Origin: Actinopolyspora lacussalsi subsp. righensis
Lineage (GTDB): Bacteria > Actinomycetota > Actinomycetes > Mycobacteriales > Pseudonocardiaceae
Assembly (NCBI RefSeq): GCF_900116555.1
Contig: NZ_FPAT01000001.1
Location: 372,001 to 436,000 of the forward strand
DNA length: 64,000 bases
Reading direction: 5' to 3'
Both the position numbers and the translations under genes were made by a program. Numbering within the stretch: the first letter of the stretch is position 1; each line of letters starts with the position of its first letter. Under the pieces are notes generated by a model. The model was not told the DNA's origin and made no database searches. It saw nothing but the letters and a program-made list of their open reading frames with translations. Of this stretch, positions 1 to 64,000 are shown piece by piece.

Positions 1-3000
1 CTGTACGACAGGGAGATGTCGGCGGAGGAACCGTGGGCACGGCAACGGCTGGCCGACCCGGACGATCTCCCCGCACCGGAGAGTTTCGCCGATCTGGTGA
101 CCGGCGAGTCGAAGGCACGCGAGGAGGAACAGCGGCACGAGGAGCTCAAGGAGCACCCCGCGTTCGACGCGGTGAGCGCGCTGGACCAGGGGACGCGGGA
201 ATCGCTGCGGCAGCGGCTGCGGAGCCTGGCCGACACCGCCGACGAACTCGCGGGAGGTTCGGAGGCGTGGCTGAGCACCGCCCTGGACGACGTGCTGTCG
301 GGCCGTGGTGAGGTCTGGCGTTCCCGCGCGAGTCGGATCGACGAACTCGCCGAACGCTGCGAAACCGCGTTGCAACAGCTGGACCCGCTGGTCGAGGTGC
401 AGGTCGCGGGCGACATCCCCACGCTGACGAGCCTGGCCACGGGAGCACTCGAACAGCTGAACAACGGTGGGAGGATCAAGACCCGGTCCGACGGCAGCGT
501 CAAGCTCGGGATGTTCACCGCCAAGTGGATCAAGCACGCCGAACCGCTCTTCCGGCAGGTTCGGCTCAACGGCCGCTCCCCCACCACGGTCGAACAACTG
601 CGGGCGTTCCTGCACTGGACGGAGTCCTACCGAGCGCTGATCGCGCTGGACAAAGCATGGCCCGAGGACATGGCGATCACCGCCGAGGACACGTTCCGCG
701 AACGGCTGGACTGGCACGTCGCCCAAGCCAACCAGCTGAAGCGGGTACTGCGCCTCGGAGACGAACTGGCCACCGAGGAACAGCACCTGTCCCGGAAGGG
801 ACTGCCGAAACCGGACTGGAGCGACCTCGCGTCGGTGCGGCGCTACGCCACGCTGGTCGATGCCGCGGCAGCGGTGGAAACCACGGCGGCGACGAGCGCA
901 CCGCTGCGGGAACTCGAGAACCAACTGGTGAGCGAGACGCGCTGGTCCGACACCGGTGAATGCGTGCACGCGCTGCTGGAGGCCGTGCGGGCACGCGACA
1001 TCGACAACTACGCCGCGCACCACCGCGGGCTGCTGCACCTGCTGGAGGTAAGGCGACGTGTCCGGCGGCGCGACGAGCTGGAACAGCGGCTGACCGAATC
1101 CCTGCCGGAGCTGCGGGCGGAGGTCGAGGCCGCCGATTCCGCGACGGATCTCTGGACCGAGCGGCTGGCGGACTTCGAGGCGGCCTGGCGGTGGCTGGCC
1201 GTGCGGGACTGGGTGCTGCGGCAGCACACGGTCGACGAGAACGAACTGCAGGCCAGGATCAACGGGCTGGAGAACGTGATCCGGGAGCAGAGCGAGCGGC
1301 TGTGCGCCACGCGGGCGTGGAGCCACGCGGTCGCCCCGGAACGGCTCGGGGGCAGCGCCCGGGCCGACCTGCGGAACTACTCCAACCTGGTCCGGCGGCT
1401 GGGCAAGGGCACCGGTACGCACGCCGAGCGGCGACGTTCGGAGATCCGCGAGGCCATGATGCGCTGCAGGCCGTCCGTGCCGGTGTGGATCATGCCGATC
1501 TACCGGATCGCCGAGCAGTTCCGGATCCAGCCGGACATGTTCGACGTGGTCGTGGTGGACGAGGCCTCGCAGGCCGGGCTGGAGGCGGTGTTCCTGCAGT
1601 ACCTGGCGCCGAAGATGGTCGTCATCGGCGACGACAAGCAGGTATCGCCGATGGGCGTGGGCCTGGATCAGGAGGACCTGCGCAAGCTCGCGGGGCAGTA
1701 CATCGCCGACGATCGCTACCGCAACGCCTGGCAGGACCCGCTGCACAGCCTGTTCGACGACGCCAAGATGCGCTACGGCGGCCAGATCACGCTGACCGAG
1801 CACCGGCGGTGCGTGCCGGAGATCATCGAGTTCTCCAACCGGATCGCCTACCGGCCGGACAACATCACGCTGAGCCCGGTGCGCCAGTACGACGCCGACA
1901 GGCTCGAACCGTTCCGGGCCCGCCACGTCGTCGAGGGCCACCGGAAGGGCGACCTGAACGAGCCCGAGGCCGAGTCACTGGTCGAGGAGATCGTGCGCTG
2001 CGCGGCCGACCCGCGCTACGACGGGAAGACCTTCGGGGTCATCTCGCTGCTCGGGGACGCGCGGCAGGCCCGGCTGATCGAGCGGAAGCTGCTGGACCGG
2101 CTCTCGCCGCAGGAAATAGAACGTCGTCAGCTGCGGTGCGGAACCCCGCCCGATTTCCAGGGCGCCGAGCGCGACGTGATCTTCCTGTCCATGGTGGAGG
2201 CGAGCAGGGAGGGCAAGCGGATCAGCTCGCTGACCGCGCTGCAACACGTGCAGCGCTACAACGTGGCGGTCTCCCGCGCCAAGGACCAGGTCTGGCTGTT
2301 CCACTCGGTGGGGCTTTCCGAGCTGCACAACCAGGAGGACATGCGCTATCAGCTCCTGGAGCACTGCTACGGCATGATCGACGGTGGGTCCCGAACCGAC
2401 TCGGACGAGTTGGTGGGCGCCGTGTCCGAGGACCAGCGCGACACCAGGTTCGACTCGCTGTTCGAACAGCGGGTGTTCAACCGGCTGGTCTCGCGCGGCT
2501 ACTCGGTGATCCCGCAGTACTCCGTGGAGCCCTACCGGATCGATCTGGTGGTGATCGGCAGCAAGGCTCGGTTGGCCGTGGAATGCGACGGCGACGCCTG
2601 GCACGGGCCGGAAGCCTACGAACGCGACCTCGCCCGGCAGCGCGAGCTGGAGCGCTGCGGCTGGACGTTCCACCGGATCCGGGAGTCGGCGTTCTACGTG
2701 GACCAGGGAGGCGAGCTGGAATCGCTGTGGCGAGCGCTGCGCACTGCGGGAATCCAGCCGCGTGGAGCCGAACCGGAAATCGTGGCGTCCGCGAGCACGG
2801 AATCACCCGCGAGCGAGGAATCGACTGTCGTCGAACCGGTCGCGGGGTGGTACGTCGAGGACGGTGCCGCGGAGCAGGACATCGCCGGGCGAACGGACGT
2901 GCCGCTCGTGGTACCGGACGAGGCCGAGAGCACCGAGCACGAGACCGCGAACGGGGATTCGGAACCCGCCCCGGGCGATGAGGACTCCCGTCCCGTCTAC

Positions 3001-3567
3001 GAGGACACCGGGAAAACCACCGAGGCATCCGGTCCGACCGGTGCGGAGTCGGTTTCCGAGCACGCGGAGTACGTGGAGTACGGCGGCACGCTGCCGCACC
3101 CGCAGAACCTCGTGCGCAAGCAGCTCGCCGAGGGACTGGCGGAGATCGTGGCCACCGAGGGGCCGATGCTCGGGGACCGACTGGCCAGGCTCTACGCCCG
3201 CGCCTACGGCGGACGGCGCACATCGGAGATCTCCAAAACCCTCAACGAGGGCATCTCCGCCGCTGTTCGCCACGAGATGCTGGTGGAGGACAACCCGCTG
3301 GGAGACAACCGGATCGCGCACCGCACGTTCCGGCTGCCCGAACAGCCGTCGGTGCTGGTCCGCACCGCCGGACCGCGCACCATCGACGAGATTCCACCCC
3401 GCGAGCTGGCGGCCGTGCTCGGAGAGCAGGCCCTGCAGTGCGGATGGCTGGACGAGAAACGGCTGTTCCGCGCGGTGGTGCGCCGGTTCGGCTGGCGACA
3501 GCTCAGTGCGAAGGCGGAGCAGCGGCTGCGTGCCGTCACGCCACTCGTGGACGAGGAGGACGCCTAG
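1..3567 (+). CDS. Helicase-Vsr nuclease fusion protein, left-truncated
   Basis: The frame is open to the left edge and no Walker A loop is visible although later superfamily 1 helicase motifs are, so the real start lies outside the window. Numbering from the first in-frame ATG at 16: Walker B DEAS at 515-518, IGDDKQVSP soon after, DFQGAERDV near 713-721 and motif VI NVAVSRAK at about 749-756. A Vsr/DUF559-like endonuclease domain follows at about 813-905 (RIDLVV and AVECDGDAWHG supply likely metal ligands). After an acidic linker, the last 160 residues resemble the winged DUF3320 domain. The order helicase-Vsr-DUF3320 is known from single-gene antiphage proteins that begin with DUF4011. The defence role here is inferred, and the DUF4011 part is not visible. 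Confidence 0.85.
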   Translation: MYDREMSAEEPWARQRLADPDDLPAPESFADLVTGESKAREEEQRHEELKEHPAFDAVSALDQGTRESLRQRLRSLADTADELAGGSEAWLSTALDDVLSGRGEVWRSRASRIDELAERCETALQQLDPLVEVQVAGDIPTLTSLATGALEQLNNGGRIKTRSDGSVKLGMFTAKWIKHAEPLFRQVRLNGRSPTTVEQLRAFLHWTESYRALIALDKAWPEDMAITAEDTFRERLDWHVAQANQLKRVLRLGDELATEEQHLSRKGLPKPDWSDLASVRRYATLVDAAAAVETTAATSAPLRELENQLVSETRWSDTGECVHALLEAVRARDIDNYAAHHRGLLHLLEVRRRVRRRDELEQRLTESLPELRAEVEAADSATDLWTERLADFEAAWRWLAVRDWVLRQHTVDENELQARINGLENVIREQSERLCATRAWSHAVAPERLGGSARADLRNYSNLVRRLGKGTGTHAERRRSEIREAMMRCRPSVPVWIMPIYRIAEQFRIQPDMFDVVVVDEASQAGLEAVFLQYLAPKMVVIGDDKQVSPMGVGLDQEDLRKLAGQYIADDRYRNAWQDPLHSLFDDAKMRYGGQITLTEHRRCVPEIIEFSNRIAYRPDNITLSPVRQYDADRLEPFRARHVVEGHRKGDLNEPEAESLVEEIVRCAADPRYDGKTFGVISLLGDARQARLIERKLLDRLSPQEIERRQLRCGTPPDFQGAERDVIFLSMVEASREGKRISSLTALQHVQRYNVAVSRAKDQVWLFHSVGLSELHNQEDMRYQLLEHCYGMIDGGSRTDSDELVGAVSEDQRDTRFDSLFEQRVFNRLVSRGYSVIPQYSVEPYRIDLVVIGSKARLAVECDGDAWHGPEAYERDLARQRELERCGWTFHRIRESAFYVDQGGELESLWRALRTAGIQPRGAEPEIVASASTESPASEESTVVEPVAGWYVEDGAAEQDIAGRTDVPLVVPDEAESTEHETANGDSEPAPGDEDSRPVYEDTGKTTEASGPTGAESVSEHAEYVEYGGTLPHPQNLVRKQLAEGLAEIVATEGPMLGDRLARLYARAYGGRRTSEISKTLNEGISAAVRHEMLVEDNPLGDNRIAHRTFRLPEQPSVLVRTAGPRTIDEIPPRELAAVLGEQALQCGWLDEKRLFRAVVRRFGWRQLSAKAEQRLRAVTPLVDEEDA

Positions 3568-3832
3568 CTTCTCGCACCGGATTCGGCGTTCCTCGTCGAT
3601 GACCGGGTGTGCTGCCGCGAGCGGCCACCGCACGATCGATCGGATGGGACTCGACGCGATCGTGTGGTGGCCGCGAGTACCGATCGAACACCACACGGCA
3701 AACCGTCGAGCGGACCGTCCAGCAGGACCGAGCAGGGACGAGGAACCAGGATCACTCCGGCTCGGATCACGGTTCCACAACGGCCGATGATCTTCACCGC
3801 GCGGCGTGTCGATGCCTGGTTACCTTGAGACC

Positions 3833-4115
3833 ATGCAGCGATACGTGCCACCCGAGACACAGGTGAAGGTGTCGAGCCGGACAGCGTGGTGGTTCGCGAC
3901 CGGCTGCGCGTTCAGCTGCGGACTGTGCGTACTGGCCGCGGTACTCCTTCCCGGTCATCTCCTACACTGCCGAGGGCACCGCCTCGGCGGAGTATCCGAT
4001 GAGTTTCCTGCTGCAGGGCATGATCCTCGGCGTGCTGAGCTACATCTTCCGCATGATCCGCCAGAAAGCACTGCGGCAGGAAGCCGAGCGGGCCGAGAGC
4101 TCGACAGGCCGGTGA
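3833..4115 (+). pseudogene. Small two-helix membrane protein, apparent frameshift
   Basis: The ATG frame at 3833 reads MQRYVPPETQ and a hydrophobic stretch (WWFATGCAFSCGLCVLAAV). From about 3942 the plausible coding continues in the +1 frame (YSFPVISYTAEG, then hydrophobic FLLQGMILGVLSYIF and a charged tail RQEAERAESS) and stops at 4113-4115. The second frame is open from 3867 but has no credible start codon. Joined, the halves would give a roughly 93-residue protein with two membrane segments. Either the gene is broken or there is a one-base sequence error near 3930-3945; programmed frameshifting is less likely because no slippery sequence is evident. Function unknown. It runs tail to tail into the methyltransferase gene on the other strand. 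Confidence 0.5.
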
Positions 4116-4137
4116 AACACGACCGCCGCGAGAAGAC

Positions 4138-4941
4138 TCAGCATTTGCCGACCGCGACCCAGAACGCGTTTCGGGCCCCTTCCGGCACCTCGTCAGAATC
4201 CGGGTGCCAGTCGACGGCGTGCACCAGACCCGGCTCCACCAGTTCGAGGTCGCCCAGCAGCGCGGCGAACTCGTCCACCGAACGGTGGTTGGCGAGGTGG
4301 CTGGTGTCGCGGTACAGCCGTGAGATCTCCTCGACCCGGTCGGGCTCGTCGTAGTGATCGGTGATGTGCGAGACCACCATGAAACTGCCCGGTGCCACCG
4401 CACGGCGGTAGGAGTCGACCAGCTCGGCCGGCCCTTCCTCGTCGCCGACGAAGTGCAGCACGGCCGCCGCCAGCACGGCCATCGGCTCGTCGAAGTCGAG
4501 CAACCCGGCCACCCCGGGTTCGGCCAGCACCTCGTCCGGCTTACGCAGGTCGGCCCTGCTGATCGTCGCGTTCTCGACACCGTCCAGGAGCTGACCGGTG
4601 TGGGACACCGCCACGGGTTCGTTGTCGACGTAGGCCACCCGAACCGAGCTATCCCGTTCGTGGGCGATCTGGTGCACGTGCCCCACGGTGGGAATCCCGG
4701 AACCGAGATCCAGGAACTGGCGAATCCCCTGGTCGAGGCAGAACCGCACCGCGCGCTGCAGGAACGCCCGATTGGCGCGCGCACCGGGGATCATGACGGG
4801 CGTGATCTCCACCGCGCGCTCCGCGGCCTGCCGGTCCGCGGCGAAGTTGTGCGACCCACCGAGGTAGTAGTCGTACATCCGCGCCGCGTTCGGCGTCCGG
4901 ACGTCGATACCCTCGCTACCAGCCGGTTCACCGATCGACAT
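4138..4941 (-). CDS. SAM-dependent methyltransferase, Methyltransf_19 (DUF574) family
   Basis: A 267-residue protein with the family signature near the N-terminus (NAARMYDYYLGGSHNF) and the SAM-binding loop FLDLGSGIPTVGHVHQIA. The family is expanded in actinomycetes and is predicted to methylate unknown small molecules; no substrate can be assigned here. The ATG at 4941 is preceded by GGGGAG eight bases upstream. Two paralogues lie in this window (32780-33601 and 49784-50596), sharing the ARMYDY-LGG and DLGSG-PTVG-VHEIA blocks. The gene stands alone between the small membrane gene and the LLM oxidoreductase and shares no obvious operon with either. Confidence 0.9.
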   Translation of the reverse strand: MSIGEPAGSEGIDVRTPNAARMYDYYLGGSHNFAADRQAAERAVEITPVMIPGARANRAFLQRAVRFCLDQGIRQFLDLGSGIPTVGHVHQIAHERDSSVRVAYVDNEPVAVSHTGQLLDGVENATISRADLRKPDEVLAEPGVAGLLDFDEPMAVLAAAVLHFVGDEEGPAELVDSYRRAVAPGSFMVVSHITDHYDEPDRVEEISRLYRDTSHLANHRSVDEFAALLGDLELVEPGLVHAVDWHPDSDEVPEGARNAFWVAVGKC

Positions 4942-5060
4942 ACCACGCGCTCCCCACGACCCTGGTCACTGCTCACCCAGCAGCGTACACACGCGGGCAC
5001 GAACCGCGAAGGGGTGCCGCGCGGTATCGACGAACGGGAGCGGGGCGTTCCGGTGTCGGC

Positions 5061-6056
5061 TCAGTGCTGTGCCGCGACGTCGACCATTCCGCTGACCTCG
5101 GCGAGCAGTTCGAAGGAACGCAGCCAGGCATCCCGCTCCGGAGCCAGCGAGGTGACCATCAGCTCGTCGGCCCGGGCGTGCTCGGCGAAACCGTCCAGGT
5201 AGTTCTTCACCTCGTCGGCGGTTCCGACCGCCGAGTAGGTAAGCATCTGCTGCGCCTGCTGTCCGGCTGGTGAGTCCAGGGCGCTGTCGGCTTCCTCGCG
5301 GGTGAGGTTGCGGCCGGTGAGCATCCGCAGCCTGCTGCGCTTGGCTGCCTGGAGTTGTTCCCGCGCCTGCTCGGTGGTGTCGGAGGCGACGACGTTTACC
5401 CCCGCGATGACGTACGGTTCCGACAGCTGTTCGGAGGGGGTGAACTCACGCCGGTAGACCGACACGGCGTCCTCCAGCGCGTTCGGGGCGAAGTGCGAGG
5501 CGAACGAGTACGGCAGCCCGAGCGCGGCCGCGAGTTTGGCACCGAACAACGAAGAGCCGAGGATGTACAGCGGCACGCCGGTCCCCTTGCCGGGCACGGC
5601 CTGCACTCCCTGCACCAACGACTTCTCCCCCAGATATCCCTGCAGTTCCTGCACGTCCTGCGGGAAGGTCTCGGCCGCCTTCGGGTCGCGGCGCAACGCC
5701 TTCGCGGTGTTCTGGTCACTGCCGGGCGCTCTGCCGAGGCCGAGGTCGATGCGCCCCGGATGCAGCGTCTCCAGGGTGCCGAACTGCTCGGCGATGGTCA
5801 GCGGGGCGTGGTTCGGCAGCATGATGCCGCCCGCGCCGAGGCGGATCGAGCTGGTGTTGGCAGCGATGTGCCCGATGATGACGCTGGTCGCCGAGGAGGC
5901 GATGCGGGACATGTTGTGGTGTTCGGCGTACCAGATGCGCCGGTACCCCCACCGTTCGGCTCGTTGCGCCAGGTCGATGCTGGCCCGCAGGCTGTCGCCC
6001 GGGGTTTCGTCATGACCGATGGTGGCGAGATCGAGGACGGACAGTGGGACACCCAT
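5061..6056 (-). CDS. LLM-class flavin-dependent oxidoreductase (luciferase-like monooxygenase)
   Basis: A 331-residue luciferase-like TIM-barrel protein ([11 protein letters not shown] start, [51 protein letters not shown]), typical of single-component alkanal monooxygenase-like enzymes using reduced FMN or F420. The substrate is not predictable. The frame extends 26 codons further upstream, but the ATG at 6056 has GGAAGGA ten bases before it and gives the normal [10 protein letters not shown] beginning, so I place the start there. A perfect inverted repeat lies 40-58 bases upstream of that ATG. The gene is divergent from the large NTPase at 6209. Confidence 0.9.
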
Positions 6057-6095
6057 GGCAAACGCATCCTTCCGCGCGGGCACCGTGACGAGCTC

Positions 6096-6114
6096 GGTCG
6101 TAGTTGTTACGACC
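6096..6114. promoter_or_regulatory. Inverted repeat, candidate operator of the LLM oxidoreductase
   Basis: A perfect 7-bp inverted repeat GGTCGTA-N5-TACGACC lies between the divergent LLM oxidoreductase and NTPase genes. Two overlapping 10-bp palindromes (CGTTCGAACG at 6118-6127 and GAACGCGTTC at 6123-6132) follow at once. Arm length and spacing fit a dimeric MarR, HxlR or TetR repressor site, but no such regulator is next door, so the binding protein is unknown. Confidence 0.45.
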
Positions 6115-6208
6115 AACCGTTCGAACGCGTTCACCCACGACGGCTATTCCGGGAATCGCACGGATCACATTCCCGGCCGCTCGGTTCCGCGATTAGCGTT
6201 GAGCCGAT

Positions 6209-9200
6209 ATGAGTACGCTGCCACGTGCTACGAGGAGCGGTCCCGAGCACCGACCGGGATCGGATCGCCATGTGAGACCACTTCGAAACGAACCACCCAG
6301 GTACGGTGAGCCGGCGGTTCGCGAGGTGGTCCGGGATCGGAACGGTTTCCTGGAACCGCCCGGGCGCGCCGGGCGCTGGGCCGCGCCGATGGCGGTCTCC
6401 GAGCTCGCCGGATCCTCCGGTGATTTCGTGCTGCTCGCACCGGGCGGAGCGGGTAAGACCACCGTGCTCGAAGCGCTGCGCGAGGCCGAGTCCGGGGCGA
6501 CGGTCATCGACTTCACCCTGCTGGACGTAACCGAGGCGTGCCGGATACTCGCCGCGGCGGCCGAGTACGAGGACGGTGTCGTTCACCTGGACGGGATCGA
6601 CGCCGTGGCCGGTGATTTTCCCGGCATCCTCGAACAACTCCGGGACTGGTTGCGCGTTCCCGGGAAACGACGGGCACGACTGCGCCTGGCCTGCCGGACC
6701 ACCACCTGGAACAGGCCGGAAGCGAGAGTTCTGCGTCGCACCCCGCTCGCGCTCCAAGCGTTCGAGCTTCTCCCCTTGACGCGCGACGCGGCCGATACGA
6801 TCGCACGCGGGATCGGCGTCTCGGAGGAGCTTTTCACCGAGCTCGCCGAGACCGGTTCATGGCGACCTCCGGCATCGGCGATGTGGTTCGAGACGGTAGC
6901 CCGCCATCGGCGGGACACGGGGGAATTACCACCGGATCAACGTGCGGCGATCGAGCACGATACAGACGTCGCGTTGGGTGGGACCGGTTCCACCGGCGCC
7001 GCCCTGACACGGCGGCATCAGTGGCAGCGGGCGATGTGGCTGGCCGCGGTGTCGATTTTCGGGCGCGTCAGCCCTGGCGAGGCGACAGGCGGGGGCGAAT
7101 CCGGCTTCGGAACGCCCGTCGGAGAGTCGCTTGCCGTCGCGCTCCCGGAGGAGGCCGCGCCGAGCGAGCAAGGCGGGCACGAGGAAGTGCTCGACACCGC
7201 GTTGTTCGCTCCCGCTCGTGGCGGAGGGATGGAATTCCGCCTGCGACAGCACGCGGATTACCTCGCGGCGTGTTTCGTGGTCTCGCGACAGATCGGGCGG
7301 GACCGCTTGGGAGAGCTGCTGGGAGTTCACGACAACGGTCGAGTTCCCGGTTCCCTCGCCGCGGTAACGGCGTGGACAGCGACCATGGATCCCGAGCTGG
7401 TCCAGGACCTGATCCCGGCCAACGCCGCCCTCCTGGCTCGAACAGGAGTGGATCCGTCCTCCGATCGTGTTCGGACCGCTATGACCGAGTCACTGCTCAC
7501 AGCCGCGGCCGAGGGTGAGCTCGAAGCCGAGCAGGAGCTCGACCTCGCCACCCTGGTGCATCCCGGACTGCAGCGCGCACTGCTGGGGTGGCTGCGGGCC
7601 GGTATCGAGCATTCCGAACAGCTGTGGTGGATCGCTCGGCTCGCGGAGGAAGGTCGGTGCCGAGGAACGGTGGCGGAGCTTCTCGAAGAGGTGCTGAGCC
7701 CACGGTGGAGTTCGGGGGCGCGTCGGGCGGGGGCCATGGCCGTGGTGTCACTGTCGGACGAGAGCGCGCCGGACGAATTGGCCTCGCTACTGCGACTCGA
7801 ACCGGAGGAGGATCCGGACGAGGAACTGCTGGCCGCCGGGATCGACGCGCTGTACCCGGGAGCACTATCCACTGCCGAACTCCTCGACTCGATACGGCGA
7901 CGCGGCGATGACCGGTTCGAGGGATCCTACTGGCGGTCGCTGGAAACGCTGGCGGACCGGATTCCCGTACGGGACCTTCCGCGAGCGCTGGCCTGGGGAG
8001 CGGAGTGTGTCGGAGCCGGGGAACAAACCTACGGCCGGTTCATCATCGGACTGTTGGACAACGGGTGGCGCGCGGCCGAATCGCTGCCCAGCGTGGTCGA
8101 GCTCGCCGACGTGACGGCAGCGGTCATCAACCACAACTGGTCACGCTGGCGCGATCGGGTCACGGTCCCACGGCTGAACGATCCCCGGTTCCGACGCGGG
8201 CTGGCCGTGCTCCTCGCGGAGCGGATCAGCCCTGATTTCGTACGGTGGCTGCTCTTGCTGGATCTGGTCAGGGAAACGGATCTCGAGTGGGTATTGGAGG
8301 AGCTTCCCCGATTCGGGAAGAACGCTCGATCCGTGCTGGGCGGTTGCGTGCCGCTGCTCGTGGCGGAGCCGGACGCCCGTAGCGCGGATCTGATCCTCTC
8401 GCTCCCCGAGGAACACCCGGCGTACCCGCATGTCCGGGAGTTGCGCGAAAACGTCGAGAGCGACTCGGGGCGGGCCGAGATGCTGCGCAAGATGCACAGG
8501 ACCGATCCGGCCCCTTCCGCCGAGGAAAAACGTGCGAAGCAACGCCGCGAACTCACCGAGGCACTTCAAGCAGCACGCCGAGACGTAGCCGAGTGGTGGC
8601 AGGTCTGCCGAAGGCTCGCCGAGGACGGCGGATGGTCCATCGACCACTACTTCACCCAGGACCTGACCGAACGGCCCGGTTGGGAGCTGCTGGTCCCCGA
8701 GGAACGACGCGACGTCTTCGACCTCGGTCTCGAATACGTCCGAACGCACCGGGTCACGTCCACCTCGGACGCGGGACTGCGACACATCTCGACCGAGGAG
8801 GTGCTGCCCGACTGGTCCGGGGTATACCTGCTGAGCACGCTGCTTCGCCACCAACCACACCGGCTGGACGGGTTGGACACATCGGCCTGGAGCAGGTGGG
8901 CTCCCCCGATCATCGCGGCGTGGATCCTCGACGAGGCGGACGAGAACGCCGGACTGCGCGGTCGGCTGATCGATTCCGTGCCGCACGCGGCGCGTCCGGC
9001 CCTCGCCGAAGCGGTGCTGCGACGCTTCGACGAACAGCAGAAACAGGGCAAACCTCTCGAGAACCATCACCGCTACGCGTCACTGCTGAGCGAGGTCGAC
9101 GCGGAACTGCACCGACGGTTCCTGAACCACAGTTATCACGGCGTACTCGGCGAAACACTGCTGCGGCTGTTGGACACGTACTCACCGGAACTCGCCACCC

Positions 9201-9688
9201 GGATCCGTCGGGAACTTCGCCGCGCTCCGGAGCCGGAACTCGCCACCCTCGCCTACCGGGCGCAGGCTGAATCGGAGCCGAACGTTGTCGTCGGCGACCT
9301 GGTCTCCGGCGCCGCCGCGTCCACCCGGGCCGACGAGGTGGTCGCGGCACTGGACCCCGCGAGGTTGCACGACCGGAGACTGGCGGAACTGACAAGATGG
9401 CTGCTCGACAGATTCCCGATAACTCGGTTTCCGGAGCGGGCACGTGAGGCCGAGCGGGAAAACCACTGGATCAGCACCGCTCACAGCGTTCGGGACGAAT
9501 CGTTGGAAGAGCTCACGACCCGCGCACGCAGCGAAACCCTGGCGGAACTACGGGACGGACGAACCGGGTTCGAGCGCAGAGTGCTCACGGCAAGGTTGAG
9601 CCGTGCGCGAGCGCACGAGGCGGATCTCGCCCACACTCCACCCAGCGTGGAACGGATTCGGGCGCTGTGCGAAACGGCGGAGGGTTGA
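6209..9688 (+). CDS. NACHT/STAND-like P-loop NTPase, candidate antiphage protein
   Basis: A 1159-residue protein. Walker A GGAGKTT is at 79-85, a NACHT-style Walker B (VVHLDGID) at 124-131, and a sensor-like RLACRTTTW follows about 35 residues later. The rest is leucine- and arginine-rich helical sequence resembling HEAT/TPR-like solenoids; no nuclease, protease or membrane effector domain is recognisable at either end. Bacterial STAND NTPases use such solenoids to sense phage components and oligomerise through the P-loop domain; that role is inferred. The ATG at 6209 lacks a clear ribosome site, and a GTG at 6272 is an alternative start. It is followed by a terminator-like hairpin and stands alone, 2.6 kb from the helicase-Vsr gene. 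Confidence 0.75.
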   Translation: MSTLPRATRSGPEHRPGSDRHVRPLRNEPPRYGEPAVREVVRDRNGFLEPPGRAGRWAAPMAVSELAGSSGDFVLLAPGGAGKTTVLEALREAESGATVIDFTLLDVTEACRILAAAAEYEDGVVHLDGIDAVAGDFPGILEQLRDWLRVPGKRRARLRLACRTTTWNRPEARVLRRTPLALQAFELLPLTRDAADTIARGIGVSEELFTELAETGSWRPPASAMWFETVARHRRDTGELPPDQRAAIEHDTDVALGGTGSTGAALTRRHQWQRAMWLAAVSIFGRVSPGEATGGGESGFGTPVGESLAVALPEEAAPSEQGGHEEVLDTALFAPARGGGMEFRLRQHADYLAACFVVSRQIGRDRLGELLGVHDNGRVPGSLAAVTAWTATMDPELVQDLIPANAALLARTGVDPSSDRVRTAMTESLLTAAAEGELEAEQELDLATLVHPGLQRALLGWLRAGIEHSEQLWWIARLAEEGRCRGTVAELLEEVLSPRWSSGARRAGAMAVVSLSDESAPDELASLLRLEPEEDPDEELLAAGIDALYPGALSTAELLDSIRRRGDDRFEGSYWRSLETLADRIPVRDLPRALAWGAECVGAGEQTYGRFIIGLLDNGWRAAESLPSVVELADVTAAVINHNWSRWRDRVTVPRLNDPRFRRGLAVLLAERISPDFVRWLLLLDLVRETDLEWVLEELPRFGKNARSVLGGCVPLLVAEPDARSADLILSLPEEHPAYPHVRELRENVESDSGRAEMLRKMHRTDPAPSAEEKRAKQRRELTEALQAARRDVAEWWQVCRRLAEDGGWSIDHYFTQDLTERPGWELLVPEERRDVFDLGLEYVRTHRVTSTSDAGLRHISTEEVLPDWSGVYLLSTLLRHQPHRLDGLDTSAWSRWAPPIIAAWILDEADENAGLRGRLIDSVPHAARPALAEAVLRRFDEQQKQGKPLENHHRYASLLSEVDAELHRRFLNHSYHGVLGETLLRLLDTYSPELATRIRRELRRAPEPELATLAYRAQAESEPNVVVGDLVSGAAASTRADEVVAALDPARLHDRRLAELTRWLLDRFPITRFPERAREAERENHWISTAHSVRDESLEELTTRARSETLAELRDGRTGFERRVLTARLSRARAHEADLAHTPPSVERIRALCETAEG

Positions 9689-9705
9689 ACACGGGACAGC
9701 GACGC

Positions 9706-9757
9706 GGGGCCGTGATCGGACTCACCACGTGCTGCGGAGCCCTGCTGTCACGGCCCC
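9706..9757. terminator. Bidirectional terminator-like hairpin
   Basis: Perfect 10-bp stem GGGGCCGTGA / TCACGGCCCC with a 32-base loop, in the 76-bp gap between the convergent NTPase and ROK regulator genes. There is no U-tract, which is common for actinomycete terminators. Confidence 0.5.
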
Positions 9758-9764
9758 ACGAGAG

Positions 9765-11018
9765 CTACTCCCGCGTATCCGGCGGAACCAGACACGGGTC
9801 CTGGAAGACCTCCTCGGTGATCACGATCGCCGCTCCGCGCACGGCGGCGGTGAAACCGAACACCGAAGCGGTGACCGGACATATCGCCGACCGGCCCGCG
9901 ACGGTTCTGCTCCGCAGTTCCCGCAGCGCGGTCGGTACCACGTGGGCGGAGACCGTGGCGAAGTAGCCACCGAGCACCACGGCCCCCGGGTTGAGCATGT
10001 TGACCGCGATCGAGATCCCGATGCCGAGCCAGCGGCCTATCTCGTCGAGACCGGCCAGTGTCTGCTGATCACCGGCCTCGGCGCGCTGCAGCAGTATCCG
10101 CGCCTGCTCATCCGGGTCCCGAAGGGTTCCGACCAGGTCCGGTGCGGCGGTTCGGACCGCCGCTGCCAACCCGATCTTGGTTTCCAGGCAGCCGTGCTGC
10201 CCGCAGCGGCACCTACGTCCGTAGGGGTCCACCGGGAAGTGTCCGATCTCCCCGCTGTAACCGTCCGATCCGCGCAGCAGTCGCCCCGCTGTGATCAGGC
10301 CGGAACCGATACCGAGCTCCCCGGTCAGATACACCAGTTCGGAGACAGTGTTGGCCTCGTCGCCGAACTCGGCCAGCGCCGCCAGGTTGGCCTCGTTGTC
10401 GACGGTGATCGTGGTTTCCGGGGCGAGATCGAGCCGGCCGCGCAGCCACTCGGTGATCGGCACGTCCTGCCACCCCAGGTTCGGCGCGTGGCGCACGGTG
10501 CCGCTGGGCACATCCACGAGCCCCGGCACAGCCACGCCGACGCCGACCAGCCGGATGCCCGAGCTCTGCAGTTCGGCGATCGCCTCCGCCGCGAGTCGCG
10601 ACAGCTCGTCGACGGTGCGGGAAGGCCCCACTCGGACCGCGTCGAAGCCGACTCGACGATCGAGCAGCACCCGCTCCGCGAGGTCGACCCCGCGCACCGC
10701 GAGACAGTTCGCGTTGACCTCCAGTCCCAGAGCCGCCGCCGAGCCACCGTCGAGTTCGAGAATCCGGGACGGGCGGCCGACACTGCCCGACTGCTTCCTT
10801 CCGGTCTCGCGGATCAGCCGCCGTCCGATCAGCTCGTTGACGAGGTTGGACACCGTGGCCTTGGTCAGCCCGGTACGGGTGGCCAGCGCGGCACGGGAAT
10901 ACACCCCGGCCGACCGGATCTCGCCGAGGACCCGGGCCAGATTGCCCCTACGAACGGCCGCCTGAGCGACGATTCCACGCCCGTTGTCCCGGTTGACCTC
11001 GTTGTCGTAGCCGCGCAC
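9765..11018 (-). CDS. ROK-family transcriptional regulator (NagC/XylR type)
   Basis: A 417-residue protein with an N-terminal winged helix-turn-helix (YSRAALATRTGLTKATVSNL, about residues 40-60) followed by a ROK sugar-kinase-like domain. The zinc-site motif CRCGQHGCLET and the GALVLGGYF-like segment (VVLGGYFATV) are present. Members sense sugars or phosphosugars and repress carbohydrate genes. The GTG start at 11018 is preceded by GAGAGGGGG. It lies next to the deacetylase and xylanase genes, so control of xylan or amino-sugar use is plausible but not shown. ROK regulators of this type usually lack kinase activity. Confidence 0.9.
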   Translation of the reverse strand: MRGYDNEVNRDNGRGIVAQAAVRRGNLARVLGEIRSAGVYSRAALATRTGLTKATVSNLVNELIGRRLIRETGRKQSGSVGRPSRILELDGGSAAALGLEVNANCLAVRGVDLAERVLLDRRVGFDAVRVGPSRTVDELSRLAAEAIAELQSSGIRLVGVGVAVPGLVDVPSGTVRHAPNLGWQDVPITEWLRGRLDLAPETTITVDNEANLAALAEFGDEANTVSELVYLTGELGIGSGLITAGRLLRGSDGYSGEIGHFPVDPYGRRCRCGQHGCLETKIGLAAAVRTAAPDLVGTLRDPDEQARILLQRAEAGDQQTLAGLDEIGRWLGIGISIAVNMLNPGAVVLGGYFATVSAHVVPTALRELRSRTVAGRSAICPVTASVFGFTAAVRGAAIVITEEVFQDPCLVPPDTRE

Positions 11019-11565
11019 CCGGCCCCCTCTCTAACAGGGACAGCCGGAAAACTAACCCATTGTCACCGGAAAACGCCATACCCCACGAACCCGGAAAATC
11101 CCGCGGAACTCACGAACGACGAATCGAAGCGACCACCGGATTTTACACGTATGGCGCCTTGACATCGCGGTGTGAAAGCTGGCGGCAGGATGAGCAGCAC
11201 CGGGACAGCCAAGAATCGTACTGGACACGAATTCTCCCGAAGAACCCGAGGGAGCGCGGACTTCCCCGTGGTTTCACCTCTCGCGTCGAGAACGGGGAAA
11301 TCAGGCACGGCCGCCGAGAACGCCACTGTTCCGAGCCGGAACGAATCACGGCGGAGCGGCTTTTCCGCTGTGCTCGACTTGTGTTGCCGGTGCCGGTACG
11401 CACGCCTCGGAAACGAGGTTCAGCACCCGAGGACGACGGGTTCGCTGGTCACGTCTCGTGGAATTCGGTCTCGGCGTGGACCTCGTGCGAGGTACCGCGC
11501 GGCCGTTCGGGCCGGTGTGCACGTGCCGCGCGGCGCCACGGGGAGTTCCGGTGCACGACTTCCGC
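11019..11565. other. Intergenic region without recognised gene
   Basis: 547 bp between the ROK regulator start and the deacetylase stop. Frames on both strands here have atypical composition and no family resemblance. A TAAAAT hexamer on the minus strand near 11150 could be a -10 element for the ROK gene, but no good -35 accompanies it. Confidence 0.4.
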
Positions 11566-12294
11566 TCAACCGGAGCGCGCGGGGAGCGTGAATCGCCAAC
11601 CTTCATCACGCAATCGCGGGATGACTCGGGAGACCGCCCGCACGGTCTGGCCGCGATCGCCACCACCGTCGTGCAGCAGCACGACACCGCCCTGTGAGAT
11701 ACCGCCCATCAGCCGCCGGACCAGCACGTCCGTACCGGGACGGTTCCAGTCCGCCACCGAAAGGCTCCAGCCGAGCGGCTGCATCCCCATGTCCGCGGCC
11801 ACGCTCGGAGTTTCGCCCCACGCGCCGTAGGGAGCGCGGAAGTAGCGAATCTCGGCTCCCGGCACCGCCTCGTGAATCACCTCGTTCGTGGCCCGCAGGT
11901 TCGCCCTGATGTCAGCGGGCGACCACGTGCTCATGTTCTCGTGCCGCATCGTGTGGTTGCACAGGACGTGCCCCTCGGCGACGATCCGCCGCACCAGCTC
12001 GGGGTTCTCCCGCACGTGCTGGCCCCACAGGCAGAAGACGGCCTTGACCCGGTGCTCGCCGAGCAGGTCGAGCATGCTCGAGGTCTCTCCCGCGTTGGGG
12101 CCGTCGTCGAAGGTGAGCGCCACGGTACGTCCCGGTTGTCCGGTCGAGTCGACCACGGTGGCGTCCGCCGCCGCGCCGAGTCCTGCCCCGCCGGGACCTG
12201 CCTGGGCGATGCTCGCCGATCCGAACGACAGCCCGAGGAGCAGCAGTGGCACGAGCAGGCGGTTGGTTGTTCGCCGATGTCTTCCAGGAGTCAT
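11566..12294 (-). CDS. Secreted polysaccharide deacetylase (NodB homology, CE4)
   Basis: A 242-residue protein with a Sec signal peptide (RRTTNRLLVPLLLLGLSFGS, cleavage after AQA). CE4 motifs are in order: TFDDGPN (catalytic base and metal Asp), HTMRH (metal His pair), RYFRAPYG, DWNRPG and VVLLHDGGG. It should remove N-acetyl or O-acetyl groups from peptidoglycan, chitin or xylan outside the cell. The ATG at 12294 has GAAGGGA six bases upstream; the frame continues upstream but without signal-peptide logic. The location beside two xylanases suggests acetylxylan as substrate, though cell-wall glycan is equally possible. Confidence 0.9.
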   Translation of the reverse strand: MTPGRHRRTTNRLLVPLLLLGLSFGSASIAQAGPGGAGLGAAADATVVDSTGQPGRTVALTFDDGPNAGETSSMLDLLGEHRVKAVFCLWGQHVRENPELVRRIVAEGHVLCNHTMRHENMSTWSPADIRANLRATNEVIHEAVPGAEIRYFRAPYGAWGETPSVAADMGMQPLGWSLSVADWNRPGTDVLVRRLMGGISQGGVVLLHDGGGDRGQTVRAVSRVIPRLRDEGWRFTLPARSG

Positions 12295-12719
12295 GACGGG
12301 TCCCTTCGGCGCGTACCGGGCGAGGTTCCGGGAAATAGTACGACAGGAATCTCCGGAGCACGGGAAATATAGAGTCGGCACCGAAGACTGTCAATGCCCT
12401 CCAAGGCGAGTCCCGACATCCGGCGGTCATCCTGCCGACTCGTCGTGAACCGAATTCGGAAACATCATTCCACAGTGCACTTGGTTTTATCTGGAAAAAT
12501 TTTGTATTTCCCACTGGGCAGCACCGCCCACCTGGTAACGAGCGGGTTTCCGGAACATTTACGGAAACCATTGACAGATCGACGTGACCTGGTCGACATT
12601 GTTCGGTGTCGACAGACCTCGATCACCGTTGATCCCGGTCATTCGCGCGAATCGCTCCACCGACGGACCGTCGAGTCGTATTACCCGTTCGAAGTCCACC
12701 GATCCGAACCGGAGGAAGC
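12295..12719. promoter_or_regulatory. Divergent promoter region of deacetylase and GH11 xylanase
   Basis: 425 bp without a credible gene, with an AT-rich stretch at about 12455-12570 that contrasts with the flanks. A TTGACA hexamer at 12571-12576 followed 18 bases later by GACATT is a possible promoter for the xylanase. A perfect 12-bp palindrome ATTCGCGCGAAT sits at 12641-12652, 68 bp before the xylanase ATG, and is a candidate repressor site. Both assignments come from pattern only. Confidence 0.4.
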
Positions 12720-13412
12720 ATGAACACCGACGATTTCGCACCGAACTCATTCGGCCGCAGGAGTTTTCTCGGAGGCGCCGGAACCCTGGCGCTGGGCGCG
12801 TCCGCGCTGATGCTGCCCGGGACCGCTTACGCGGCCAGGACCATCACGCAGAACGAAACCGGCACCCACGACGGGTTCTACTACACGTTCTGGACCGATG
12901 GCGGCGGATCGGTTTCGATGACCCTGTCCTCCGGGGGCAGTTACAGCACTTCGTGGACCGACTGCGGCAACTTCGTCTGCGGCAAGGGCTGGAGCTACGG
13001 TGGCCGCAGGAACGTGTACTACTCCGGCGGCTTCTACCCCTCCGGCAACGGCTACCTGACGCTCTACGGATGGACGTCGAACCCACTCGTGGAGTACTAC
13101 ATCGTCGAGGACTACGGAACCTACCGTCCCGGAGGAAATGACCACCGGGGAACGGTATACAGCGACGGCAGTACGTACGACATCTACCGGACGATGCGGT
13201 ACGACGCCCCCTCCGTGGAGGGCACGGCGACCTTCCCGCAGTTCTGGAGCGTTCGGCAGTCCCCGAGGGCGGGTGGAAACATAACCACCGGTAATCACTT
13301 CGACGCCTGGGCCCAGCACGGCATGAGTCTGGGAAGCTTCGATTACTACATGGTCCTCGCTACGGAGGGGTACCAGAGCAGCGGGAGCTCCAACCTGACG
13401 GTCAGCGGCTGA
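12720..13412 (+). CDS. Endo-1,4-beta-xylanase, GH11, Tat-exported
   Basis: A 230-residue secreted enzyme that cleaves internal beta-1,4 links of xylan. The N-terminus carries a twin-arginine signal (FGRRSFLGG, then a hydrophobic run to AYAA). The GH11 jelly-roll hallmarks are present: nucleophile Glu125 in [12 protein letters not shown] and acid/base Glu216 in [13 protein letters not shown]. The mature domain is of normal GH11 size and lacks a carbohydrate-binding module. ATG at 12720 follows a strong GGAGGAAGC site. A hairpin terminator separates it from the GH10 xylanase, so the two have separate transcription signals but a shared role. Confidence 0.97.
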
Positions 13413-13454
13413 ATCCCCTTTTCGGGAAGATCCTTCTCGAAAGGAACGCTTTCC

Positions 13455-13491
13455 ACGGCGGCATCGCACCACCATCGGACGATGCCGCCGT
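13455..13491 (+). terminator. Hairpin terminator after GH11 xylanase
   Basis: A 12-bp perfect stem (CGGCGGCATCG paired with CGATGCCGCCG plus one flanking A-T pair) with a 13-base loop, 43 bases after the xylanase stop. No long U-tract follows. Confidence 0.6.
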
Positions 13492-13561
13492 ATCCCCTCC
13501 TCGCTCCCAGGCGCACCCCGGAACCGATCGAGCGCTTTCCCGGGGAAGAGCACGTTCTATC

Positions 13562-13574
13562 TGGGAGCGCTCCA
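13562..13574. promoter_or_regulatory. CebR-like LacI-family operator upstream of GH10 xylanase
   Basis: TGGGAGCGCTCCA contains the perfect palindrome GGAGCGCTCC and differs from the Streptomyces CebR consensus TGGGAGCGCTCCCA only in the last two bases. It ends 27 bases before the GH10 start codon, where a bound repressor would block transcription. A second AGCGCT core lies at about 13531. CebR responds to cello-oligosaccharides, which would couple xylanase expression to cellulose breakdown. No cebR gene is recognised in the window. Confidence 0.6.
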
Positions 13575-13601
13575 GGCAACGATCCACGAGGAGCGACAGA
13601 A

Positions 13602-14684
13602 ATGCTGCGAGCGTTACGCAACCACGGCAGGCTCGGCAGGCTGTGCGCGGTACTGACCGCGAGCGCGGGACTGCTCACCCTGCAGACGGCGCCCGCGCTG
13701 GCCACGCCGGACACGGCTGAGGCTTCCGGCGTCGACGCACAGGCTCCGGCACGAACCCCGCTCAAGGACCTGACCGACAACTACGTCGGCAGCGCCGTCG
13801 CGGCTTCGGCGCTGGTGAACGAGAACGACTACCGCTCGGTGCTCACCGACGAGTTCAGCAGCGTGACCGCGGAGAACGCCATGAAGTGGTCGGTGCTGGA
13901 ACCGAATCGCGGACAGTACGACTGGTCCGGCGCCGACGCGATCATGGACTACGCGCGGCAGCACGGCAAGAGCGTGCGCGGGCACACACTGGTCTGGCAC
14001 AAGCAGCATCCCGGCTGGCTGAACGATCTGTCCGCCTCCGAGCTGCGGTCGGCGGTGAAGAACCACATCACCACGGTGGTCAACCGCTACGAGGGCGAGA
14101 TCCGGGCGTGGGACGTGGTCAACGAGGTGTTCAACTCGGACGGCACGCGGCGCGACTCGATCTTCCAACGGAAACTCGGTGACGGCTGGATCGCCGACGC
14201 GTTCCGCTGGGCGCACCAGGCCGATCCGTCGGCGAAACTCTACATCAACGACTACAACACCGGTTGGGTCAACGACAAGAGCAACGCGATTTACGATCTG
14301 GTGCGCTCGTTGCGGCAGCAGGGCGTGCCGGTCCACGGCGTCGGGTTCCAGACGCACCTTTCGATCGACTACAGCTTTCCCGGTGGTTTCCAGTCGAACC
14401 TGCAGCGATTCGCAGACCTCGGTGTCGACGTCGCCATCACCGAGGCCGACGTGCGGATGACGCTGCCCGTCACCGACAGCAAGCTCACCACCCAGGCCGA
14501 CTATTACGAGCGGCTCTGGAACGCCTGCGAGGCGGTCTCGCGCTGCGTGGAGTTCACCACGTGGGGCTACACCGACCGGCACTCCTGGGTGCCGAACACG
14601 TTCGACGGCCAGGGAGCGGCCTGCCTGTTCGACGAATCGCTGAACCCGAAGCCCGCCTACAACCGGATCAATCCCACCGCCTGA
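13602..14684 (+). CDS. Endo-1,4-beta-xylanase, GH10, secreted
   Basis: A 360-residue GH10 enzyme with a Sec signal peptide (LCAVLTASAGLLTLQTAPALA). TIM-barrel motifs are clear: FSSVTAENAMKW, GHTLVWHKQHPGWL, acid/base Glu175 in DVVNEVFNSDGT and nucleophile Glu281 in AITEADVRM. It hydrolyses xylan with broader side-chain tolerance than the neighbouring GH11 enzyme. The longer frame starts at 13482, but GAGGAG eight bases before the ATG at 13602 and the signal peptide fix the start. No carbohydrate-binding module follows the catalytic domain. It is monocistronic between two hairpins. Confidence 0.97.
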   Translation: MLRALRNHGRLGRLCAVLTASAGLLTLQTAPALATPDTAEASGVDAQAPARTPLKDLTDNYVGSAVAASALVNENDYRSVLTDEFSSVTAENAMKWSVLEPNRGQYDWSGADAIMDYARQHGKSVRGHTLVWHKQHPGWLNDLSASELRSAVKNHITTVVNRYEGEIRAWDVVNEVFNSDGTRRDSIFQRKLGDGWIADAFRWAHQADPSAKLYINDYNTGWVNDKSNAIYDLVRSLRQQGVPVHGVGFQTHLSIDYSFPGGFQSNLQRFADLGVDVAITEADVRMTLPVTDSKLTTQADYYERLWNACEAVSRCVEFTTWGYTDRHSWVPNTFDGQGAACLFDESLNPKPAYNRINPTA

Positions 14685-14695
14685 GCGGTGCGGGT

Positions 14696-14727
14696 GGGGC
14701 GCACGACGGTTTCGCGTCGTGCGCCCC
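14696..14727. terminator. Strong bidirectional hairpin between GH10 and msiK-like gene
   Basis: A perfect 13-bp stem GGGGCGCACGACG / CGTCGTGCGCCCC with a 6-base loop in the gap between two convergent genes. It can end transcripts from both sides. Confidence 0.75.
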
Positions 14728-14795
14728 GCGGAATGTTTACTGGTGAACGTGTCGCTGAAGTCCACGGCGGGACGCGGCTGTAACCGTCCCCCGAC

Positions 14796-15881
<1,086 letters not shown>

Positions 15882-15911
15882 CATCGACTCCTTTCCGGCG
15901 GCCTGCTGGCT

Positions 15912-15941
15912 GCCGGGGCCTGCCGCGACGGCGGCCCCGGC
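15912..15941. terminator. Intercistronic hairpin between GH13 and msiK-like genes
   Basis: A perfect 9-bp GC stem GCCGGGGCC / GGCCCCGGC with a 12-base loop lies in the 79-bp gap. It may be a partial terminator or an mRNA-processing barrier that uncouples the shared ATPase from the operon. Confidence 0.5.
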
Positions 15942-15960
15942 CTTCGTGACGAGCGGGAAG

Positions 15961-17616
15961 TCAACCGGCCAACCACACGGCGGTGTCCGGTGGCAGTGAC
16001 GAGCCGTCCAGTTCGTCACTGGACAGCAGGACCCGTTGGTGTTCGGGCAGTTCGCACGGTTCGGCGGACAGGTTCACCACACAGCGGAATCCGGGCGTGC
16101 GGGAGAACGACAGCACCTCTCGCGGCGAATCGTTCCAGTCGAGGTCACCCTCCCCGAGGGCCGGATGCTCGCGGCGGAGACGCAGCGCGTCACGGTACAG
16201 CTCCAGCATCGAGCCGGACCGGCCCCGCTGGTTCTCGACGGTGTACTCGGACCAACCGCCCGGCTGCGGCAACCACGGTTCGGCCTCCTCCGAAGGACTG
16301 AACCCGAACGGTGGTCTTGAACCGGACCAGGGCAGCGGGACCCGGCAGCCGTCACGGCCGCGTTCGGCGTGGCCGGTGCGTTCCCAGATCGGGTCCTGCA
16401 GGAACCGTTCCGGAATGTCCTCGACCTCGGCCAGCCCGAGTTCCTCGCCCTGGTACACATAGGCGCCCCCGGGAAGGGCCAGCATGAGCAGCGCGGCGGC
16501 CCGGGCCCGTCTCGTTCCCAGGCTCAGGTCGAGCGGCCCCTCGGCACGGTAGTTCTCCCCCGACGCCCAGCTGTGCTGCGGCCGTCCGTACCTGCTGACG
16601 TGACGCACCACGTCGTGATTGGACAGCACCCAGGTGGCCGGAGCGCCCACCCGCCAGAGGCTCGACGTGGTGGAGTCGATGGTCTCGCGGAGGTCGTGGG
16701 CGTCCCACGGGCATCGGAGGAACTCGAAGTTGAAGGCGGTGTGCAGCCCGTCGGGTCGCACGTAGTTGGCCAACCGGTGTGGGCTGTCGGCGCCCGCTTC
16801 GGCGACGAACTTGCGCTCGCCCGGATACTCGTCGGCGATCGCGCGCCACCGGCGATAGATCTCGTGCACCCCGTCGCGGTCCCAGTGCGGATGCTGCCCG
16901 TCGGAGTAGCCCCGCGTGTTGTCACTGGAGATCACGTCGGGCAGCTCGGCGTCCTTGACCAGCCCGTGGGCCACGTCGATCCGGAACCCGTCGACCCCCC
17001 GGTCGAACCAGAACCGCAGGATGTCCTCGAACTCCGCGTGGACCTCGGGGTGATCCCAGTTCAGGTCGGGCTGCTCGGGAGCGAACAGGTGCAGGTACCA
17101 CTCCCCCGGTGTGCCGTCCTGTTCGATCACCCGGGTCCAGGCCGGTCCGCCGAACCGGGAGATCCAGTTGTTGGGGGGATGTTCACCGTGCTCACCACGG
17201 CCGGGCCGGAAGACGTATCGCGCCCGTTCGGCGCTGCCGGGCCCCGCCTTCAGGGCGGCGCGGAACCACTCGTGCTGATCGGAGGTGTGGTTCGGCACGA
17301 TGTCCGGGAGAACCCGGATGCCGTGCTCGTGCGCCTGGGTGATCAGCCGCTCGGCGTCGGTGAGCGTGCCGAAGCGCGGGTCGATGTCGCGGAAGTCGGC
17401 GACGTCGTAACCGGCGTCGGCCTGTGGTGAGACGTACCAGGGAGTGATCCAGATGGCGTCGACTCCCAGATCCCGCAGGTAGGGCAGGCGGGAACGGATC
17501 CCCTCGATGTCGCCCATACCGTCGCCGTCCCCGTCGGCGAAACTACGGATGTAGATCTGGTAGATCACCGCGTCCCGCCACCACGGTGTGGTGCCGGGGT
17601 CGGAGGAATTCGGCAC
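15961..17616 (-). CDS. Alpha-glucosidase, GH13 (oligo-1,6/alpha-1,4-glucosidase type)
   Basis: A 551-residue intracellular glucosidase without a signal peptide. GH13 regions: DIVPNH (105-110), GFRID with nucleophile Asp214, VAEAG with acid/base Glu273, and SNHD with Asp335. [15 protein letters not shown] at the start and length match the alpha-glucosidase/trehalose-6-phosphate hydrolase branch; substrate could be maltose, isomaltose, sucrose or trehalose. The GTG at 17616 has AAGGAG seven bases upstream. It follows the two permease genes in one leftward operon, so it should cleave what they import. An exact 19-bp repeat overlaps its leader. Confidence 0.93.
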
Positions 17617-17624
17617 TGTGCGCT

Positions 17625-17664
17625 CCTTCGGTAATTCGGGAAGACCCTTCGGTAATTCGGGAAG
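17625..17664. repeat. Tandem 19-bp direct repeat in the GH13 leader
   Basis: CCTTCGGTAATTCGGGAAG occurs exactly twice with a 21-bp period. Read on the coding (minus) strand, the copy nearest the gene supplies part of the AAGGAG ribosome site, so the duplication also makes a second, upstream AAGG motif. Confidence 0.8.
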
Positions 17665-17700
17665 GTGGGGTCACGCCGGTCCGGCCGTGACCTGGTGGTG

Positions 17701-18567
17701 TTACTTCAGGCCGCCGGAGGTCAGTCCGGCGATGATCCTTCGCTGGAAGATGAGCACCCCGATGACCAGTGGAATCGTGACGATGACCCCGGCGGCCATC
17801 TGGGTGCCGAAGGGTTGGTCGTACTGCGTGGCGCCGGTGAACTTCGAGATCGCCACCGTGACCGTCTGCATGTTCTGCTCGTTGACCATGGACAGCGCGA
17901 TGATGAACTCGTTCCAGGCGAGGATGAAGGTCAGGATCGCCGTGGTGAACATGCCGGGCGCGGCCAACGGCACGATGATCCTGCGAAACGCCTGCCCGGG
18001 CGTGCAGCCGTCGACCATGGCCGCCTGCTCCAGTTCCTGCGGCATCTGCCGGAAGAACATGGTCAGGTTCCACACCGCGAGCGGAAGCGCGAACGACAGG
18101 CTGGGCAGGATCATCGCCTGGTAGGTGTTGATCCAACCGATGTCGGTGAACAGCCGGAGCAACGGGACGATCAACGAGATGCCCGGGAACATGCTGGTCG
18201 CGATGATCAGCGAGAGCACCAGGTTCTTTCCCCGGAAGGCCAGCCGGGCCAGGGCGTAGGCCGTCGAGGTGCCGATCACCAGCGTCAGGATCGTGGTCGT
18301 CGACGCCACGATCAGGCTGTTCAGCAGCGCACGGCCGAAGCCGGTGCCGGGCTCGAACACGGCCCGGAAGTTCTCCACCGACCAGGTGCGCGACAGCGGG
18401 CTCAGATCGTACTGGTCGGCGGGTCTGCGGAACGCCGTGACCACCATCCAGTAGAAGGGGGCCAGGCAGTACAGCACGATGCCTGCCACACCCAGTATGG
18501 GAAGCCACTTCTTGGCATCGAAACGGCGGCGCGTGGTTCGACGTTCGTTCCCTGTCGCAGTGGTCAT
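17701..18567 (-). CDS. Sugar ABC transporter permease, MalG type
   Basis: A 288-residue permease with six predicted membrane segments (first PILGVAGIVLYCLAPFYWMV). The cytoplasmic EAA loop that contacts the ATPase is AAMVDGCTPGQAFRRIIVPL. Its ATG overlaps the stop of the preceding permease gene by four bases (ATGA), a sign of translational coupling. With its partner it forms the channel of a CUT1-family importer, probably for alpha-glucosides given the GH13 gene 84 bases downstream. Confidence 0.93.
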   Translation of the reverse strand: MTTATGNERRTTRRRFDAKKWLPILGVAGIVLYCLAPFYWMVVTAFRRPADQYDLSPLSRTWSVENFRAVFEPGTGFGRALLNSLIVASTTTILTLVIGTSTAYALARLAFRGKNLVLSLIIATSMFPGISLIVPLLRLFTDIGWINTYQAMILPSLSFALPLAVWNLTMFFRQMPQELEQAAMVDGCTPGQAFRRIIVPLAAPGMFTTAILTFILAWNEFIIALSMVNEQNMQTVTVAISKFTGATQYDQPFGTQMAAGVIVTIPLVIGVLIFQRRIIAGLTSGGLK

Positions 18568-19595
18568 CGCGCACTCCCCTTTCCGCGCCGGAAACGAGCT
18601 CCACGGCTCTTGGGCGCCTGTGAACGGGCCTCACCGATCACGTCCGCGCCGAGCAACTTGACGAACACGAACGCGATCAGCGCCACGTAGGCGAACAGCA
18701 GGGTGGCGTAGGCGGCCGCGGGTCCGTAGTGCACGTTCGTCGCCTCGGAGAAGGCCAGCATGGACAACGTCTCGACCGAGTCCTTCTGCTGTCCGATCAG
18801 GATGAACGGCAGGTCGAACATGCGCAGCGCGTCCAGCATCCGGAACAGCACCGCGACCACCAGGGCCGGTTTGACCAGTGGCAGCGTGATGTGCCAGAAG
18901 CGCCGCCAGGCGCCCGCGCCGTCCACGGTGGCCGCTTCGTGCACCTCGCGGGAGATGACCTGCAACCCGGCCAGCACCAGCAGCCCCACGAAGGGGGCCG
19001 TTTTCCACACTTCCGCAGTGATCACGGCGATCTTCGAGGCGATGGCCTGCGAGCTCCACAGCACCTGCTGGTCCAGGAGCGCGTTCGCGACCCCGTCCGG
19101 CGCGAAGATCCACCGCCACAGCAGGGCGGACACGGCGGTGGGGATCGCCCACGGCACGAGCACGCTCGCCCGCACCAGTCCGCGCCCCCGGAACGCCTGA
19201 TGCATCACCAGGGCCATGGCCATCCCGAGCACGGCCTCCAGCGTGACGGTGACGGCCGTGAAGAAGGTGGTGTTCCAGAATGCGTTCCAGAACCGCTCGG
19301 CCGCCGGGCCGAACAGGATGTCGGCATAGGTTCCCAGCCCGACGAACTGGCGTCCCTCGACCACGAATCCCTGCGCGTCGAGCCGCTGCCCGGAGACGAA
19401 CAGCGACTGGTACAGCGCGGCGATGATCGGGTACATGACCACCACGGCCAGCACCAGCAGCGTCGGCGAAACCAGCGCCGAGGCCAACCTGCCCGTGCCG
19501 GTCACGGAACCGGACCTTCGTCTCCTCGGCGATCCCGGGGTCGTGTTCCCCGCATCGACTTCCGTGCCCGTCGGGGTATCGGTCGTCATCGACAT
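18564..19595 (-). CDS. Sugar ABC transporter permease, MalF type
   Basis: A 343-residue permease with an extended polar N-terminus (GSPRRRRSGS) and then membrane segments starting at ALVSPTLLVLAVVVMYPIIA. The EAA loop is HEAATVDGAGAWRRFWHITL. It pairs with the MalG-type permease encoded next, with which it overlaps by four bases. The start ATG at 19595 has GGGGAG just upstream. It lies 70 bases downstream of the sugar-binding lipoprotein gene in the same transcript. Confidence 0.93.
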   Translation of the reverse strand: MSMTTDTPTGTEVDAGNTTPGSPRRRRSGSVTGTGRLASALVSPTLLVLAVVVMYPIIAALYQSLFVSGQRLDAQGFVVEGRQFVGLGTYADILFGPAAERFWNAFWNTTFFTAVTVTLEAVLGMAMALVMHQAFRGRGLVRASVLVPWAIPTAVSALLWRWIFAPDGVANALLDQQVLWSSQAIASKIAVITAEVWKTAPFVGLLVLAGLQVISREVHEAATVDGAGAWRRFWHITLPLVKPALVVAVLFRMLDALRMFDLPFILIGQQKDSVETLSMLAFSEATNVHYGPAAAYATLLFAYVALIAFVFVKLLGADVIGEARSQAPKSRGARFRRGKGSAR

Positions 19596-19665
19596 GAACT
19601 CCCCTTTCCCATCGCCCGGCGAGCGGGTCGGAACCCGCTCGCGGGGCGGAGCGCGAAGGCGTGGA

Positions 19666-20955
19666 TCACTTCTGCTCGATCAGTTTTTCCAGCCTGCGCT
19701 GCAGGGCGCTCAATGCCTTGTCGGGTTTCTTGTCGCCGGAGATCGCGGCGTAGACCTCGTCCTGGACGGCGAGCGTGACGTCGCCGTAGTTGACGACGCG
19801 GGGACGCGGCTCGGCGCTCTTGATGGATTTCTTGAGGGTGTCCAGGTACGGGTACTTCCGCTGCAGTTCCGGATCGTCGTAGAGCGCGCCGCGCGTGGGG
19901 GCCAACGAGCCCTTGATCAACCGCTGCCGCTGCTGCTTCTCCGAGGTGTAGAACTTGATGAAGTCCAACGCGGTGGCCTTGTTCTCCGCGAAGGACGAGA
20001 TCGCGAGGTTGTGCCCGCCGAGGCTGGACACGCCCTTTCCGGTGATGCCGGGCAGCGGTGCGACGGCGAACTCGCCCGCGACCTTCGACGAACCGTCGTC
20101 GGCGTTGGCCTGCGACCACATGAACGGCCAGTTGCGGCTGAAGACGAGCTCGCCGCCGATGAACGCGCGCTTGTTGGGCTGTTCCTTGTAGGCGATCGCC
20201 GCGCGCGGGATGGTACCGGAGCCGAATCCCTCGACCATGGTTTCGAGTCCGCGCAGCGCCTCCGGCGAGTCCACGGTGGGCTGCCCCTGATCATTGACGA
20301 TCTGCCCGCCCGCGCCGTGAACGGCCTCGGCGAAGTTGACCGTCAGCCCTTCGTACTTGGCGTGCTGACCCGCGTAGCAGGACATTCCCTCGGCCGCGGG
20401 GAGCTCGAGCACCTTGGCGCAGATCTCGCGCATCTCCTCTCGCGTGGTCGGTGGTTGGGCATCCACCTTGTTCAGCAGGTCCTTCCGGTAGTACAGCAAC
20501 CCGCCGTCGGAGTAGGCGGGGACCGAGAAGAGCCTGCCCCGGTACCTGGCGGTTTTCATCGCGGATTCCAGGAAGGGCGAGAAGTCGAACTCCTCCTTCG
20601 GCAGTTCGACGACCCACCGGTTCGCGGCGAACTCCGCGTTCCACACGTTGTCCAGGTCCAGCACGGTGAACGCGCCGGACTCGGTCTGGGCGTTCTGCAC
20701 CATCTGCTGCCGCTGCTGGTCGCCGTCGGCGGGCAGTTCGATCAGCCGGACCCGCTGCTCGGGGTGGGACCCGTTCCACGTCTCGACCGCCTGGGTGACG
20801 GCGCCGGTCACGTCCTTGCCGGTGGCGAAGGTGATGGGGCCTCGACCGCTGATCTCGCTCGACGCCGACGAATCACCACCGCCACCGCCACAACCGGCGA
20901 CCACGAAAGCCGCCACCGTCATCAGGGATACGGATCTCCAACGTAATGACTTCAT
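19666..20955 (-). CDS. Sugar-binding lipoprotein of the ABC importer
   Basis: A 429-residue extracellular binding protein of the CUT1 (MalE-like) group. The N-terminus is a lipoprotein signal (SVSLMTVAAFVVAGC, lipid-modified Cys in VAGC) followed by a Gly/Ser linker. Features such as VETWNGSHPEQRVRLIELPA and AVPAYSDGGLLYYRKDLL are typical. The frame opens at 21000, but the ATG at 20955 with GAGGAG six bases upstream begins the signal peptide. It captures the sugar for the two permeases. It likely has its own promoter in the 200-bp gap after lacI, where an inverted repeat is seen. Confidence 0.92.
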   Translation of the reverse strand: MKSLRWRSVSLMTVAAFVVAGCGGGGGDSSASSEISGRGPITFATGKDVTGAVTQAVETWNGSHPEQRVRLIELPADGDQQRQQMVQNAQTESGAFTVLDLDNVWNAEFAANRWVVELPKEEFDFSPFLESAMKTARYRGRLFSVPAYSDGGLLYYRKDLLNKVDAQPPTTREEMREICAKVLELPAAEGMSCYAGQHAKYEGLTVNFAEAVHGAGGQIVNDQGQPTVDSPEALRGLETMVEGFGSGTIPRAAIAYKEQPNKRAFIGGELVFSRNWPFMWSQANADDGSSKVAGEFAVAPLPGITGKGVSSLGGHNLAISSFAENKATALDFIKFYTSEKQQRQRLIKGSLAPTRGALYDDPELQRKYPYLDTLKKSIKSAEPRPRVVNYGDVTLAVQDEVYAAISGDKKPDKALSALQRRLEKLIEQK

Positions 20956-20982
20956 GCCTGTCTCCTCGATTCGACTCGACCA

Positions 20983-21006
20983 GAACGCGCGACGAATCAC
21001 GCGTTC
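20983..21006. promoter_or_regulatory. Inverted repeat upstream of the sugar-binding protein gene
   Basis: GAACGCG-N10-CGCGTTC lies 28-51 bases before the start codon, next to an AT-rich stretch (AAAAAATAT, 21015-21023) that could hold a -10 element. It may be an operator. It differs from the CAAACGCTTG-type sites ahead of lacI. Confidence 0.35.
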
Positions 21007-21156
21007 GGTTCCGAAAAAATATGTGGTACGACGAATTTTTCAGCCGAACGGCCGAGTTGATTCCGGGAATTCGATCGACATCGGCCACCCGACTACCACC
21101 GGGTGATTTCCGTTATCGGCAACGAACTCGACGCCGTCCGGCGCTTCCGGGACGTC

Positions 21157-22164
21157 TCACATGGAATCGTCGCCGGTGGTCGACGAACGCACCACCAGTT
21201 CGGTGGGCAACACCACGTCACGGGTCTCGGCGCTGCCCTGTTCCAGCTGTTCCAGCAGCAGTTTCGCCGCCGTTCCTCCTTCCTGGCGTACCGGCTGCAC
21301 CACAGTGGACAAGCCGGAGCACTCGGACATCTCGTGCCCGTCGAATCCCACGATCGCCATTTCACGCGGCACGTGGAGTTTGTGATTGCGCAACGCGTGC
21401 ATCGCTCCGAAAGCCATCTCGTCCGACATGGCGAAAACGGCGGTGGGGCGCAGCTCGTCGGCGAGTATCCGAGTCATGGCTCGCCTTCCTCCCGAAACGG
21501 AGAAATCTCCGGCACACAACCAACTCTCCCGAACCGGGACATCCTGTTCGGCCATCGCGTCCCGGAAAGCGGTACAACGCTCGTGCGGGGCGGGCAGGTT
21601 CAACGCATCGGGCGTGCCACCGTGGATCATCGCGATGTCGGTGTGCCCCTGGTTGAGCAGATGCCGCACGGCGAGCATGCCCCCGCCGTGATCGTCGATC
21701 CACACCGAGTTGAAGCCGTCCATCCTGCCGCCCACGAATCCCAGCGGGACACCCAACTCGCGCAGCCGGCCGGCCTCCTCGGCACGCAGCGAAAGGGTCA
21801 GCACCAGAACGGCATCCACGCTGCGCCGCAGTGGGAGCTCCCGGAAGAACCGCTCACGCCCTTCCTGATCCCCGACCACGTAGAGCATCAGGTCGTAACC
21901 TGCCGAGCGCAGCGCTTCCTCCGCGCCCGCAAGCACCTGCCCGAAGAACCACCGTGAGACGTAGGGCACCAGCACGCCGATACGCCGGGTCCTTCCGGTT
22001 GCCAACCCGGAGGCCGACCTGGAGATAGAGTAGTTCAGGTCCTCGGCCACGGTGCGCACGCGCTGCCGGGTCCGTTCGGACACTCCCGGCTGTTGCCGCA
22101 ATGCCCGGGAAACCGTCGCGGTGGAGACACCGGCCGCACGAGCGACCTCCTCGATCGTGGCCAT
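21157..22164 (-). CDS. LacI-family repressor of the alpha-glucoside operon
   Basis: A 335-residue regulator with the N-terminal LacI helix-turn-helix and hinge (ATIEEVARAAGVSTATVSRAL, then NYSISRSASGLATGRTRRIG) and a periplasmic-binding-like sugar domain (ending PTELVVRSSTTG). The ATG at 22164 has GGGAG four bases upstream; the longer frame to 22338 lacks homology. It is encoded directly upstream of and co-oriented with the sugar-binding protein gene, the usual place for a local repressor of alpha-glucoside or maltose uptake. Two LacI-type palindromes in its own leader suggest autoregulation. Confidence 0.93.
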   Translation of the reverse strand: MATIEEVARAAGVSTATVSRALRQQPGVSERTRQRVRTVAEDLNYSISRSASGLATGRTRRIGVLVPYVSRWFFGQVLAGAEEALRSAGYDLMLYVVGDQEGRERFFRELPLRRSVDAVLVLTLSLRAEEAGRLRELGVPLGFVGGRMDGFNSVWIDDHGGGMLAVRHLLNQGHTDIAMIHGGTPDALNLPAPHERCTAFRDAMAEQDVPVRESWLCAGDFSVSGGRRAMTRILADELRPTAVFAMSDEMAFGAMHALRNHKLHVPREMAIVGFDGHEMSECSGLSTVVQPVRQEGGTAAKLLLEQLEQGSAETRDVVLPTELVVRSSTTGDDSM

Positions 22165-22226
22165 TGTGCTCCCTGTCACGTTGCTGCCTCGGTTGATCCG
22201 GAAGACTAAATGTGACCCACAACGCA

Positions 22227-22242
22227 ACACAAGCGGTTGCGT
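22227..22242. promoter_or_regulatory. LacI-type operator candidate, site 1
   Basis: The 16-mer ACACAAGCGGTTGCGT has six of eight palindromic pairs around a central CG and lies 63 bases before lacI. It resembles the better site at 22293-22310. Confidence 0.5.
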
Positions 22243-22292
22243 AGATCGAACGAACATTTTTTCCGAATAAGCTTGTGCGCTGCTGATATTCA

Positions 22293-22310
22293 AACGCAAA
22301 CGCTTGCGTT
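22293..22310. promoter_or_regulatory. LacI-type operator candidate, site 2
   Basis: AACGCAAACGCTTGCGTT is palindromic at eight of nine pairs around a central CG, the classic LacI/GalR architecture. It lies in an AT-richer stretch 129 bases upstream of the lacI start. With site 1 (66 bp apart) it could support autorepression by looping. Confidence 0.65.
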
Positions 22311-22403
22311 CGGACGACACAAGAGGGACGTGAACCACGTGGACGGGTAACGAAGTGGTACCGACGACGGTTAAATGCCGTCAATTGGCCGAACGGATGA
22401 GAT

Positions 22404-23150
22404 TCAGAGTCGGTGGTCGTCGACCAGCTCACGCGCCGTCGTCAGCACGGACTCGTCGAGGTCCGCCCGCGTGAGGCCGAAACGGTCCTCGTAGGCGTCG
22501 AGAATCCCGCGTTCGAAGGTGTCGAGGTCGACCTCGGGTGCCTCGGCTCGAACCGAGCCGACCGAATCGCCGTCGAAGTCGAGCCCCAGTGCTCGATACA
22601 CCTCGGTGAGCAGCGGACGCAGCACCTCGTCCCCGTCGAAGACCGCCACCGCGCTGAACAACCAGGCACGCCGCAGGATCCGTTGCGCCGTGCCGACGAG
22701 CTTGACCCGTCCGCGCGCGTTCACGCTGTGGGCTCCCGGGCAGTACTCGCCCGGCACGGCACCGACCCGCGCGTCCACGCCGTACTCGGCCAGCAGCCCG
22801 GCCCACATCCGGGCATAACCGTCGAAGCGCTGCTCCATCCCGGCCAACGAGTCCGCCTCGGCCGCGATGTGATCGACCACCAGCGAATCGGAGGTGTAGG
22901 CCACCGCACGTCCACCGGGAGCCCGCACCACCGGCGTGAAACCGGCGTCCCGGACCAGGGCGACCGCCTCGGAAAAACCGGGACGCAACGTGTCGCGTCG
23001 CCCGAACGCCACGGTGGGGGTGGTGGGCCGGTACACCCGCAGCGCCGAGCCCGCCGCACCGTCACTCGCCCGCCGGACGAGGGCGTGCGCCAGTGCGACC
23101 TCGAAGGACTGGCTCGTGTCCCCACCCAGCGCTCCGTGATACAGCTCCAC
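22404..23150 (-). CDS. Lipoate-protein ligase A-like protein (BPL/LPL family)
   Basis: A 248-residue member of the biotin/lipoate ligase fold. VVRAPGGRAVAYTSDSLVVD matches the RRxxGGGAVxHxxGxxN-type lipoate-binding loop, and KLVGTAQR matches the catalytic KI-GSAQR lysine motif. It should attach lipoate or octanoate to dehydrogenase or glycine-cleavage carrier proteins, or transfer octanoyl groups. The start is a GTG at 23150 without a clear ribosome site. It is leftward and ends 240 bp before lacI; no functional link to the sugar operon is evident. Confidence 0.85.
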   Translation of the reverse strand: MELYHGALGGDTSQSFEVALAHALVRRASDGAAGSALRVYRPTTPTVAFGRRDTLRPGFSEAVALVRDAGFTPVVRAPGGRAVAYTSDSLVVDHIAAEADSLAGMEQRFDGYARMWAGLLAEYGVDARVGAVPGEYCPGAHSVNARGRVKLVGTAQRILRRAWLFSAVAVFDGDEVLRPLLTEVYRALGLDFDGDSVGSVRAEAPEVDLDTFERGILDAYEDRFGLTRADLDESVLTTARELVDDHRL

Positions 23151-23296
23151 GTGCCAAGCCTACGCAACGAGCGGAGCGGACACGGCGAGCCCCAGTCGAC
23201 CACGCCGAGGCGGGGATTCCAGGCGGATCGCACGCCGGAGGAACGGGCATCTCCGGGCGCGGCAGCACGACGATGCGGCGGGGCGCGAAATTCGCA

Positions 23297-23734
23297 CTAC
23301 CGTCGGTGGTTCAGTTTCGCGCGTTCCCGCCCCGAGTCGACGGGGGCGACGTGATCCAGCCAGTCGAAGAACTCGTTTCCCGCCGTGCGCAACGCGTCGA
23401 GGAGCGCGTCTTTCGGTGCGGCAGCTGTTCGCTTCTCCTCACCCGCTCGTACGGACACCACCACGTGCTCCCGGGGAATGTTCCGGAAAGACAGTTCGAC
23501 GGGCTGATCCGGAAAATACGTGCCGCCGTCCTTCCCATCGACAAGGTCCTCGACAATGTCGGCCAGGTATCCCCACAAGTGATCCACATCGTCCCACAGG
23601 GTCGTGTCCAGCACCTCCACGCCCCACACCGTGAGCACGATCGCGCCCTCGACGTACTCACCACGCCGTGTTCGCGCGGTTTCGTCGAGAGCGCCGAAAG
23701 TTCCGTCACGCCGCCGAAGCAGGGTTTTCGCCAT
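23297..23734 (-). CDS. Hypothetical acidic protein
   Basis: A 145-residue soluble protein not assigned to a family. It has an acidic, Trp-rich middle (LDTTLWDDVDHLWGYLADIV) and a predicted beta-rich part (PVELSFRNIPREHVVVSVR), then a helical C-terminus. The composition recalls small immunity-like proteins of polymorphic toxin loci, but no toxin gene lies beside it, so this is only a comparison. I start it at ATG 23734 (MAKTLLRRRDG) rather than four codons upstream; neither has a good ribosome site. It is convergent with nothing and divergent from the hypothetical gene at 23948. Confidence 0.6.
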   Translation of the reverse strand: MAKTLLRRRDGTFGALDETARTRRGEYVEGAIVLTVWGVEVLDTTLWDDVDHLWGYLADIVEDLVDGKDGGTYFPDQPVELSFRNIPREHVVVSVRAGEEKRTAAAPKDALLDALRTAGNEFFDWLDHVAPVDSGRERAKLNHRR

Positions 23735-23947
23735 CACCGGAAGCACCGTCGATCACTCCCAACGGGAAGAGCGTCGTCTTGTGCGGACGGAACTTACGCT
23801 CTCACACCGGAACGCTGCCAGTCACTCCAAGCAATTGCCGACACTAACGTGTGTAACCAATCTTAACACGAAAGGGCTAAATTTATGCGTTGATTCCCAA
23901 CACTCCTAGTGGCTGTCGCAGGATTTCTCCGACGAAAGGAGGAAGTC

Positions 23948-24628
23948 ATGGCACCAGAGTTCCGAAGCCGACCGGACGGCACGAAGTACCCGATCCGGGG
24001 CGGGAACGGCAAGGGGAAGGCGACAGTTGTAGCGGGCGGCGTGGCGCTGGCCGTGTGGGCGACCGGAGGTGGCACCGGTGGCGTGACTCTCGGCGGTTCG
24101 GGAACGACCACGGCCAGCATGTCCACCGCGGACACGGCCGTGGTCCGTGGTATCGGGAAGAACCTCTCGAAAGCACGACGGGACGTGAAACGAGGTAACC
24201 GCGAACGCGCCTGGAAACGGCTCGGACTTCGCCGGGGACGCCGCGTCACCAGGAGTGCCGTGGAATGTGTGACGAGTACCTACGGGCAGGTACGGGAATT
24301 CTTCGTCCGGACACCGTGCCGAGATCTGCGACGGTTCCAGTTCCCCGTGGAATACGACAGCGGGACGATCTCGGTGCTCGTCTCACGCGTCCGGATGCGT
24401 TCCAGTGCCGCAGCGCGGGATTTCCGCTCCCTGATCGACGAACACGGCACCGGAGACATCCATCCCGTCCTGTCCACGGTGCGCTTCACCGGGCATCACT
24501 ACGACTCGGCCCCTCGCCGCGACACCGTGTTCGTGGCCGAGACCGAGTCCCGCACCGGCAACGTGCCGGAACCGGTCCTCGACACGACCGCGGAAGCAGC
24601 CGCCGCACTGGCCAGAAGTGCTGGATGA
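23948..24628 (+). CDS. Hypothetical protein with Gly/Thr-rich hydrophobic segment
   Basis: A 226-residue protein of unknown function. After a polar start (PEFRSRPDGTKYPIRGG) comes a hydrophobic Gly/Thr-rich stretch (VVAGGVALAVWATGGG) that could be a membrane segment, then a basic region (KARRDVKRGNRERAWKRL) and a C-terminal alpha/beta part. The ATG at 23948 sits five bases after GGAGGAAG-like sequence (AAAGGAGGAAGTC), an excellent ribosome site, so the gene is likely real. The upstream 60 bases are unusually AT-rich and probably hold its promoter. A strong hairpin follows the stop. Confidence 0.65.
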   Translation: MAPEFRSRPDGTKYPIRGGNGKGKATVVAGGVALAVWATGGGTGGVTLGGSGTTTASMSTADTAVVRGIGKNLSKARRDVKRGNRERAWKRLGLRRGRRVTRSAVECVTSTYGQVREFFVRTPCRDLRRFQFPVEYDSGTISVLVSRVRMRSSAAARDFRSLIDEHGTGDIHPVLSTVRFTGHHYDSAPRRDTVFVAETESRTGNVPEPVLDTTAEAAAALARSAG

Positions 24629-24665
24629 ACTCCAGCGGGGTCGCCACCGCGACCATCGACATCGC

Positions 24666-24695
24666 CTTCGCACGGGTGAACGCACCCGTGCGAAG
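24666..24695. terminator. Strong bidirectional terminator hairpin
   Basis: A perfect 13-bp stem CTTCGCACGGGTG / CACCCGTGCGAAG with an AACG tetraloop lies between two convergent genes, 37 bases after one stop and 48 bases from the other. Confidence 0.8.
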
Positions 24696-24743
24696 CGACC
24701 CGACAACGCTTCGGGCCCCCGGAGAAGCACTCGGTGCGGAACC

Positions 24744-25514
24744 TCACGCGAGGTGTGCGCCGGTATCTCCGTCCGCCTGCCGTTCGAGGTGTCCCAGTAC
24801 GGCGGTGTAGACGGTGTTGCTGGACTCCCCGCCGGTGTAGGGGTTGTCGAACGTGACGACGTGCGCCCGAACGGTGTCGAAGACTTCCGAAAGAGCCGCG
24901 GTGAACTCCTCCCGCGGCGGATCGTCCGACCAGAGCGCGAAGACCCCGCCCGGTTCGAGATGATCCGCGAGTCGACGCAACCCTTCGGGCTCGTAGCACC
25001 AGGCGTGGCTCGGATCCAGCACGTGCGTCGGCGAGTGATCGATGTCGAGCAGCACGGCGTGGAACCGTCGTCGCGGCGCATCGACGTCGAAGCCGGATCC
25101 GGCACCCACCATCGCGAAGAAGTCACCGTGCACCAGCCGGGTCCGCGGGTCCGAGGTCAGTTCCGTGCCCAACGGCAGCAGCTCGCGACGGTGCCACTCG
25201 ATGACCTCGCCGAGGGATTCCACCACGTGCAGCGAGCGCACCCGCGGTTCTTCGAGAGCGGCTCGGGCGGTGTAGCCGAGCCCTAGACCACCCACCACCA
25301 CGTCGAGCTCGGCCGCGGGCGAGGCGGCCAGTCCGAGCCGCGCGAGTTCGACCTCCGCCACCGTGAACAGGCTGGACATGAGGAACTCCTCGTCCAGTTT
25401 GATCTCGTGCACGTCCCGTTCCAGCGAACGGTCCCAACGACGGCGCAGGCTGATCACACCGATCGACGTCTCACGCCAATCCAGTTCCTCGAAGCGGGCA
25501 CTCACCAGTGGCAT
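24744..25514 (-). CDS. Spermidine/spermine synthase-like methyltransferase-fold protein
   Basis: A 256-residue protein with a Rossmann-like SAM or decarboxylated-SAM fold: motif DVVVGGLGLGYTARAAL, acidic VVESLGEVIEWH, GDFFAMV and LLDIDHSPTHVL. These match the spermine/spermidine synthase superfamily proteins common in actinomycetes, but conservation does not prove aminopropyl transfer, since many relatives have unknown substrates. The frame continues upstream to 25658, but ATG 25514 follows GGAAGGG and begins the usual domain. It is not linked to other polyamine genes here. Confidence 0.8.
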   Translation of the reverse strand: MPLVSARFEELDWRETSIGVISLRRRWDRSLERDVHEIKLDEEFLMSSLFTVAEVELARLGLAASPAAELDVVVGGLGLGYTARAALEEPRVRSLHVVESLGEVIEWHRRELLPLGTELTSDPRTRLVHGDFFAMVGAGSGFDVDAPRRRFHAVLLDIDHSPTHVLDPSHAWCYEPEGLRRLADHLEPGGVFALWSDDPPREEFTAALSEVFDTVRAHVVTFDNPYTGGESSNTVYTAVLGHLERQADGDTGAHLA

Positions 25515-25874
25515 CCCTTCCGTGTGATAATTCCGGGTTACCGACCGATGCGGTGGGACGGGCACCACGCTGATGTCGGGTACGTGAGACGGGTACCGCC
25601 AAGATCTCGGCAGCAGCATACGCACACCGCCACGTCTTCGTCCGGCCCGGTTCGTCACGGTGGGAAAGTCTCCTACCCGTTCGCCGCGACGTACTCCGTA
25701 GTCACCTGCCCGGACGGGCGTGCGAATCCCTGCCTCTGGACATCACCGAAGCCGGGCTCAACGTCAACATCACCGGTGACCTGCCGTCGGGAACAATGCC
25801 GCCGCTGAGGATTATCGGCCCGCACCCAACCTTCACTCGGCACACGCCCAGCCACACACCGCACGGTGGTGGTC
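25515..25874. other. Intergenic region with no intact gene
   Basis: 360 bp between the spermidine-synthase-like start and the dioxygenase-like remnant. One plus-strand frame around 25740-25810 reads DITEAGLNVNITGDLPSG, which looks protein-like and might be debris of the same degraded locus, but nothing can be assigned. Confidence 0.35.
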
Positions 25875-26060
25875 ATGAACGAACCCGAACCGACATACCA
25901 GGGGCGCGAGCTGCCCAGGCCGCAGGCGAGGTCGTCGACCAGGGCCCGGGCTTCGACCTCGGTACGCTGCTCAGCCGTAGGGGCACGTTGCGGCTGCTCG
26001 GGCTCGGCGCGGCGGGAGCGGCGCTGACCGCCTGCGGCACCGGTTCCGGTGACTCCAACG
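25875..26060 (+). pseudogene. Remnant of Tat-lipoprotein gene, intradiol dioxygenase-like N-terminus
   Basis: The ATG at 25875 starts NEPEPTYQGRELPRPQ in one frame. Near 25915-25920 the meaningful reading shifts to another frame: EVVDQGPGFDLGTLLSRRG, then TLRLLGLGAAGAALTACG, a Tat signal (SRRGTLRLLG) plus lipobox. Such N-termini are typical of secreted actinobacterial intradiol-dioxygenase-like proteins. The reading ends abruptly after GTGSGDSN, exactly where the 3' end of the GAF regulator gene begins, so the catalytic part is missing. This is a frameshifted, truncated relic; the dioxygenase identity is tentative because only the export region survives. Confidence 0.6.
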
Positions 26061-26061
26061 G

Positions 26062-27621
26062 TCACTGCTCCCGCAGCAGCCGGGCGAGCCGCGCCCGGGT
26101 TCCGGCACGTCGCCAGTCGCCCCGGGCCAACAGGCTCAACAGGTGCTCCAGCACCTCGATGTCGTCCCTGCCGTGCTCGGTGCTCGCATAGCTCCACAGC
26201 AGATCGGGGTCCTCGCTGCCCAGCACCGCACCGCGCAAACCCGCCGCGAGTTCCTCCCGCTCCTCCCGAACCACCGGGGCCTCCGAGCCCGGCAACAGCC
26301 CGGCCCCGTGGAGAGCCAGCGCCGATCGCAGCGCTCCTTCGCACAGCGCCTGGCGCACGTCGTGGAAATCCGCTTCGATCGAGGCGTCGAGCCGATAGGG
26401 CTTCGTTCGCACGACAGCGCACCCGATCTGGTTGCGCAGTCGATGGATCTCGGCGCGAACGGTAACCGGGTTACCCCGCTCACCGTGCACGAGCAGGGCG
26501 AGCCGCTCGGAACTCACCCCGGCCGGACGCAGCGCCAACGCGGCGAGCAACTCGGCGTGCCTCGTTCCCAGCTCCAGCCGCTGCCCGTCCGACTCCGCGG
26601 TGGGGTATTCGCTCATCAGCCCGAGACGGAGCGTGTGCCGCACCGCCGCGGGAGCGGGGGTACGCGTCACTCCGGTCGTTCCGCCACGGGGTGACCGCTT
26701 TCGACGTGGCGCGCGCAGCAAGTAGCCCCCGGAGAGCGGTTCCAGCACGATCCGCCTGTCGTCCCCGACCGCGATCCCCTCTTCGGGCCGAGTCGGCTCG
26801 ACCCGTTCGGGCAGGTTCAGCTCCCCGGAGGTCGTTTCGATCACATGACCTCGCGGACCGAGCAGCGCACCGGGTTCGCCGCGGAGCGCACGCAACGAGG
26901 GAAGGTGTCGCTGCCGGAGGCGTTCGTGCTCGCGGCGCATCCGATCGGTCAACCGGTTCTCCGCCAGCCGAGCCGCGGCCGTCACCAGCGCGGTAAGAGC
27001 CGGGTGCATGGTTCGCAGTGGTCCGCTGACGTCGATGGAGCCGAGGACCGCCCCGGTTTCCGGGTCGTGCACCGGGCTGGCCGCGCAGGTCCACGCGTGG
27101 TAAGTGCGCACCAGGTGCTCGGCGGAATGAATACGTACCGGTGAATCGGTGGCCAGCGTAGTTCCCATCGCGTTCGTGCCGATGGCGTCCTCGGACCAGC
27201 GTGTTCCCTCGCTGAGCAGGACGTCGTCGGCCTTGCGGCAGACCTCCGGATTCCCCTCCCGCCACAGGATGGTCCCCGCCGCATCGGTGACGATCATGAT
27301 GTGCGGGGTGTCCCCGGCCGCTTCCAACAGTGTTTCCCGCAGCAAGGGGACGCATTCCGCCAGCGGGTGCTCCGCCCGGATCTCGGGGAGTGCGGCGGTT
27401 TCGAACTCGACGGGAGGCTGCCACCCGTTCGGGTCGATCCGCGCCGCCAGCGATCGCCGCCAGGACTCCACCACGACCGGACGCGGCGAGCACGTTCCCT
27501 TCCGCTTGCCGTCCACGCGCACGTCATCGGCTACATCACCTCCGAGCACGGCGGCGTGCACCTGTTCGAGCAACCGGGCCTGTCGCAACGGATCGCCTGA
27601 TGATTCGTCGAAGTACCTCAT
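26062..27621 (-). CDS. GAF-domain transcriptional regulator of the aldehyde dehydrogenase module
   Basis: A 519-residue regulator. The N-terminal half is an AcoR-like GAF sensor ([66 protein letters not shown]). There is no sigma-54 AAA domain. The C-terminal part has an OmpR/SARP-like winged helix ([32 protein letters not shown]). It is divergent from the aldehyde dehydrogenase/DUF779 operon, a pairing common in actinomycetes, and probably activates it in response to alcohols or aldehydes. I start it at ATG 27621; a GTG at 27636 is an alternative. The frame is open far upstream, antisense to the dehydrogenase, and that part is not coding. Confidence 0.85.
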
Positions 27622-27885
27622 GGAAATGTCGACCACGCGGGGCGCCTCGCGGAATGTTCGGGCACCGGATCCGACACCGGCGCGAGTCAACCCATGCTGC
27701 CGTGTGATCCGGACAACGGACAAGATGTCGAACGATCGAGGCAGCCGAGCGGGACGAGCTCGTCCACGCAACGTGTCCGCAACGTGCACGACTCTACGGT
27801 GCCGTGCGACGTCCCCGGGCCGTCCCGACGAGGGTGGCCGCTTCTCGGGGACCAACGAGTCACGACGCCGCACGGAGGTACGGAC

Positions 27886-29408
<1,523 letters not shown>

Positions 29409-29409
<1 letters not shown>

Positions 29410-29795
29410 TGGACACACCGGCCCCTCAACGGGTGGCCGTGACCGACCAGGCGGCGGAACTCATCCGGCGTCTGGTCGAGCAGCACGGTCACGTCATGTT
29501 CCACCAGTCCGGCGGGTGCTGCGACGGCAGTGCACCGATGTGCTATCCCCACGGCGAGTTCCGCACCGGGGTCAACGACGTGCACCTGGGAGACCTCGAG
29601 GTCGAAGGTGTCGCCGAGGGCGTCGAGGTGTGGATGTCGGGACCGCAGTTCGAGTACTGGCGGCACACCCACCTGACCATCGACGTGGTCAGTGGTCGGG
29701 GTAGCGGCTTCTCGCTGGAGGCACCGGAAGGTGTGCGGTTCCTGCTCCGTTCACGCCTGCTCACCGCGGAGGAATTGGCCGGACTCGAGGTATGA
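29409..29795 (+). CDS. DUF779 protein, partner of aldehyde dehydrogenase
   Basis: A 128-residue protein of the DUF779 family, with MFHQSGGCCDGSAPMCYPHG near the N-terminus, where the clustered Cys residues are a family hallmark, and a conserved WRHTHLTIDVV segment. The start ATG overlaps the dehydrogenase stop by one base, implying translational coupling. Its biochemical role is not established; it almost always accompanies this class of aldehyde dehydrogenase, so a role in metal or redox maturation or in aldehyde tolerance is plausible. Confidence 0.93.
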
Positions 29796-30070
29796 GACCA
29801 CTCCGGCCGGTCGGCTGGCCTCGCCGCACGGCAGTCGGCCGGCCGGGCGGCCCCGGTCAACTCGGACGCAGGGCTCGGCGAAGGGCTGCGGGGACGTGCC
29901 TGCGCGCACGCGGCCTCCACGCGCCTTCCCCGTCCCGAAACGAACTGCGTCACACTCGCGCGGGCCAAACCGGCTCCACTGCTCGGATCAGGTGGGGGGC
30001 CGCGAACACGACCCCGCCGAGCGCCCTCACCTCCAAGACTCGCACACGTGGACCGTTATGCTGCGCGACG

Positions 30071-30670
30071 ATGAGCACCCCGTCCTCCTCGTCCGAAACC
30101 GATCAGCCCGCCACGGTCGACCAACTGGCCACCGCGCTGCAAGCGCTGGGTCACTATCGCGGGACGAACACCGCCGACGAACACGCGGCCGCGGCCGAAC
30201 GGATCGGCGGCGAAGCGGTCTACCGCGCCTACCTGGCCAACGCGCTGCTCGGGGCCGCCCAGCTCGAAGCGATCCTGAACGAGTCCGGCGAATTCGACGC
30301 CGAACAGCGCACCGCCGTCTATCTGCAGCAGCAGCAAACCGCCGGGGTCGCGGGCGATCAGACCAGCATGCTCGAATTCCTGCGGTGGCAGTTGCTGCGG
30401 CTCGCCTCTCCACTGCGGGAGACCGCCCAATCCGAACAGGCGGGGCCGGTCCAGGTGGCCGCCGCGCAGACCGCCGAAGGGCTGGATCGGCTGCTGTCCG
30501 TGAGCGCGGCGAGCCAAACCCTCACCGAGCAGGCCGATATCGACTCGGTCGCCGAACAGCTCGACACAGCGCACCAGGCGCTGAGCAGCGCTGCCGAGAA
30601 CATCGACCAGCTGCGCGCGCTGACCGAGCGGGCCCGCTCCGGATCGGACTCCGGGAGTTCCGAGTCCTGA
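30071..30670 (+). CDS. Hypothetical helical protein
   Basis: A 199-residue Ala/Gln/Glu-rich protein with long predicted helices (ATVDQLATALQALGHY, AAAERIGGEAVYRAYLANAL, DSVAEQLDTAHQALSSAAEN), no signal peptide and no cysteine. It may form coiled coils. Codon usage and an ATG start support a real gene, but no family was recognised. The 275 bp before it contain no gene and no clear ribosome site; it is followed by the DUF2339-like membrane protein gene in the same direction, 186 bp away. Confidence 0.6.
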   Translation: MSTPSSSSETDQPATVDQLATALQALGHYRGTNTADEHAAAAERIGGEAVYRAYLANALLGAAQLEAILNESGEFDAEQRTAVYLQQQQTAGVAGDQTSMLEFLRWQLLRLASPLRETAQSEQAGPVQVAAAQTAEGLDRLLSVSAASQTLTEQADIDSVAEQLDTAHQALSSAAENIDQLRALTERARSGSDSGSSES

Positions 30671-30856
30671 AGCGGCCGAGGATGTCGCCCGCCTCCGGGA
30701 CAGCCGCTCACGCGGGGACGAGAGAGCGCGCCAAGCGGCCTCCAGGACGGGGAAGGCGGAAACCACCGGGCGACGGCCGGGTACTCACGGACACGGCCGG
30801 AGATCTGAGTATTCGTACTGTTCCCTCCCCGGTGTCGTGCACAGCATTTTGGAGGC

Positions 30857-32716
30857 ATGTCCGAGCCGGAGCACCCCACGCTGGAAGCGGTCGCCGCCGA
30901 ACTCGCCGAGATGAGTCGACGGCTCGACGTCCTCGCCGGTGCCGTACATCTCCGGGGGAACCGGCCCGCAACACATGATTCCGGGGAACAGCGAATCCCC
31001 TACCCGTCCGCTTCGGCACCGCGAGATTCGACACCGCAGGCCCCACCACCTCCGCCGAACGTCGAACCCGCCCCGTTCGATCCGTCGTGGCACGCACAAC
31101 CGGTACCACCCGCGGCCGTCATCACCGACGACGGGAAGCGGCGAACTCCGGAGTCCCGTTCCGTGGGGCACGGCTGGACTCCGAGCAGGCTGCTGGCCTG
31201 GATAGGCGGGGCGGTGACGCTGCTCGGCGTGGTCTTCCTGCTGGTGCTGGCGGTCCAACGTGGTTGGCTCGGCCCTGCCAGCCGCGTGCTCGGTGGTGCC
31301 GGTCTGGGAGCGGTGCTGCTGGCGGCGGCTTTCCGAGTACGCGGCAGACCCGGTGGCACGTCCGGCAGTTACGCGCTGGCCGCTACGGGGTTCGCCGTGT
31401 TGTACCTGGACACGGTCGCGGCCACCGTGCTGTACGACTACCTGTCGTTATTCGGTGGTCTCACCGCGGGGTTCGTCATCGCGGGCGGCGGATTGCTGTT
31501 GTCCGACCGGTGGCGTGCCCAGCCGGTGGCCGTGGGAGTCGTGGTGGGGTGCGCGGTGTGCGCGCCGTTGATCAACGGGGAGCCGAACACGACCCTGGTC
31601 GGCTTTCTGGCGTTGTTGCACCTGGCGGCGACCCCGGTGCAGCTCCGACACGGGTGGCGGCAACTGGCCCAGGTCGCCGCGTTGCCCGTGGTGATCGCCG
31701 CGATCCTCGCCGACGTCTGGGCGATGCTGACCGCGACCGACCACATCGCCGTGGTACTCGTGGTGAGCACCGCCTCGTTGCTGGGGATCGTGGTGGCCAC
31801 GCTCACCGCCGTCCTTCGTCCGGACGACAACACCGCGATCGCGGCGTTGGTGGCAGCACCGATACCGGTCCTGCTGGCCACACCGCTGGTGCAGCGTCCG
31901 TTCGCGGCCGCGCTCGCGGCGGGCGTGGCGGTGGTGCTGACGATCCTGTGGGGCCTGCGATTCGTTCCGAGCGGGCGTCTCCTCCCGAACCAGCGTGATC
32001 GACTCCCGGCGAAGTTCACCACCGCGGCGGGCGGGCTCGCGGCGTTGGCCGCGATGCAGGCAACGATGATCTCGCTCGACTCCTCGGCCTGGGCCACGGC
32101 GCTGCTCTGCGAGGCACTGCTGTTGACGCTCGGGGCGCTGTGGCTGCGCGGCCCCGGTGTGCTGCTCGGGGCGTTGAGCTACGCGACACTCGGCACTGTC
32201 ATGGCGCTGCACCACGACATCCCACCGTGGCTGCTGGTGCTGGTGTCGCGTTCCGCGGGTGTCGCCGGGGTTCTGGTGGGCGTGCTGACCGCACTGGTCG
32301 CGGTGGCGATTCCGCTCGCCGGGGTGCGCCTCGGCGTGCTGTCCCGCCCACCCTCGGCGAAGATCCTGTGGATCCTGTCCGGGATCCTGGTGCTGTATGG
32401 CACGGCCAGCGCGACGATGGCACTGGTGTCGCTGTTCCAGCAGGACCGTTCCGGGTTCCTCACCGGGCACGTATTGATCACGTTGAGCTGGGTCGTCCTC
32501 GCGATCGCGTTGCTGTTGCGCGGCATCACGCTGCCTTCGCTCCGTGTCGCGGGCATGGTGCTGCTTCCGGTGGCGCTGACCAAACTGTTCCTGTTCGATC
32601 TGGCCACTCTGGACGGTTTCGCGCGGGTGGTGGCGTTCTTGCTCACCGGCTTGGTGCTGCTGGCGGCCGGAGTGCGTTACGCGCGAGCGTTGAGCGACGA
32701 CTCGCCGGTCGGATGA
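30857..32716 (+). CDS. Large polytopic membrane protein, DUF2339 family
   Basis: A 619-residue protein with a short coiled N-terminus (AVAAELAEMSRRLDVLAG), a Pro-rich cytoplasmic linker (PQAPPPPPNVEPAP) and then many hydrophobic helices from LLAWIGGAVTLLGVVFLLVL to the end, about fourteen membrane segments. The arrangement matches DUF2339, predicted membrane proteins of unknown function. The ATG at 30857 follows GGAGG closely. No partner gene suggests a substrate; the next gene is a methyltransferase starting 63 bases downstream. Confidence 0.85.
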   Translation: MSEPEHPTLEAVAAELAEMSRRLDVLAGAVHLRGNRPATHDSGEQRIPYPSASAPRDSTPQAPPPPPNVEPAPFDPSWHAQPVPPAAVITDDGKRRTPESRSVGHGWTPSRLLAWIGGAVTLLGVVFLLVLAVQRGWLGPASRVLGGAGLGAVLLAAAFRVRGRPGGTSGSYALAATGFAVLYLDTVAATVLYDYLSLFGGLTAGFVIAGGGLLLSDRWRAQPVAVGVVVGCAVCAPLINGEPNTTLVGFLALLHLAATPVQLRHGWRQLAQVAALPVVIAAILADVWAMLTATDHIAVVLVVSTASLLGIVVATLTAVLRPDDNTAIAALVAAPIPVLLATPLVQRPFAAALAAGVAVVLTILWGLRFVPSGRLLPNQRDRLPAKFTTAAGGLAALAAMQATMISLDSSAWATALLCEALLLTLGALWLRGPGVLLGALSYATLGTVMALHHDIPPWLLVLVSRSAGVAGVLVGVLTALVAVAIPLAGVRLGVLSRPPSAKILWILSGILVLYGTASATMALVSLFQQDRSGFLTGHVLITLSWVVLAIALLLRGITLPSLRVAGMVLLPVALTKLFLFDLATLDGFARVVAFLLTGLVLLAAGVRYARALSDDSPVG

Positions 32717-32779
32717 ACTCGCACCTCGCACTCGGAGCAATATTGATCTTCGCTCCGTGCGGAGAGGTAGGCTGTCGGC

Positions 32780-33601
32780 ATGTCGCACGATGCGGATTTG
32801 GCCGGCCAGGTGGAGGGCGCGAACCTCGACCAGCCCAACATCGCGAGGATGTACGACTACCACCTCGGTGGATCCGCGAACTTCGCCATCGACCGGACCG
32901 TGGCCGAACAAGCGCTGCGGCTCGTGCCCACGGAACGGGACTACTGCTGGGCCAACCGCGCGTTTCTGGGCCGCGCGGTCCGCCACCTGATCACCGAGCA
33001 CGGGATCGACCAGTTCCTCGATCTCGGTTCCGGTGTGCCGACGGTGGGCAATGTGCACGAGATCGCCCACCAGCACGAGCCGTCAGCACGCGTGGCCTAC
33101 GTGGACTGGGAACCCGTCGCCTGTCACCACGCGCGCCAGCTGCTCGGCGCCGACGAGCACCGGGTGACGGTGACCGAGGCGGACGTGTGCGAGCCCGAGA
33201 CCGTGCTCAACGCTGTCGGAGTGGCCGGACTGTTGGACTTTGCCCGCCCGATCGCGGTGCTGGCGTTCGGGATCCTGGACATTCTTCCCACCACCGACGG
33301 GGCGGGACTGGTGTCCCGCTACCGCGAGGCGTGCACGTCCGGCAGCGCGCTGGCGCTGTCCAACAACGCCCAGCTCAGCCGTACCGACGAGGAGGTGGCG
33401 GCGCTGCGTTCCCTGCTGGCCGACACCTCCACGCCGAATCTGTACCTGCGCACCAGCGAGGAGGTCGCCGCGCTGCTGCCCGGCTACGAACTGCTGACCC
33501 CGGGAGTGGTGCCCGCGTCGCTGTGGCGCCCCGACCGGCACGTCACCGAGCAGGAGGCTCAGCGCGGCAACGTCTACGGCGCCGTCGGAATCCTGCCGTA
33601 G
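32780..33601 (+). CDS. SAM-dependent methyltransferase, Methyltransf_19 family (paralogue 2)
   Basis: A 273-residue protein with IARMYDYHLGGSANFAIDR near residue 22 and the SAM loop FLDLGSGVPTVGNVHEIAH. A DWEP acidic motif follows at the ribose site (AYVDWEPVACHHA), where the other copies read VDNEP or VDIEP. It resembles the 4138 and 49784 copies throughout, and the three differ mostly in the C-terminal third. Substrate unknown. It stands between a DUF2339 protein and a lipoprotein gene. Confidence 0.92.
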   Translation: MSHDADLAGQVEGANLDQPNIARMYDYHLGGSANFAIDRTVAEQALRLVPTERDYCWANRAFLGRAVRHLITEHGIDQFLDLGSGVPTVGNVHEIAHQHEPSARVAYVDWEPVACHHARQLLGADEHRVTVTEADVCEPETVLNAVGVAGLLDFARPIAVLAFGILDILPTTDGAGLVSRYREACTSGSALALSNNAQLSRTDEEVAALRSLLADTSTPNLYLRTSEEVAALLPGYELLTPGVVPASLWRPDRHVTEQEAQRGNVYGAVGILP

Positions 33602-33723
33602 CTCCCGGAACCGCGGCCGAACCCGCGCGGGAGCACCACCGGAGATCTCGCTGCGCCTGCCGCTGCCACCGTGGTCATCACCGGCACACCGCTCGACAGC
33701 CACCGGCATCGAGCCGTGCGATC

Positions 33724-34425
33724 ATGACCATCATGAGCCCCCGGTGGATCGTGACGCTGTTCCCGCTCGTCATGGCCGTCGTCATGACCGGTTGCGTCGC
33801 GCATCCGACACAACCCGCCGAGGAAACGTCGGAGCCCTCGTCGGCCGCGTTCACCTCCACCACCTCGGCCGTCGAGGATTCCGCCGGAACGGGTGTGGGA
33901 TCAGCGAACGACGGGAGAGCATCCTCACCTTCGAGCGCACCTACGAACTCGTCGGCATCGGACTGCCCGGAAGCGGGTGTGCGTCTCACGACCGACCTGG
34001 TGGAAGTGGCGATGGGCCTGCGGCTGATGCACGTCGAACTGGCCAACTGCGGTGACCGGCCCTACAGGCTGAACGGCTACCCGCGTGTGCGCGTGCTGGA
34101 CGAGCAGCGGCGAGCGTTGGACGTCCGTGTCGAGCGGGGATCGGCGGACATCGCGACCGTCGACGGCTTCGACACGCCGCCGGAAGCGATCACGGTGCGA
34201 CCGGGCGAGCACGCCGAGGCCCAGCTGATGTGGCGCAACACCCACGCGAGCATGAACGCCCCGCAGGTCGGCGAGTACCTGAAGATCGCTCCGGCGCGGG
34301 ACCGCCCCTGGCAGTCAGTGGTGCCGGTGGGCCGGGAACGGAACTCGCCAGAGCAGGAACGCGACGAGATCACCATCAACCTCGGCAGTACCGGCGAGCT
34401 CGGGGTCCGCGCCTGGTTCCGCTAG
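33724..34425 (+). CDS. DUF4232 lipoprotein
   Basis: A 233-residue secreted lipoprotein: short signal (WIVTLFPLVMAVVMTGC, lipobox VMTGC), a Ser/Thr-rich low-complexity linker of about 50 residues, then a DUF4232-type beta-sandwich (MHVELANCGDRPYRLNGYP; HAEAQLMWRN). DUF4232 proteins are cell-surface proteins of unknown role in actinomycetes. Starts at 33724 or 33733 both give the same signal. The tail is followed by an intergenic repeat element and the Rrf2 gene. Confidence 0.85.
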   Translation: MTIMSPRWIVTLFPLVMAVVMTGCVAHPTQPAEETSEPSSAAFTSTTSAVEDSAGTGVGSANDGRASSPSSAPTNSSASDCPEAGVRLTTDLVEVAMGLRLMHVELANCGDRPYRLNGYPRVRVLDEQRRALDVRVERGSADIATVDGFDTPPEAITVRPGEHAEAQLMWRNTHASMNAPQVGEYLKIAPARDRPWQSVVPVGRERNSPEQERDEITINLGSTGELGVRAWFR

Positions 34426-34497
34426 AACTCTCCCGGCGACGGAACGAGGTCGTGCGGACGGCCGATCGAGGTCGAGCACCCGGGACCGGCGAGCCGT

Positions 34498-34545
34498 GCG
34501 GGAGGTTCCGCCAGGCGAGCAGCCCCACAACCCTGCCGGAGAACT
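34498..34545 (-). repeat. Dispersed intergenic repeat, copy A
   Basis: Read on the minus strand, these 48 bp match the plus-strand copy at 53451-53498 at 40 positions, including the blocks GGGTTGT and TGGCGGAACCTCCCGC. It lies just beyond the 3' end of the Rrf2 gene, outside any gene. Confidence 0.7.
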
Positions 34546-34553
34546 CCGACGAG

Positions 34554-35000
34554 CTATTCCCGCGTCGGCTCCCGGTCGAGACGTCGCATCTCGCGCACCC
34601 CGTCGGCGAGCGTGCGATCACCGAGCGCGTCGAGCACGGCCCGCTCCACGTCCTCGGTCAGCTCGGCGAAGTAGGCCTGCGCGTTCGCGGCGCCCCGGCA
34701 GTCGTGCTCACCGCCCGTGCGGCAGTTCCAGAGCGGTTTGTCGCCGGTCGAGCAGCGGTAGATCTCGGCCAGGGTGATCTCCTCGGCGGCCCGCGCCAAC
34801 CGGGCTCCCCCCGTGCGCCCCTTGGTGCAGACGACGAGTTCGGAACGGGTCAGCGGGAGGAGCAGCTTGCGAACCAGGCTCGCGTTGGTGTCCATCCGCT
34901 CGGCGAGCTGGGCGGAGCTCAGGGTCGGATCCCCCTCCTCGTCGGCGACGGCGAGCAGCAACATCGCCATCAGTGAGCTGGAAAACCTGATGTCCAGCAC
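34554..35000 (-). CDS. Rrf2-family transcriptional regulator
   Basis: A 148-residue Rrf2 protein (winged helix: SSAQLAERMDTNASLVRKLL, then GRTGGARLARAAEEITLAEI). Four cysteines in its middle and C-terminal half (VVCTKG, YRCSTG, WNCRTG, HDCRGA) could bind an iron-sulfur cluster or act as redox sensors, as in IscR and NsrR, but their spacing is not the standard one. The GTG start at 35000 has GGGAGGT nine bases upstream, better than the ATG at 35054. It is divergent from an Old Yellow Enzyme gene, with an inverted repeat between them, so it probably represses that gene until electrophile or redox stress. Confidence 0.9.
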   Translation of the reverse strand: MLDIRFSSSLMAMLLLAVADEEGDPTLSSAQLAERMDTNASLVRKLLLPLTRSELVVCTKGRTGGARLARAAEEITLAEIYRCSTGDKPLWNCRTGGEHDCRGAANAQAYFAELTEDVERAVLDALGDRTLADGVREMRRLDREPTRE

Positions 35001-35091
35001 GCGGGCAACACCTCCCTCCGTCGACCTCGGCCGAGCGCTCCCAGCGATCGACACCCCAGGTTAGCAACGCCACCGAGGTCCCTCACACCAG

Positions 35092-35118
35092 AAAGTGTAT
35101 CTTTGTGAAGAACACTTT
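35092..35118. promoter_or_regulatory. Inverted repeat, candidate Rrf2 operator
   Basis: AAAGTGT-N13-ACACTTT lies in the AT-rich divergent region, 26 bases before the Old Yellow Enzyme start and 92 bases from the Rrf2 start. Its size suits a dimeric Rrf2 regulator, and it would overlap the promoter or first transcribed bases of the enzyme gene. Confidence 0.6.
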
Positions 35119-35143
35119 TCATGTAGAGCAGGAGGAAGATCGC

Positions 35144-36265
35144 ATGTCCGCTCGCGCAGCGCAGGCACTCGCCCGTCCGTTCGCTCTCGGATCGATGGAG
35201 CTGCCGAACCGGTTGGTCATGGCACCGATGACCCGTGGTCAGTCACCCGACGGGATTCCCGACGAGAACGTGGCCGCCTACTACGCGCGGCGTGCCGCCG
35301 CGGGAACCGGTCTGATCATCACCGAGGGCACCTACATCGACGACCCCTCGGCCGGGGACGGCAAGAACGTGCCGCGGTTTCACGAGGAGGGCCCCTTGGC
35401 GGGCTGGCGCGACGTCGTCACAGCGGTGCACGAACAGGGTGGAAAGATCATGCCGCAGCTGTGGCACGTCGGCATCCAGCGCAGGGCGGGCAAGCCACCG
35501 GTTCCCGAAGCGCCCTCGGTCGGCCCCTCCGGTATCGCGCTGGACGGCACCCGGCAGGCGGGCGAGGATCTCTCCCTCGCCGACATCGAACGGCTCGTCG
35601 AGGCCTTCGCCGAAGCAGCAGGACAGGCCGAGCGCATCGGCTTCGACGGCGTGGAGCTGCACGGAGCGCACGGTTACCTGATCGACCAGTTCCTCTGGGA
35701 ACGCACCAACCGACGTACCGACGCCTACGGCGGTTCCCCGGTGGAGCGCACCAGGTTCGCCGCCGACATTGTCGCTGCCGTGCGTGAGCGGGTATCGGCG
35801 GACTTCCCCGTGGTGCTGCGGTTCTCGCAGTGGAAGGCCGACAACTACGACGCCAAACTCGCCGAGACCCCGGACGAGCTGCAGCGGATACTCGCCCCGC
35901 TGAGCGAGGCCGGGCTCGACGCCTTCCACGCCTCCGGACGCCGCTACTGGGAACCCGAGTTCCCGGAATCCGACCCGGACCTCAACATCGGCGGCTGGGC
36001 CCGCAAGCTCACCGGCAAGCCGGTCATCACCGTCGGCTCGGTCGGGTTGGACGCGGTGTTCGACCCCGCCACCCTCGGCGAGGGCGCGGGCACCAACGTG
36101 GCCAGCGTCGAAGGGCTGGCAGAACGGTTGGAGCGCGAGGAGTTCGACCTCGTCGCGGTCGGCCGCGCCCTGCTGGCCGATCCGGAGTGGAGCCGGAAGG
36201 TGCTCGACGGCCGGGAGACGGAACTCGTCCCGTTCACCCGCGAGGCGATGAGCACGCTGTACTGA
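35144..36265 (+). CDS. NADH:flavin oxidoreductase, Old Yellow Enzyme family
   Basis: A 373-residue FMN-dependent ene-reductase that reduces activated C=C bonds of enones and other electrophiles. Motifs: LPNRLVMAPMTRGQ, AGTGLIITEGTYI, QLWHVGIQRR, GFDGVELHGAHGYLIDQFLW (His-Gly-Ala-His active-site pair), RTDAYGGSPVERTRF and VGRALLADPEW. The ATG at 35144 follows GGAGGAAG with a five-base gap. It faces the Rrf2 regulator across an operator-like repeat, suggesting induction by reactive electrophiles. The gene ends before a strong hairpin. Confidence 0.95.
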   Translation: MSARAAQALARPFALGSMELPNRLVMAPMTRGQSPDGIPDENVAAYYARRAAAGTGLIITEGTYIDDPSAGDGKNVPRFHEEGPLAGWRDVVTAVHEQGGKIMPQLWHVGIQRRAGKPPVPEAPSVGPSGIALDGTRQAGEDLSLADIERLVEAFAEAAGQAERIGFDGVELHGAHGYLIDQFLWERTNRRTDAYGGSPVERTRFAADIVAAVRERVSADFPVVLRFSQWKADNYDAKLAETPDELQRILAPLSEAGLDAFHASGRRYWEPEFPESDPDLNIGGWARKLTGKPVITVGSVGLDAVFDPATLGEGAGTNVASVEGLAERLEREEFDLVAVGRALLADPEWSRKVLDGRETELVPFTREAMSTLY

Positions 36266-36338
36266 ATCAACGGCCGGGTGAGTGGCGAGCTACGGTCGCG
36301 GCCCCATCGCGGGACACAGCGGCGGGCTACTGCCCGGA

Positions 36339-36377
36339 GGCCTCGTCGGAGCGCCGTGACGACGCTCCGGCGAGGCC
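36339..36377. terminator. Hairpin terminator between OYE gene and the metal operon
   Basis: A 15-bp GC stem GGCCTCGTCGGAGCG / CGCTCCGGCGAGGCC with one mismatch and a 9-base loop, in the gap between two convergent transcripts. Confidence 0.7.
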
Positions 36378-36478
36378 TTGTCACACCGGCCGAACAGCCA
36401 CGCTGACCGGATCAGTCGTCGTCGCTGTCGTCCTGCTCGCTCCGGTCATCACGATCATCTCGGTCGTCTCGGGGGGCG

Positions 36479-37516
36479 TCACGGGATGAAAACCCCATCG
36501 ACGCGCGCGTTGGGCGGCCCTTCCGCACGGCCCCAGCACATCCGCGACCAGGGCATCTTGAGCTCCGTGGTGTCGACCGCCGAATGCGGTGCGAGCTCGG
36601 CGATGTCCCTCGCCGACTCGGCCCGGGAGAACACCGCCTCGTTGTAGCGGTGCCCGGTGTCGGCGGCGATGAACAGCACCGGCCCCGACGACCGGAAGTA
36701 CCGCTCCCAGCGTGCTGCCAGGTACGCCGCGCCGCTGGACAACCCCGCGAACACGGCGTGCCTGCGCAGCAGGTCCGTGCTCGCCGACAGCGCGGTGTCG
36801 AAGGAGATCCAGTGCAGTGTGTCGTAGGCGGTGTGCTCGACGTTGCCGAACGGGATGGAACTGCCGATCCCGGCGATGATCATCTCGCTGTCGGAGACGT
36901 GTTCGGCGCCGAAAGTGATGCTGCCGAACGGTTGAACACCCACCAGTCCGACATCCGTTCCGGTCCCGCGGAGATACCTGGCCAGCGCCCCCGTGGAGGC
37001 GCCGGAACCGACGCCGCCGACGATCGTGAGTGCTTCACCGTCCAGTTCGGTGCGGATACGATCCGCGATCGGGCGATAACCGAGACAGTGAATGTCGTCG
37101 TGGTACTGCCGCATCCAGTGGTAGTGCGTGTTCTCGTCCAGCAGTTGTCGCACGCGACGCACCCGCAGACTCTGGTCGAGTTTGAGATCCGCCGACGGTT
37201 CGACCTGCTCCAGACGGCAGCCCAGCAGGACGAGTTGGTTGTACAGCGTGGAATCGATGGTCGTCGAGCCGACGATGTGGCACCCGAGTCCGTACCTGTG
37301 GCAGGCGAGCGCGAGCGCGTAGGCGTAGATACCGCTCGAACTGTCCAGCAGGGTGTCCCCGGGACGCACACGCCCCTGTTCGAGCAATCGCTCGACCGCC
37401 GTCAGGGCGGAGACGACTTTCATCGTCTCAAATCGAAGGCATACGAGTCCCCTGTCGAGCCGGATCAGATCGGGGCGTGCGACTGCGTCCGCGATGTGCT
37501 CGTCCATGATCACCAT
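36479..37516 (-). CDS. PLP-dependent enzyme of the cysteine-synthase fold (SbnA/CysK-like)
   Basis: A 345-residue fold-type II PLP enzyme. Lys33 in RFETMKVVSAL is the likely Schiff-base lysine, SSSG at 59-62 replaces the usual substrate loop TSGNTG, GGVGSGASTGALARYL binds the phosphate and AGLSSGAAYLAA is conserved. It probably performs beta-replacement on an O-phosphorylated amino acid; the altered loop (SSSGIYA) suggests an unusual substrate. Its first 30 codons overlap the end of the kinase gene, which could supply that phosphoester. It is last in the metal-uptake operon. ATG 37516 is chosen, with 37507 possible. A metallophore role is inferred from context. Confidence 0.85.
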   Translation of the reverse strand: MVIMDEHIADAVARPDLIRLDRGLVCLRFETMKVVSALTAVERLLEQGRVRPGDTLLDSSSGIYAYALALACHRYGLGCHIVGSTTIDSTLYNQLVLLGCRLEQVEPSADLKLDQSLRVRRVRQLLDENTHYHWMRQYHDDIHCLGYRPIADRIRTELDGEALTIVGGVGSGASTGALARYLRGTGTDVGLVGVQPFGSITFGAEHVSDSEMIIAGIGSSIPFGNVEHTAYDTLHWISFDTALSASTDLLRRHAVFAGLSSGAAYLAARWERYFRSSGPVLFIAADTGHRYNEAVFSRAESARDIAELAPHSAVDTTELKMPWSRMCWGRAEGPPNARVDGVFIP

Positions 37517-38465
37517 CACCGTTTCGGGAACGAGGCCGAGTGCTGAACACTCGCGTGCTGGGAATGTCGTTGCGGTCCAGTTCGAACAGGCATGCCCGGA
37601 TCCGGTCTCCCGTACCGGGCTGGTTCGGGTCGAAGAGCAGACCCGCGACATTGCCGCTGTGGGCGATCTGCAGGCCGACGGCGCCGACCCGTTCGGCGAT
37701 CTCCGCGAGTGAGTCCAGTTGGCTCTTGTCGAGGATGCGCTGGTTGTACCGGGCGCTCTCGGTGCTGACCCTGCCGAGTAGGGCGACGTCGGACCGGGCC
37801 ACGGCTCGGCGCAGCAGTGCGCGCAGTCGTTCACCGACCCGCACGTCCCGGTCACGGATGTGGTGGGTACCCAACTCCAGGGTGTCGACACCGGTGGCGC
37901 CTTCGGTGAGGCATCCCACCACCACCGCCGGGGGAAGCCGGTCGCCGAGATCCTCGAGGACCCGCCCCTCCCGTTGCGCGAACAGCAGGGCCCTGTCGTC
38001 GAACATCAGCGGATCACTGGCGCGTTCGGCCGACACCGCGATTGTCGACACGGTCTCGGCGGGAAGGTGCACACCGTAGGCATCCACGACGGCGCGGATC
38101 GCGGCCAGCACGTCGGCACTCGACGACCCCATCCCGAGACCGTCGGGAACCTCGCTGCTGAGGAACAGTTGTCCGCCACACGGAGTTCGTGCCGTGGTGC
38201 TGCCACAGAGTTCGCAGGTCAGGATCGCCGCTCGTCGCGCCTTACTTCGGTCGTTCGGGCTGATGACCACGCTGTCCGCGGTCGTGTCGGGGTCGGGCAC
38301 GAAGACGGCCCTGCTACGGGGGCCGGCCAGTGGCATGGTCACCAGAGCCCGACAGGCCGCTCCTCGGTCATCGAGGAAGGCTCCTTGCAGGATTTCACCG
38401 TGATGGCAGCTGGATTGCCCCGTCCCGGTGGTCGGGGGAGTTTTCCGGTCGGTGGGTGCGTTCAT
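37428..38465 (-). CDS. GHMP-superfamily kinase, PduX (L-threonine kinase)-like
   Basis: A 345-residue kinase. The start GQSSCHHGEILQGAF parallels the GxxGELxQG motif of L-threonine kinases, the phosphate-binding GHMP loop VPDGLGMGSSSADV lies at 107-119, and LQIAHSGNVAGLLFD is the C-terminal Gly-rich motif. It probably phosphorylates a hydroxy-amino acid such as threonine or serine. Cobalamin genes, the usual PduX context, are absent here. It overlaps the upstream DUF364 gene by four bases (ATGA) and the PLP gene by 89 bases, so synthesis of these three proteins is coupled. The last 30 residues are in the overlap and look less conserved. Confidence 0.85.
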   Translation of the reverse strand: MNAPTDRKTPPTTGTGQSSCHHGEILQGAFLDDRGAACRALVTMPLAGPRSRAVFVPDPDTTADSVVISPNDRSKARRAAILTCELCGSTTARTPCGGQLFLSSEVPDGLGMGSSSADVLAAIRAVVDAYGVHLPAETVSTIAVSAERASDPLMFDDRALLFAQREGRVLEDLGDRLPPAVVVGCLTEGATGVDTLELGTHHIRDRDVRVGERLRALLRRAVARSDVALLGRVSTESARYNQRILDKSQLDSLAEIAERVGAVGLQIAHSGNVAGLLFDPNQPGTGDRIRACLFELDRNDIPSTRVFSTRPRSRNGDGDHGRAHRGRSRTPRSDPARQGTRMPSI

Positions 38466-39280
38466 GACGAGTGGGCCGCGCGGTAGCGGTACAGGGTGGT
38501 GGGGTTCGAGTCGAACTGGGAGAACGGGAAGGGTTCGGCGGACAGTGCGGTGACGCCGGAACCGAGAAAGGCTCTCACGACCGCGGAACCCGACTGGGCG
38601 TAGACGATCAACGGCACGTTCCGCTTCTCGCAGTGGCGCAGAATTCCGTCGAAAGTCCCGTTGCCCAGTGTCATGCCGGTCGCCACGACGGCGTCGGCGG
38701 GTTCGAGCACTTCGCTCATGACCGAGGTGACCACTCCACCGTCAGCGGTGGTGTCGAGGTTGTAGTCACAGGGCAGACAGGCGCACCCCCGTTCCCGCAG
38801 CGCCGCGACGAGCGGGGTGACGACACCGATGAGCGCCACCTTGCTCCCCGGTGCGAGTTCGAGGAGCCCCGCGATCGCTTCGTCCCGGCTTCGGGCCCGT
38901 TGCTCGGGAGTGCCCGCGGGTAGGGTGACGGCTTCCGCGTCGGGACGGTCGCGGTGGTGCTCGGTCTCGGTGAGATATGCGTCGAGCGCGGCGATACGAA
39001 GTGGGAGCGGTGCGGCACGGAACAGGGTCGCGAGATCGCTGCCCGAGGCCCCGGAACAAGTGTCCGGATCGAGCTCGCCCGCTTCGAAGGCGCAGGCCCC
39101 GTACGACTGCCCGACCCGGACGAGGACGTAGCGGTTGCGGTAGACGGTGGTCGAGCCCGCCAGCCGAGTGCCGTGCTGGATCCAGAACACGCTGGTGGCG
39201 ATCAGTTCGCTCGGGCGCGGTGACCCGGAACCACCGAGCACCTCGGTGAACAGGGCGTCAAGGGTCGCTGTTTCGGCCAT
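38462..39280 (-). CDS. DUF4213/DUF364 protein, putative heavy-metal chelation family
   Basis: A 272-residue protein. The N-terminal part fits DUF4213 (an enolase-N-like fold; YVLVRVGQSYGACAFEAGEL) and the C-terminal Rossmann-like part fits DUF364 (SKVALIGVVTPLVAALRERG; VVATGMTLGNGTFDGILRHC), a family described as putative heavy-metal chelation proteins. No biochemical reaction is established for it. It lies between the metal-binding lipoprotein and kinase genes; its stop overlaps the kinase ATG. The start ATG at 39280 is preceded by a distant AGGA. It could bind a metal or the product of the kinase/PLP pair; both are inference. Confidence 0.85.
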   Translation of the reverse strand: MAETATLDALFTEVLGGSGSPRPSELIATSVFWIQHGTRLAGSTTVYRNRYVLVRVGQSYGACAFEAGELDPDTCSGASGSDLATLFRAAPLPLRIAALDAYLTETEHHRDRPDAEAVTLPAGTPEQRARSRDEAIAGLLELAPGSKVALIGVVTPLVAALRERGCACLPCDYNLDTTADGGVVTSVMSEVLEPADAVVATGMTLGNGTFDGILRHCEKRNVPLIVYAQSGSAVVRAFLGSGVTALSAEPFPFSQFDSNPTTLYRYRAAHSS

Positions 39281-39333
39281 GGTGATGTCTTTTCCTGAAT
39301 CGGAGGGACAGACGGTGAGAGCCGGCTCGTGGG

Positions 39334-40323
39334 CTAGCGCCTGATGGAGCGCAGGTAGTCGGCGAACTTCTCGGCGGCGGCGATGTTGCGGGGGCCGCTG
39401 ACGGCGGCTCCGTAGTCGATGACGTGAAAGCGGTCGTTCTTGATCGCGGGCGTTTGCGCCAACGGGGGGAACGACTTCAGGAACGCGATCTTGTCCTCGA
39501 CGGGTTTGTCCCCGTAGTCGACGACGGTGATCACTTCGGGATTCGCCTGCACGACCGATTCCCACCCGATCGTGGTCCAGCGCTTGTCGAGGTCGTGCGT
39601 GATGTTGCGCCCGCCCGCCAACGAGACGATGGCGTTGGGTGCTGCCTGAGCACCGGAGGTGAAGGGTTTGTCGGTTCCGGAGTCGTAGATGAACACCCTG
39701 GGTGGAGTGCCTTGTGCTCGTTCCTCGCGAAGAGCTCGGGCGCGTCGCTTCAGGTCCGAGACCACGCGTTGCGCGCGATCCTCGATGCGGAAGATCTTCC
39801 CGATCTGTCGCAGATCGGTGTAGAGGGCCTCCAGCGGTGGCACGCGAACCGGATCCGATCCGTAGTTGAAGCAGCTCTCGGTGTGCTGGTAGCTGCGTAT
39901 GCCGAGGGAGTCGAGTTCGCTCGGAGTGATGCCCCGGGCCTGGCTGAAACCGGACTCCCAACCGGCGAGGACCCAGTCCGCCTCCGCGTCGAGGACGACC
40001 TCGAGGCTGAGCACATCGGTGCTGAGCGTTTCGACGGAGCGATAGTCCTCCCGCCACGGGGAGCGTTTCACCGACGGGTCGGCGGTGCTGGGCATGACGA
40101 TGCCCCGCATGCGGTCGGCCAGCCCGAGGGCGAACATCTTCTCGGTGCTGCTCATGTCGTAGGCGACCGGGCGTTCCGGTTCGGGGTATTCGATCGTGCG
40201 CCCGCAGTTGTCGATGGTGACCGTGCCGGATTCACCGTTCGAGGCGGGCGCGACGTTGGCTCCGCAGCCGGTTGCCAGTAACGAGGTGGTCAGCAGAAGC
40301 GTGACGGCGACGCGTGAGGTCAT
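39334..40323 (-). CDS. Metal/siderophore-binding lipoprotein (FecB/BtuF type)
   Basis: A 329-residue substrate-binding protein (Peripla_BP_2). Lipoprotein signal: SRVAVTLLLTTSLLATGC with lipidated Cys20. Conserved features include RPVAYDMSSTEKMFALGLADR, VLAGWESGFSQ, and the closing segment KNDRFHVIDYG. It should present a ferric-siderophore or other metal complex to the FecCD-type permease. The ATG at 40323 has AGGAGA nine bases upstream. It is third in the Fur/Zur-like-controlled operon; the ligand may be the small molecule made by the downstream enzymes. Confidence 0.92.
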   Translation of the reverse strand: MTSRVAVTLLLTTSLLATGCGANVAPASNGESGTVTIDNCGRTIEYPEPERPVAYDMSSTEKMFALGLADRMRGIVMPSTADPSVKRSPWREDYRSVETLSTDVLSLEVVLDAEADWVLAGWESGFSQARGITPSELDSLGIRSYQHTESCFNYGSDPVRVPPLEALYTDLRQIGKIFRIEDRAQRVVSDLKRRARALREERAQGTPPRVFIYDSGTDKPFTSGAQAAPNAIVSLAGGRNITHDLDKRWTTIGWESVVQANPEVITVVDYGDKPVEDKIAFLKSFPPLAQTPAIKNDRFHVIDYGAAVSGPRNIAAAEKFADYLRSIRR

Positions 40324-40353
40324 TGCGGATATCTCTCCTGTTCACAACGGTGA

Positions 40354-41115
40354 TCAGATGTCGTAGTGCAGCTGGGGGATTCCGGTGCGCGGATGACGGA
40401 CGATCGAGGGGGTGACGCCGAACGCCTCGTTGATCAGCTCGGGGGTGAGCACTTCGGCGGGCGTACCGATGTGCAGCACCGTCCCGTTGGCGAGCACGGC
40501 GAGCCGGTCGCAGGTGGCGGCCGCGAGGTTGAGGTCGTGCATGGCGATCAGCACGGTGGTCGAGTCCGTGCGCAGCTGGCGAAGCAACTGGATCTGGTGG
40601 TGTATGTCGAGGTGGTTGGTCGGCTCGTCGAGGACCAGCACGCGGGGTTGCTGCGCGAAGGCCCTGGCGAGCAGCACCCGCTGGCGTTCCCCACCGGACA
40701 GCGACAGCACACCGCGGTCGGCGAGGTGCACGACGTCGGCACGACGCATCGCCTCGTCGCGGACGGCGCGTTCCTCGGTGGTCAGCGGCTGGTTCCCGCG
40801 GTGGTGCGGAAACCTGCCGAGTTCGACGATCTCGGTGACGGTGAAGTCGAGATCGTTGCTGCTCTCCTGCGGAACAGCGGCGATGTGCCGGGCTGACTCG
40901 CGCGGTGCGAGGGTGGAGATATCGGCACCGTCGAGCAGCACCGCTCCCCTGCTCGGCCGCAGCGCCCGGTAGACGCAGCGCAGCGCGGTGGACTTGCCGC
41001 TGCCGTTCGGTCCGACGAGTCCGAGGACTTCCCCTTCCGCCGTTTCGACGTTCAGATCGCGGACGAGCTCGGTTCCCGCGAGGTGCACCGACAGGCCGTC
41101 GAGTGTGATCGACAT
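40354..41115 (-). CDS. FecE-type ABC transporter ATPase
   Basis: A 253-residue ATPase of the iron-chelate/cobalamin importer group. Walker A GPNGSGKST, Q-loop VPQESS, signature LSLSGGERQRVLLARAFAQQ, Walker B VLVLDEPTNHLD, and H-loop AMHDLNLA are all present. The ATG lies directly after the permease stop (adjacent codons) with GGAGGT six bases before it, so translation is coupled. It powers import through the permease encoded at 41116-42246. Confidence 0.96.
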   Translation of the reverse strand: MSITLDGLSVHLAGTELVRDLNVETAEGEVLGLVGPNGSGKSTALRCVYRALRPSRGAVLLDGADISTLAPRESARHIAAVPQESSNDLDFTVTEIVELGRFPHHRGNQPLTTEERAVRDEAMRRADVVHLADRGVLSLSGGERQRVLLARAFAQQPRVLVLDEPTNHLDIHHQIQLLRQLRTDSTTVLIAMHDLNLAAATCDRLAVLANGTVLHIGTPAEVLTPELINEAFGVTPSIVRHPRTGIPQLHYDI

Positions 41116-42246
41116 TCACCGACCTCCGAACAGGTAGCCGCGGCGTCGCAGCAGAACGATGAACACCGGAACCCCGATCAGCGCCGTGATCACGCCGAGC
41201 GGCAGTTCCCGTGGCGCGAACAGCGTCCGCGAGGCGAGGTCCACCCAGACGAGGAAGATCGCACCGATCAGCGGCGCGATGGTCAGCACTCGGCGGTGGT
41301 TGGCACCGACCAGCAGCCGCACGAGGTGGGGGATGACGAGCCCCACGAAGCCGACCGCACCGCTGACCGCGACCAGGCATCCGGTCACGATCGCCGTGAG
41401 CAGGAAGAGCTTTTTGCGCACGGCGGTGGCGTCCATGCCCAGTCCCGCGGCCGTCTCGTCACCGAGGGCCAGCACGTCGAGCGCGCGGGAGTTCCACAAC
41501 AGCAGCACCGTGGCGAGGACGACGGTGGCGGCGGCCAGTGGGAGACCGGACCAGGTGGCACTGCCCAAACTGCCCATCAGCCAGAACAGCACCGTACGGG
41601 CGGAGTCGCTGAATGGGGCGAAGAAGACGATCGCGCTCATCATCGACTGGAATCCGTAGGCGAGGGCGACGCCCGTGAGTACGAGGCGAAGCGGAGTGAG
41701 CCCGGACTTACCACGCGCGGCGAGGTAAACGAGGGCCGAAGCACCCAGCGCCCCCAGCAGTGCGGCGGTGGACAGCGCGTAGACCCCCAGGCCGGCGAAC
41801 AGTCCGAACGAGACCACGGCGCTGGCACCGACCGAGGCTCCGGAGGAGACCCCGAGGATGAAGGGGTCGGCGAGCGCGTTGCGCACGGTGGCCTGGATCG
41901 CCACGCCGACGACGCTGAGGCCGGCTCCCACCACCGCCGCGAGCAGCACTCGCGGAGTGCGCACCTGCCAGATGATCGAATACCCGCTCGCGTCGGCCGC
42001 GTCGATCGTTCCTCCGGTGACTGCGGCGGCGAGGTAGCGCACGGTCTCGGGCAGCGGCACGGGAGCCGGACCGAGGGTGATGCCGACCAGGATCGAGATC
42101 GCCAGCACCACCACCAACGGCAGGACCGTCGTGAGCAGGCTCTTTTCCCGGCGGCTCGCCGGGCGGACCGGCTGCGCGTCCGATGTCGGCTGGGCATCCG
42201 ACGTGTACTGCCTATCCGCTGTGGACTGGGTATCCGATGTGGTCAC
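41116..42246 (-). CDS. FecCD-type metal-complex permease
   Basis: A 376-residue permease with about nine to ten membrane helices (VVVLAISILVGITLG onwards) and the FecCD hallmarks IWQVRTPRVLLAAVVGAGLS and GLVIPHLVRLLVG. The first 35 residues are a polar leader of imperfect TSDAQP repeats not typical of the family. The GTG at 42246 follows GGAG at the normal distance. It is the first gene of a six-gene leftward operon whose promoter carries an AT-rich Fur/Zur-like palindrome. Only one permease gene is present, so it presumably acts as a homodimer. Confidence 0.93.
   Translation of the reverse strand: MTTSDTQSTADRQYTSDAQPTSDAQPVRPASRREKSLLTTVLPLVVVLAISILVGITLGPAPVPLPETVRYLAAAVTGGTIDAADASGYSIIWQVRTPRVLLAAVVGAGLSVVGVAIQATVRNALADPFILGVSSGASVGASAVVSFGLFAGLGVYALSTAALLGALGASALVYLAARGKSGLTPLRLVLTGVALAYGFQSMMSAIVFFAPFSDSARTVLFWLMGSLGSATWSGLPLAAATVVLATVLLLWNSRALDVLALGDETAAGLGMDATAVRKKLFLLTAIVTGCLVAVSGAVGFVGLVIPHLVRLLVGANHRRVLTIAPLIGAIFLVWVDLASRTLFAPRELPLGVITALIGVPVFIVLLRRRGYLFGGR
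42170..42246. repeat. Imperfect 18-bp tandem repeats in the permease start
   Basis: About four copies of an 18-bp unit of the form CATCCGAYGTGGRCTGGG encode the repeated TSDAQP-like residues at the permease N-terminus. The copies differ by several bases each. The repeats sit next to the start codon, so changes in copy number would alter only the polar leader. Confidence 0.6.
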
Positions 42247-42324
42247 TGGGTGCGCTCCGTCTTCGAAGCTTCGTGCGGGCGAGTGCGGGGGGTCGAGGTC
42301 GGTTTTCGGGGTCGCTTAGGATGC

Positions 42325-42354
42325 ATAATAGAAAACGGTAATCATTTTCGTCTA
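42325..42354 (-). promoter_or_regulatory. Promoter with Fur/Zur-like palindrome for the metal operon
   Basis: On the minus strand a -35 (TAGACG, 42349-42354) and a -10 (TATTAT, 42325-42330) are 18 bases apart, and the spacer is almost exactly an AT-rich palindrome GAAAATGATTACCGTTTTC (42331-42349; seven of nine pairs). GAAAATGATT is the half-site expected for actinobacterial Zur or Fur-family boxes. Metal-bound repressor on this site would exclude RNA polymerase. The divergent MFS gene starts 120 bp away and may share the control. Which metal is sensed cannot be told from the sequence. Confidence 0.7.
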
Positions 42355-42468
42355 CGGTTGATGTTCATTGGGAGAACAGTCACAGCGAAGACGCTTTCCG
42401 CTACCTTCGGTGCTCTCCGAAGTGGCCGATCGGGGACGTCCTCCCGTGTGCGGCCGCCGTAGGCGCGT

Positions 42469-43809
42469 GTGACGGGAGTCGATCCAGTGACATCCGCCCA
42501 GAGGCAACCCGAGGAAACCCGGCCAGGACGGCCGCTGCTTCGTGAGCCGCACTTCCTGCGGTTGTGGGCCGGAACGACCGCTTCCGGACTCGCCACGTGG
42601 GCGCTGCCGTTCGTGCTCGGCCTGGCCGTGCTCGACGGGAGCATCAGCGCCGTGATGCTCGGTGTACTGCTCGCGACGCGCACAGCGGGCTTCCTGCTCG
42701 CCGTGCCCATCGGCGGCGTGCTGGCCGACCGCTACACCAGTCGAAGGGTCGTGGCGTTGTCGGGACTCACCGCTGCCACGGCCACGTTCGTCATCCCGAT
42801 CGGGTTGGGGACCTCGCAACCACTGATGGCAACGGCGGCGGCCGTGGTGGGAGCGGGGCAAGGGGCGTGCAGGCCCGCGTTTCAGGCCCTGACCGCCGAG
42901 GTCGTCGACTCGGCACGACTGCAGCGGGCCAACGCCGCGCGGACCTTGTCGGTGAGGGTGACGACGCTGGTCGCGCCCGGTCTGACCGCGCTGGCGGCCA
43001 CCGCCGTCGACACCGGCACACTACTGTTGCTCACTGGTGGCCTCTGGTTGGTGGCGGCGTGGTTGCCTCCCGCCGGACGCAGGAATGCCGGAGGCCCCTC
43101 GCGCCAGGGCGGCATACCGTTCGTCTCCGAGTTCACCGAGGGACTGCGCGAGGCGCGCGGGCATCCCTGGTTCCTGGCCGGACTGGCCGCGTTGGCCACC
43201 GTCATCACCACCGGTTACTCCGCCACCGGGGTCGTTCTGCCGTTGATCAGTCGTGAGCGCTACGGCACCGAGACGGTCCTGGCCGCCGCGCTGACCGCTT
43301 ACACGGCGGGAGCACTGCTCGGGGCACTGCTCGTCACGCGGTGGCGACCCCGTTCGCAGGGGTTCTGGGCACTGGCGGGATTGGCCGGTTACGGCTTCGC
43401 TCCACTGGGGCTGCTGCTGCCGCTTCCCGCGGCAGTACTGGTCGCGGGCTACGTGCTGGCGGGAATCGGGATCGAGCTGTTCAACGTCCCGTGGTTCACC
43501 GCGACCCAGCGTGAGGTGGCACCGGACAAGCTGGCTCGTGTGTCCTCCCTGGACTTCCTGGTCTCCTACGGACTGGCACCACTGGGACTGGCGCTGATCG
43601 CACCCGCGGTGACACTCGTCGGGAACTTCTGGGTGCTGGTGGTGTGTGCGGCGGCGTGTTTCGCGGCACCGGCGTTGGCGGCGATGGCACCCGGCGCGCG
43701 TCATTTCACCCGCCCATCGACGGCGTCCGAGGCGTCGGGAAAGCGCGATACGGTTCCAACGGTTGAACGCGGCGAGAAGCAGCCACCGGGACCGACCAGG
43801 CGTGGGTGA
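42469..43809 (+). CDS. MFS exporter, EntS-like group
   Basis: A 446-residue transporter with twelve predicted helices, starting LREPHFLRLWAGTTASGLAT, and the MFS loop motif GGVLADRYTSRRVV. These are typical of MFS_3 proteins, which include siderophore exporters such as EntS. The gene starts with GTG at 42469 (or 42487), both without a strong ribosome site. It is divergent from the metal-uptake operon and the Fur/Zur-like box lies between them, so export of a metallophore made by that operon is a reasonable hypothesis; drug or metabolite export remains possible. Confidence 0.85.
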   Translation: MTGVDPVTSAQRQPEETRPGRPLLREPHFLRLWAGTTASGLATWALPFVLGLAVLDGSISAVMLGVLLATRTAGFLLAVPIGGVLADRYTSRRVVALSGLTAATATFVIPIGLGTSQPLMATAAAVVGAGQGACRPAFQALTAEVVDSARLQRANAARTLSVRVTTLVAPGLTALAATAVDTGTLLLLTGGLWLVAAWLPPAGRRNAGGPSRQGGIPFVSEFTEGLREARGHPWFLAGLAALATVITTGYSATGVVLPLISRERYGTETVLAAALTAYTAGALLGALLVTRWRPRSQGFWALAGLAGYGFAPLGLLLPLPAAVLVAGYVLAGIGIELFNVPWFTATQREVAPDKLARVSSLDFLVSYGLAPLGLALIAPAVTLVGNFWVLVVCAAACFAAPALAAMAPGARHFTRPSTASEASGKRDTVPTVERGEKQPPGPTRRG

Positions 43810-43866
43810 CGAGCGAACCGTCGAGCTCACTCGACAAGGCGAGGAGATGGCGGCGAGACTGTCGTC

Positions 43867-44393
43867 GTGGTCGGTTCTCCCGGAGAGTCCGTGCTCTCGC
43901 GCGTGGTACGTATCGTCGAGCCGTTCGGCGCGGACACCCCCGCGCCGCGTGTCTCCGCGATCGCGCGCCGGGCCGATCCGCACATCGCCACAGCCTCGCG
44001 CCTGGTCGAGGAGCTCGTCGGCCACGGCTGGCCGCACCGCGACGACGACCGGAGGATCCGGGTCGGCGTGCGGCTGTGGGAACTGGCCTCGTGGGACCAC
44101 CGCACGCCTACACCCCGGCGACGGTCGTGGATCCGGGCGAGCTCCGGGCGATGCTGGCCGAAGTACGCCGAAGCGGGATCGCGTTGTGCCACGGTTTCAT
44201 CGACACCCGTGCCACGGGTGTGGCTGTGCCGCTACGGGACCCGAACCACACCGTCGTCGCGGCACTGTCGGTGATCGCGCCCAACGACGAACAGGCACGG
44301 ATGCACGTGCCCACCCTGCGGGCGGCGGCACGGGGCATCTCCCGCACGATGGCCGGGCACGATCACGAGGCGCATCGCGGTATCGCTCGATGA
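43867..44393 (+). pseudogene. IclR-family regulator remnant, internally deleted
   Basis: The frame from 43867 encodes an IclR winged helix (VLSRVVRIVEPFGADTP, ADPHIATASRLVEELVGHGW, RIRVGVRLWELASW). Near 44100 the reading moves to another frame that carries the IclR C-terminal end (DPGELRAMLAEVRRSGIALC, ATGVAVPLRDPNHTVVAALS, LRAAARGISRTMAG). The central effector-domain portion, normally about 80-100 residues, is absent. The two ends occupy one locus in the right order, so this is a gene broken by an internal deletion plus frameshift. It can still be transcribed but cannot make a full regulator. Confidence 0.75.
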
Positions 44394-44517
44394 AAACGGA
44401 GAGATGCTGGTCGGCCCTGCTCCGCCGCCGTACGCACCACATATCCGCCCCGCCGCACACGCCGCCGAATCGCTTACCCGGGTACGCGCTCCACCACGGC
44501 CCGCTCGCCCCCGGTGC

Positions 44518-45135
44518 TCAGGCGGAGGTCTCGGGCGAACTCGGGACCACCGCGGGCAGTTCCGCCATCACGGCGCGGAACTCACCGGCCAGCGAGCCCC
44601 TGCCCGGCAGAGCGGAACGCCACCTGCGCTGCGCTTCGGCGGAGACGGCCCCGAAAACCTCGACGGCCAGGTGGATCTCGGAAACCCGCTCCGGGGCGTA
44701 CGCGGGATGCCGCTCGACCGAGGCGGCCAGCCGGTCCCGCATGTCGGCGCTGTGCAGCAACGCACGGGCGCGGACCGACTCCACCCGGTCGATCTGCTCG
44801 CTCATCCTGCGGATGGCGTCCTCGCCCACCCGCTCGGACAGTTCCTCGAGCACCTCGGTCATGGCGTCGGCGAACGTGACGAGCAGGGGTCCCTCACCGA
44901 GGCGTTCGTCGACCCGTTCGAGGAACGCGTGGTTGCCCTCGATCACCAGCCCGAGCAGCACGTCCTCCTTGCTCGGGAAGTAGCGGTAGATGGTCCGGTA
45001 GGACATCCCGATCCGTCCGGCGATGTCGGCCACGCCGACTTCCGAGAAGCCGTACTCGTCGAACAGCTCGAGCGCGGCGTGGATCATCCGCAGTCGACGG
45101 TCGTCCTTCTGCCGTTGCCGCAGCGATCCGCTCAT
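44518..45135 (-). CDS. TetR-family transcriptional regulator
   Basis: A 205-residue TetR protein; helix-turn-helix at residues about 30-50 (GVADIAGRIGMSYRTIYRYF, followed by PSKEDVLLGLV). The rest is a helical ligand domain without a known inducer. Its ATG overlaps the stop of the upstream serine hydrolase gene by four bases (ATGA), so it is the second gene of that operon. It probably represses the operon through the two tandem repeats at 46539-46569. Confidence 0.93.
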   Translation of the reverse strand: MSGSLRQRQKDDRRLRMIHAALELFDEYGFSEVGVADIAGRIGMSYRTIYRYFPSKEDVLLGLVIEGNHAFLERVDERLGEGPLLVTFADAMTEVLEELSERVGEDAIRRMSEQIDRVESVRARALLHSADMRDRLAASVERHPAYAPERVSEIHLAVEVFGAVSAEAQRRWRSALPGRGSLAGEFRAVMAELPAVVPSSPETSA

Positions 45136-46508
45136 GCCGTGCGCCTCGTGAGCCTGCCGGCGTGGAACAGGTGGGTAGCGGGACTACCGGGGCCGCCACC
45201 GGAGAACGCGAGAACCTCGTGTGCCCCGAAGAGCCGATCGGTGGCGATCAGACGAGCGTCGTCCAACCGGACGAGCTCGGTCACTCTCGGCTCGGGTTGC
45301 AGCTGCCGGGCCTCGGCGGTGAGCGCCTCCGAGCGCGCCACGGCCGAGCCGTCCGGCCGCACGGTCACCTCTAGGGACATCGTCGAGGAGTCGAACCGAC
45401 CCGCGAACCGGGTGGGGTCGACTTCCTCGGGGTGTTCCGGCGGGGTGGGCAGCTCGGGTGGCCGAAGCCCGACGAGCCGGTCGGCGATCCGCGCGACGAC
45501 CTCACGGTGGAAGGCGGCGTTCTCCCCGCCGTTGGCGTGCGAGACGAGAGCGATACCGGCCTCGGGAAGCACGCGCAGGCTACAACTCTGTCCGTAGGTG
45601 CCGCCGTCGTGCCCGACGACCCGTTGCCCGTCCCAGTCGAAGATCATCCAGCCGAGTCCGAAGTGACCACCGAGCATGCCGATATCCGGGACCGGGACGT
45701 GTGGGCGCCACATCCGTTCGACCGTCGCCGGATCGAGCAACTTCCCGCCACCGTCGAGATACGCCCCGGCGAAGGCCAACAGCTCGCGGGGAGCCATCGC
45801 CAGCACGGTGCCCGCGGGCGCGAGGGAGGCGGGCAGGTTCCAGAACGGGGCCGGTTCAGGACTTCCGTCCCGGCCGGGCACGTGTCCCACGGCCGTTCGG
45901 TGCAGCAACGCCTCCTCCGGCGTGACCGCCCAGTGCCGCAGGTCGAGCGGCATGCCGATGTACTCGCGCAGCAGCCGCTGGAAGGGCTTGACACGCACCG
46001 CTTCGGCGATCCTGCCGAGAACGGCGAAGCCGGAGTTGGAGTAGGACATGCCTTCGCCGGAAGGGATGTCCTGGGGGAGCGTGGGCACGACGTCCTCGAC
46101 GTAGCGCCGCACCGCGTCCTCGTCACGGGTGGTGGGCACGAAGGCGTCGCCGTAGATGCCCGAGGTGTGGGTAAGCAGTTGCCGGACGGTGATGTCCGCG
46201 CCCACCCCCTCTTCGGCGAGTCGGAAGTCGGGCAGGTAACGCGTGACCGGGGCGTCGAGCTCGATCATTCCTTCCTCGACCAGCTGCATCACCAGTGTGC
46301 TCGTCCACAGCTTGGTCACCGAACCGATCTGGAACAGCGAGTCCGTGGTGGCCGGAACACCGGTGCGCAGATTGAGCTCGCCCGTCGCCGCCTCGGCGAC
46401 CTGGTCGTCGGTGAGCACTCCGACGGCCGCACCGGGCACGCCGTGCCGCCGTGCTACCTCGGGCAGGGTCTCGTTCAACCAGGTCCGCAGGTCCGACAGA
46501 TCCGTCAT
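45132..46508 (-). CDS. Serine hydrolase, class C beta-lactamase/DD-peptidase fold
   Basis: A 458-residue cytoplasmic-looking protein (no signal peptide). Catalytic motifs: GSVTKLWTS (SxxK nucleophile), YSNSGF (YxN) and HDGGTYG (replacing KTG). Such proteins include esterases, D-aminopeptidases and amide hydrolases; the substrate cannot be named and antibiotic resistance should not be assumed. After the catalytic domain a C-terminal lipocalin-like extension (ARFAGRFDSSTMSLEV-type) follows. ATG 46508 with AAGGAG five bases before it is preferred to GTG 46514. It forms an operon with the TetR gene. Confidence 0.9.
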   Translation of the reverse strand: MTDLSDLRTWLNETLPEVARRHGVPGAAVGVLTDDQVAEAATGELNLRTGVPATTDSLFQIGSVTKLWTSTLVMQLVEEGMIELDAPVTRYLPDFRLAEEGVGADITVRQLLTHTSGIYGDAFVPTTRDEDAVRRYVEDVVPTLPQDIPSGEGMSYSNSGFAVLGRIAEAVRVKPFQRLLREYIGMPLDLRHWAVTPEEALLHRTAVGHVPGRDGSPEPAPFWNLPASLAPAGTVLAMAPRELLAFAGAYLDGGGKLLDPATVERMWRPHVPVPDIGMLGGHFGLGWMIFDWDGQRVVGHDGGTYGQSCSLRVLPEAGIALVSHANGGENAAFHREVVARIADRLVGLRPPELPTPPEHPEEVDPTRFAGRFDSSTMSLEVTVRPDGSAVARSEALTAEARQLQPEPRVTELVRLDDARLIATDRLFGAHEVLAFSGGGPGSPATHLFHAGRLTRRTA

Positions 46509-46538
46509 CGCCACTCCTTCCGCTGCCCGACATCTTGT

Positions 46539-46569
46539 GTCAATTGATGACTAATGTCAATCAGTGACA
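46539..46569. promoter_or_regulatory. Two tandem TetR-like operators
   Basis: GTCA-N5-TGAC occurs twice, at 46539-46551 and 46556-46568, the second extended to the perfect repeat TGTCA-N5-TGACA. The copies are 17 bp apart, about 1.6 helical turns, and start 31 bases upstream of the serine hydrolase ATG. The co-encoded TetR protein is the obvious candidate to bind them. Confidence 0.65.
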
Positions 46570-46605
46570 GTTTTGTGGGATGGGCTCCGCCACCTGGACG
46601 CCGGC

Positions 46606-47589
46606 TCAATAGGTCTTCTCCGAGAGCACCGGCGGAGCGGACAGAACTCGTTGCGTCTTCCTGGCGAGACCGATTCCCAGCACGAAGGCGATTACGACCA
46701 GCCACGACGAGACATTGAGCTGCGCGACACCCGAAAGCCCGTGTCCGAGGTTGCAACCACCCGCGAGCAACGCACCGAAACCGAGCAGGAAGCCCCCGAA
46801 CAGCAACCGCGGATAGCGCACTCGTGTTTCACCGCGTAACCACCATCCTCCCGCCGTCCGGGCAGCGAGGAATCCGCCGAGGACGATTCCGCAGAGGAAC
46901 GCGACGAGCCACCAATTGACATCGCCCGTCGCGATGCCGCTCACCGCACCCACGGTGCTCGCACCGAAGCCGACTCCCCCCAGACCGGCCAGTAGCCACG
47001 AAGCGACGGCGACCACGGCAAGAGCGACGCCCGCGAAGGGCCAGCGCCATTGCCAGGCGTACTGCCGGTGATCACCACCGCGCCATCGCCAACCGAGCAC
47101 GACCACCAACGCCGCGAACGGTATCGCCACGACCGCACGGGGCACGCCCAGCACACCCGGCAGAGTCCCGTCGATTCCGCCCGGCAGCACCGTCGGCCCC
47201 GGTAGCCGTACCCTGCTCGCAGCGAGCTCGCCGAACGTCCACCCGACCAGCCCGACGAGAGCGCCGAGCATCCCTGAGCCGAGCTTGAAGAACAGGCCCG
47301 AGACACAACTGGCGGCCACGGCCATACCGACACCGAAGATCAGGCCGCCGAGGATGTTGCCGACCGGACTCAGCGGCAGGCCGGTATTAAGACCTCGCCC
47401 CACCGGAGTCGCGTAAAGCACCGTCAGGCCGACCGAGGTCAACGCCACCGCGAGTAGCCAGGCGCGCGCCAGGGCGAACCTTCGTTCGTACATCCCGGCG
47501 AAGATCGCGTGGAAGCACAACCGACCTCGCTGCAGCACGTAGCCGAAGAGCACCCCGGCTACGAGCCCCGTGACTACCGCCAGGATCAT
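46606..47589 (-). CDS. YeeE/YedE-family (TsuA-like) sulfur transporter
   Basis: A 327-residue membrane protein with about nine hydrophobic segments and the conserved motifs GRLCFHAIF, AASCVSGLFFKLG and GGCNLGHGLSGVAQL. Cysteines in such motifs line the path for thiosulfate in TsuA. Uptake of thiosulfate or another sulfur compound is therefore likely. The usual partner TusA-like (YeeD) gene is not seen beside it. ATG at 47589 lacks a good ribosome site. Confidence 0.88.
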   Translation of the reverse strand: MILAVVTGLVAGVLFGYVLQRGRLCFHAIFAGMYERRFALARAWLLAVALTSVGLTVLYATPVGRGLNTGLPLSPVGNILGGLIFGVGMAVAASCVSGLFFKLGSGMLGALVGLVGWTFGELAASRVRLPGPTVLPGGIDGTLPGVLGVPRAVVAIPFAALVVVLGWRWRGGDHRQYAWQWRWPFAGVALAVVAVASWLLAGLGGVGFGASTVGAVSGIATGDVNWWLVAFLCGIVLGGFLAARTAGGWWLRGETRVRYPRLLFGGFLLGFGALLAGGCNLGHGLSGVAQLNVSSWLVVIAFVLGIGLARKTQRVLSAPPVLSEKTY

Positions 47590-47802
47590 GCCGCATCACA
47601 CCCACTACGGTCCGGTGTTGTTCGGCGCCACCATCACATGCGGACTCGACCTCATGCGGAACGGAGCCTGGCTCGGATGAGCACTACGCGGAAGCTACCG
47701 GAACTCCGACCTCCCCGCGGTATCGCGGCACCGGACACGGTGTCCGAGTGAATCAGCTCGCCAGAGCCCACTCACTGCCACGGGAAACGCCCTGCCTCGG
47801 AA

Positions 47803-48534
47803 TCACCTCACCGGTGTGCCCCGCCGCGCCGACCGCCCGGCCGAGCGCGTCCACGGCCACGTGATCAACGCCCAGGCCGCGACACCCACCGCGAGCTCCA
47901 CCGCGAGGTACCACGGCCACGGCCCCATCACGTCCAGCAGCGAGGGATTGTTCGGCTTGGCGTTGAGGAAACCGTAGTTCGCCCCGGTGACCAGGTTGAA
48001 ACCGAACACCACCACACCCCAGGCGACCGTGACGAGGAGGGCCGTCGCCAGGCTGCGCCAGTCGGGGCGCAGCCCCAAACCCCAGGTCAGGTAGATGGCC
48101 GCCCAGACCACGAGGATGTGCTGGGTCCAGAAGTCGACGAAGTCGACGTGCGGAAATCCCGGAGCGTCCAGCGCCGGAGTGATCATGGCCTGCGGATTGA
48201 GCGTGAGACCCCAGTAGTACGTCAGCGAGTACGCCCACTGTCGCCGCGTCCACAGCGCGTAGACCGCCACGATCCAGGTGAGGTCGGACAGGTGCAGCGG
48301 CAGCGAGACGGCGATGTCCCACTGCGACGGCAGGACCCGGTATACCTGCATCGCCACCGCGAACAGCCCCAGCAGCAACGCGAACGCCCTGGCGAACAGC
48401 ACCCCCGAGCGCGTTCCCCGATGTCGGTGCCCGGCCAGAACGAGCAGCACCGCCCCCACTGCCGCCACCCCGAGGAGAACCCAGTGGGAGAGGCCGTAGG
48501 GGGTGAACGTTTCCTGCGCCCACGACGGGTCCAC
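47803..48534 (-). CDS. TIGR02206-family integral membrane protein
   Basis: A 243-residue protein with six or seven hydrophobic helices. Conserved residues fit the TIGR02206 (YwaF-like) family: LPLHLSDLTWIVAVYAL, LTLNPQAMITPAL, VDFVDFWTQHILVVWAAIYL, and TGANYGFLNAKP. Function unknown. The GTG start at 48534 has no recognisable ribosome site, so it may be leaderless. It does not appear to be in an operon; the 210 bp between it and the sulfur transporter hold no gene. Confidence 0.85.
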   Translation of the reverse strand: MDPSWAQETFTPYGLSHWVLLGVAAVGAVLLVLAGHRHRGTRSGVLFARAFALLLGLFAVAMQVYRVLPSQWDIAVSLPLHLSDLTWIVAVYALWTRRQWAYSLTYYWGLTLNPQAMITPALDAPGFPHVDFVDFWTQHILVVWAAIYLTWGLGLRPDWRSLATALLVTVAWGVVVFGFNLVTGANYGFLNAKPNNPSLLDVMGPWPWYLAVELAVGVAAWALITWPWTRSAGRSARRGTPVR

Positions 48535-48801
48535 ACCGGAAGACTAGTAGCGGAATCGTCCTCCTCGCCCGCTGAACCGCACCGCACACACCGCGCCCCG
48601 GCAATCGTCGCTGTTCTTTCCGAAGCGAGAGGTTCCCAGGCCACCACCGTGCGGTCGTGGTCGACCACTTGTGCCGATCGCGGCACACTCCCTAAGCTGT
48701 TCCCACAAAATGATAAAAATATTCCACATATTAAGAAAACAATGTGGCGGGCTCCCCAAACCAGAACGGCGGCAGCGCCACGGAAGGAGACGTCCGCAAC
48801 C

Positions 48802-49617
48802 GTGTCCGCATCCGACGAGGTCTACAGCCAGGGCCACGCCGAAAGCGTGGTTCGCTCACAGCACTGGCGGAGGGTGGACAACTCCGCCGCTTACCTGGTC
48901 GAACGACTCCAACCAGGACAAACCGTGCTCGACGTGGGCTGCGGTCCCGGAACGATCACGGTCGACCTCGCCGGTCGGGTGGCACCGGGCCGGGTCGTGG
49001 GGGTGGATCCGGGCGAACCGGTGCTGGCACAGGCGCGGAAGACCGCGACGACGGAACGGGTCGACAACGTGGAGTTCCGGCGCGGCGACGTCCACGAGCT
49101 GGACTTCGACGACGACACCTTCGACGTGGTGCACGCACACCAAGTGCTGCTGCACCTGACCGACCCGGTGGGCGGGCTCCGCGAGATGCTGCGGGTGGCC
49201 CGGCCCGACGGGGTGATCGCGATCCGCGACACCGACTACGCCGGAGCGTTCTGGTGGCCCGCCGACGACAGGCTGGAACGCTGGCGGGAGGTGTACCGCT
49301 CGGTCGCGCGGGCCAACGGCACCGAACCGGACGCCGGACGGCGGCTGCTGGCCTGGGCCCGTGCCGCCGGGGCGGTCGAGGTGACGCCGAACGCGTCGAT
49401 CTGGTGCCACGCCACCCCGGAGGAGCGCGCATGGTGGGGCGACATGTGGGCGGATCGCATGTTGGGCTCCCGCATCACCGAGCAGGCGGTGGCGGGTGGT
49501 CATGCCACCTACGAGGAACTGGCCACGATCTCGGCGGCCTGGAGCGAGTGGGCGCGGCACCCCGACGGCTGGTTCGCCATCCCGCACGGCGAGGTGCTCT
49601 GCCGCGCCCCCGGATGA
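48802..49617 (+). CDS. Class I SAM-dependent methyltransferase (UbiE-like)
   Basis: A 271-residue methyltransferase with motif I VLDVGCGPGTITVDLA, acidic VVGVDPGE, and motif IV DTFDVVHAHQVLLHLTDP. It is close to UbiE-like small-molecule methyltransferases; the substrate is unknown. I choose the GTG at 48802 (SASDEVYSQGHAESVV), which is preceded by GGAAGGAG, over the ATG at 48742, which has none. The upstream 90 bases are AT-rich (ATAAAAATATTCCACATATTA) and probably carry the promoter. Confidence 0.9.
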   Translation: MSASDEVYSQGHAESVVRSQHWRRVDNSAAYLVERLQPGQTVLDVGCGPGTITVDLAGRVAPGRVVGVDPGEPVLAQARKTATTERVDNVEFRRGDVHELDFDDDTFDVVHAHQVLLHLTDPVGGLREMLRVARPDGVIAIRDTDYAGAFWWPADDRLERWREVYRSVARANGTEPDAGRRLLAWARAAGAVEVTPNASIWCHATPEERAWWGDMWADRMLGSRITEQAVAGGHATYEELATISAAWSEWARHPDGWFAIPHGEVLCRAPG

Positions 49618-49783
49618 GCGATCCGACACGAGCCCGAACGATCCCGGCGCCGAAACCACACCCACCGCCGCGCCCCTGGCGGCAACCGGCACAGCACCAC
49701 GGCTCACCGTGGCGTCATGATCGCTCACTGTGGACAATCGGTCCCGCCGGGTGACGCGAAGACTGCCGAGGAGGGAGCCACCG

Positions 49784-50596
49784 TTGGAGACGGGTACCGG
49801 AGAGCAACCACCGCAGGTGGACGAGCAGACACCCAACATCGCGCGGATGTACGACTATTTCCTCGGCGGCTCGGCGCACTTCGAGTCCGACCGGGCCGCG
49901 GCGGAGGAGTTCCTGCGGGTCTACCCGGGCAACACGCTGTGGGCCCAGCACAACCGCTCGTTCCTCGGCCGGGCGGTGCGCGAGTTGTGCGAGCTGGGCA
50001 TCGACCAGTTCCTCGACCTGGGATCGGGCATCCCGACCGTGGGCAACGTGCACGAGATCGCCCACCGGACGAACCCCGATGCCAGGGTGGCCTACGTCGA
50101 CATCGAACCGGTAGCGGTCAGCCACGCCGAGCACATGCTGCGCGGGACTGAACTGGCGACCATCACCCGGGCCGACATGCGCCGGCCCGAGCAGGTGCTG
50201 AACGCTCCCGGGGTGGCCGGACTGCTGGACTTCACCCGTCCCGTGGCGGTGCTGGCCGTGGCGATCCTGGACATCATCTCGGTCCGGGATCCCCACGGGA
50301 TGCTGGCCACCTACCGCGAGGCGTGCGCGCCCGGAAGCGCGCTGGCCGTCACCAACGGCGCGCAGCTGACCATGACCGACGAAGAACGAGCGGGCATCGA
50401 CCGGGTCATGTCGGGCACCACCACCCCGCACGTGACGTTCCGCGATCCGGAGGAGGTCAGGGAGCTGTTCGCGGGATACACCCTGCTGGAACCCGGCGTG
50501 GTCCCCAGCGCCGCCTGGCGACCGGCCGAGCCCGTCACCGACGAGGCAGCCCGGCACTCCAACGGCTACGCCGCCGTGGGGATTCGCTCCAGCTGA
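49784..50596 (+). CDS. SAM-dependent methyltransferase, Methyltransf_19 family (paralogue 3)
   Basis: A 270-residue member with NIARMYDYFLGGSAHFESDR and FLDLGSGIPTVGNVHEIAHR. The TTG at 49784 has GGAGGGAG six bases upstream and begins ETGTGEQPPQVDEQTPNIA; a GTG at 49730 gives a longer basic N-terminus without ribosome site. It is the third copy in the window. The middle segments ARPIAVL/TRPVAVLAVAILD and the tail SNGYAAVGI are shared with paralogue 2. Substrate unknown. Confidence 0.92.
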   Translation: METGTGEQPPQVDEQTPNIARMYDYFLGGSAHFESDRAAAEEFLRVYPGNTLWAQHNRSFLGRAVRELCELGIDQFLDLGSGIPTVGNVHEIAHRTNPDARVAYVDIEPVAVSHAEHMLRGTELATITRADMRRPEQVLNAPGVAGLLDFTRPVAVLAVAILDIISVRDPHGMLATYREACAPGSALAVTNGAQLTMTDEERAGIDRVMSGTTTPHVTFRDPEEVRELFAGYTLLEPGVVPSAAWRPAEPVTDEAARHSNGYAAVGIRSS

Positions 50597-50957
50597 CCGG
50601 TGGCGGATACGCCCGGCCCACGGCTCGGTACTGGGCGTGGAAGCTGTTGCGGAGTTCCCCGCGCTCCCGGCACCGGACGAGTCCCACCGAGAAGCTCTGC
50701 AGCATCGCGCGTTCCGCTTGTTCGGAGTAAAGCTTCCTGCCCTGAGTTCCGCCGTCCGGAGCACACCCGAAACCGAAGAGGTCGCATCACGATGTCGAAC
50801 TCTCGTTTTCCCTTGGTCTTTTCGGGTGAAAGAACCCGATTCCCCCTCTTCGCGAAGGAACCGTTGCCACGCTGCGAACGGAACACCACTTCAGACGAAG
50901 AATCCCGGAGTGGACGTTCCGGATCCGATGATCAGCGTCCTCGCGAGGAGAACGAAC
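50597..50957. other. Intergenic region without recognised gene
   Basis: 361 bp between a methyltransferase gene and the secreted Cys protein gene. Frames here are not protein-like. No strong hairpin or promoter-like sequence was identified. Confidence 0.4.
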
Positions 50958-51443
50958 ATGAGGAAGAAGTTACGCACGATACTTCCAGCGTTGCTGGGAA
51001 TGGTGCTGGTCTGTGCCACTTTCACGGCGGCACGTCCGGCAGCGGCCGATGCGGGTTTCCTTGACCGGGCGGAGGGGTTCACCAGAGTTCCCGTACACGA
51101 GGTGGGGACCTCGAGCTCACGAGCCGGGACGCTGTCCTACACCGAGTCGTGCTTCGGGTACACCGGACGATTCCGGGACGGCACGGACGTCGTCTTCGTC
51201 GACTGGGTGACCGACGTGAACGAGTGCTTCGGGATCTCCCCCACGCGAAAGATCTGGCACACCTGGCCGAACGCGGGACGCTGGCACGAGATGCCCGGCA
51301 ACGGCCGGGCCGACCGGATAACCGGGGTGGGCGAGAACACGAGCACGGGCGTCCGGGTCGTGGAGGTGTACGTGAACAGCAGCGGTCGCTACTGGTGCAG
51401 CACCTACGACAACGGCTGGGGTTCGTGGTGGAACTGCACCTGA
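50958..51443 (+). CDS. Small secreted protein with four cysteines
   Basis: A 161-residue protein with a Sec signal peptide (RTILPALLGMVLVCATFTAA, cleavage near AAA-DAG). The mature part is aromatic and carries four Cys (ESCFGY, NECFGIS, YWCST, WNCT) that can form two disulfides, plus an aromatic tail GWGSWWNCT. No family was recognised; extracellular binding or inhibitory activity is possible. ATG 50958 follows GAGGAG with a seven-base gap. It is not in an evident operon. Confidence 0.75.
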   Translation: MRKKLRTILPALLGMVLVCATFTAARPAAADAGFLDRAEGFTRVPVHEVGTSSSRAGTLSYTESCFGYTGRFRDGTDVVFVDWVTDVNECFGISPTRKIWHTWPNAGRWHEMPGNGRADRITGVGENTSTGVRVVEVYVNSSGRYWCSTYDNGWGSWWNCT

Positions 51444-51947
51444 GCCCGTCGCCGTGCCTCGCGGTGCAGGGGCCGAGCCACGATTTCAGGGGTTTCCGTC
51501 TTCTTTGACCATGACTCGCTCCGTCCCGACACCTCGTCACGGAGCCGGTCAGCGGTGACGTCCGAGCGATCGGAATCGGTCCGCTACGTCACGGATCACG
51601 CACTCGTGATGTAGCGGACTCCGGATGTCCCGTCCGCCTCGACGACCCACGCGGCGAGCTCTCACGAAACGGGCTCACGCGTCCACTCCTCGAACCACCT
51701 GACCACCTGGCCGGAAAACCGATGTTCGGCGGAGGTTCCGCAAGTTTCAGCGACGTAGCAAGCACCCGGCGCACCAGGGCCCGAGAGGCCACGAACTCCC
51801 CTCCGGGAATGCCACCGTCGGCTCCGCTGTTTTCCCGCGGGCCATCGTGGAAACCCTGTTGGTCCGACCAACCCACGGCCTGTCCCATCCTTCAGCTGTC
51901 CCGCTGAGCGGGCCGACGAAAGTTCCCGGAACGAGGAGTGTTGCGGC
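51444..51947. other. Intergenic region with partial repeat element
   Basis: 504 bp without a gene. At 51691-51719 the minus strand resembles the first half of the dispersed repeat (GTTTTCCGG, then GGTGGT), and at 51728-51742 it has GCGGAACCTCCGCC-like sequence, but the two blocks are in the opposite order to copies A and B. It looks like a rearranged or decayed third copy. Confidence 0.45.
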
Positions 51948-52643
51948 ATGGCGAGGATCCTGTTCGTGATGACCGGCGCCGACCACTGGACGCTGGCCGA
52001 CGGGACGCGGCATCCGACCGGCTACTGGGGTGAGGAGTTCGCCGCTCCTTACCGCGTGTTCACGGGAGCGGGGCACCAGGTGGTCGTGGCCACGCCCGGC
52101 GGGGTCGTCCCACCGGTCGACCGGTCCAGCCTCGCCCCGGAGGCCAACGGCGGGCAGGAGCGAGCCGATCGGGTCGCCGCGACCCTGGAATCGGCCGAGG
52201 AGCTGCGGCGACCGATGCGGCTGGAGGATGTGCGACCGGACGACTACGCGGCGGTGTTCTATCCCGGTGGTCACGGCCCCATGGAGGATCTCTCCGTAAA
52301 CGCGGATTCGGCTCGGCTGCTGACCGAGGTCCTGAACTCGGGCAAGCCGCTGGGCGTCGTCTGCCACGCGCCGGCCGCCCTGCTGGCCACCGAGGACGGA
52401 AGCGGGACCAGCCCGTTCGCCGGATACCGGCTCACCGGGTTCACCAACCTGGAGGAGAAGCAGGCAGGTTTGGCCGACAAGGCGGCGTGGCTGCTACAGG
52501 ACAGGTTGGTGGCACTCGGGGCCGAGTTCTCCGAGGGACAGCCGTGGGAGCCCAACGTGGTGGTCGACCGCAACCTGCACACCGGCCAGAACCCGGCATC
52601 TTCGGAACCGCTGGCGGAGCGGATCCTTCCCTCGGTGAGCTGA
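51948..52643 (+). CDS. DJ-1/PfpI-family (Hsp31-like) protein
   Basis: A 231-residue protein of the class I glutamine-amidotransferase-like superfamily. The nucleophile elbow is VVCHAPAALL, with upstream GYWGEEFAAPYRVFTGAGH and AVFYPGGHGPMEDLS. Such proteins act as chaperones, deglycases of methylglyoxal adducts or proteases. The ATG at 51948 follows AGGAG. It is just upstream of an NAD(P)-binding protein gene, with a 98-bp gap, and may be co-transcribed with it. Confidence 0.9.
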   Translation: MARILFVMTGADHWTLADGTRHPTGYWGEEFAAPYRVFTGAGHQVVVATPGGVVPPVDRSSLAPEANGGQERADRVAATLESAEELRRPMRLEDVRPDDYAAVFYPGGHGPMEDLSVNADSARLLTEVLNSGKPLGVVCHAPAALLATEDGSGTSPFAGYRLTGFTNLEEKQAGLADKAAWLLQDRLVALGAEFSEGQPWEPNVVVDRNLHTGQNPASSEPLAERILPSVS

Positions 52644-52741
52644 ACCGGCCCGGAAGGGCCCCGATGAACCGGCTCCTTGGAAACCGCGTGGACACAGAAC
52701 ACGTCCGGCGGCGTCCTCGGTGCGGAAAGGAACGGTACGAC

Positions 52742-53395
52742 ATGCGTGTCGTCATAGCGGGCGGACACGGAAAGATCGCGCTGCGGCTGACCGGTCTGCT
52801 TCACGAGCGGGAAACCGAGGTCCTCGGACTGATCCGGAAATCGGAGCACGCTCCCGATCTGGAAGCCGCGGGTGCCCAACCGATCGAACTCGATCTGGAG
52901 CACAGCTCCCGTGCCGAGATCACCGAGGCCCTGCGGGGTTCCGACGCGGTCGTGTTCGCCGCCGGCGCGGGCAAGGGCAGCGGAGCCGAGCGGAAGTACA
53001 CGGTGGACCGCGACGGTTCGGTGTCGCTGGCGGCGGCCGCCGAGGACGCCGGGGTGCCGCGTTTCCTGCAGATCTCCACGATGGGCGCCGGACAGTCACC
53101 GGACCCCGACTCCGGAGAGGTCTGGAAGGCCTACATCGACGCCAAGACCAGCGCCGAGCAGGATCTTCGCTCCAGAGATCTGGATTGGACCATCCTGCGC
53201 CCCGGGGCGTTGACCGACGATCCGGGAAGCGGCCTGGTCGCTCTCTCCTCCCCGCCCGTCCCACGCGGCCGGGTGTCGCGGCAGGACGTGGCCGCCGTGC
53301 TGGCGGAGCTGCTCGCCACCCACCGGGGAAGTAGTCACACGCTCGAACTGACCGAGGGGGACACACCGGTTCCGAAGGCGGTCGCCGCCCTCTGA
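52742..53395 (+). CDS. NAD(P)-binding Rossmann protein (atypical SDR)
   Basis: A 217-residue protein of the NmrA/atypical short-chain dehydrogenase type: VVIAGGHGKIALRLTGLL nucleotide-binding loop, VVFAAGAGKGSGAE, ISTMGAG and a WTILRPGALTDD segment. The usual catalytic YxxxK is represented by AYIDAKTSAE. It may be a quinone or flavin reductase or a redox sensor. The ATG at 52742 is preceded by an AAAGGAA site. It lies downstream of the DJ-1-like gene in the same direction. Confidence 0.87.
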   Translation: MRVVIAGGHGKIALRLTGLLHERETEVLGLIRKSEHAPDLEAAGAQPIELDLEHSSRAEITEALRGSDAVVFAAGAGKGSGAERKYTVDRDGSVSLAAAAEDAGVPRFLQISTMGAGQSPDPDSGEVWKAYIDAKTSAEQDLRSRDLDWTILRPGALTDDPGSGLVALSSPPVPRGRVSRQDVAAVLAELLATHRGSSHTLELTEGDTPVPKAVAAL

Positions 53396-53450
53396 GGCAC
53401 CTCGGCGGCGGGGTGGCCGGGCCGGTGGGCGGCAGCGCGCTACTAATTGA

Positions 53451-53498
53451 AGTTTTCCGGTCGGGTTGTCGGGTCGCTCGGTTGGCGGAACCTCCCGC
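53451..53498 (+). repeat. Dispersed intergenic repeat, copy B
   Basis: 48 bp beginning AGTTTTCCGG and ending GGAACCTCCCGC; 40 of 48 bases match the minus strand of 34498-34545. It lies in the gap between an NAD(P)-binding protein gene and the alcohol dehydrogenase gene. Flanking bases on the right (GGCTCTCGCTCCGG) also show weak similarity to copy A. Confidence 0.7.
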
Positions 53499-53712
53499 TG
53501 GCTCTCGCTCCGGAAGGCCCGACATCGGGTAGGTACTACACAACGTCGGACCTTCCTCGCGAGAGCGCGACGCGGGAGAACTCGCGGGCGGTCGAGCCGG
53601 TGACGTGGCTCCCGTGCTTCGGAACCGAAAGAGCCCCGCGTCCCTCGACAACACGACAGGCAAGCATCAGTAAGCTGGCCGCGACAGCCGGAGCGTTTCT
53701 TAAGGGGCAGTG

Positions 53713-54759
53713 ATGCGTGCCGTCGTGTTCGACGAGTTCGGGGCCACCCCGGAGGTGCGCACCGTCCCCGAGCCGCGTGTCGCGCCGGACGGGGTGGTCG
53801 TCGCGGTCGAGGCAACCGGGTTGTGCCGCAGCGACTGGCACGCCTGGCAGGGCCACGAACCCGACGTCACCCCGCCGCACGTGGCCGGTCACGAGCTGGC
53901 CGGACGCCTCGTCGAGGTCGGTTCCTCGGTGCGCGGCTGGCACCCCGGGGACCGGGTCACCGTGCCGTTCGTCTGCGCCTGCGGCACCTGCCACCAGTGC
54001 TGCACCGGAAACCAGCAGGTCTGCGAGTACCAGTTCCAGCCCGGCGCCACGCACTGGGGCTCGTTCGCCGAGCGGGTGGCCGTGCCCCGGGCAGAGACGA
54101 ACCTCGTGGCGCTGCCCGACGAACTGCCCGCCACTTCGGCCGCCGCGCTCGGTTGCCGGTTCGCCACCTCCTTCCGGGCGGTGCTGCGGCAGGGGGCGGT
54201 GTGCGCGGGCCAGTGGGTCGCGGTGCACGGCTGCGGCGGCGCGGGCGTCTCGGCGGTGGCGATCGCAGCGGCAGCCGGTGCCCGGGTGGTGGCCGTCGAC
54301 CTCTCCGATGCGGCACTGCGGCTCGCCGCCGAGCTGGGTGCGGAACACACCGTGAACGGGAACCGGAGCCCCGACACGGCCGAGGCGGTTCGGGAACTCA
54401 CCGGCGGGGGTGCTCACGTGTCGCTGGACTGCGTGGGGCACCCGGCCAGCTGCGCGGCTTCGATCTCCTCGCTGCGCACGCGGGGAACTCACGTGCAGCT
54501 CGGGCTGCTGCCGCCTGAGCGGGGCCTGCCACCGGTACCGATGCACGAGGTGATCGCCCGCGAGCTGCGCGTCCTCGGCACGCACGGCCTGCAGGCTCAC
54601 GAGTACCCGGAGATGCTGCGGCTGGTCACCGCCTCCCGCATCGACCTCGACCGGCTGATCGGCCGCAGGATCGGGCTGGACGAGATCCCGACAGCGCTGG
54701 TCGCGATGAACGAGACGACACCGCCGAGCAGCGGGATCACCGTCGCCGAGCTCGGCTGA
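53713..54759 (+). CDS. Zinc-dependent alcohol dehydrogenase (MDR family)
   Basis: A 348-residue medium-chain dehydrogenase. Catalytic zinc ligands are in GLCRSDWHAW and GHELAGRL; structural zinc cysteines lie in CACGTCHQCCTGNQQVCEY. The NAD-binding motif is CGGAGVSAVAIA. Threonine/sorbitol or simple alcohol oxidation is possible; substrate is not predictable. ATG 53713 has AAGGGG upstream, and the GTG directly before it is less likely as start. It is flanked by repeat copy B and by the DUF4389 gene on the opposite strand. Confidence 0.93.
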   Translation: MRAVVFDEFGATPEVRTVPEPRVAPDGVVVAVEATGLCRSDWHAWQGHEPDVTPPHVAGHELAGRLVEVGSSVRGWHPGDRVTVPFVCACGTCHQCCTGNQQVCEYQFQPGATHWGSFAERVAVPRAETNLVALPDELPATSAAALGCRFATSFRAVLRQGAVCAGQWVAVHGCGGAGVSAVAIAAAAGARVVAVDLSDAALRLAAELGAEHTVNGNRSPDTAEAVRELTGGGAHVSLDCVGHPASCAASISSLRTRGTHVQLGLLPPERGLPPVPMHEVIARELRVLGTHGLQAHEYPEMLRLVTASRIDLDRLIGRRIGLDEIPTALVAMNETTPPSSGITVAELG

Positions 54760-54816
54760 ACCTGGAGTACCGTCCTGACCGGTTGCCTCGCGGGACCGCG
54801 TCGTCGGCCGCACCGA

Positions 54817-55479
54817 TCACGGTGCCAGCCGGAACGGCGGATATCGGTCGGTGACGAGGATCCAGGCGTAGGAGATGACGCGGTTGTGCCACCGCCCCAC
54901 CCCCACCAGGAAGTCGAACAACCGTCGCGGATGACGACCGGTGAACACGATCGCGAACCACGCGGCCACCACGGCCACGACGGCCGCGATGTCCAGGAAG
55001 AACAGCACGACGTAGTGTGGAACGACCAGCAGCCACTTCACCAGCGGAAGCCACCGGTTGAGCGTGCGGTCCTCGGGAGCGTCGAAATCGAGGTGCACCG
55101 CCTGGTGCTCGTCGGTGGAGGGGTACCGGTCGTCCAGCAGGGCGACGTAGACGATCACCCGGTTGGTGAAGCGCAGCAGCTCGCGGTTCCAGTCGAACCA
55201 CCAGCGCGGGTACTTGCGCCGGAACAGGAGCATCAGCAGCGGCGGAACGAAGAGCATCCCACCTGCGCTGGACAGCACCACCTCCGCCGATCCCTCGCCG
55301 AGTCGCATCGCCCGACCGCCGACACTGCTCAGCAGGACGAGAATCGGCACGGCCAGAATCAGCCTGAAGGCCGTGCCGACACGGTCGAGCTCCCGATCCG
55401 GATACTCGACGTCGAAGCGGACCGGGTGCGGCCGCCGCGTCGAACCGGCTGAACCAGTTTCCGAAGCGTCCCCACTCAC
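54817..55479 (-). CDS. DUF4389 membrane protein
   Basis: A 220-residue membrane protein with two related segments (YPRWWFDWNRELLRFTNRVI and RRLFDFLVGVGRWHNRVISY), each with aromatic and Arg residues typical of DUF4389, and four hydrophobic helices. Function unknown. The GTG at 55479 has GGAGGT five bases upstream, while the ATG at 55560 would add an unrelated N-terminus. It is convergent with the alcohol dehydrogenase gene. Confidence 0.85.
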   Translation of the reverse strand: MSGDASETGSAGSTRRPHPVRFDVEYPDRELDRVGTAFRLILAVPILVLLSSVGGRAMRLGEGSAEVVLSSAGGMLFVPPLLMLLFRRKYPRWWFDWNRELLRFTNRVIVYVALLDDRYPSTDEHQAVHLDFDAPEDRTLNRWLPLVKWLLVVPHYVVLFFLDIAAVVAVVAAWFAIVFTGRHPRRLFDFLVGVGRWHNRVISYAWILVTDRYPPFRLAP

Positions 55480-55821
55480 CCCGCACCTCCACGGACCGGA
55501 GTTCCGCGCTCCACCGAGGCGGCCCCGGAAGCTCCGCACCTCCGTTGGCGGAAGGATCACCGCGTGCCCCGCACGGTGCTGCCCCCATCAGCGAAAATCG
55601 GTCCGGTCGACGGCCGCGTGAGCGTGACGGTACCTTCCAGCCCGCTCCTCCGCAGGATTCCGCCGCCTTGGAGAAGGGGCTCCCGATGTTCCTGCTGCCA
55701 CCCGTCGAGATCGTCCGAGCGGTACTGCCGGAGCGGACCGAACGGGGAGACGGCGCCTTCCTCCAGAGCACCGGAATCACAGCGGTTCACCCAATGCCCG
55801 GGATCAGCTCGTTCCCAGCGC
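55480..55821. other. Intergenic region without recognised gene
   Basis: 342 bp between the DUF4389 gene start and the end of the small Cys-rich operon. The frames are short and unlike proteins; I see no clear hairpin or promoter. Confidence 0.4.
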
Positions 55822-55965
55822 TCACAGCCGTTCCAGTCCATCGAGGATCCGTTCCAGCAGTGTGTGCGGCACCGTGGTTCGTTTTCTCGGTGGTTCGTGC
55901 AGCTCGCCGGAGAAGGCGGGGACGTAGCCGCGTAAGCGGTTCGGCTCGCGGGGCTGTCTGGTCAC
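55822..55965 (-). CDS. 47-residue small protein, coupled third gene of the operon
   Basis: The GTG at 55965 overlaps the stop of the upstream gene by four bases (GTGA), and AGGGGG lies four bases before it, so translation is probably coupled. The product reads TRQPREPNRLRGYVPAFSGE, then PPRKRTTVPHTLLERILDGL and ends ERL. The basic middle and amphipathic C-terminal helix look protein-like. It is too short to classify and may be a partner of the two Cys-rich proteins. Confidence 0.55.
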   Translation of the reverse strand: MTRQPREPNRLRGYVPAFSGELHEPPRKRTTVPHTLLERILDGLERL

Positions 55966-56258
55966 TGTTCCCCCTCGGCGCTGCCGGTGTCCGACTGTTC
56001 CGCATGCCCGGTGTCCGGTTGCTCGGTGCTGCCGGTGCCTGCCTGTTCGGTGATCAGGAGTTCGGTGCAGCCCGGGCAGGTGGGGGCTTGGAACCAGTCG
56101 AGTTCGCTGGGTTTGGCCATCGCGCAGGGCTTGCCGCACACCGAGGTGTCGGAGGCTCGGCCGTCCCAGTGTTTGCCCCGGAAGGCGTGCCGGTGCCATT
56201 TGAACCCTGTCCTGTCCGGCACGGGTAGCCAGTAGTGCTGTCGCTCGGTGGTTTCCAC
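55962..56258 (-). CDS. Small Cys-rich zinc-ribbon-like protein
   Basis: A 98-residue protein: core ETTERQHYWLPVPDRTGFKW, then Cys pairs CGKPC and CPGC separated by about 20 residues, which could bind zinc, and a low-complexity tail of TGSTEQPDTGHAEQ repeats. The GTG at 56258 has GGAAGGG six bases upstream. It starts two bases after the stop of the previous gene, so the three genes form one leftward operon. Function unknown. Confidence 0.7.
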   Translation of the reverse strand: METTERQHYWLPVPDRTGFKWHRHAFRGKHWDGRASDTSVCGKPCAMAKPSELDWFQAPTCPGCTELLITEQAGTGSTEQPDTGHAEQSDTGSAEGEQ

Positions 56259-56260
56259 GA

Positions 56261-56578
56261 TTATCCCTTCCAGCTCGGCTGGGGCCGGTGGAGATTCAGG
56301 TACTCGGTGAAGCAGAGATCGCAGCACGGTCGGATGTGGCGCATCCGGCGGTCCTGGTAGGCGGGGACTTCGGCGTAGTCGTGCCCGCCGAGCGTGCTCA
56401 CCCCACCGCCCTCGGTCGGCAACGCGTCCAACGTGGCGTGCTGGTGCGTGTCGCCGTCCGGCACGAACCACGACACGACCACCCTCCCGGTCCCCGCACC
56501 GATCCCCACAGGATTCCTCCGCTCTACTGCTACGCGTCCGAGCTCACGTCCGGCCCGCAAGGCTTTTACCGCATTCAT
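56261..56578 (-). CDS. Small Cys-containing protein, first gene of the operon
   Basis: A 105-residue protein with a DGDTHQHATLDALP segment, GGHDYAEVPAYQDRRMRHIR and a C-terminal CCDLCF motif that may bind metal together with the next gene's product. I start it at ATG 56578 (NAVKALRAGRELGRV), leaving a 91-bp divergent region before the XRE/TPR regulator gene. Such small-gene pairs beside XRE-type regulators are frequent in actinomycetes, so regulatory linkage is plausible. Confidence 0.65.
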   Translation of the reverse strand: MNAVKALRAGRELGRVAVERRNPVGIGAGTGRVVVSWFVPDGDTHQHATLDALPTEGGGVSTLGGHDYAEVPAYQDRRMRHIRPCCDLCFTEYLNLHRPQPSWKG

Positions 56579-56669
56579 CACCCAAGTCTTCGACAGTGAT
56601 CGCTCGATCACACAGGGCAATCGACTGGGCACTTCCGGGCAGCTCGGGGCAGGTGGCACGATCACGGTC

Positions 56670-57902
56670 GTGCCCCGCAATCACCGTCTTCGACAGGCAC
56701 GCGAAGCCACTCCGTCCCCGCGCACCCCGGGCGCGGGCATGAGCCGTGCCGAACTGGCCGAGCAGGCGAATCGGTGGCTCGCTGCCAACATGGGCAGTTC
56801 GGGCGCCCTGGACGCGCACGCTTTGGCCCGCTACGAGCGCGGAGCGGTGGTGCGGCCGAACAGGGATTACCGCGCGGCGTTGCGCTCCGTTCTCGGGGTG
56901 ACGGAGGACTCGGAGCTCGGTTTCGACCGAGCGAGCGCTCCCGCTGCTCGGAGGACGCCTTCCGCGCGAGCTCTGCCTGCCGACAACGCGGTTTCCGAGC
57001 GGATCGATGCCCCGGCTGACAGTGACACGGTGAGCGAGCTGCGGGTCACGATCGACCGTTTGGTCGCGCTGGACGGCAGCCTCGGTGGCGGCGAGGTAGC
57101 CCCGCTGGCACTGCGCGCCTTCCGACGCACTCAACGCATCCTGGACCAGGGCAGCTACCGCGCGTCCGTCGAACGTGATCTCGAAGCGACCGCGGCGGAA
57201 CTCGCTGAGGTAGCGGGCTGGTGTCTGATCGACGCCGGACGGTTCACCGAGGCGCACCGGGTCAACGCGGAAGCCCTGCGCCTGGCCGTCATAGCGGGTG
57301 ACACGAGCATGGAGTGGTTCGTGATGTCCAACGACGTCCTGGTCAGCCTGTATCAGGGCAATCCGTACGGAGCACTGCGCATCGTGCGGCGCTTCAGCGA
57401 GGCGAACCTCCCCAACCGGGTAAGAGCCTTGTTCGAGATCCGGCAGGCCCGGGCACTGGCCGCCCTCGAATCGCCGGCAGCCCTGGATGTCTTCGACAAG
57501 GCACGCTCGGAACTCACCGAGAGCTTCACCCACCGCGATCCCTCGTGGACCTGGTGGGTGGACCAACGAGAACTCGCGGTTCAACGCGGCCACGTCCACG
57601 ACGGACTGGGGCACTCCCACGACGCGCTGCGCGACATGCTCGAATCCTGGGAACTCTCGCGTGGAAAAGAACACCTGCGATGGGCCACCTACATCACGGC
57701 GGCGAACGCCCTACGGTTGAGCCTGCGAGTGGGTGCCTGGCAGGAGGCCGAACGTGTCACCACCGAGATCCTCCCGATGGTGGGAGAGGTTTCCTCGGTA
57801 CGGACGGAAAGCATCCTTCGGAGAACCGTGGCGGAGATTCCGCGGAATATCTCTTCCACCTTGGCCGGGGAACTCGAACAGATCCGCACCGAACTGGACT
57901 GA
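56670..57902 (+). CDS. XRE-type regulator with TPR-like C-terminus
   Basis: A 410-residue protein beginning with a helix-turn-helix (MSRAELAEQANRWLAAN, then LDAHALARYERGAVVRPNRD) followed by a Ser/Ala linker and an alpha-helical TPR-like half (FTEAHRVNAEALRLAVIAGD, LGHSHDALRDMLESWELS). Related actinomycete proteins regulate sporulation and secondary metabolism or sense peptides. The GTG at 56670 is chosen. It is divergent from the three-gene Cys-rich operon, its likely target. Downstream is a long structured intergenic region. Confidence 0.85.
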   Translation: MPRNHRLRQAREATPSPRTPGAGMSRAELAEQANRWLAANMGSSGALDAHALARYERGAVVRPNRDYRAALRSVLGVTEDSELGFDRASAPAARRTPSARALPADNAVSERIDAPADSDTVSELRVTIDRLVALDGSLGGGEVAPLALRAFRRTQRILDQGSYRASVERDLEATAAELAEVAGWCLIDAGRFTEAHRVNAEALRLAVIAGDTSMEWFVMSNDVLVSLYQGNPYGALRIVRRFSEANLPNRVRALFEIRQARALAALESPAALDVFDKARSELTESFTHRDPSWTWWVDQRELAVQRGHVHDGLGHSHDALRDMLESWELSRGKEHLRWATYITAANALRLSLRVGAWQEAERVTTEILPMVGEVSSVRTESILRRTVAEIPRNISSTLAGELEQIRTELD

Positions 57903-57972
57903 ACACCGGCCGACCGGTGTCACGCCATCGACGGGAATTCGAAATTTCTTTCACATCTGTTTTCTCATTCGA

Positions 57973-58010
57973 AAAAAGCGGAGCCCCCTGATCGAAACCA
58001 GGGAGCCCCG
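57973..58010 (-). terminator. Rho-independent terminator, minus strand
   Basis: On the minus strand GGGGCTCCCTG pairs with CAGGGGGCTCC over 11 bp (two wobble pairs) around an 8-base loop, and is followed two bases later by six T. This is the best rho-independent terminator in the window. No protein gene lies upstream of it on that strand for more than 600 bp. Confidence 0.75.
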
Positions 58011-58450
58011 TGCTACTTTGTATCCGCCAAGACTCAAAATAGCAGTGCTGAGCGTAGCACGGAATACGCTTCCCGCCACGCGCACCCCAGGCAGCGTGTG
58101 GGTAGGGTTACAAGTCCTGGCCACGGTTCACAGCCGTGCGGCTCCCCGTCAGATGGGGTGAAGTCCGCGCGTCAGGCAACGCACGATCTAGGCGAACCCG
58201 GCCGTGTCCTTGGTAAGCCCTGGCGCTCATGCTCGCGTAGCCCGGCCATCATCCCGGCAATGCGCGTAACCCCCGGCTCGGCGAGCCCTTAATCCGGCTC
58301 GCGGGGTGAAGCTCCGAAGTCACAATTCCGGTATACCGAGAGCTCTTCACCTCCCCCTCGAACCCGGGAGAAGTGTGTCCAACGCACGACACACCCGAGA
58401 TCGAGGGGGGACTCGCAGCCTTACGGGTCCACGCGGTACCCGAGCCCCCA
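58011..58450 (-). ncRNA. Candidate structured RNA ending at the minus-strand terminator
   Basis: No protein-like frame occupies this intergenic stretch, but it has several potential stems: CCCCCTCGA (58353-58361) with TCGAGGGGG (58401-58409), enclosing GTGTGTC / GACACAC (58373-58394), and GGTGAA-GCTC (58305-58314) with GAGC-TC-TTCACC (58340-58351). The minus strand ends in the T6 terminator at 57973-58010. I infer a minus-strand RNA. Its promoter and 5' end are not determined, and no known family was recognised. Plus-strand leader function for the YrdC-like gene is an alternative. Confidence 0.35.
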
Positions 58451-58612
58451 CCAAAACCCCACGGAAGTTCCCGAATATTCTCGGATTCCCTCGAAAGAAT
58501 GGACGACGGCCTGGTTCCGGGGTCACCAGAGGCTGTCGGGGGTCGCTGTTCGGAGTTCCCCGATGAAAGCGGCCGGATTTCGTGCTGGAACCATCGGATC
58601 TAGGGTCGGAAC

Positions 58613-59233
58613 ATGGCGCAGTACTACGAGGTTCACCCACGCAATCCGCAGCGGCGGGCGCTCAACCAGGCGGCCGAGATCCTCCGCTCGGACGGCCTGG
58701 TGGTCTACCCCACCGATTCCTGCTTCGCGCTCGGCTGCCGCGTGGGCAACAAGGACGGGCTGGAACGCATCCGCACGATCCGCAAACTCGACCAGCACCA
58801 CCACTTCACCCTGGTGTGCCGGAACTTCTCCGAGCTGGGCCAGCTCGTCAACATCAACAACGCGACGTTCCGCGCCGTCAAGGCCACCACCCCGGGCAAT
58901 TACACGTTCATCCTGCCCGCCACCAAGGAGGTCCCCCGCAGGTTGCTGCACCCGAAGAAGAAGACCATCGGCGTGCGCATCCCCGACCACGTCACCGCCC
59001 AGGCACTGCTGGACACGCTGGACGAACCCCTGCTGTCGAGCACCCTGCTGCTGCCCGACCAGCAGGAACCGATGACCAACGGGTGGGACATCAAGCAGCG
59101 GCTCGACCGCGAGGTGGACGCAGTGATCGACTCCGGCGACTGCGGGACCGAACCCACCACCGTGGTCGACTTCTCCGAGGACGAGCCCGAGATAGCCCGC
59201 TACGGCGCGGGTGATCCCACCCCGTTCGAGTAG
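58613..59233 (+). CDS. YrdC/YciO/Sua5-family protein
   Basis: A 206-residue YrdC-domain protein: QAAEILRSDGLVVYPTDS, ALGCRVGNKDGLERI, RKLDQHHHFTLVCRNFSEL, PGNYTFILPATKEVP and TIGVRIPDH. These RNA/nucleotide-binding motifs belong to the family that makes threonylcarbamoyl-AMP for tRNA t6A, but the length and PRRLLHPKKKTIGVRIPDH segment are closer to YciO, whose role is less certain. ATG at 58613; ribosome site weak. It lies between the structured region and the type VII locus. Confidence 0.9.
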   Translation: MAQYYEVHPRNPQRRALNQAAEILRSDGLVVYPTDSCFALGCRVGNKDGLERIRTIRKLDQHHHFTLVCRNFSELGQLVNINNATFRAVKATTPGNYTFILPATKEVPRRLLHPKKKTIGVRIPDHVTAQALLDTLDEPLLSSTLLLPDQQEPMTNGWDIKQRLDREVDAVIDSGDCGTEPTTVVDFSEDEPEIARYGAGDPTPFE

Positions 59234-59474
59234 TTCCTTCGAGTGGTTCCACCACCTTCCCCTCCCGCACCTGGCGAACCAGCACGACGAGCACTGAGCG
59301 GTGAGGGATGTCCCTGGGGACATCGGCGGAGCCCGGGCGGGCCGTTGCGCGCGCGAGCACGCGCGGCAGACTGTCGCAGCGGGACCGCTCCCCGATGGAT
59401 CCGGGCCGGATTCCCGAGCCGGGAGCGTGGCGAGACGAACCACAGGACGGATCGTGCCCGACGAGAGCAGGTTG

Positions 59475-62141
59475 ATGCCCGACCAGGAAGCGAGCAGTAC
59501 GAGCCGCCCCCACGGCCAGGGTCTCCACGTCGAGAGTCTCGGCGGCAACACCGCGGTGCGCAAGCGGCACGATTCCGACGAGCGGGAACGCGAACTCTTC
59601 GCCACGATCCCCTCCTCGCGGGACAGCCGTGCCGTGCTGGCCACGACGGCGGCGATACGCGAGGCAGGCTTCCTCGACGCGCTGTGGCACGCCTGCCGCC
59701 GCGCGATGCTTCCCGCCCTGGCACCGGCGTCCACCGCGGCGAGACGCGGAGCACCAAGCCAACTCTGGATCGCGGTAGGGGGACTGACTCGACCCGGTCC
59801 CCGAGGCGGTTCGATGGCCGAGGAACTCGCCACCGAACTCGACACGGACGTACTGGTCCCCGACGGGCGGTTGGAGCTGGTACCCGGCGGCTCGCTCTAC
59901 GTCACCGGCGGGCGATGGCGGTTGTACCGCGCCGGTCACCCACCTCGACCGCACGTCGTGCGGTACCCGACGCCGCTGTGGGAGAAGCAGCTGCCCGCCG
60001 GTCCGGTGGCCGACTCCGGGCTGCTCGCCGAACCGGTTCCGGCGGGACTGCGGATCCGCGAGGACGGACAGGAGCCAGGTCCTCGGGAGGAGGATCTCGC
60101 GGTGCCGCAGTCCCCGCACCACCCCCGCCTGCTGCTGGGTTCTCCCGGTGCGGCGCCGATCCCCCCGACACGACTGGCGTCCATACTGACCCGGCTGTCC
60201 GGGGGACTGCGGAGGCCCTGGGAACTCGTACCGACCACGGTCGAGGAGGCCGCACCGGCACGGCTGCGCGAACTCGCCGAACGGCTGAGCAGCGACGTAC
60301 TGGCGACCACCGGTCCCGTGCTGCACGACGGTTCGGGCGGCGAACGGTCTGTGGTGCGGGATCCGCACTCCCCCTGGGAACCGTTTCCCGTGTCGCTGTG
60401 GCACTCGGCCACCGGCGCCGCACGGGTGGCACTGACCGCGCGGGCGCCGCGCGGCTGGGTGAGGTTCAATCAGCTGGTCTATCGACGCGCCGAGGCCGGA
60501 CCCGCCGCCCCCGCCCCGGGGGAGATGGTGGCCAGGGTCGTGCCGGGTGGACTGGCGCTGTTGCCGTTCGCCCAGTCCGGGTTCAGGGGCGCCGCGGACG
60601 AGATCGCCTTCGAGCAGCACCGGATGACCGTCTCGGTCGGATCGCCCTACGTCCCGGTGCCGCCGGAAGCCCCACACGTGCTGCGACAACTGCTCGACGG
60701 GCTCACTCCTCGGCAACGCGGCAGGATCCGGCTGCTGATCCTGGGCATCGCCGACGGACGGACGCGCGGAGAACTCACCGCCATCGCGGGTGAACCGAAC
60801 GGAGGTGGTCCGGCATACCCGCCGATCTCCACAGCCGACGGTGCTCCGGATGCCACGAGTGCCCCGCTCCCCGAGGCGGACGCCCCTGACGCAACTCCGA
60901 ACGAAACCACGGCGCACATCCCCGCGGTCGAAAGCGGCACCTCGGCCAACGGTGCACTGACCGACGAAGGCGCGTTGGCTGACGAGGCATCCTCCCGGGA
61001 CACGGACGACGAGCAGCGGCCGGTGTTCCACAGCACGCCGATGCCGAGCCACCGGCCGCGCACGGTCTCCGAGCCACCTCCGGAACTGCTGTCCGAGCGG
61101 GCCGACCGACCTTCCCCGTCCGACACCTCGGGCCACCCCATCCGAGCACCGCACGCGGGAAGTACCGAAGAACCGGCCGACACTCCACCGGAGCCGCTGT
61201 CCGACCGGGAGTCGGTTTCCCCTGTACCCGAGGACCCCGAGCGACCGAGGCTCGTGCCCGCGCGGACGGGTGGGACCGGCACACCGCACGACCACCGCAG
61301 CACGTCCGAGGAACGCTCGCGCTTCGCCCGGGCGGTGGGTGACGACTTCGACGAGGTGCTGCCCAGTGTGAACACGGTGTTGGCCACCCACCCCGCGCTG
61401 CGGGAGAACGAGGCCGACGAGGCCAAGGCCGACTTCGTGGCGGTCATCCTCTACACCGGACGCGGCGCGAACGGGGGAAACGCGGTGAACCGGCTGCTGC
61501 GCACCGGAAACACCGAAGCCGCCCGGGACTACGTGGCCTGCCTGCTCTCGGGACTGCGGCGGCTGCCGGTGCACCGCGGCCCGTCCTTCCGCTTCGGTGG
61601 TTGCCCGGACGGAGACGTCGAGGGCTACGAGCCGGGCGCGGTGCTGTCCGAACCCGGCTTCCTCAGCGCCACGGCGGCGGACGACCTGACGACCGATGAC
61701 GAACACGGGGACTCGGTGAACGGGGACGTGGTGATCTGGTCGCACTCGGCACGCCGGGTTTCGCTGTTCGGGCGGAACTCGCTGCCCGAGGAGGTCGTGT
61801 TCGCCGTCGACTCCCGGTTCAAGGTCCTCGCCACGGCGGACGGGGAGACCGGTCGGCCCACGCTGCTGCTGCGGGAACTGCGGCCGGACGAGCGGACCGA
61901 CCACGGTGAACTCGACGAGACCGATCTGGCCGTGCTGCTCAAACTCCGGCGCGCGCTGCGACGTAGGCACAGCACCGAACCACGAGTGCTCTCCGAGCGG
62001 GACCAGTTGGACCGGATGAGTTCCCCGGTGGGGCTGGTGCCGACCGAACTCCGCGGCGACGCCGAAGCGCCACCCGCCGCTTCCGGAGCCGAAGCGGCGC
62101 GACCGGACCACCCGGCAGGCGCCGTGACCACCGCACGATGA
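59475..62141 (+). CDS. Type VII-locus protein with ADP-ribosyltransferase-like C-terminus
   Basis: An 888-residue protein from ATG 59475; GTG codons at 59427 and 59301 are alternatives. The N-terminal half has an alpha/beta domain (SQLWIAVGGLTRPGPRGG, LVPDGRLELVPGGSLYVTGG). A disordered acidic linker of about 220 residues follows. The C-terminus resembles the ART fold: VILYTGRGANGGNAVNRLLR, Arg701 in VHRGPSF, Ser731 in SEPGFLSAT and Glu772/773 in SLPEEVVFAVD, matching the R-S-E order. The upstream residue of the usual ExE is Pro, so activity is uncertain. Next to mycP and eccC it may be a secreted effector or a regulator of secretion. Confidence 0.75.
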   Translation: MPDQEASSTSRPHGQGLHVESLGGNTAVRKRHDSDERERELFATIPSSRDSRAVLATTAAIREAGFLDALWHACRRAMLPALAPASTAARRGAPSQLWIAVGGLTRPGPRGGSMAEELATELDTDVLVPDGRLELVPGGSLYVTGGRWRLYRAGHPPRPHVVRYPTPLWEKQLPAGPVADSGLLAEPVPAGLRIREDGQEPGPREEDLAVPQSPHHPRLLLGSPGAAPIPPTRLASILTRLSGGLRRPWELVPTTVEEAAPARLRELAERLSSDVLATTGPVLHDGSGGERSVVRDPHSPWEPFPVSLWHSATGAARVALTARAPRGWVRFNQLVYRRAEAGPAAPAPGEMVARVVPGGLALLPFAQSGFRGAADEIAFEQHRMTVSVGSPYVPVPPEAPHVLRQLLDGLTPRQRGRIRLLILGIADGRTRGELTAIAGEPNGGGPAYPPISTADGAPDATSAPLPEADAPDATPNETTAHIPAVESGTSANGALTDEGALADEASSRDTDDEQRPVFHSTPMPSHRPRTVSEPPPELLSERADRPSPSDTSGHPIRAPHAGSTEEPADTPPEPLSDRESVSPVPEDPERPRLVPARTGGTGTPHDHRSTSEERSRFARAVGDDFDEVLPSVNTVLATHPALRENEADEAKADFVAVILYTGRGANGGNAVNRLLRTGNTEAARDYVACLLSGLRRLPVHRGPSFRFGGCPDGDVEGYEPGAVLSEPGFLSATAADDLTTDDEHGDSVNGDVVIWSHSARRVSLFGRNSLPEEVVFAVDSRFKVLATADGETGRPTLLLRELRPDERTDHGELDETDLAVLLKLRRALRRRHSTEPRVLSERDQLDRMSSPVGLVPTELRGDAEAPPAASGAEAARPDHPAGAVTTAR

Positions 62142-62212
62142 GTCGACGCCGCCCGACACGGTTCTCGACGAGGAGCGCGGCCGCAGCGAAGCCGCGGTAG
62201 GGAGAGCAAGCC

Positions 62213-63505
62213 ATGCCCGCTCGCCGCCCAGGCGTGCTCACCGATCTCGTGCTGCTGCTGAGCGCGCTGCTGCTCGCGTGTGCTCCACAGGCGGTCGCAG
62301 CTGGTCACACGAGCCCAACGGAGACGGCGAGCGGGTTCGAGCTCGCGGCACGGTCGGCCACCGAGCAGTGCCGTCGCCCACCGGTCAAGACGGCGCGGGC
62401 ACGTCCCTGGGCACAGGAGACGCTGGCACCGGAGCGGGTCCGGGAACTCACCCGTGGCGCGGGCGTGACGGTGGCGGTCGTCGACTCCGGAGTCGACGCG
62501 ACGACACCGCAGCTGGCCGGTGCCGTACTCGACGGTGTCGACGTCCTCTCAGACGGTGGGGGAACCGCCGACACCGACTGCCTCGGGCACGGCACGTTCG
62601 TCGCCGGGATCATCGCCGCACGCCCCGCCGAGGGAACCGGTTTCACCGGAGTCGCCCCGGCCGCCACGATCCTCCCCGTCCGCGACACCCGGTCCAGGGA
62701 GGGCGGCTCGGCCGAGTCCATGGCCCGCGGCATCCGCGCGGCCACCGAGGCGGGCGCGCAGGTCATCAACATCTCGGCCAGCACGAACTACGACGACGCG
62801 GCGCTGCGCGACGCCGTCGAGTACGCGCTGTCGCGTGACGTGCTGATCGTCGCGGCGGCGGCCAACGAGGCGCAGCGGGGCAACCCGGTCCCCTACCCCG
62901 CTTCCTACCCCGGCGTGCTCGCCGTCGGCGCGATCGACCCCACCGGCGAACGCGCGGAGTTCTCCCAGACCGGGAAGTTCATCGACCTCGTCGCACCAGG
63001 TGTCGATGTGGTCAGCGTCGGACCGGGCGGCCCGGGACACTGGCAGGACAGCGGGACCAGCTTCGCCGCACCGTTCGTCTCCGGAACGGCGGCGCTGGTG
63101 CGGGCCTACCACCCGGAGCTGACCGCGGCGCAGGTCAGGCACCGTCTGACGAGCACGGCGAGTCATCCCGGCACGGAGGTACCGGACGAGGCGACGGGCT
63201 GGGGCGTGGTGGACCCGTACTCCGCTGTCACCAGCGTGCTGCCCTCGGGACAGGGCACCGGATCCGGTGCCGGGACCGTCCGGGTGGCACACCCGGACGT
63301 GCCGCGAGACGATCCGACACCGATGCGCGTGGTGCTGATCAGCACCGTGGGGGTGACGCTGCTGATCAGCCTGGCCGCGATCGGGGCTAGGTTGGCACCG
63401 GCCGGATGGCGGCGCGGGTGGCGCCGCCGGCGCGTGGCGCGTGTCGTCGACGGCACCGGTGTCGACGGCACTGGCGAGGACCGCCCGCACGTCTCGGCCC
63501 GGTGA
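62213..63505 (+). CDS. mycP: Mycosin, type VII secretion serine protease
   Basis: A 430-residue subtilisin-like protease with signal peptide (LVLLLSALLLACAPQAVAA), triad Asp91 (VAVVDSGVD), His126 (GHGTFVAGII) and Ser283 (GTSFAAPFVSG), and a C-terminal membrane helix (MRVVLISTVGVTLLISLAAI) with basic tail. Mycosins stabilise and process the ESX membrane complex from the outside. ATG 62213 follows AGGGAGAG. The gene is tandem with the ART-like protein gene (71-bp gap) and convergent with eccC. Confidence 0.96.
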   Translation: MPARRPGVLTDLVLLLSALLLACAPQAVAAGHTSPTETASGFELAARSATEQCRRPPVKTARARPWAQETLAPERVRELTRGAGVTVAVVDSGVDATTPQLAGAVLDGVDVLSDGGGTADTDCLGHGTFVAGIIAARPAEGTGFTGVAPAATILPVRDTRSREGGSAESMARGIRAATEAGAQVINISASTNYDDAALRDAVEYALSRDVLIVAAAANEAQRGNPVPYPASYPGVLAVGAIDPTGERAEFSQTGKFIDLVAPGVDVVSVGPGGPGHWQDSGTSFAAPFVSGTAALVRAYHPELTAAQVRHRLTSTASHPGTEVPDEATGWGVVDPYSAVTSVLPSGQGTGSGAGTVRVAHPDVPRDDPTPMRVVLISTVGVTLLISLAAIGARLAPAGWRRGWRRRRVARVVDGTGVDGTGEDRPHVSAR

Positions 63506-63544
63506 CACCCGGAGCAGTGATACCCGAGCCAGTGACACCCGGTA
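63500..63544. repeat. Three 15-bp direct repeats across the mycP stop
   Basis: Three near-identical units of the form CAGTGACACCCGRRC, the first containing the mycP stop codon. A separate 15-bp tandem unit (GTCGACGGCACYGG) just upstream encodes the repeated VDGTG in the cytoplasmic tail. Confidence 0.7.
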
Positions 63545-63568
63545 CGGGAGAACTCCGCCGGGAACGGC

Positions 63569-64000
63569 TCACCGCTCGGTGGTCGCGACGGGATCGAGCA
63601 GCGGTGTCTGCACCAGCCGCACCGTGCGCTTGCGGTTGACGAACTGGGCCCTACCCACCGGGAGCGTCTTCGGCGGCAGCTCACCGAGGAACTTTCCCTC
63701 GTCCTTGGGGCAGGAGAACAGCAGACCGGGGGTGCCCAACTCCCACATCCGCCGCAGCACCGGATCCATCATGGACCTTCCGGCTCCCGAGGTGCTGCGG
63801 GCGATGATCAGGTGGAACCCGATGTCGGCGGCCTGCGGCAGCAGCGAGGCCAGCGCCTGCACCGGGTTGTTCATGCCGGTCTGCACCAGCTCGTGGTCGT
63901 CGACGACGATGAACAGCCGCCCGCCGCTCCACCAGTCCCGTTTGGGCAGCCGGTCCGGGGTGATCTCCGGGCCGGGGAGCCGGTCGGTGAGCAGCCCGGC
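63569..64000 (-). CDS. eccC: EccC-type ESX ATPase, C-terminal end (right-truncated)
   Basis: The last 143 residues of a type VII secretion FtsK/SpoIIIE ATPase; the frame is open to the right edge on the minus strand. Recognisable blocks are WWSGGRLFIVVDDHELV (Walker B-like, third ATPase domain), ALASLLPQAADIGFHLIIAR, and FSCPKDEGKFLGELPPKTLP. EccC recognises substrate signals and drives ESX secretion. It is convergent with mycP. The N-terminal domains lie outside the window. Confidence 0.93.
   Translation of the reverse strand, partial: AGLLTDRLPGPEITPDRLPKRDWWSGGRLFIVVDDHELVQTGMNNPVQALASLLPQAADIGFHLIIARSTSGAGRSMMDPVLRRMWELGTPGLLFSCPKDEGKFLGELPPKTLPVGRAQFVNRKRTVRLVQTPLLDPVATTER

Follow-up and report, generated by a model that had tools for sequence, protein, structure and literature searches.

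A conserved DUF364, kinase and PLP enzyme gene cluster of actinobacteria as a candidate zinc-responsive metallophore system

Genes and features of the locus

In the window, the whole 64,000-nucleotide stretch of contig NZ_FPAT01000001.1 from Actinopolyspora lacussalsi subsp. righensis that was analysed here, Pfam profile searches and open reading frames place six minus-strand genes in one tight operon, with an MFS gene divergent from it (Table 1). This bears out the sequence-only reading, according to which the leftward genes overlap or nearly abut from permease to PLP enzyme beside a divergent MFS exporter. A FecCD permease, an ABC ATPase and a Peripla_BP_2 substrate-binding protein occur together and make up a FecBCD-type importer; the translated binding protein, judged by eye, carries a signal and a lipobox-like Cys. 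In NCBIfam, the ATPase comes closest to corrinoid, F420-0, heme and siderophore ATPases, in each case below cut-off. Profile searches of the seven genes, operon plus MFS, found no NRPS or NIS synthetase.

Table 1. Positions in the window of the operon genes, the divergent MFS gene and the intergenic box
Feature	Position	Strand	Evidence
FecCD/BtuC-type ABC permease	41116..42246	-	PF01032 292.7 bits, cut-off 26.5
Importer ABC ATPase	40354..41115	-	PF00005 113.2 bits, cut-off 25
Substrate-binding lipoprotein (Peripla_BP_2)	39334..40323	-	PF01497 72.8 bits, cut-off 27.5
DUF364 protein	38462..39280	-	PF04016 47.4 bits, cut-off 23
GHMP-family kinase	37428..38465	-	PF00288 44.2 bits, cut-off 22.3
SbnA-like fold-type II PLP enzyme (beta-replacement)	36479..37516	-	PF00291 108.3 bits, cut-off 35
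MFS exporter (predicted), divergent	42469..43809	+	PF07690 97 bits, cut-off 33.4
Degenerate Zur-type box, permease/MFS intergenic	42330..42350	.	Two overlapping 15-bp matches, 10/13 each

Conservation of the gene set and of Zur boxes

The importer, the MFS transporter, DUF364, the GHMP kinase and the SbnA-like PLP enzyme are a conserved genomic unit with Zur boxes in many actinobacteria, many of them soil-dwelling. A scan of named genomes yielded 452 relatives of the PLP enzyme, the best 80 of which by similarity define our named loci. Among these best 80 of 452, DUF364 is present at 77, the kinase at 75 and the MFS gene at 68, kinase and PLP genes being neighbours in most relatives, and all six partners fall within 7.5 kb at 57 of the 65 uncut loci. 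The loci are related, and such counts are not independent events. L109, L125 and L129, which have no visible DUF364 gene, are all contig ends. The sequence-only reading had proposed a genome check for co-occurrence of the PLP, GHMP and DUF364 families with FecBCD, and they are co-conserved. As the enzyme genes keep company with importer and exporter, the objection that they are usually separate from metal transport therefore fails. Family recurrence, large ORFs and Zur-like places in the own genome were assessed with a crude gene-calling script that often picks antisense frames; by this script, a methyltransferase was the only further enzyme family, and no NRPS or NIS family recurred, in at least 10 of the 80 named loci (best 80 of 452).

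A class-wide search starting from DUF364 and not from the PLP gene found the cluster to include an SbnA-like PLP enzyme at 29 of the 30 loci over cut-off, a count that leaves out two sub-cut-off matches (G351 and G014). In this class sample, L179 was judged from the larger stretch L050, and L212 repeats L096. At 8 of the 29 loci with both genes a second architecture was seen, in some cases with Zur boxes, and at L207 the enzymes are paired with a Dpp-type importer. Among the 21 DUF364 loci of the kinase type in this sample, 4 yielded no kinase, and neither did the named loci L158 and L160, so the kinase is not indispensable.

For the regulatory signal we used the Zur motif that ChIP had given in S. 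coelicolor (PMC5472717). Boxes scoring at least 12 of 13 lie upstream at 37 of 91 loci, with 0.8 expected, and boxes scoring at least 11 at 76 of 91, with 12.3 expected; the input was 92 loci, of which L090 offered no region to score, and one place is counted twice, as L038 and as L092. The automatic promoter regions missed boxes in L050, L053 and L160 (scores 11, 12 and 13), and the count is thus conservative there. A further sample, of 28 loci, gave 25 sites scoring at least 12; 24 of them lay outside the recognised cluster genes and no more than 400 bp away. Loci with no good box include L104, L128 and L141 in the 91-locus set, and L205, L207, L208, L212, L213 and L215 in the 28-locus sample. 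The window's own box is the sole place in the 64 kb within one mismatch of YGANAATSATTNTCR; by score it is weak, reaching 10, a level attained by 82 places in the window. The own 4.9-Mb genome holds eight places within one mismatch of YGANAATSATTNTCR, this box and a comparable site just upstream of znuA included. Since the genes at or around the remaining six have no evident link to zinc (partly profile-scanned, the rest judged by eye), the single box in its own genome is weak evidence when taken alone.

From the family as a whole, the metal is probably zinc and not iron, and the cluster is apparently switched on under zinc scarcity. As a control for iron, we looked for IdeR-like sites with a consensus sequence: the best place in the window's intergenic region showed 10/19 mismatches. 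Best matches in the 80 named loci (best 80 of 452) had 2-3 mismatches in 6 and 5-8 in 74; none of the six better ones stands in front of the cluster: in L154 the match is at the stretch's far end, and in the others it lies beyond the PLP gene by at least 2 kb. The first reading as a metallophore system is thus supported in part, by the co-conservation of the enzymes with importer and exporter, while the box counts give a Zur-type zinc signal in place of an iron signal.

Enzymes and putative product

TIGR03945, the SbnA equivalog, is the best NCBIfam match of the PLP enzyme, at 131.1 bits well under the curated cut-off of 349.95. When the family profile was compared with solved structures, SbnA was the closest (E 2.7e-48) and outranked CysK. 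The predicted fold matches PALP enzymes, and K33, the counterpart in the alignment of the SMK-motif lysine in SbnA and the catalytic lysine of the PALP fold, is invariant in all 22 rows of the family alignment. Compared with SbnA of the staphyloferrin B system in Staphylococcus aureus, the family keeps this lysine and the Tyr152 position; the window enzyme, however, has a shorter N-terminus, lacks the Asn of the SGN motif (SGIYA), and has Gly in place of Ser185, and its operon contains neither an SbnB nor an NIS synthetase gene. Elsewhere in the genome, on contig C4, an ornithine-cyclodeaminase homologue lies next to another SbnA-like gene and could act in trans.

For the kinase, GHMP_kinases_N was the only profile over cut-off. 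PduX-like kinases make threonine phosphate, and the protein is probably a kinase of free serine or threonine. The DUF364 protein scores above the PF04016 gathering threshold and has the two-domain fold, its predicted structure (pLDDT 90.5) matching 3L5O and 3NPG; it is probably a second biosynthetic enzyme or a metal-handling partner. The structure paper on Dhaf4260 (3L5O) proposes flavin, pterin or siderophore chemistry from genomic context (PMC2954201).

The nature of the product may be approached by comparison with sister clusters of the same order. An argininosuccinate-lyase homologue occurs at 19 of the 20 order loci that have kinase and PLP enzyme without DUF364, in contrast to 0 of the 90 distinct window-type loci (94 rows, made up of the 80 named and 14 DUF364-type order loci, four of which repeat named loci); by the crude gene caller, none was found in the 80 named loci (best 80 of 452). 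Outside both groups fall L043 and L060, whose kinase has no PLP partner in view, and L066, where neither DUF364 nor lyase accompanies a PLP enzyme from the same clade as the window's. In the PLP tree, for which long proteins were trimmed to their first 330 residues and ORF extensions running past a stop were trimmed at the first stop, DUF364-type and lyase-type loci split at 100/100. This contrast suggests an uncleaved amino-acid adduct rather than a free diamino acid, because no lyase follows. The idea of a phospho-amino-acid-derived chelator would then stand in the modified form of such an adduct; a product that uses NRPS or NIS genes elsewhere loses ground by the same contrast. On this view the chelator itself would be a phospho-amino acid joined to aspartate or to some other amino acid and left intact, a putative relative, in bacteria, of toxin A, aspergillomarasmine and EDDS. 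Aspartate would most likely be the amine donor, judging only from the lyase in the sister clusters.

Taken as the whole explanation, a zinc-responsive metallophore system has in our estimate a probability of about 70%. At low zinc, Zur would leave the promoter region and the kinase would phosphorylate serine or threonine. The PLP enzyme would then eliminate phosphate, giving aminoacrylate or its methyl homologue, to which it would join a second amino acid, aspartate being the likeliest, through the amino group of the latter. The uncleaved adduct would be an aminopolycarboxylate of the toxin A/aspergillomarasmine/EDDS type, possibly processed further by DUF364 and in some species perhaps methylated; the MFS protein would export the chelator, and the FecBCD-type importer would return its zinc complex.

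Alternative explanations and known systems

The PLP enzyme might instead take sulfide or another thiol and, when zinc is short, yield cysteine, beta-methylcysteine or a lanthionine-like ligand. Thiols are good zinc ligands, the superfamily consists mostly of cysteine and cystathionine synthases, whose models also match the window enzyme, and in structure comparison some cystathionine synthases come level with or above SbnA. We nevertheless hold this to be fairly unlikely, given the rank of SbnA over CysK in the family profile and the lyase homologue beside the sister kinase-PLP pairs, which fits C-N and not C-S chemistry; moreover, we noticed none that handles sulfur among the families found in at least 10 of the 80 loci (best 80 of 452). 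Homology to SbnA is also compatible with enzymes that only supply 2,3-diaminopropionate or 2,3-diaminobutyrate to an NRPS or NIS siderophore encoded elsewhere, and the ornithine-cyclodeaminase homologue on C4 might be read in this sense. That pair, however, has a PLP gene of its own. Also speaking against such a supply role, which we regard as unlikely, are the missing lyase homologue in the 80 named loci and the methyltransferase as the sole further enzyme family recurring in at least 10 of them, both by the crude gene caller, and sites near the cluster that are of the Zur and not the IdeR type.

That the operon imports and then degrades or remodels a metallophore made by others, the MFS gene being incidental, would agree with the importer genes coming first and with the condensation or hydrolysis near metal importers proposed for DUF364 (PMC2954201). 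The pairing of a kinase with a beta-replacing synthase, however, has the look of a synthetic route, and the MFS gene is retained at 68 of the 80 named loci; we hold salvage to be quite improbable. Corrinoid salvage by a PduX-type threonine kinase and a BtuFCD importer could draw on the threonine phosphate made by PduX-like kinases, on the corrinoid ATPase model being the best NCBIfam match of the ATPase, and on matches of permease and binding protein to BtuC and BtuF models, all below cut-off. It is highly improbable in view of the family-level Zur boxes and of the PALP fold of the PLP enzyme, which presumably differs from the CobD fold. An Rfam search of 35800-44500 at E 0.5 gave no match and hence no cobalamin riboswitch in that region.

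The proposed zinc-responsive metallophore system has a close counterpart in the [S,S]-EDDS cluster of Amycolatopsis japonicum, which is under Zur-mediated zinc repression, as suggested here, and makes an aminopolycarboxylate like the product proposed above (PMC4993170, PMC9252823, PMC6103462). The structure of EDDS points away from NRPS and NIS routes (PMC4993170, PMC6103462). Four genes, AesA-D, are named for the related EDHA operon in a Burkholderia paper (PMC10702961); compared by description only, window-type loci differ in having no further recurring enzyme family except the methyltransferase. A Bacteroidetes genome-mining paper cites the EDDS/EDHA work when discussing sbnA/sbnB-type precursor genes (PMC9248904). 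In fungi, a cysteine-synthase-like PLP enzyme similar to the window's joins O-phosphoserine and L-Asp to form metal chelators, namely aspergillomarasmine A and toxin A; the available text mentions a two-gene cluster and does not name GHMP kinase, DUF364, Zur or FecBCD partners (PMC12751119). Among publications judged by title and start of the abstract, with the primary EDDS/EDHA literature outside this scope, we recognised no description of the kinase-PLP-DUF364 set.

A wider proposal is tentative and, in our view, less likely than not: DUF364 may be a dedicated metallophore-biosynthesis enzyme working with SbnA-like PLP synthases. With these two, either an amino-acid kinase (type 1) or the pair of ATP-grasp ligase and dipeptide epimerase (type 2) may complete the core of a kind of zincophore cluster that has gone unrecognised. 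For type 1, the product would be a marasmine-like adduct of Ser/Thr with Asp or another amino acid, uncleaved for want of the sister pathway's lyase. To our knowledge, few zinc chelators are made without NRPS or NIS enzymes. If true, DUF364 would gain a testable role, and bacteria would supply compounds like aspergillomarasmine, a group under study as inhibitors of metallo-beta-lactamases. An SbnA-like gene adjoining DUF364, often with a Zur box, could serve as a signature for genome mining.

The sister sets of kinase, cysteine-synthase-like and argininosuccinate-lyase-like genes share the kinase and PLP families with the window cluster, whereas the DUF364 clusters lack their lyase. They often carry ATP-grasp genes or very large ORFs, NRPS/PKS by size only, and we take them to make a diaminobutyrate-type building block, with a link to friulimicin and malacidin.

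Gene set of the operon and its conservation

In the window, a leftward operon runs from a FecCD permease through an ATPase, a binding lipoprotein and a DUF364 protein to a GHMP-type kinase and a PLP enzyme. The sequence-only reading had described six leftward genes with overlapping or short junctions and a divergent MFS gene; gene coordinates and Pfam, which backs every one of these assignments, bear this out. We file the cluster as a putative small NRPS-independent zincophore system, without assigning it to the aes family.

Features of the cluster in the window
Feature	Position	Orientation	Remarks
PLP enzyme	36479-37516	leftward	last gene of six-gene operon; Pfam
FecCD permease	41116-42246	leftward	first gene of six-gene operon; Pfam
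Degenerate Zur-type site CGAAAATGATTACCG	42336-42350		overlaps a second match; score 10 (of 13)
MFS gene	42469-43809	divergent from operon	Pfam

A search across the window's order detected the kinase in 32 of 249 genomes, in most cases adjoined by the PLP gene and in a large subset accompanied by DUF364. Thirteen aligned PLP proteins, 12 of them from DUF364-linked loci, served as the query for a scan of genomes of named species, which yielded 452 relatives. The best 80 of the 452 come chiefly from Streptomyces, plus Nocardiopsis and Pseudonocardiaceae. Around these 80 we counted DUF364 in 77, the kinase in 75, the ATPase in 72, permease and substrate-binding protein (SBP) in 70 each, the MFS gene in 68 and, less often, a small methyltransferase (26), although the loci are the most similar ones and related, and counts are hence not independent. 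Antisense ORFs from a crude gene caller aside, only these partners recur in at least ten of the 80 loci. Among the same best 80, all six partners lie within 7.5 kb at 57 of the 65 loci uncut by contig ends, which supports a co-occurrence of PLP, GHMP and DUF364 families with FecBCD genes.

A PrmC/MTS-like methyltransferase or a relative precedes DUF364 in L038 and L041 (L-numbers denote single loci in relatives) and in 27 of the best 80 of 452 loci, with 26 matches to the L038 protein and one to that of L041. This suggests methylated product variants in a subset of clusters. Superoxide dismutase genes lie near the cluster at L050:16424-17158 (Cu/Zn type by Pfam) and L166:3149-3883, loci of Tsukamurella and a close relative. 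An Rrf2-family regulator gene, divergent from an old-yellow-enzyme gene (window 34554-36265), adjoins the operon, and the three closest relatives in named Actinopolyspora genomes retain it there.

PLP enzyme, kinase and the proposed adduct

By NCBIfam, the window's PLP enzyme is closest to SbnA, at 131 bits and far below the equivalog cut-off of 350. For a profile of 22 proteins, 13 from the window's clade and nine from lyase clusters (kinase, PLP enzyme and argininosuccinate-lyase homologue, without DUF364), SbnA was the closest solved structure and cysteine synthases ranked behind; in the predicted-structure comparison, SbnA and cystathionine synthases were level. Invariant across the profile is a lysine aligned with the SMK lysine of SbnA, and Tyr138, also invariant, aligns with the tyrosine altered in 5d86 and 5d87. 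SbnA is described as coupling L-Glu with O-phosphoserine (PMC12751119). Apart from the operon, an ornithine-cyclodeaminase homologue adjoins another SbnA-like gene elsewhere in the genome (contig C4:94290-96150), possibly a diaminopropionate pair.

The distribution of the kinase is consistent with a role in providing the PLP enzyme with a phospho-amino acid (Ser or Thr). The gene is apparently missing from the clusters of L176, L177, L180, L183, L158 and L160, and L161 has a more distant, divergently placed kinase. Since O-phosphoserine is a normal metabolite, certain clusters may be able to dispense with the kinase. Kinase-PLP pairs also occur on rhizobial plasmids, in L163 (Mesorhizobium pMLb) and L164 (Paraburkholderia phymatum pBPHY02; GNAT domain on the PLP enzyme), and on an Azospirillum plasmid, in L167 (pair followed by an ATP-grasp gene and argininosuccinate lyase). 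L043/L226 (G180) carries a kinase relative (51%) near a CobW-type GTPase gene, with Zur-like sites of 2-3 mismatches nearby and no recognised PLP or DUF364 gene.

Of the 36 stretches from the kinase search, 14 contain DUF364, another 20 have the kinase and PLP genes but lack DUF364, and two (L043, L060) have no PLP partner. An argininosuccinate-lyase homologue shares the stretch in 19 of the 20; the exception, L066, has a PLP enzyme that falls in the window's clade. No such homologue was found in the 14 DUF364 loci of the order and the best 80 of 452 named loci (90 distinct). In a tree of 52 PLP proteins, the 19 lyase-cluster proteins split from the rest at 100/100.

By analogy with the lyase-bearing sister pathway, aspartate would be the donor, and an argininosuccinate-type lyase would split the aspartate adduct into fumarate and a diamino acid. 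In clusters that lack this enzyme, the adduct would stay intact. Toxin A and aspergillomarasmine are metal-chelating phosphoserine/aspartate adducts, which a fungal PLP enzyme of the same superfamily produces (PMC12751119). At the core of our reading, the window's pathway would end at the adduct, and the cluster would work like marasmine synthesis.

The lyase clusters are L044-L049, L052, L054-L059, L061-L065 and L067, with PLP proteins of 739-782 aa in nine; that of L054, the only long one scanned, is fused with an ATP-grasp ligase domain. In L066:8078-15612, a distant kinase and a PLP enzyme that shares 57-58% identity with that of the window are neighbours of ergothioneine-type genes: EgtA (scoring over its cut-off), an FGE-sulfatase/DinB protein and a member of the histidine-specific methyltransferase family.

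Predicted Zur-type operator sites

Intergenic regions of relatives contain close matches to the Streptomyces coelicolor Zur box, tGaNNatSatNNtCa (PMC5472717). Promoter regions of 37 of 91 loci score at least 12 of 13 points, against an expectation of 0.8 derived from equally long segments in other parts of these loci. At least 11 points are reached by 76 loci (12.3 expected); one locus was entered twice, and the automatic regions missed boxes in L050, L053 and L160. Another sample, of 28 loci (27 found through a DUF364 search), held 25 sites of at least 12, of which 24 lie outside recognised cluster genes and within 400 bp of them. Such sites occur in 12 of 18 loci with the window's kinase-type architecture and in three of eight type 2 loci (see below).

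The window's own site is weaker, and 82 places in the window equal or exceed its score of 10. However, no other place in the window comes within one mismatch of YGANAATSATTNTCR, and the 4.9-Mb genome has eight such places, this one included; one of the others precedes its own znuA. The genome has three Fur-family genes. The window's intergenic region has no IdeR-like site, and those that occur in relatives are located away from the front of the cluster. Zinc control is hence well supported for the cluster family and no more than plausible for the window's copy. The cluster would work like the EDDS system of Amycolatopsis japonicum, reported as zinc-repressed (PMC4993170, PMC9252823, PMC6103462).

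Type 2, a second kind of DUF364 cluster, occurs in L169:6560-16783 (S. angustmyceticus plasmid p1), L168 and L217-L224, and comprises ATP-grasp, DUF364, PLP enzyme, dipeptide epimerase, MFS, methyltransferase, family-5 SBP and permease genes. Its product is perhaps a different, peptide-like zincophore. The Zur box is a perfect match in L169 and scores 12 in L220-L222.
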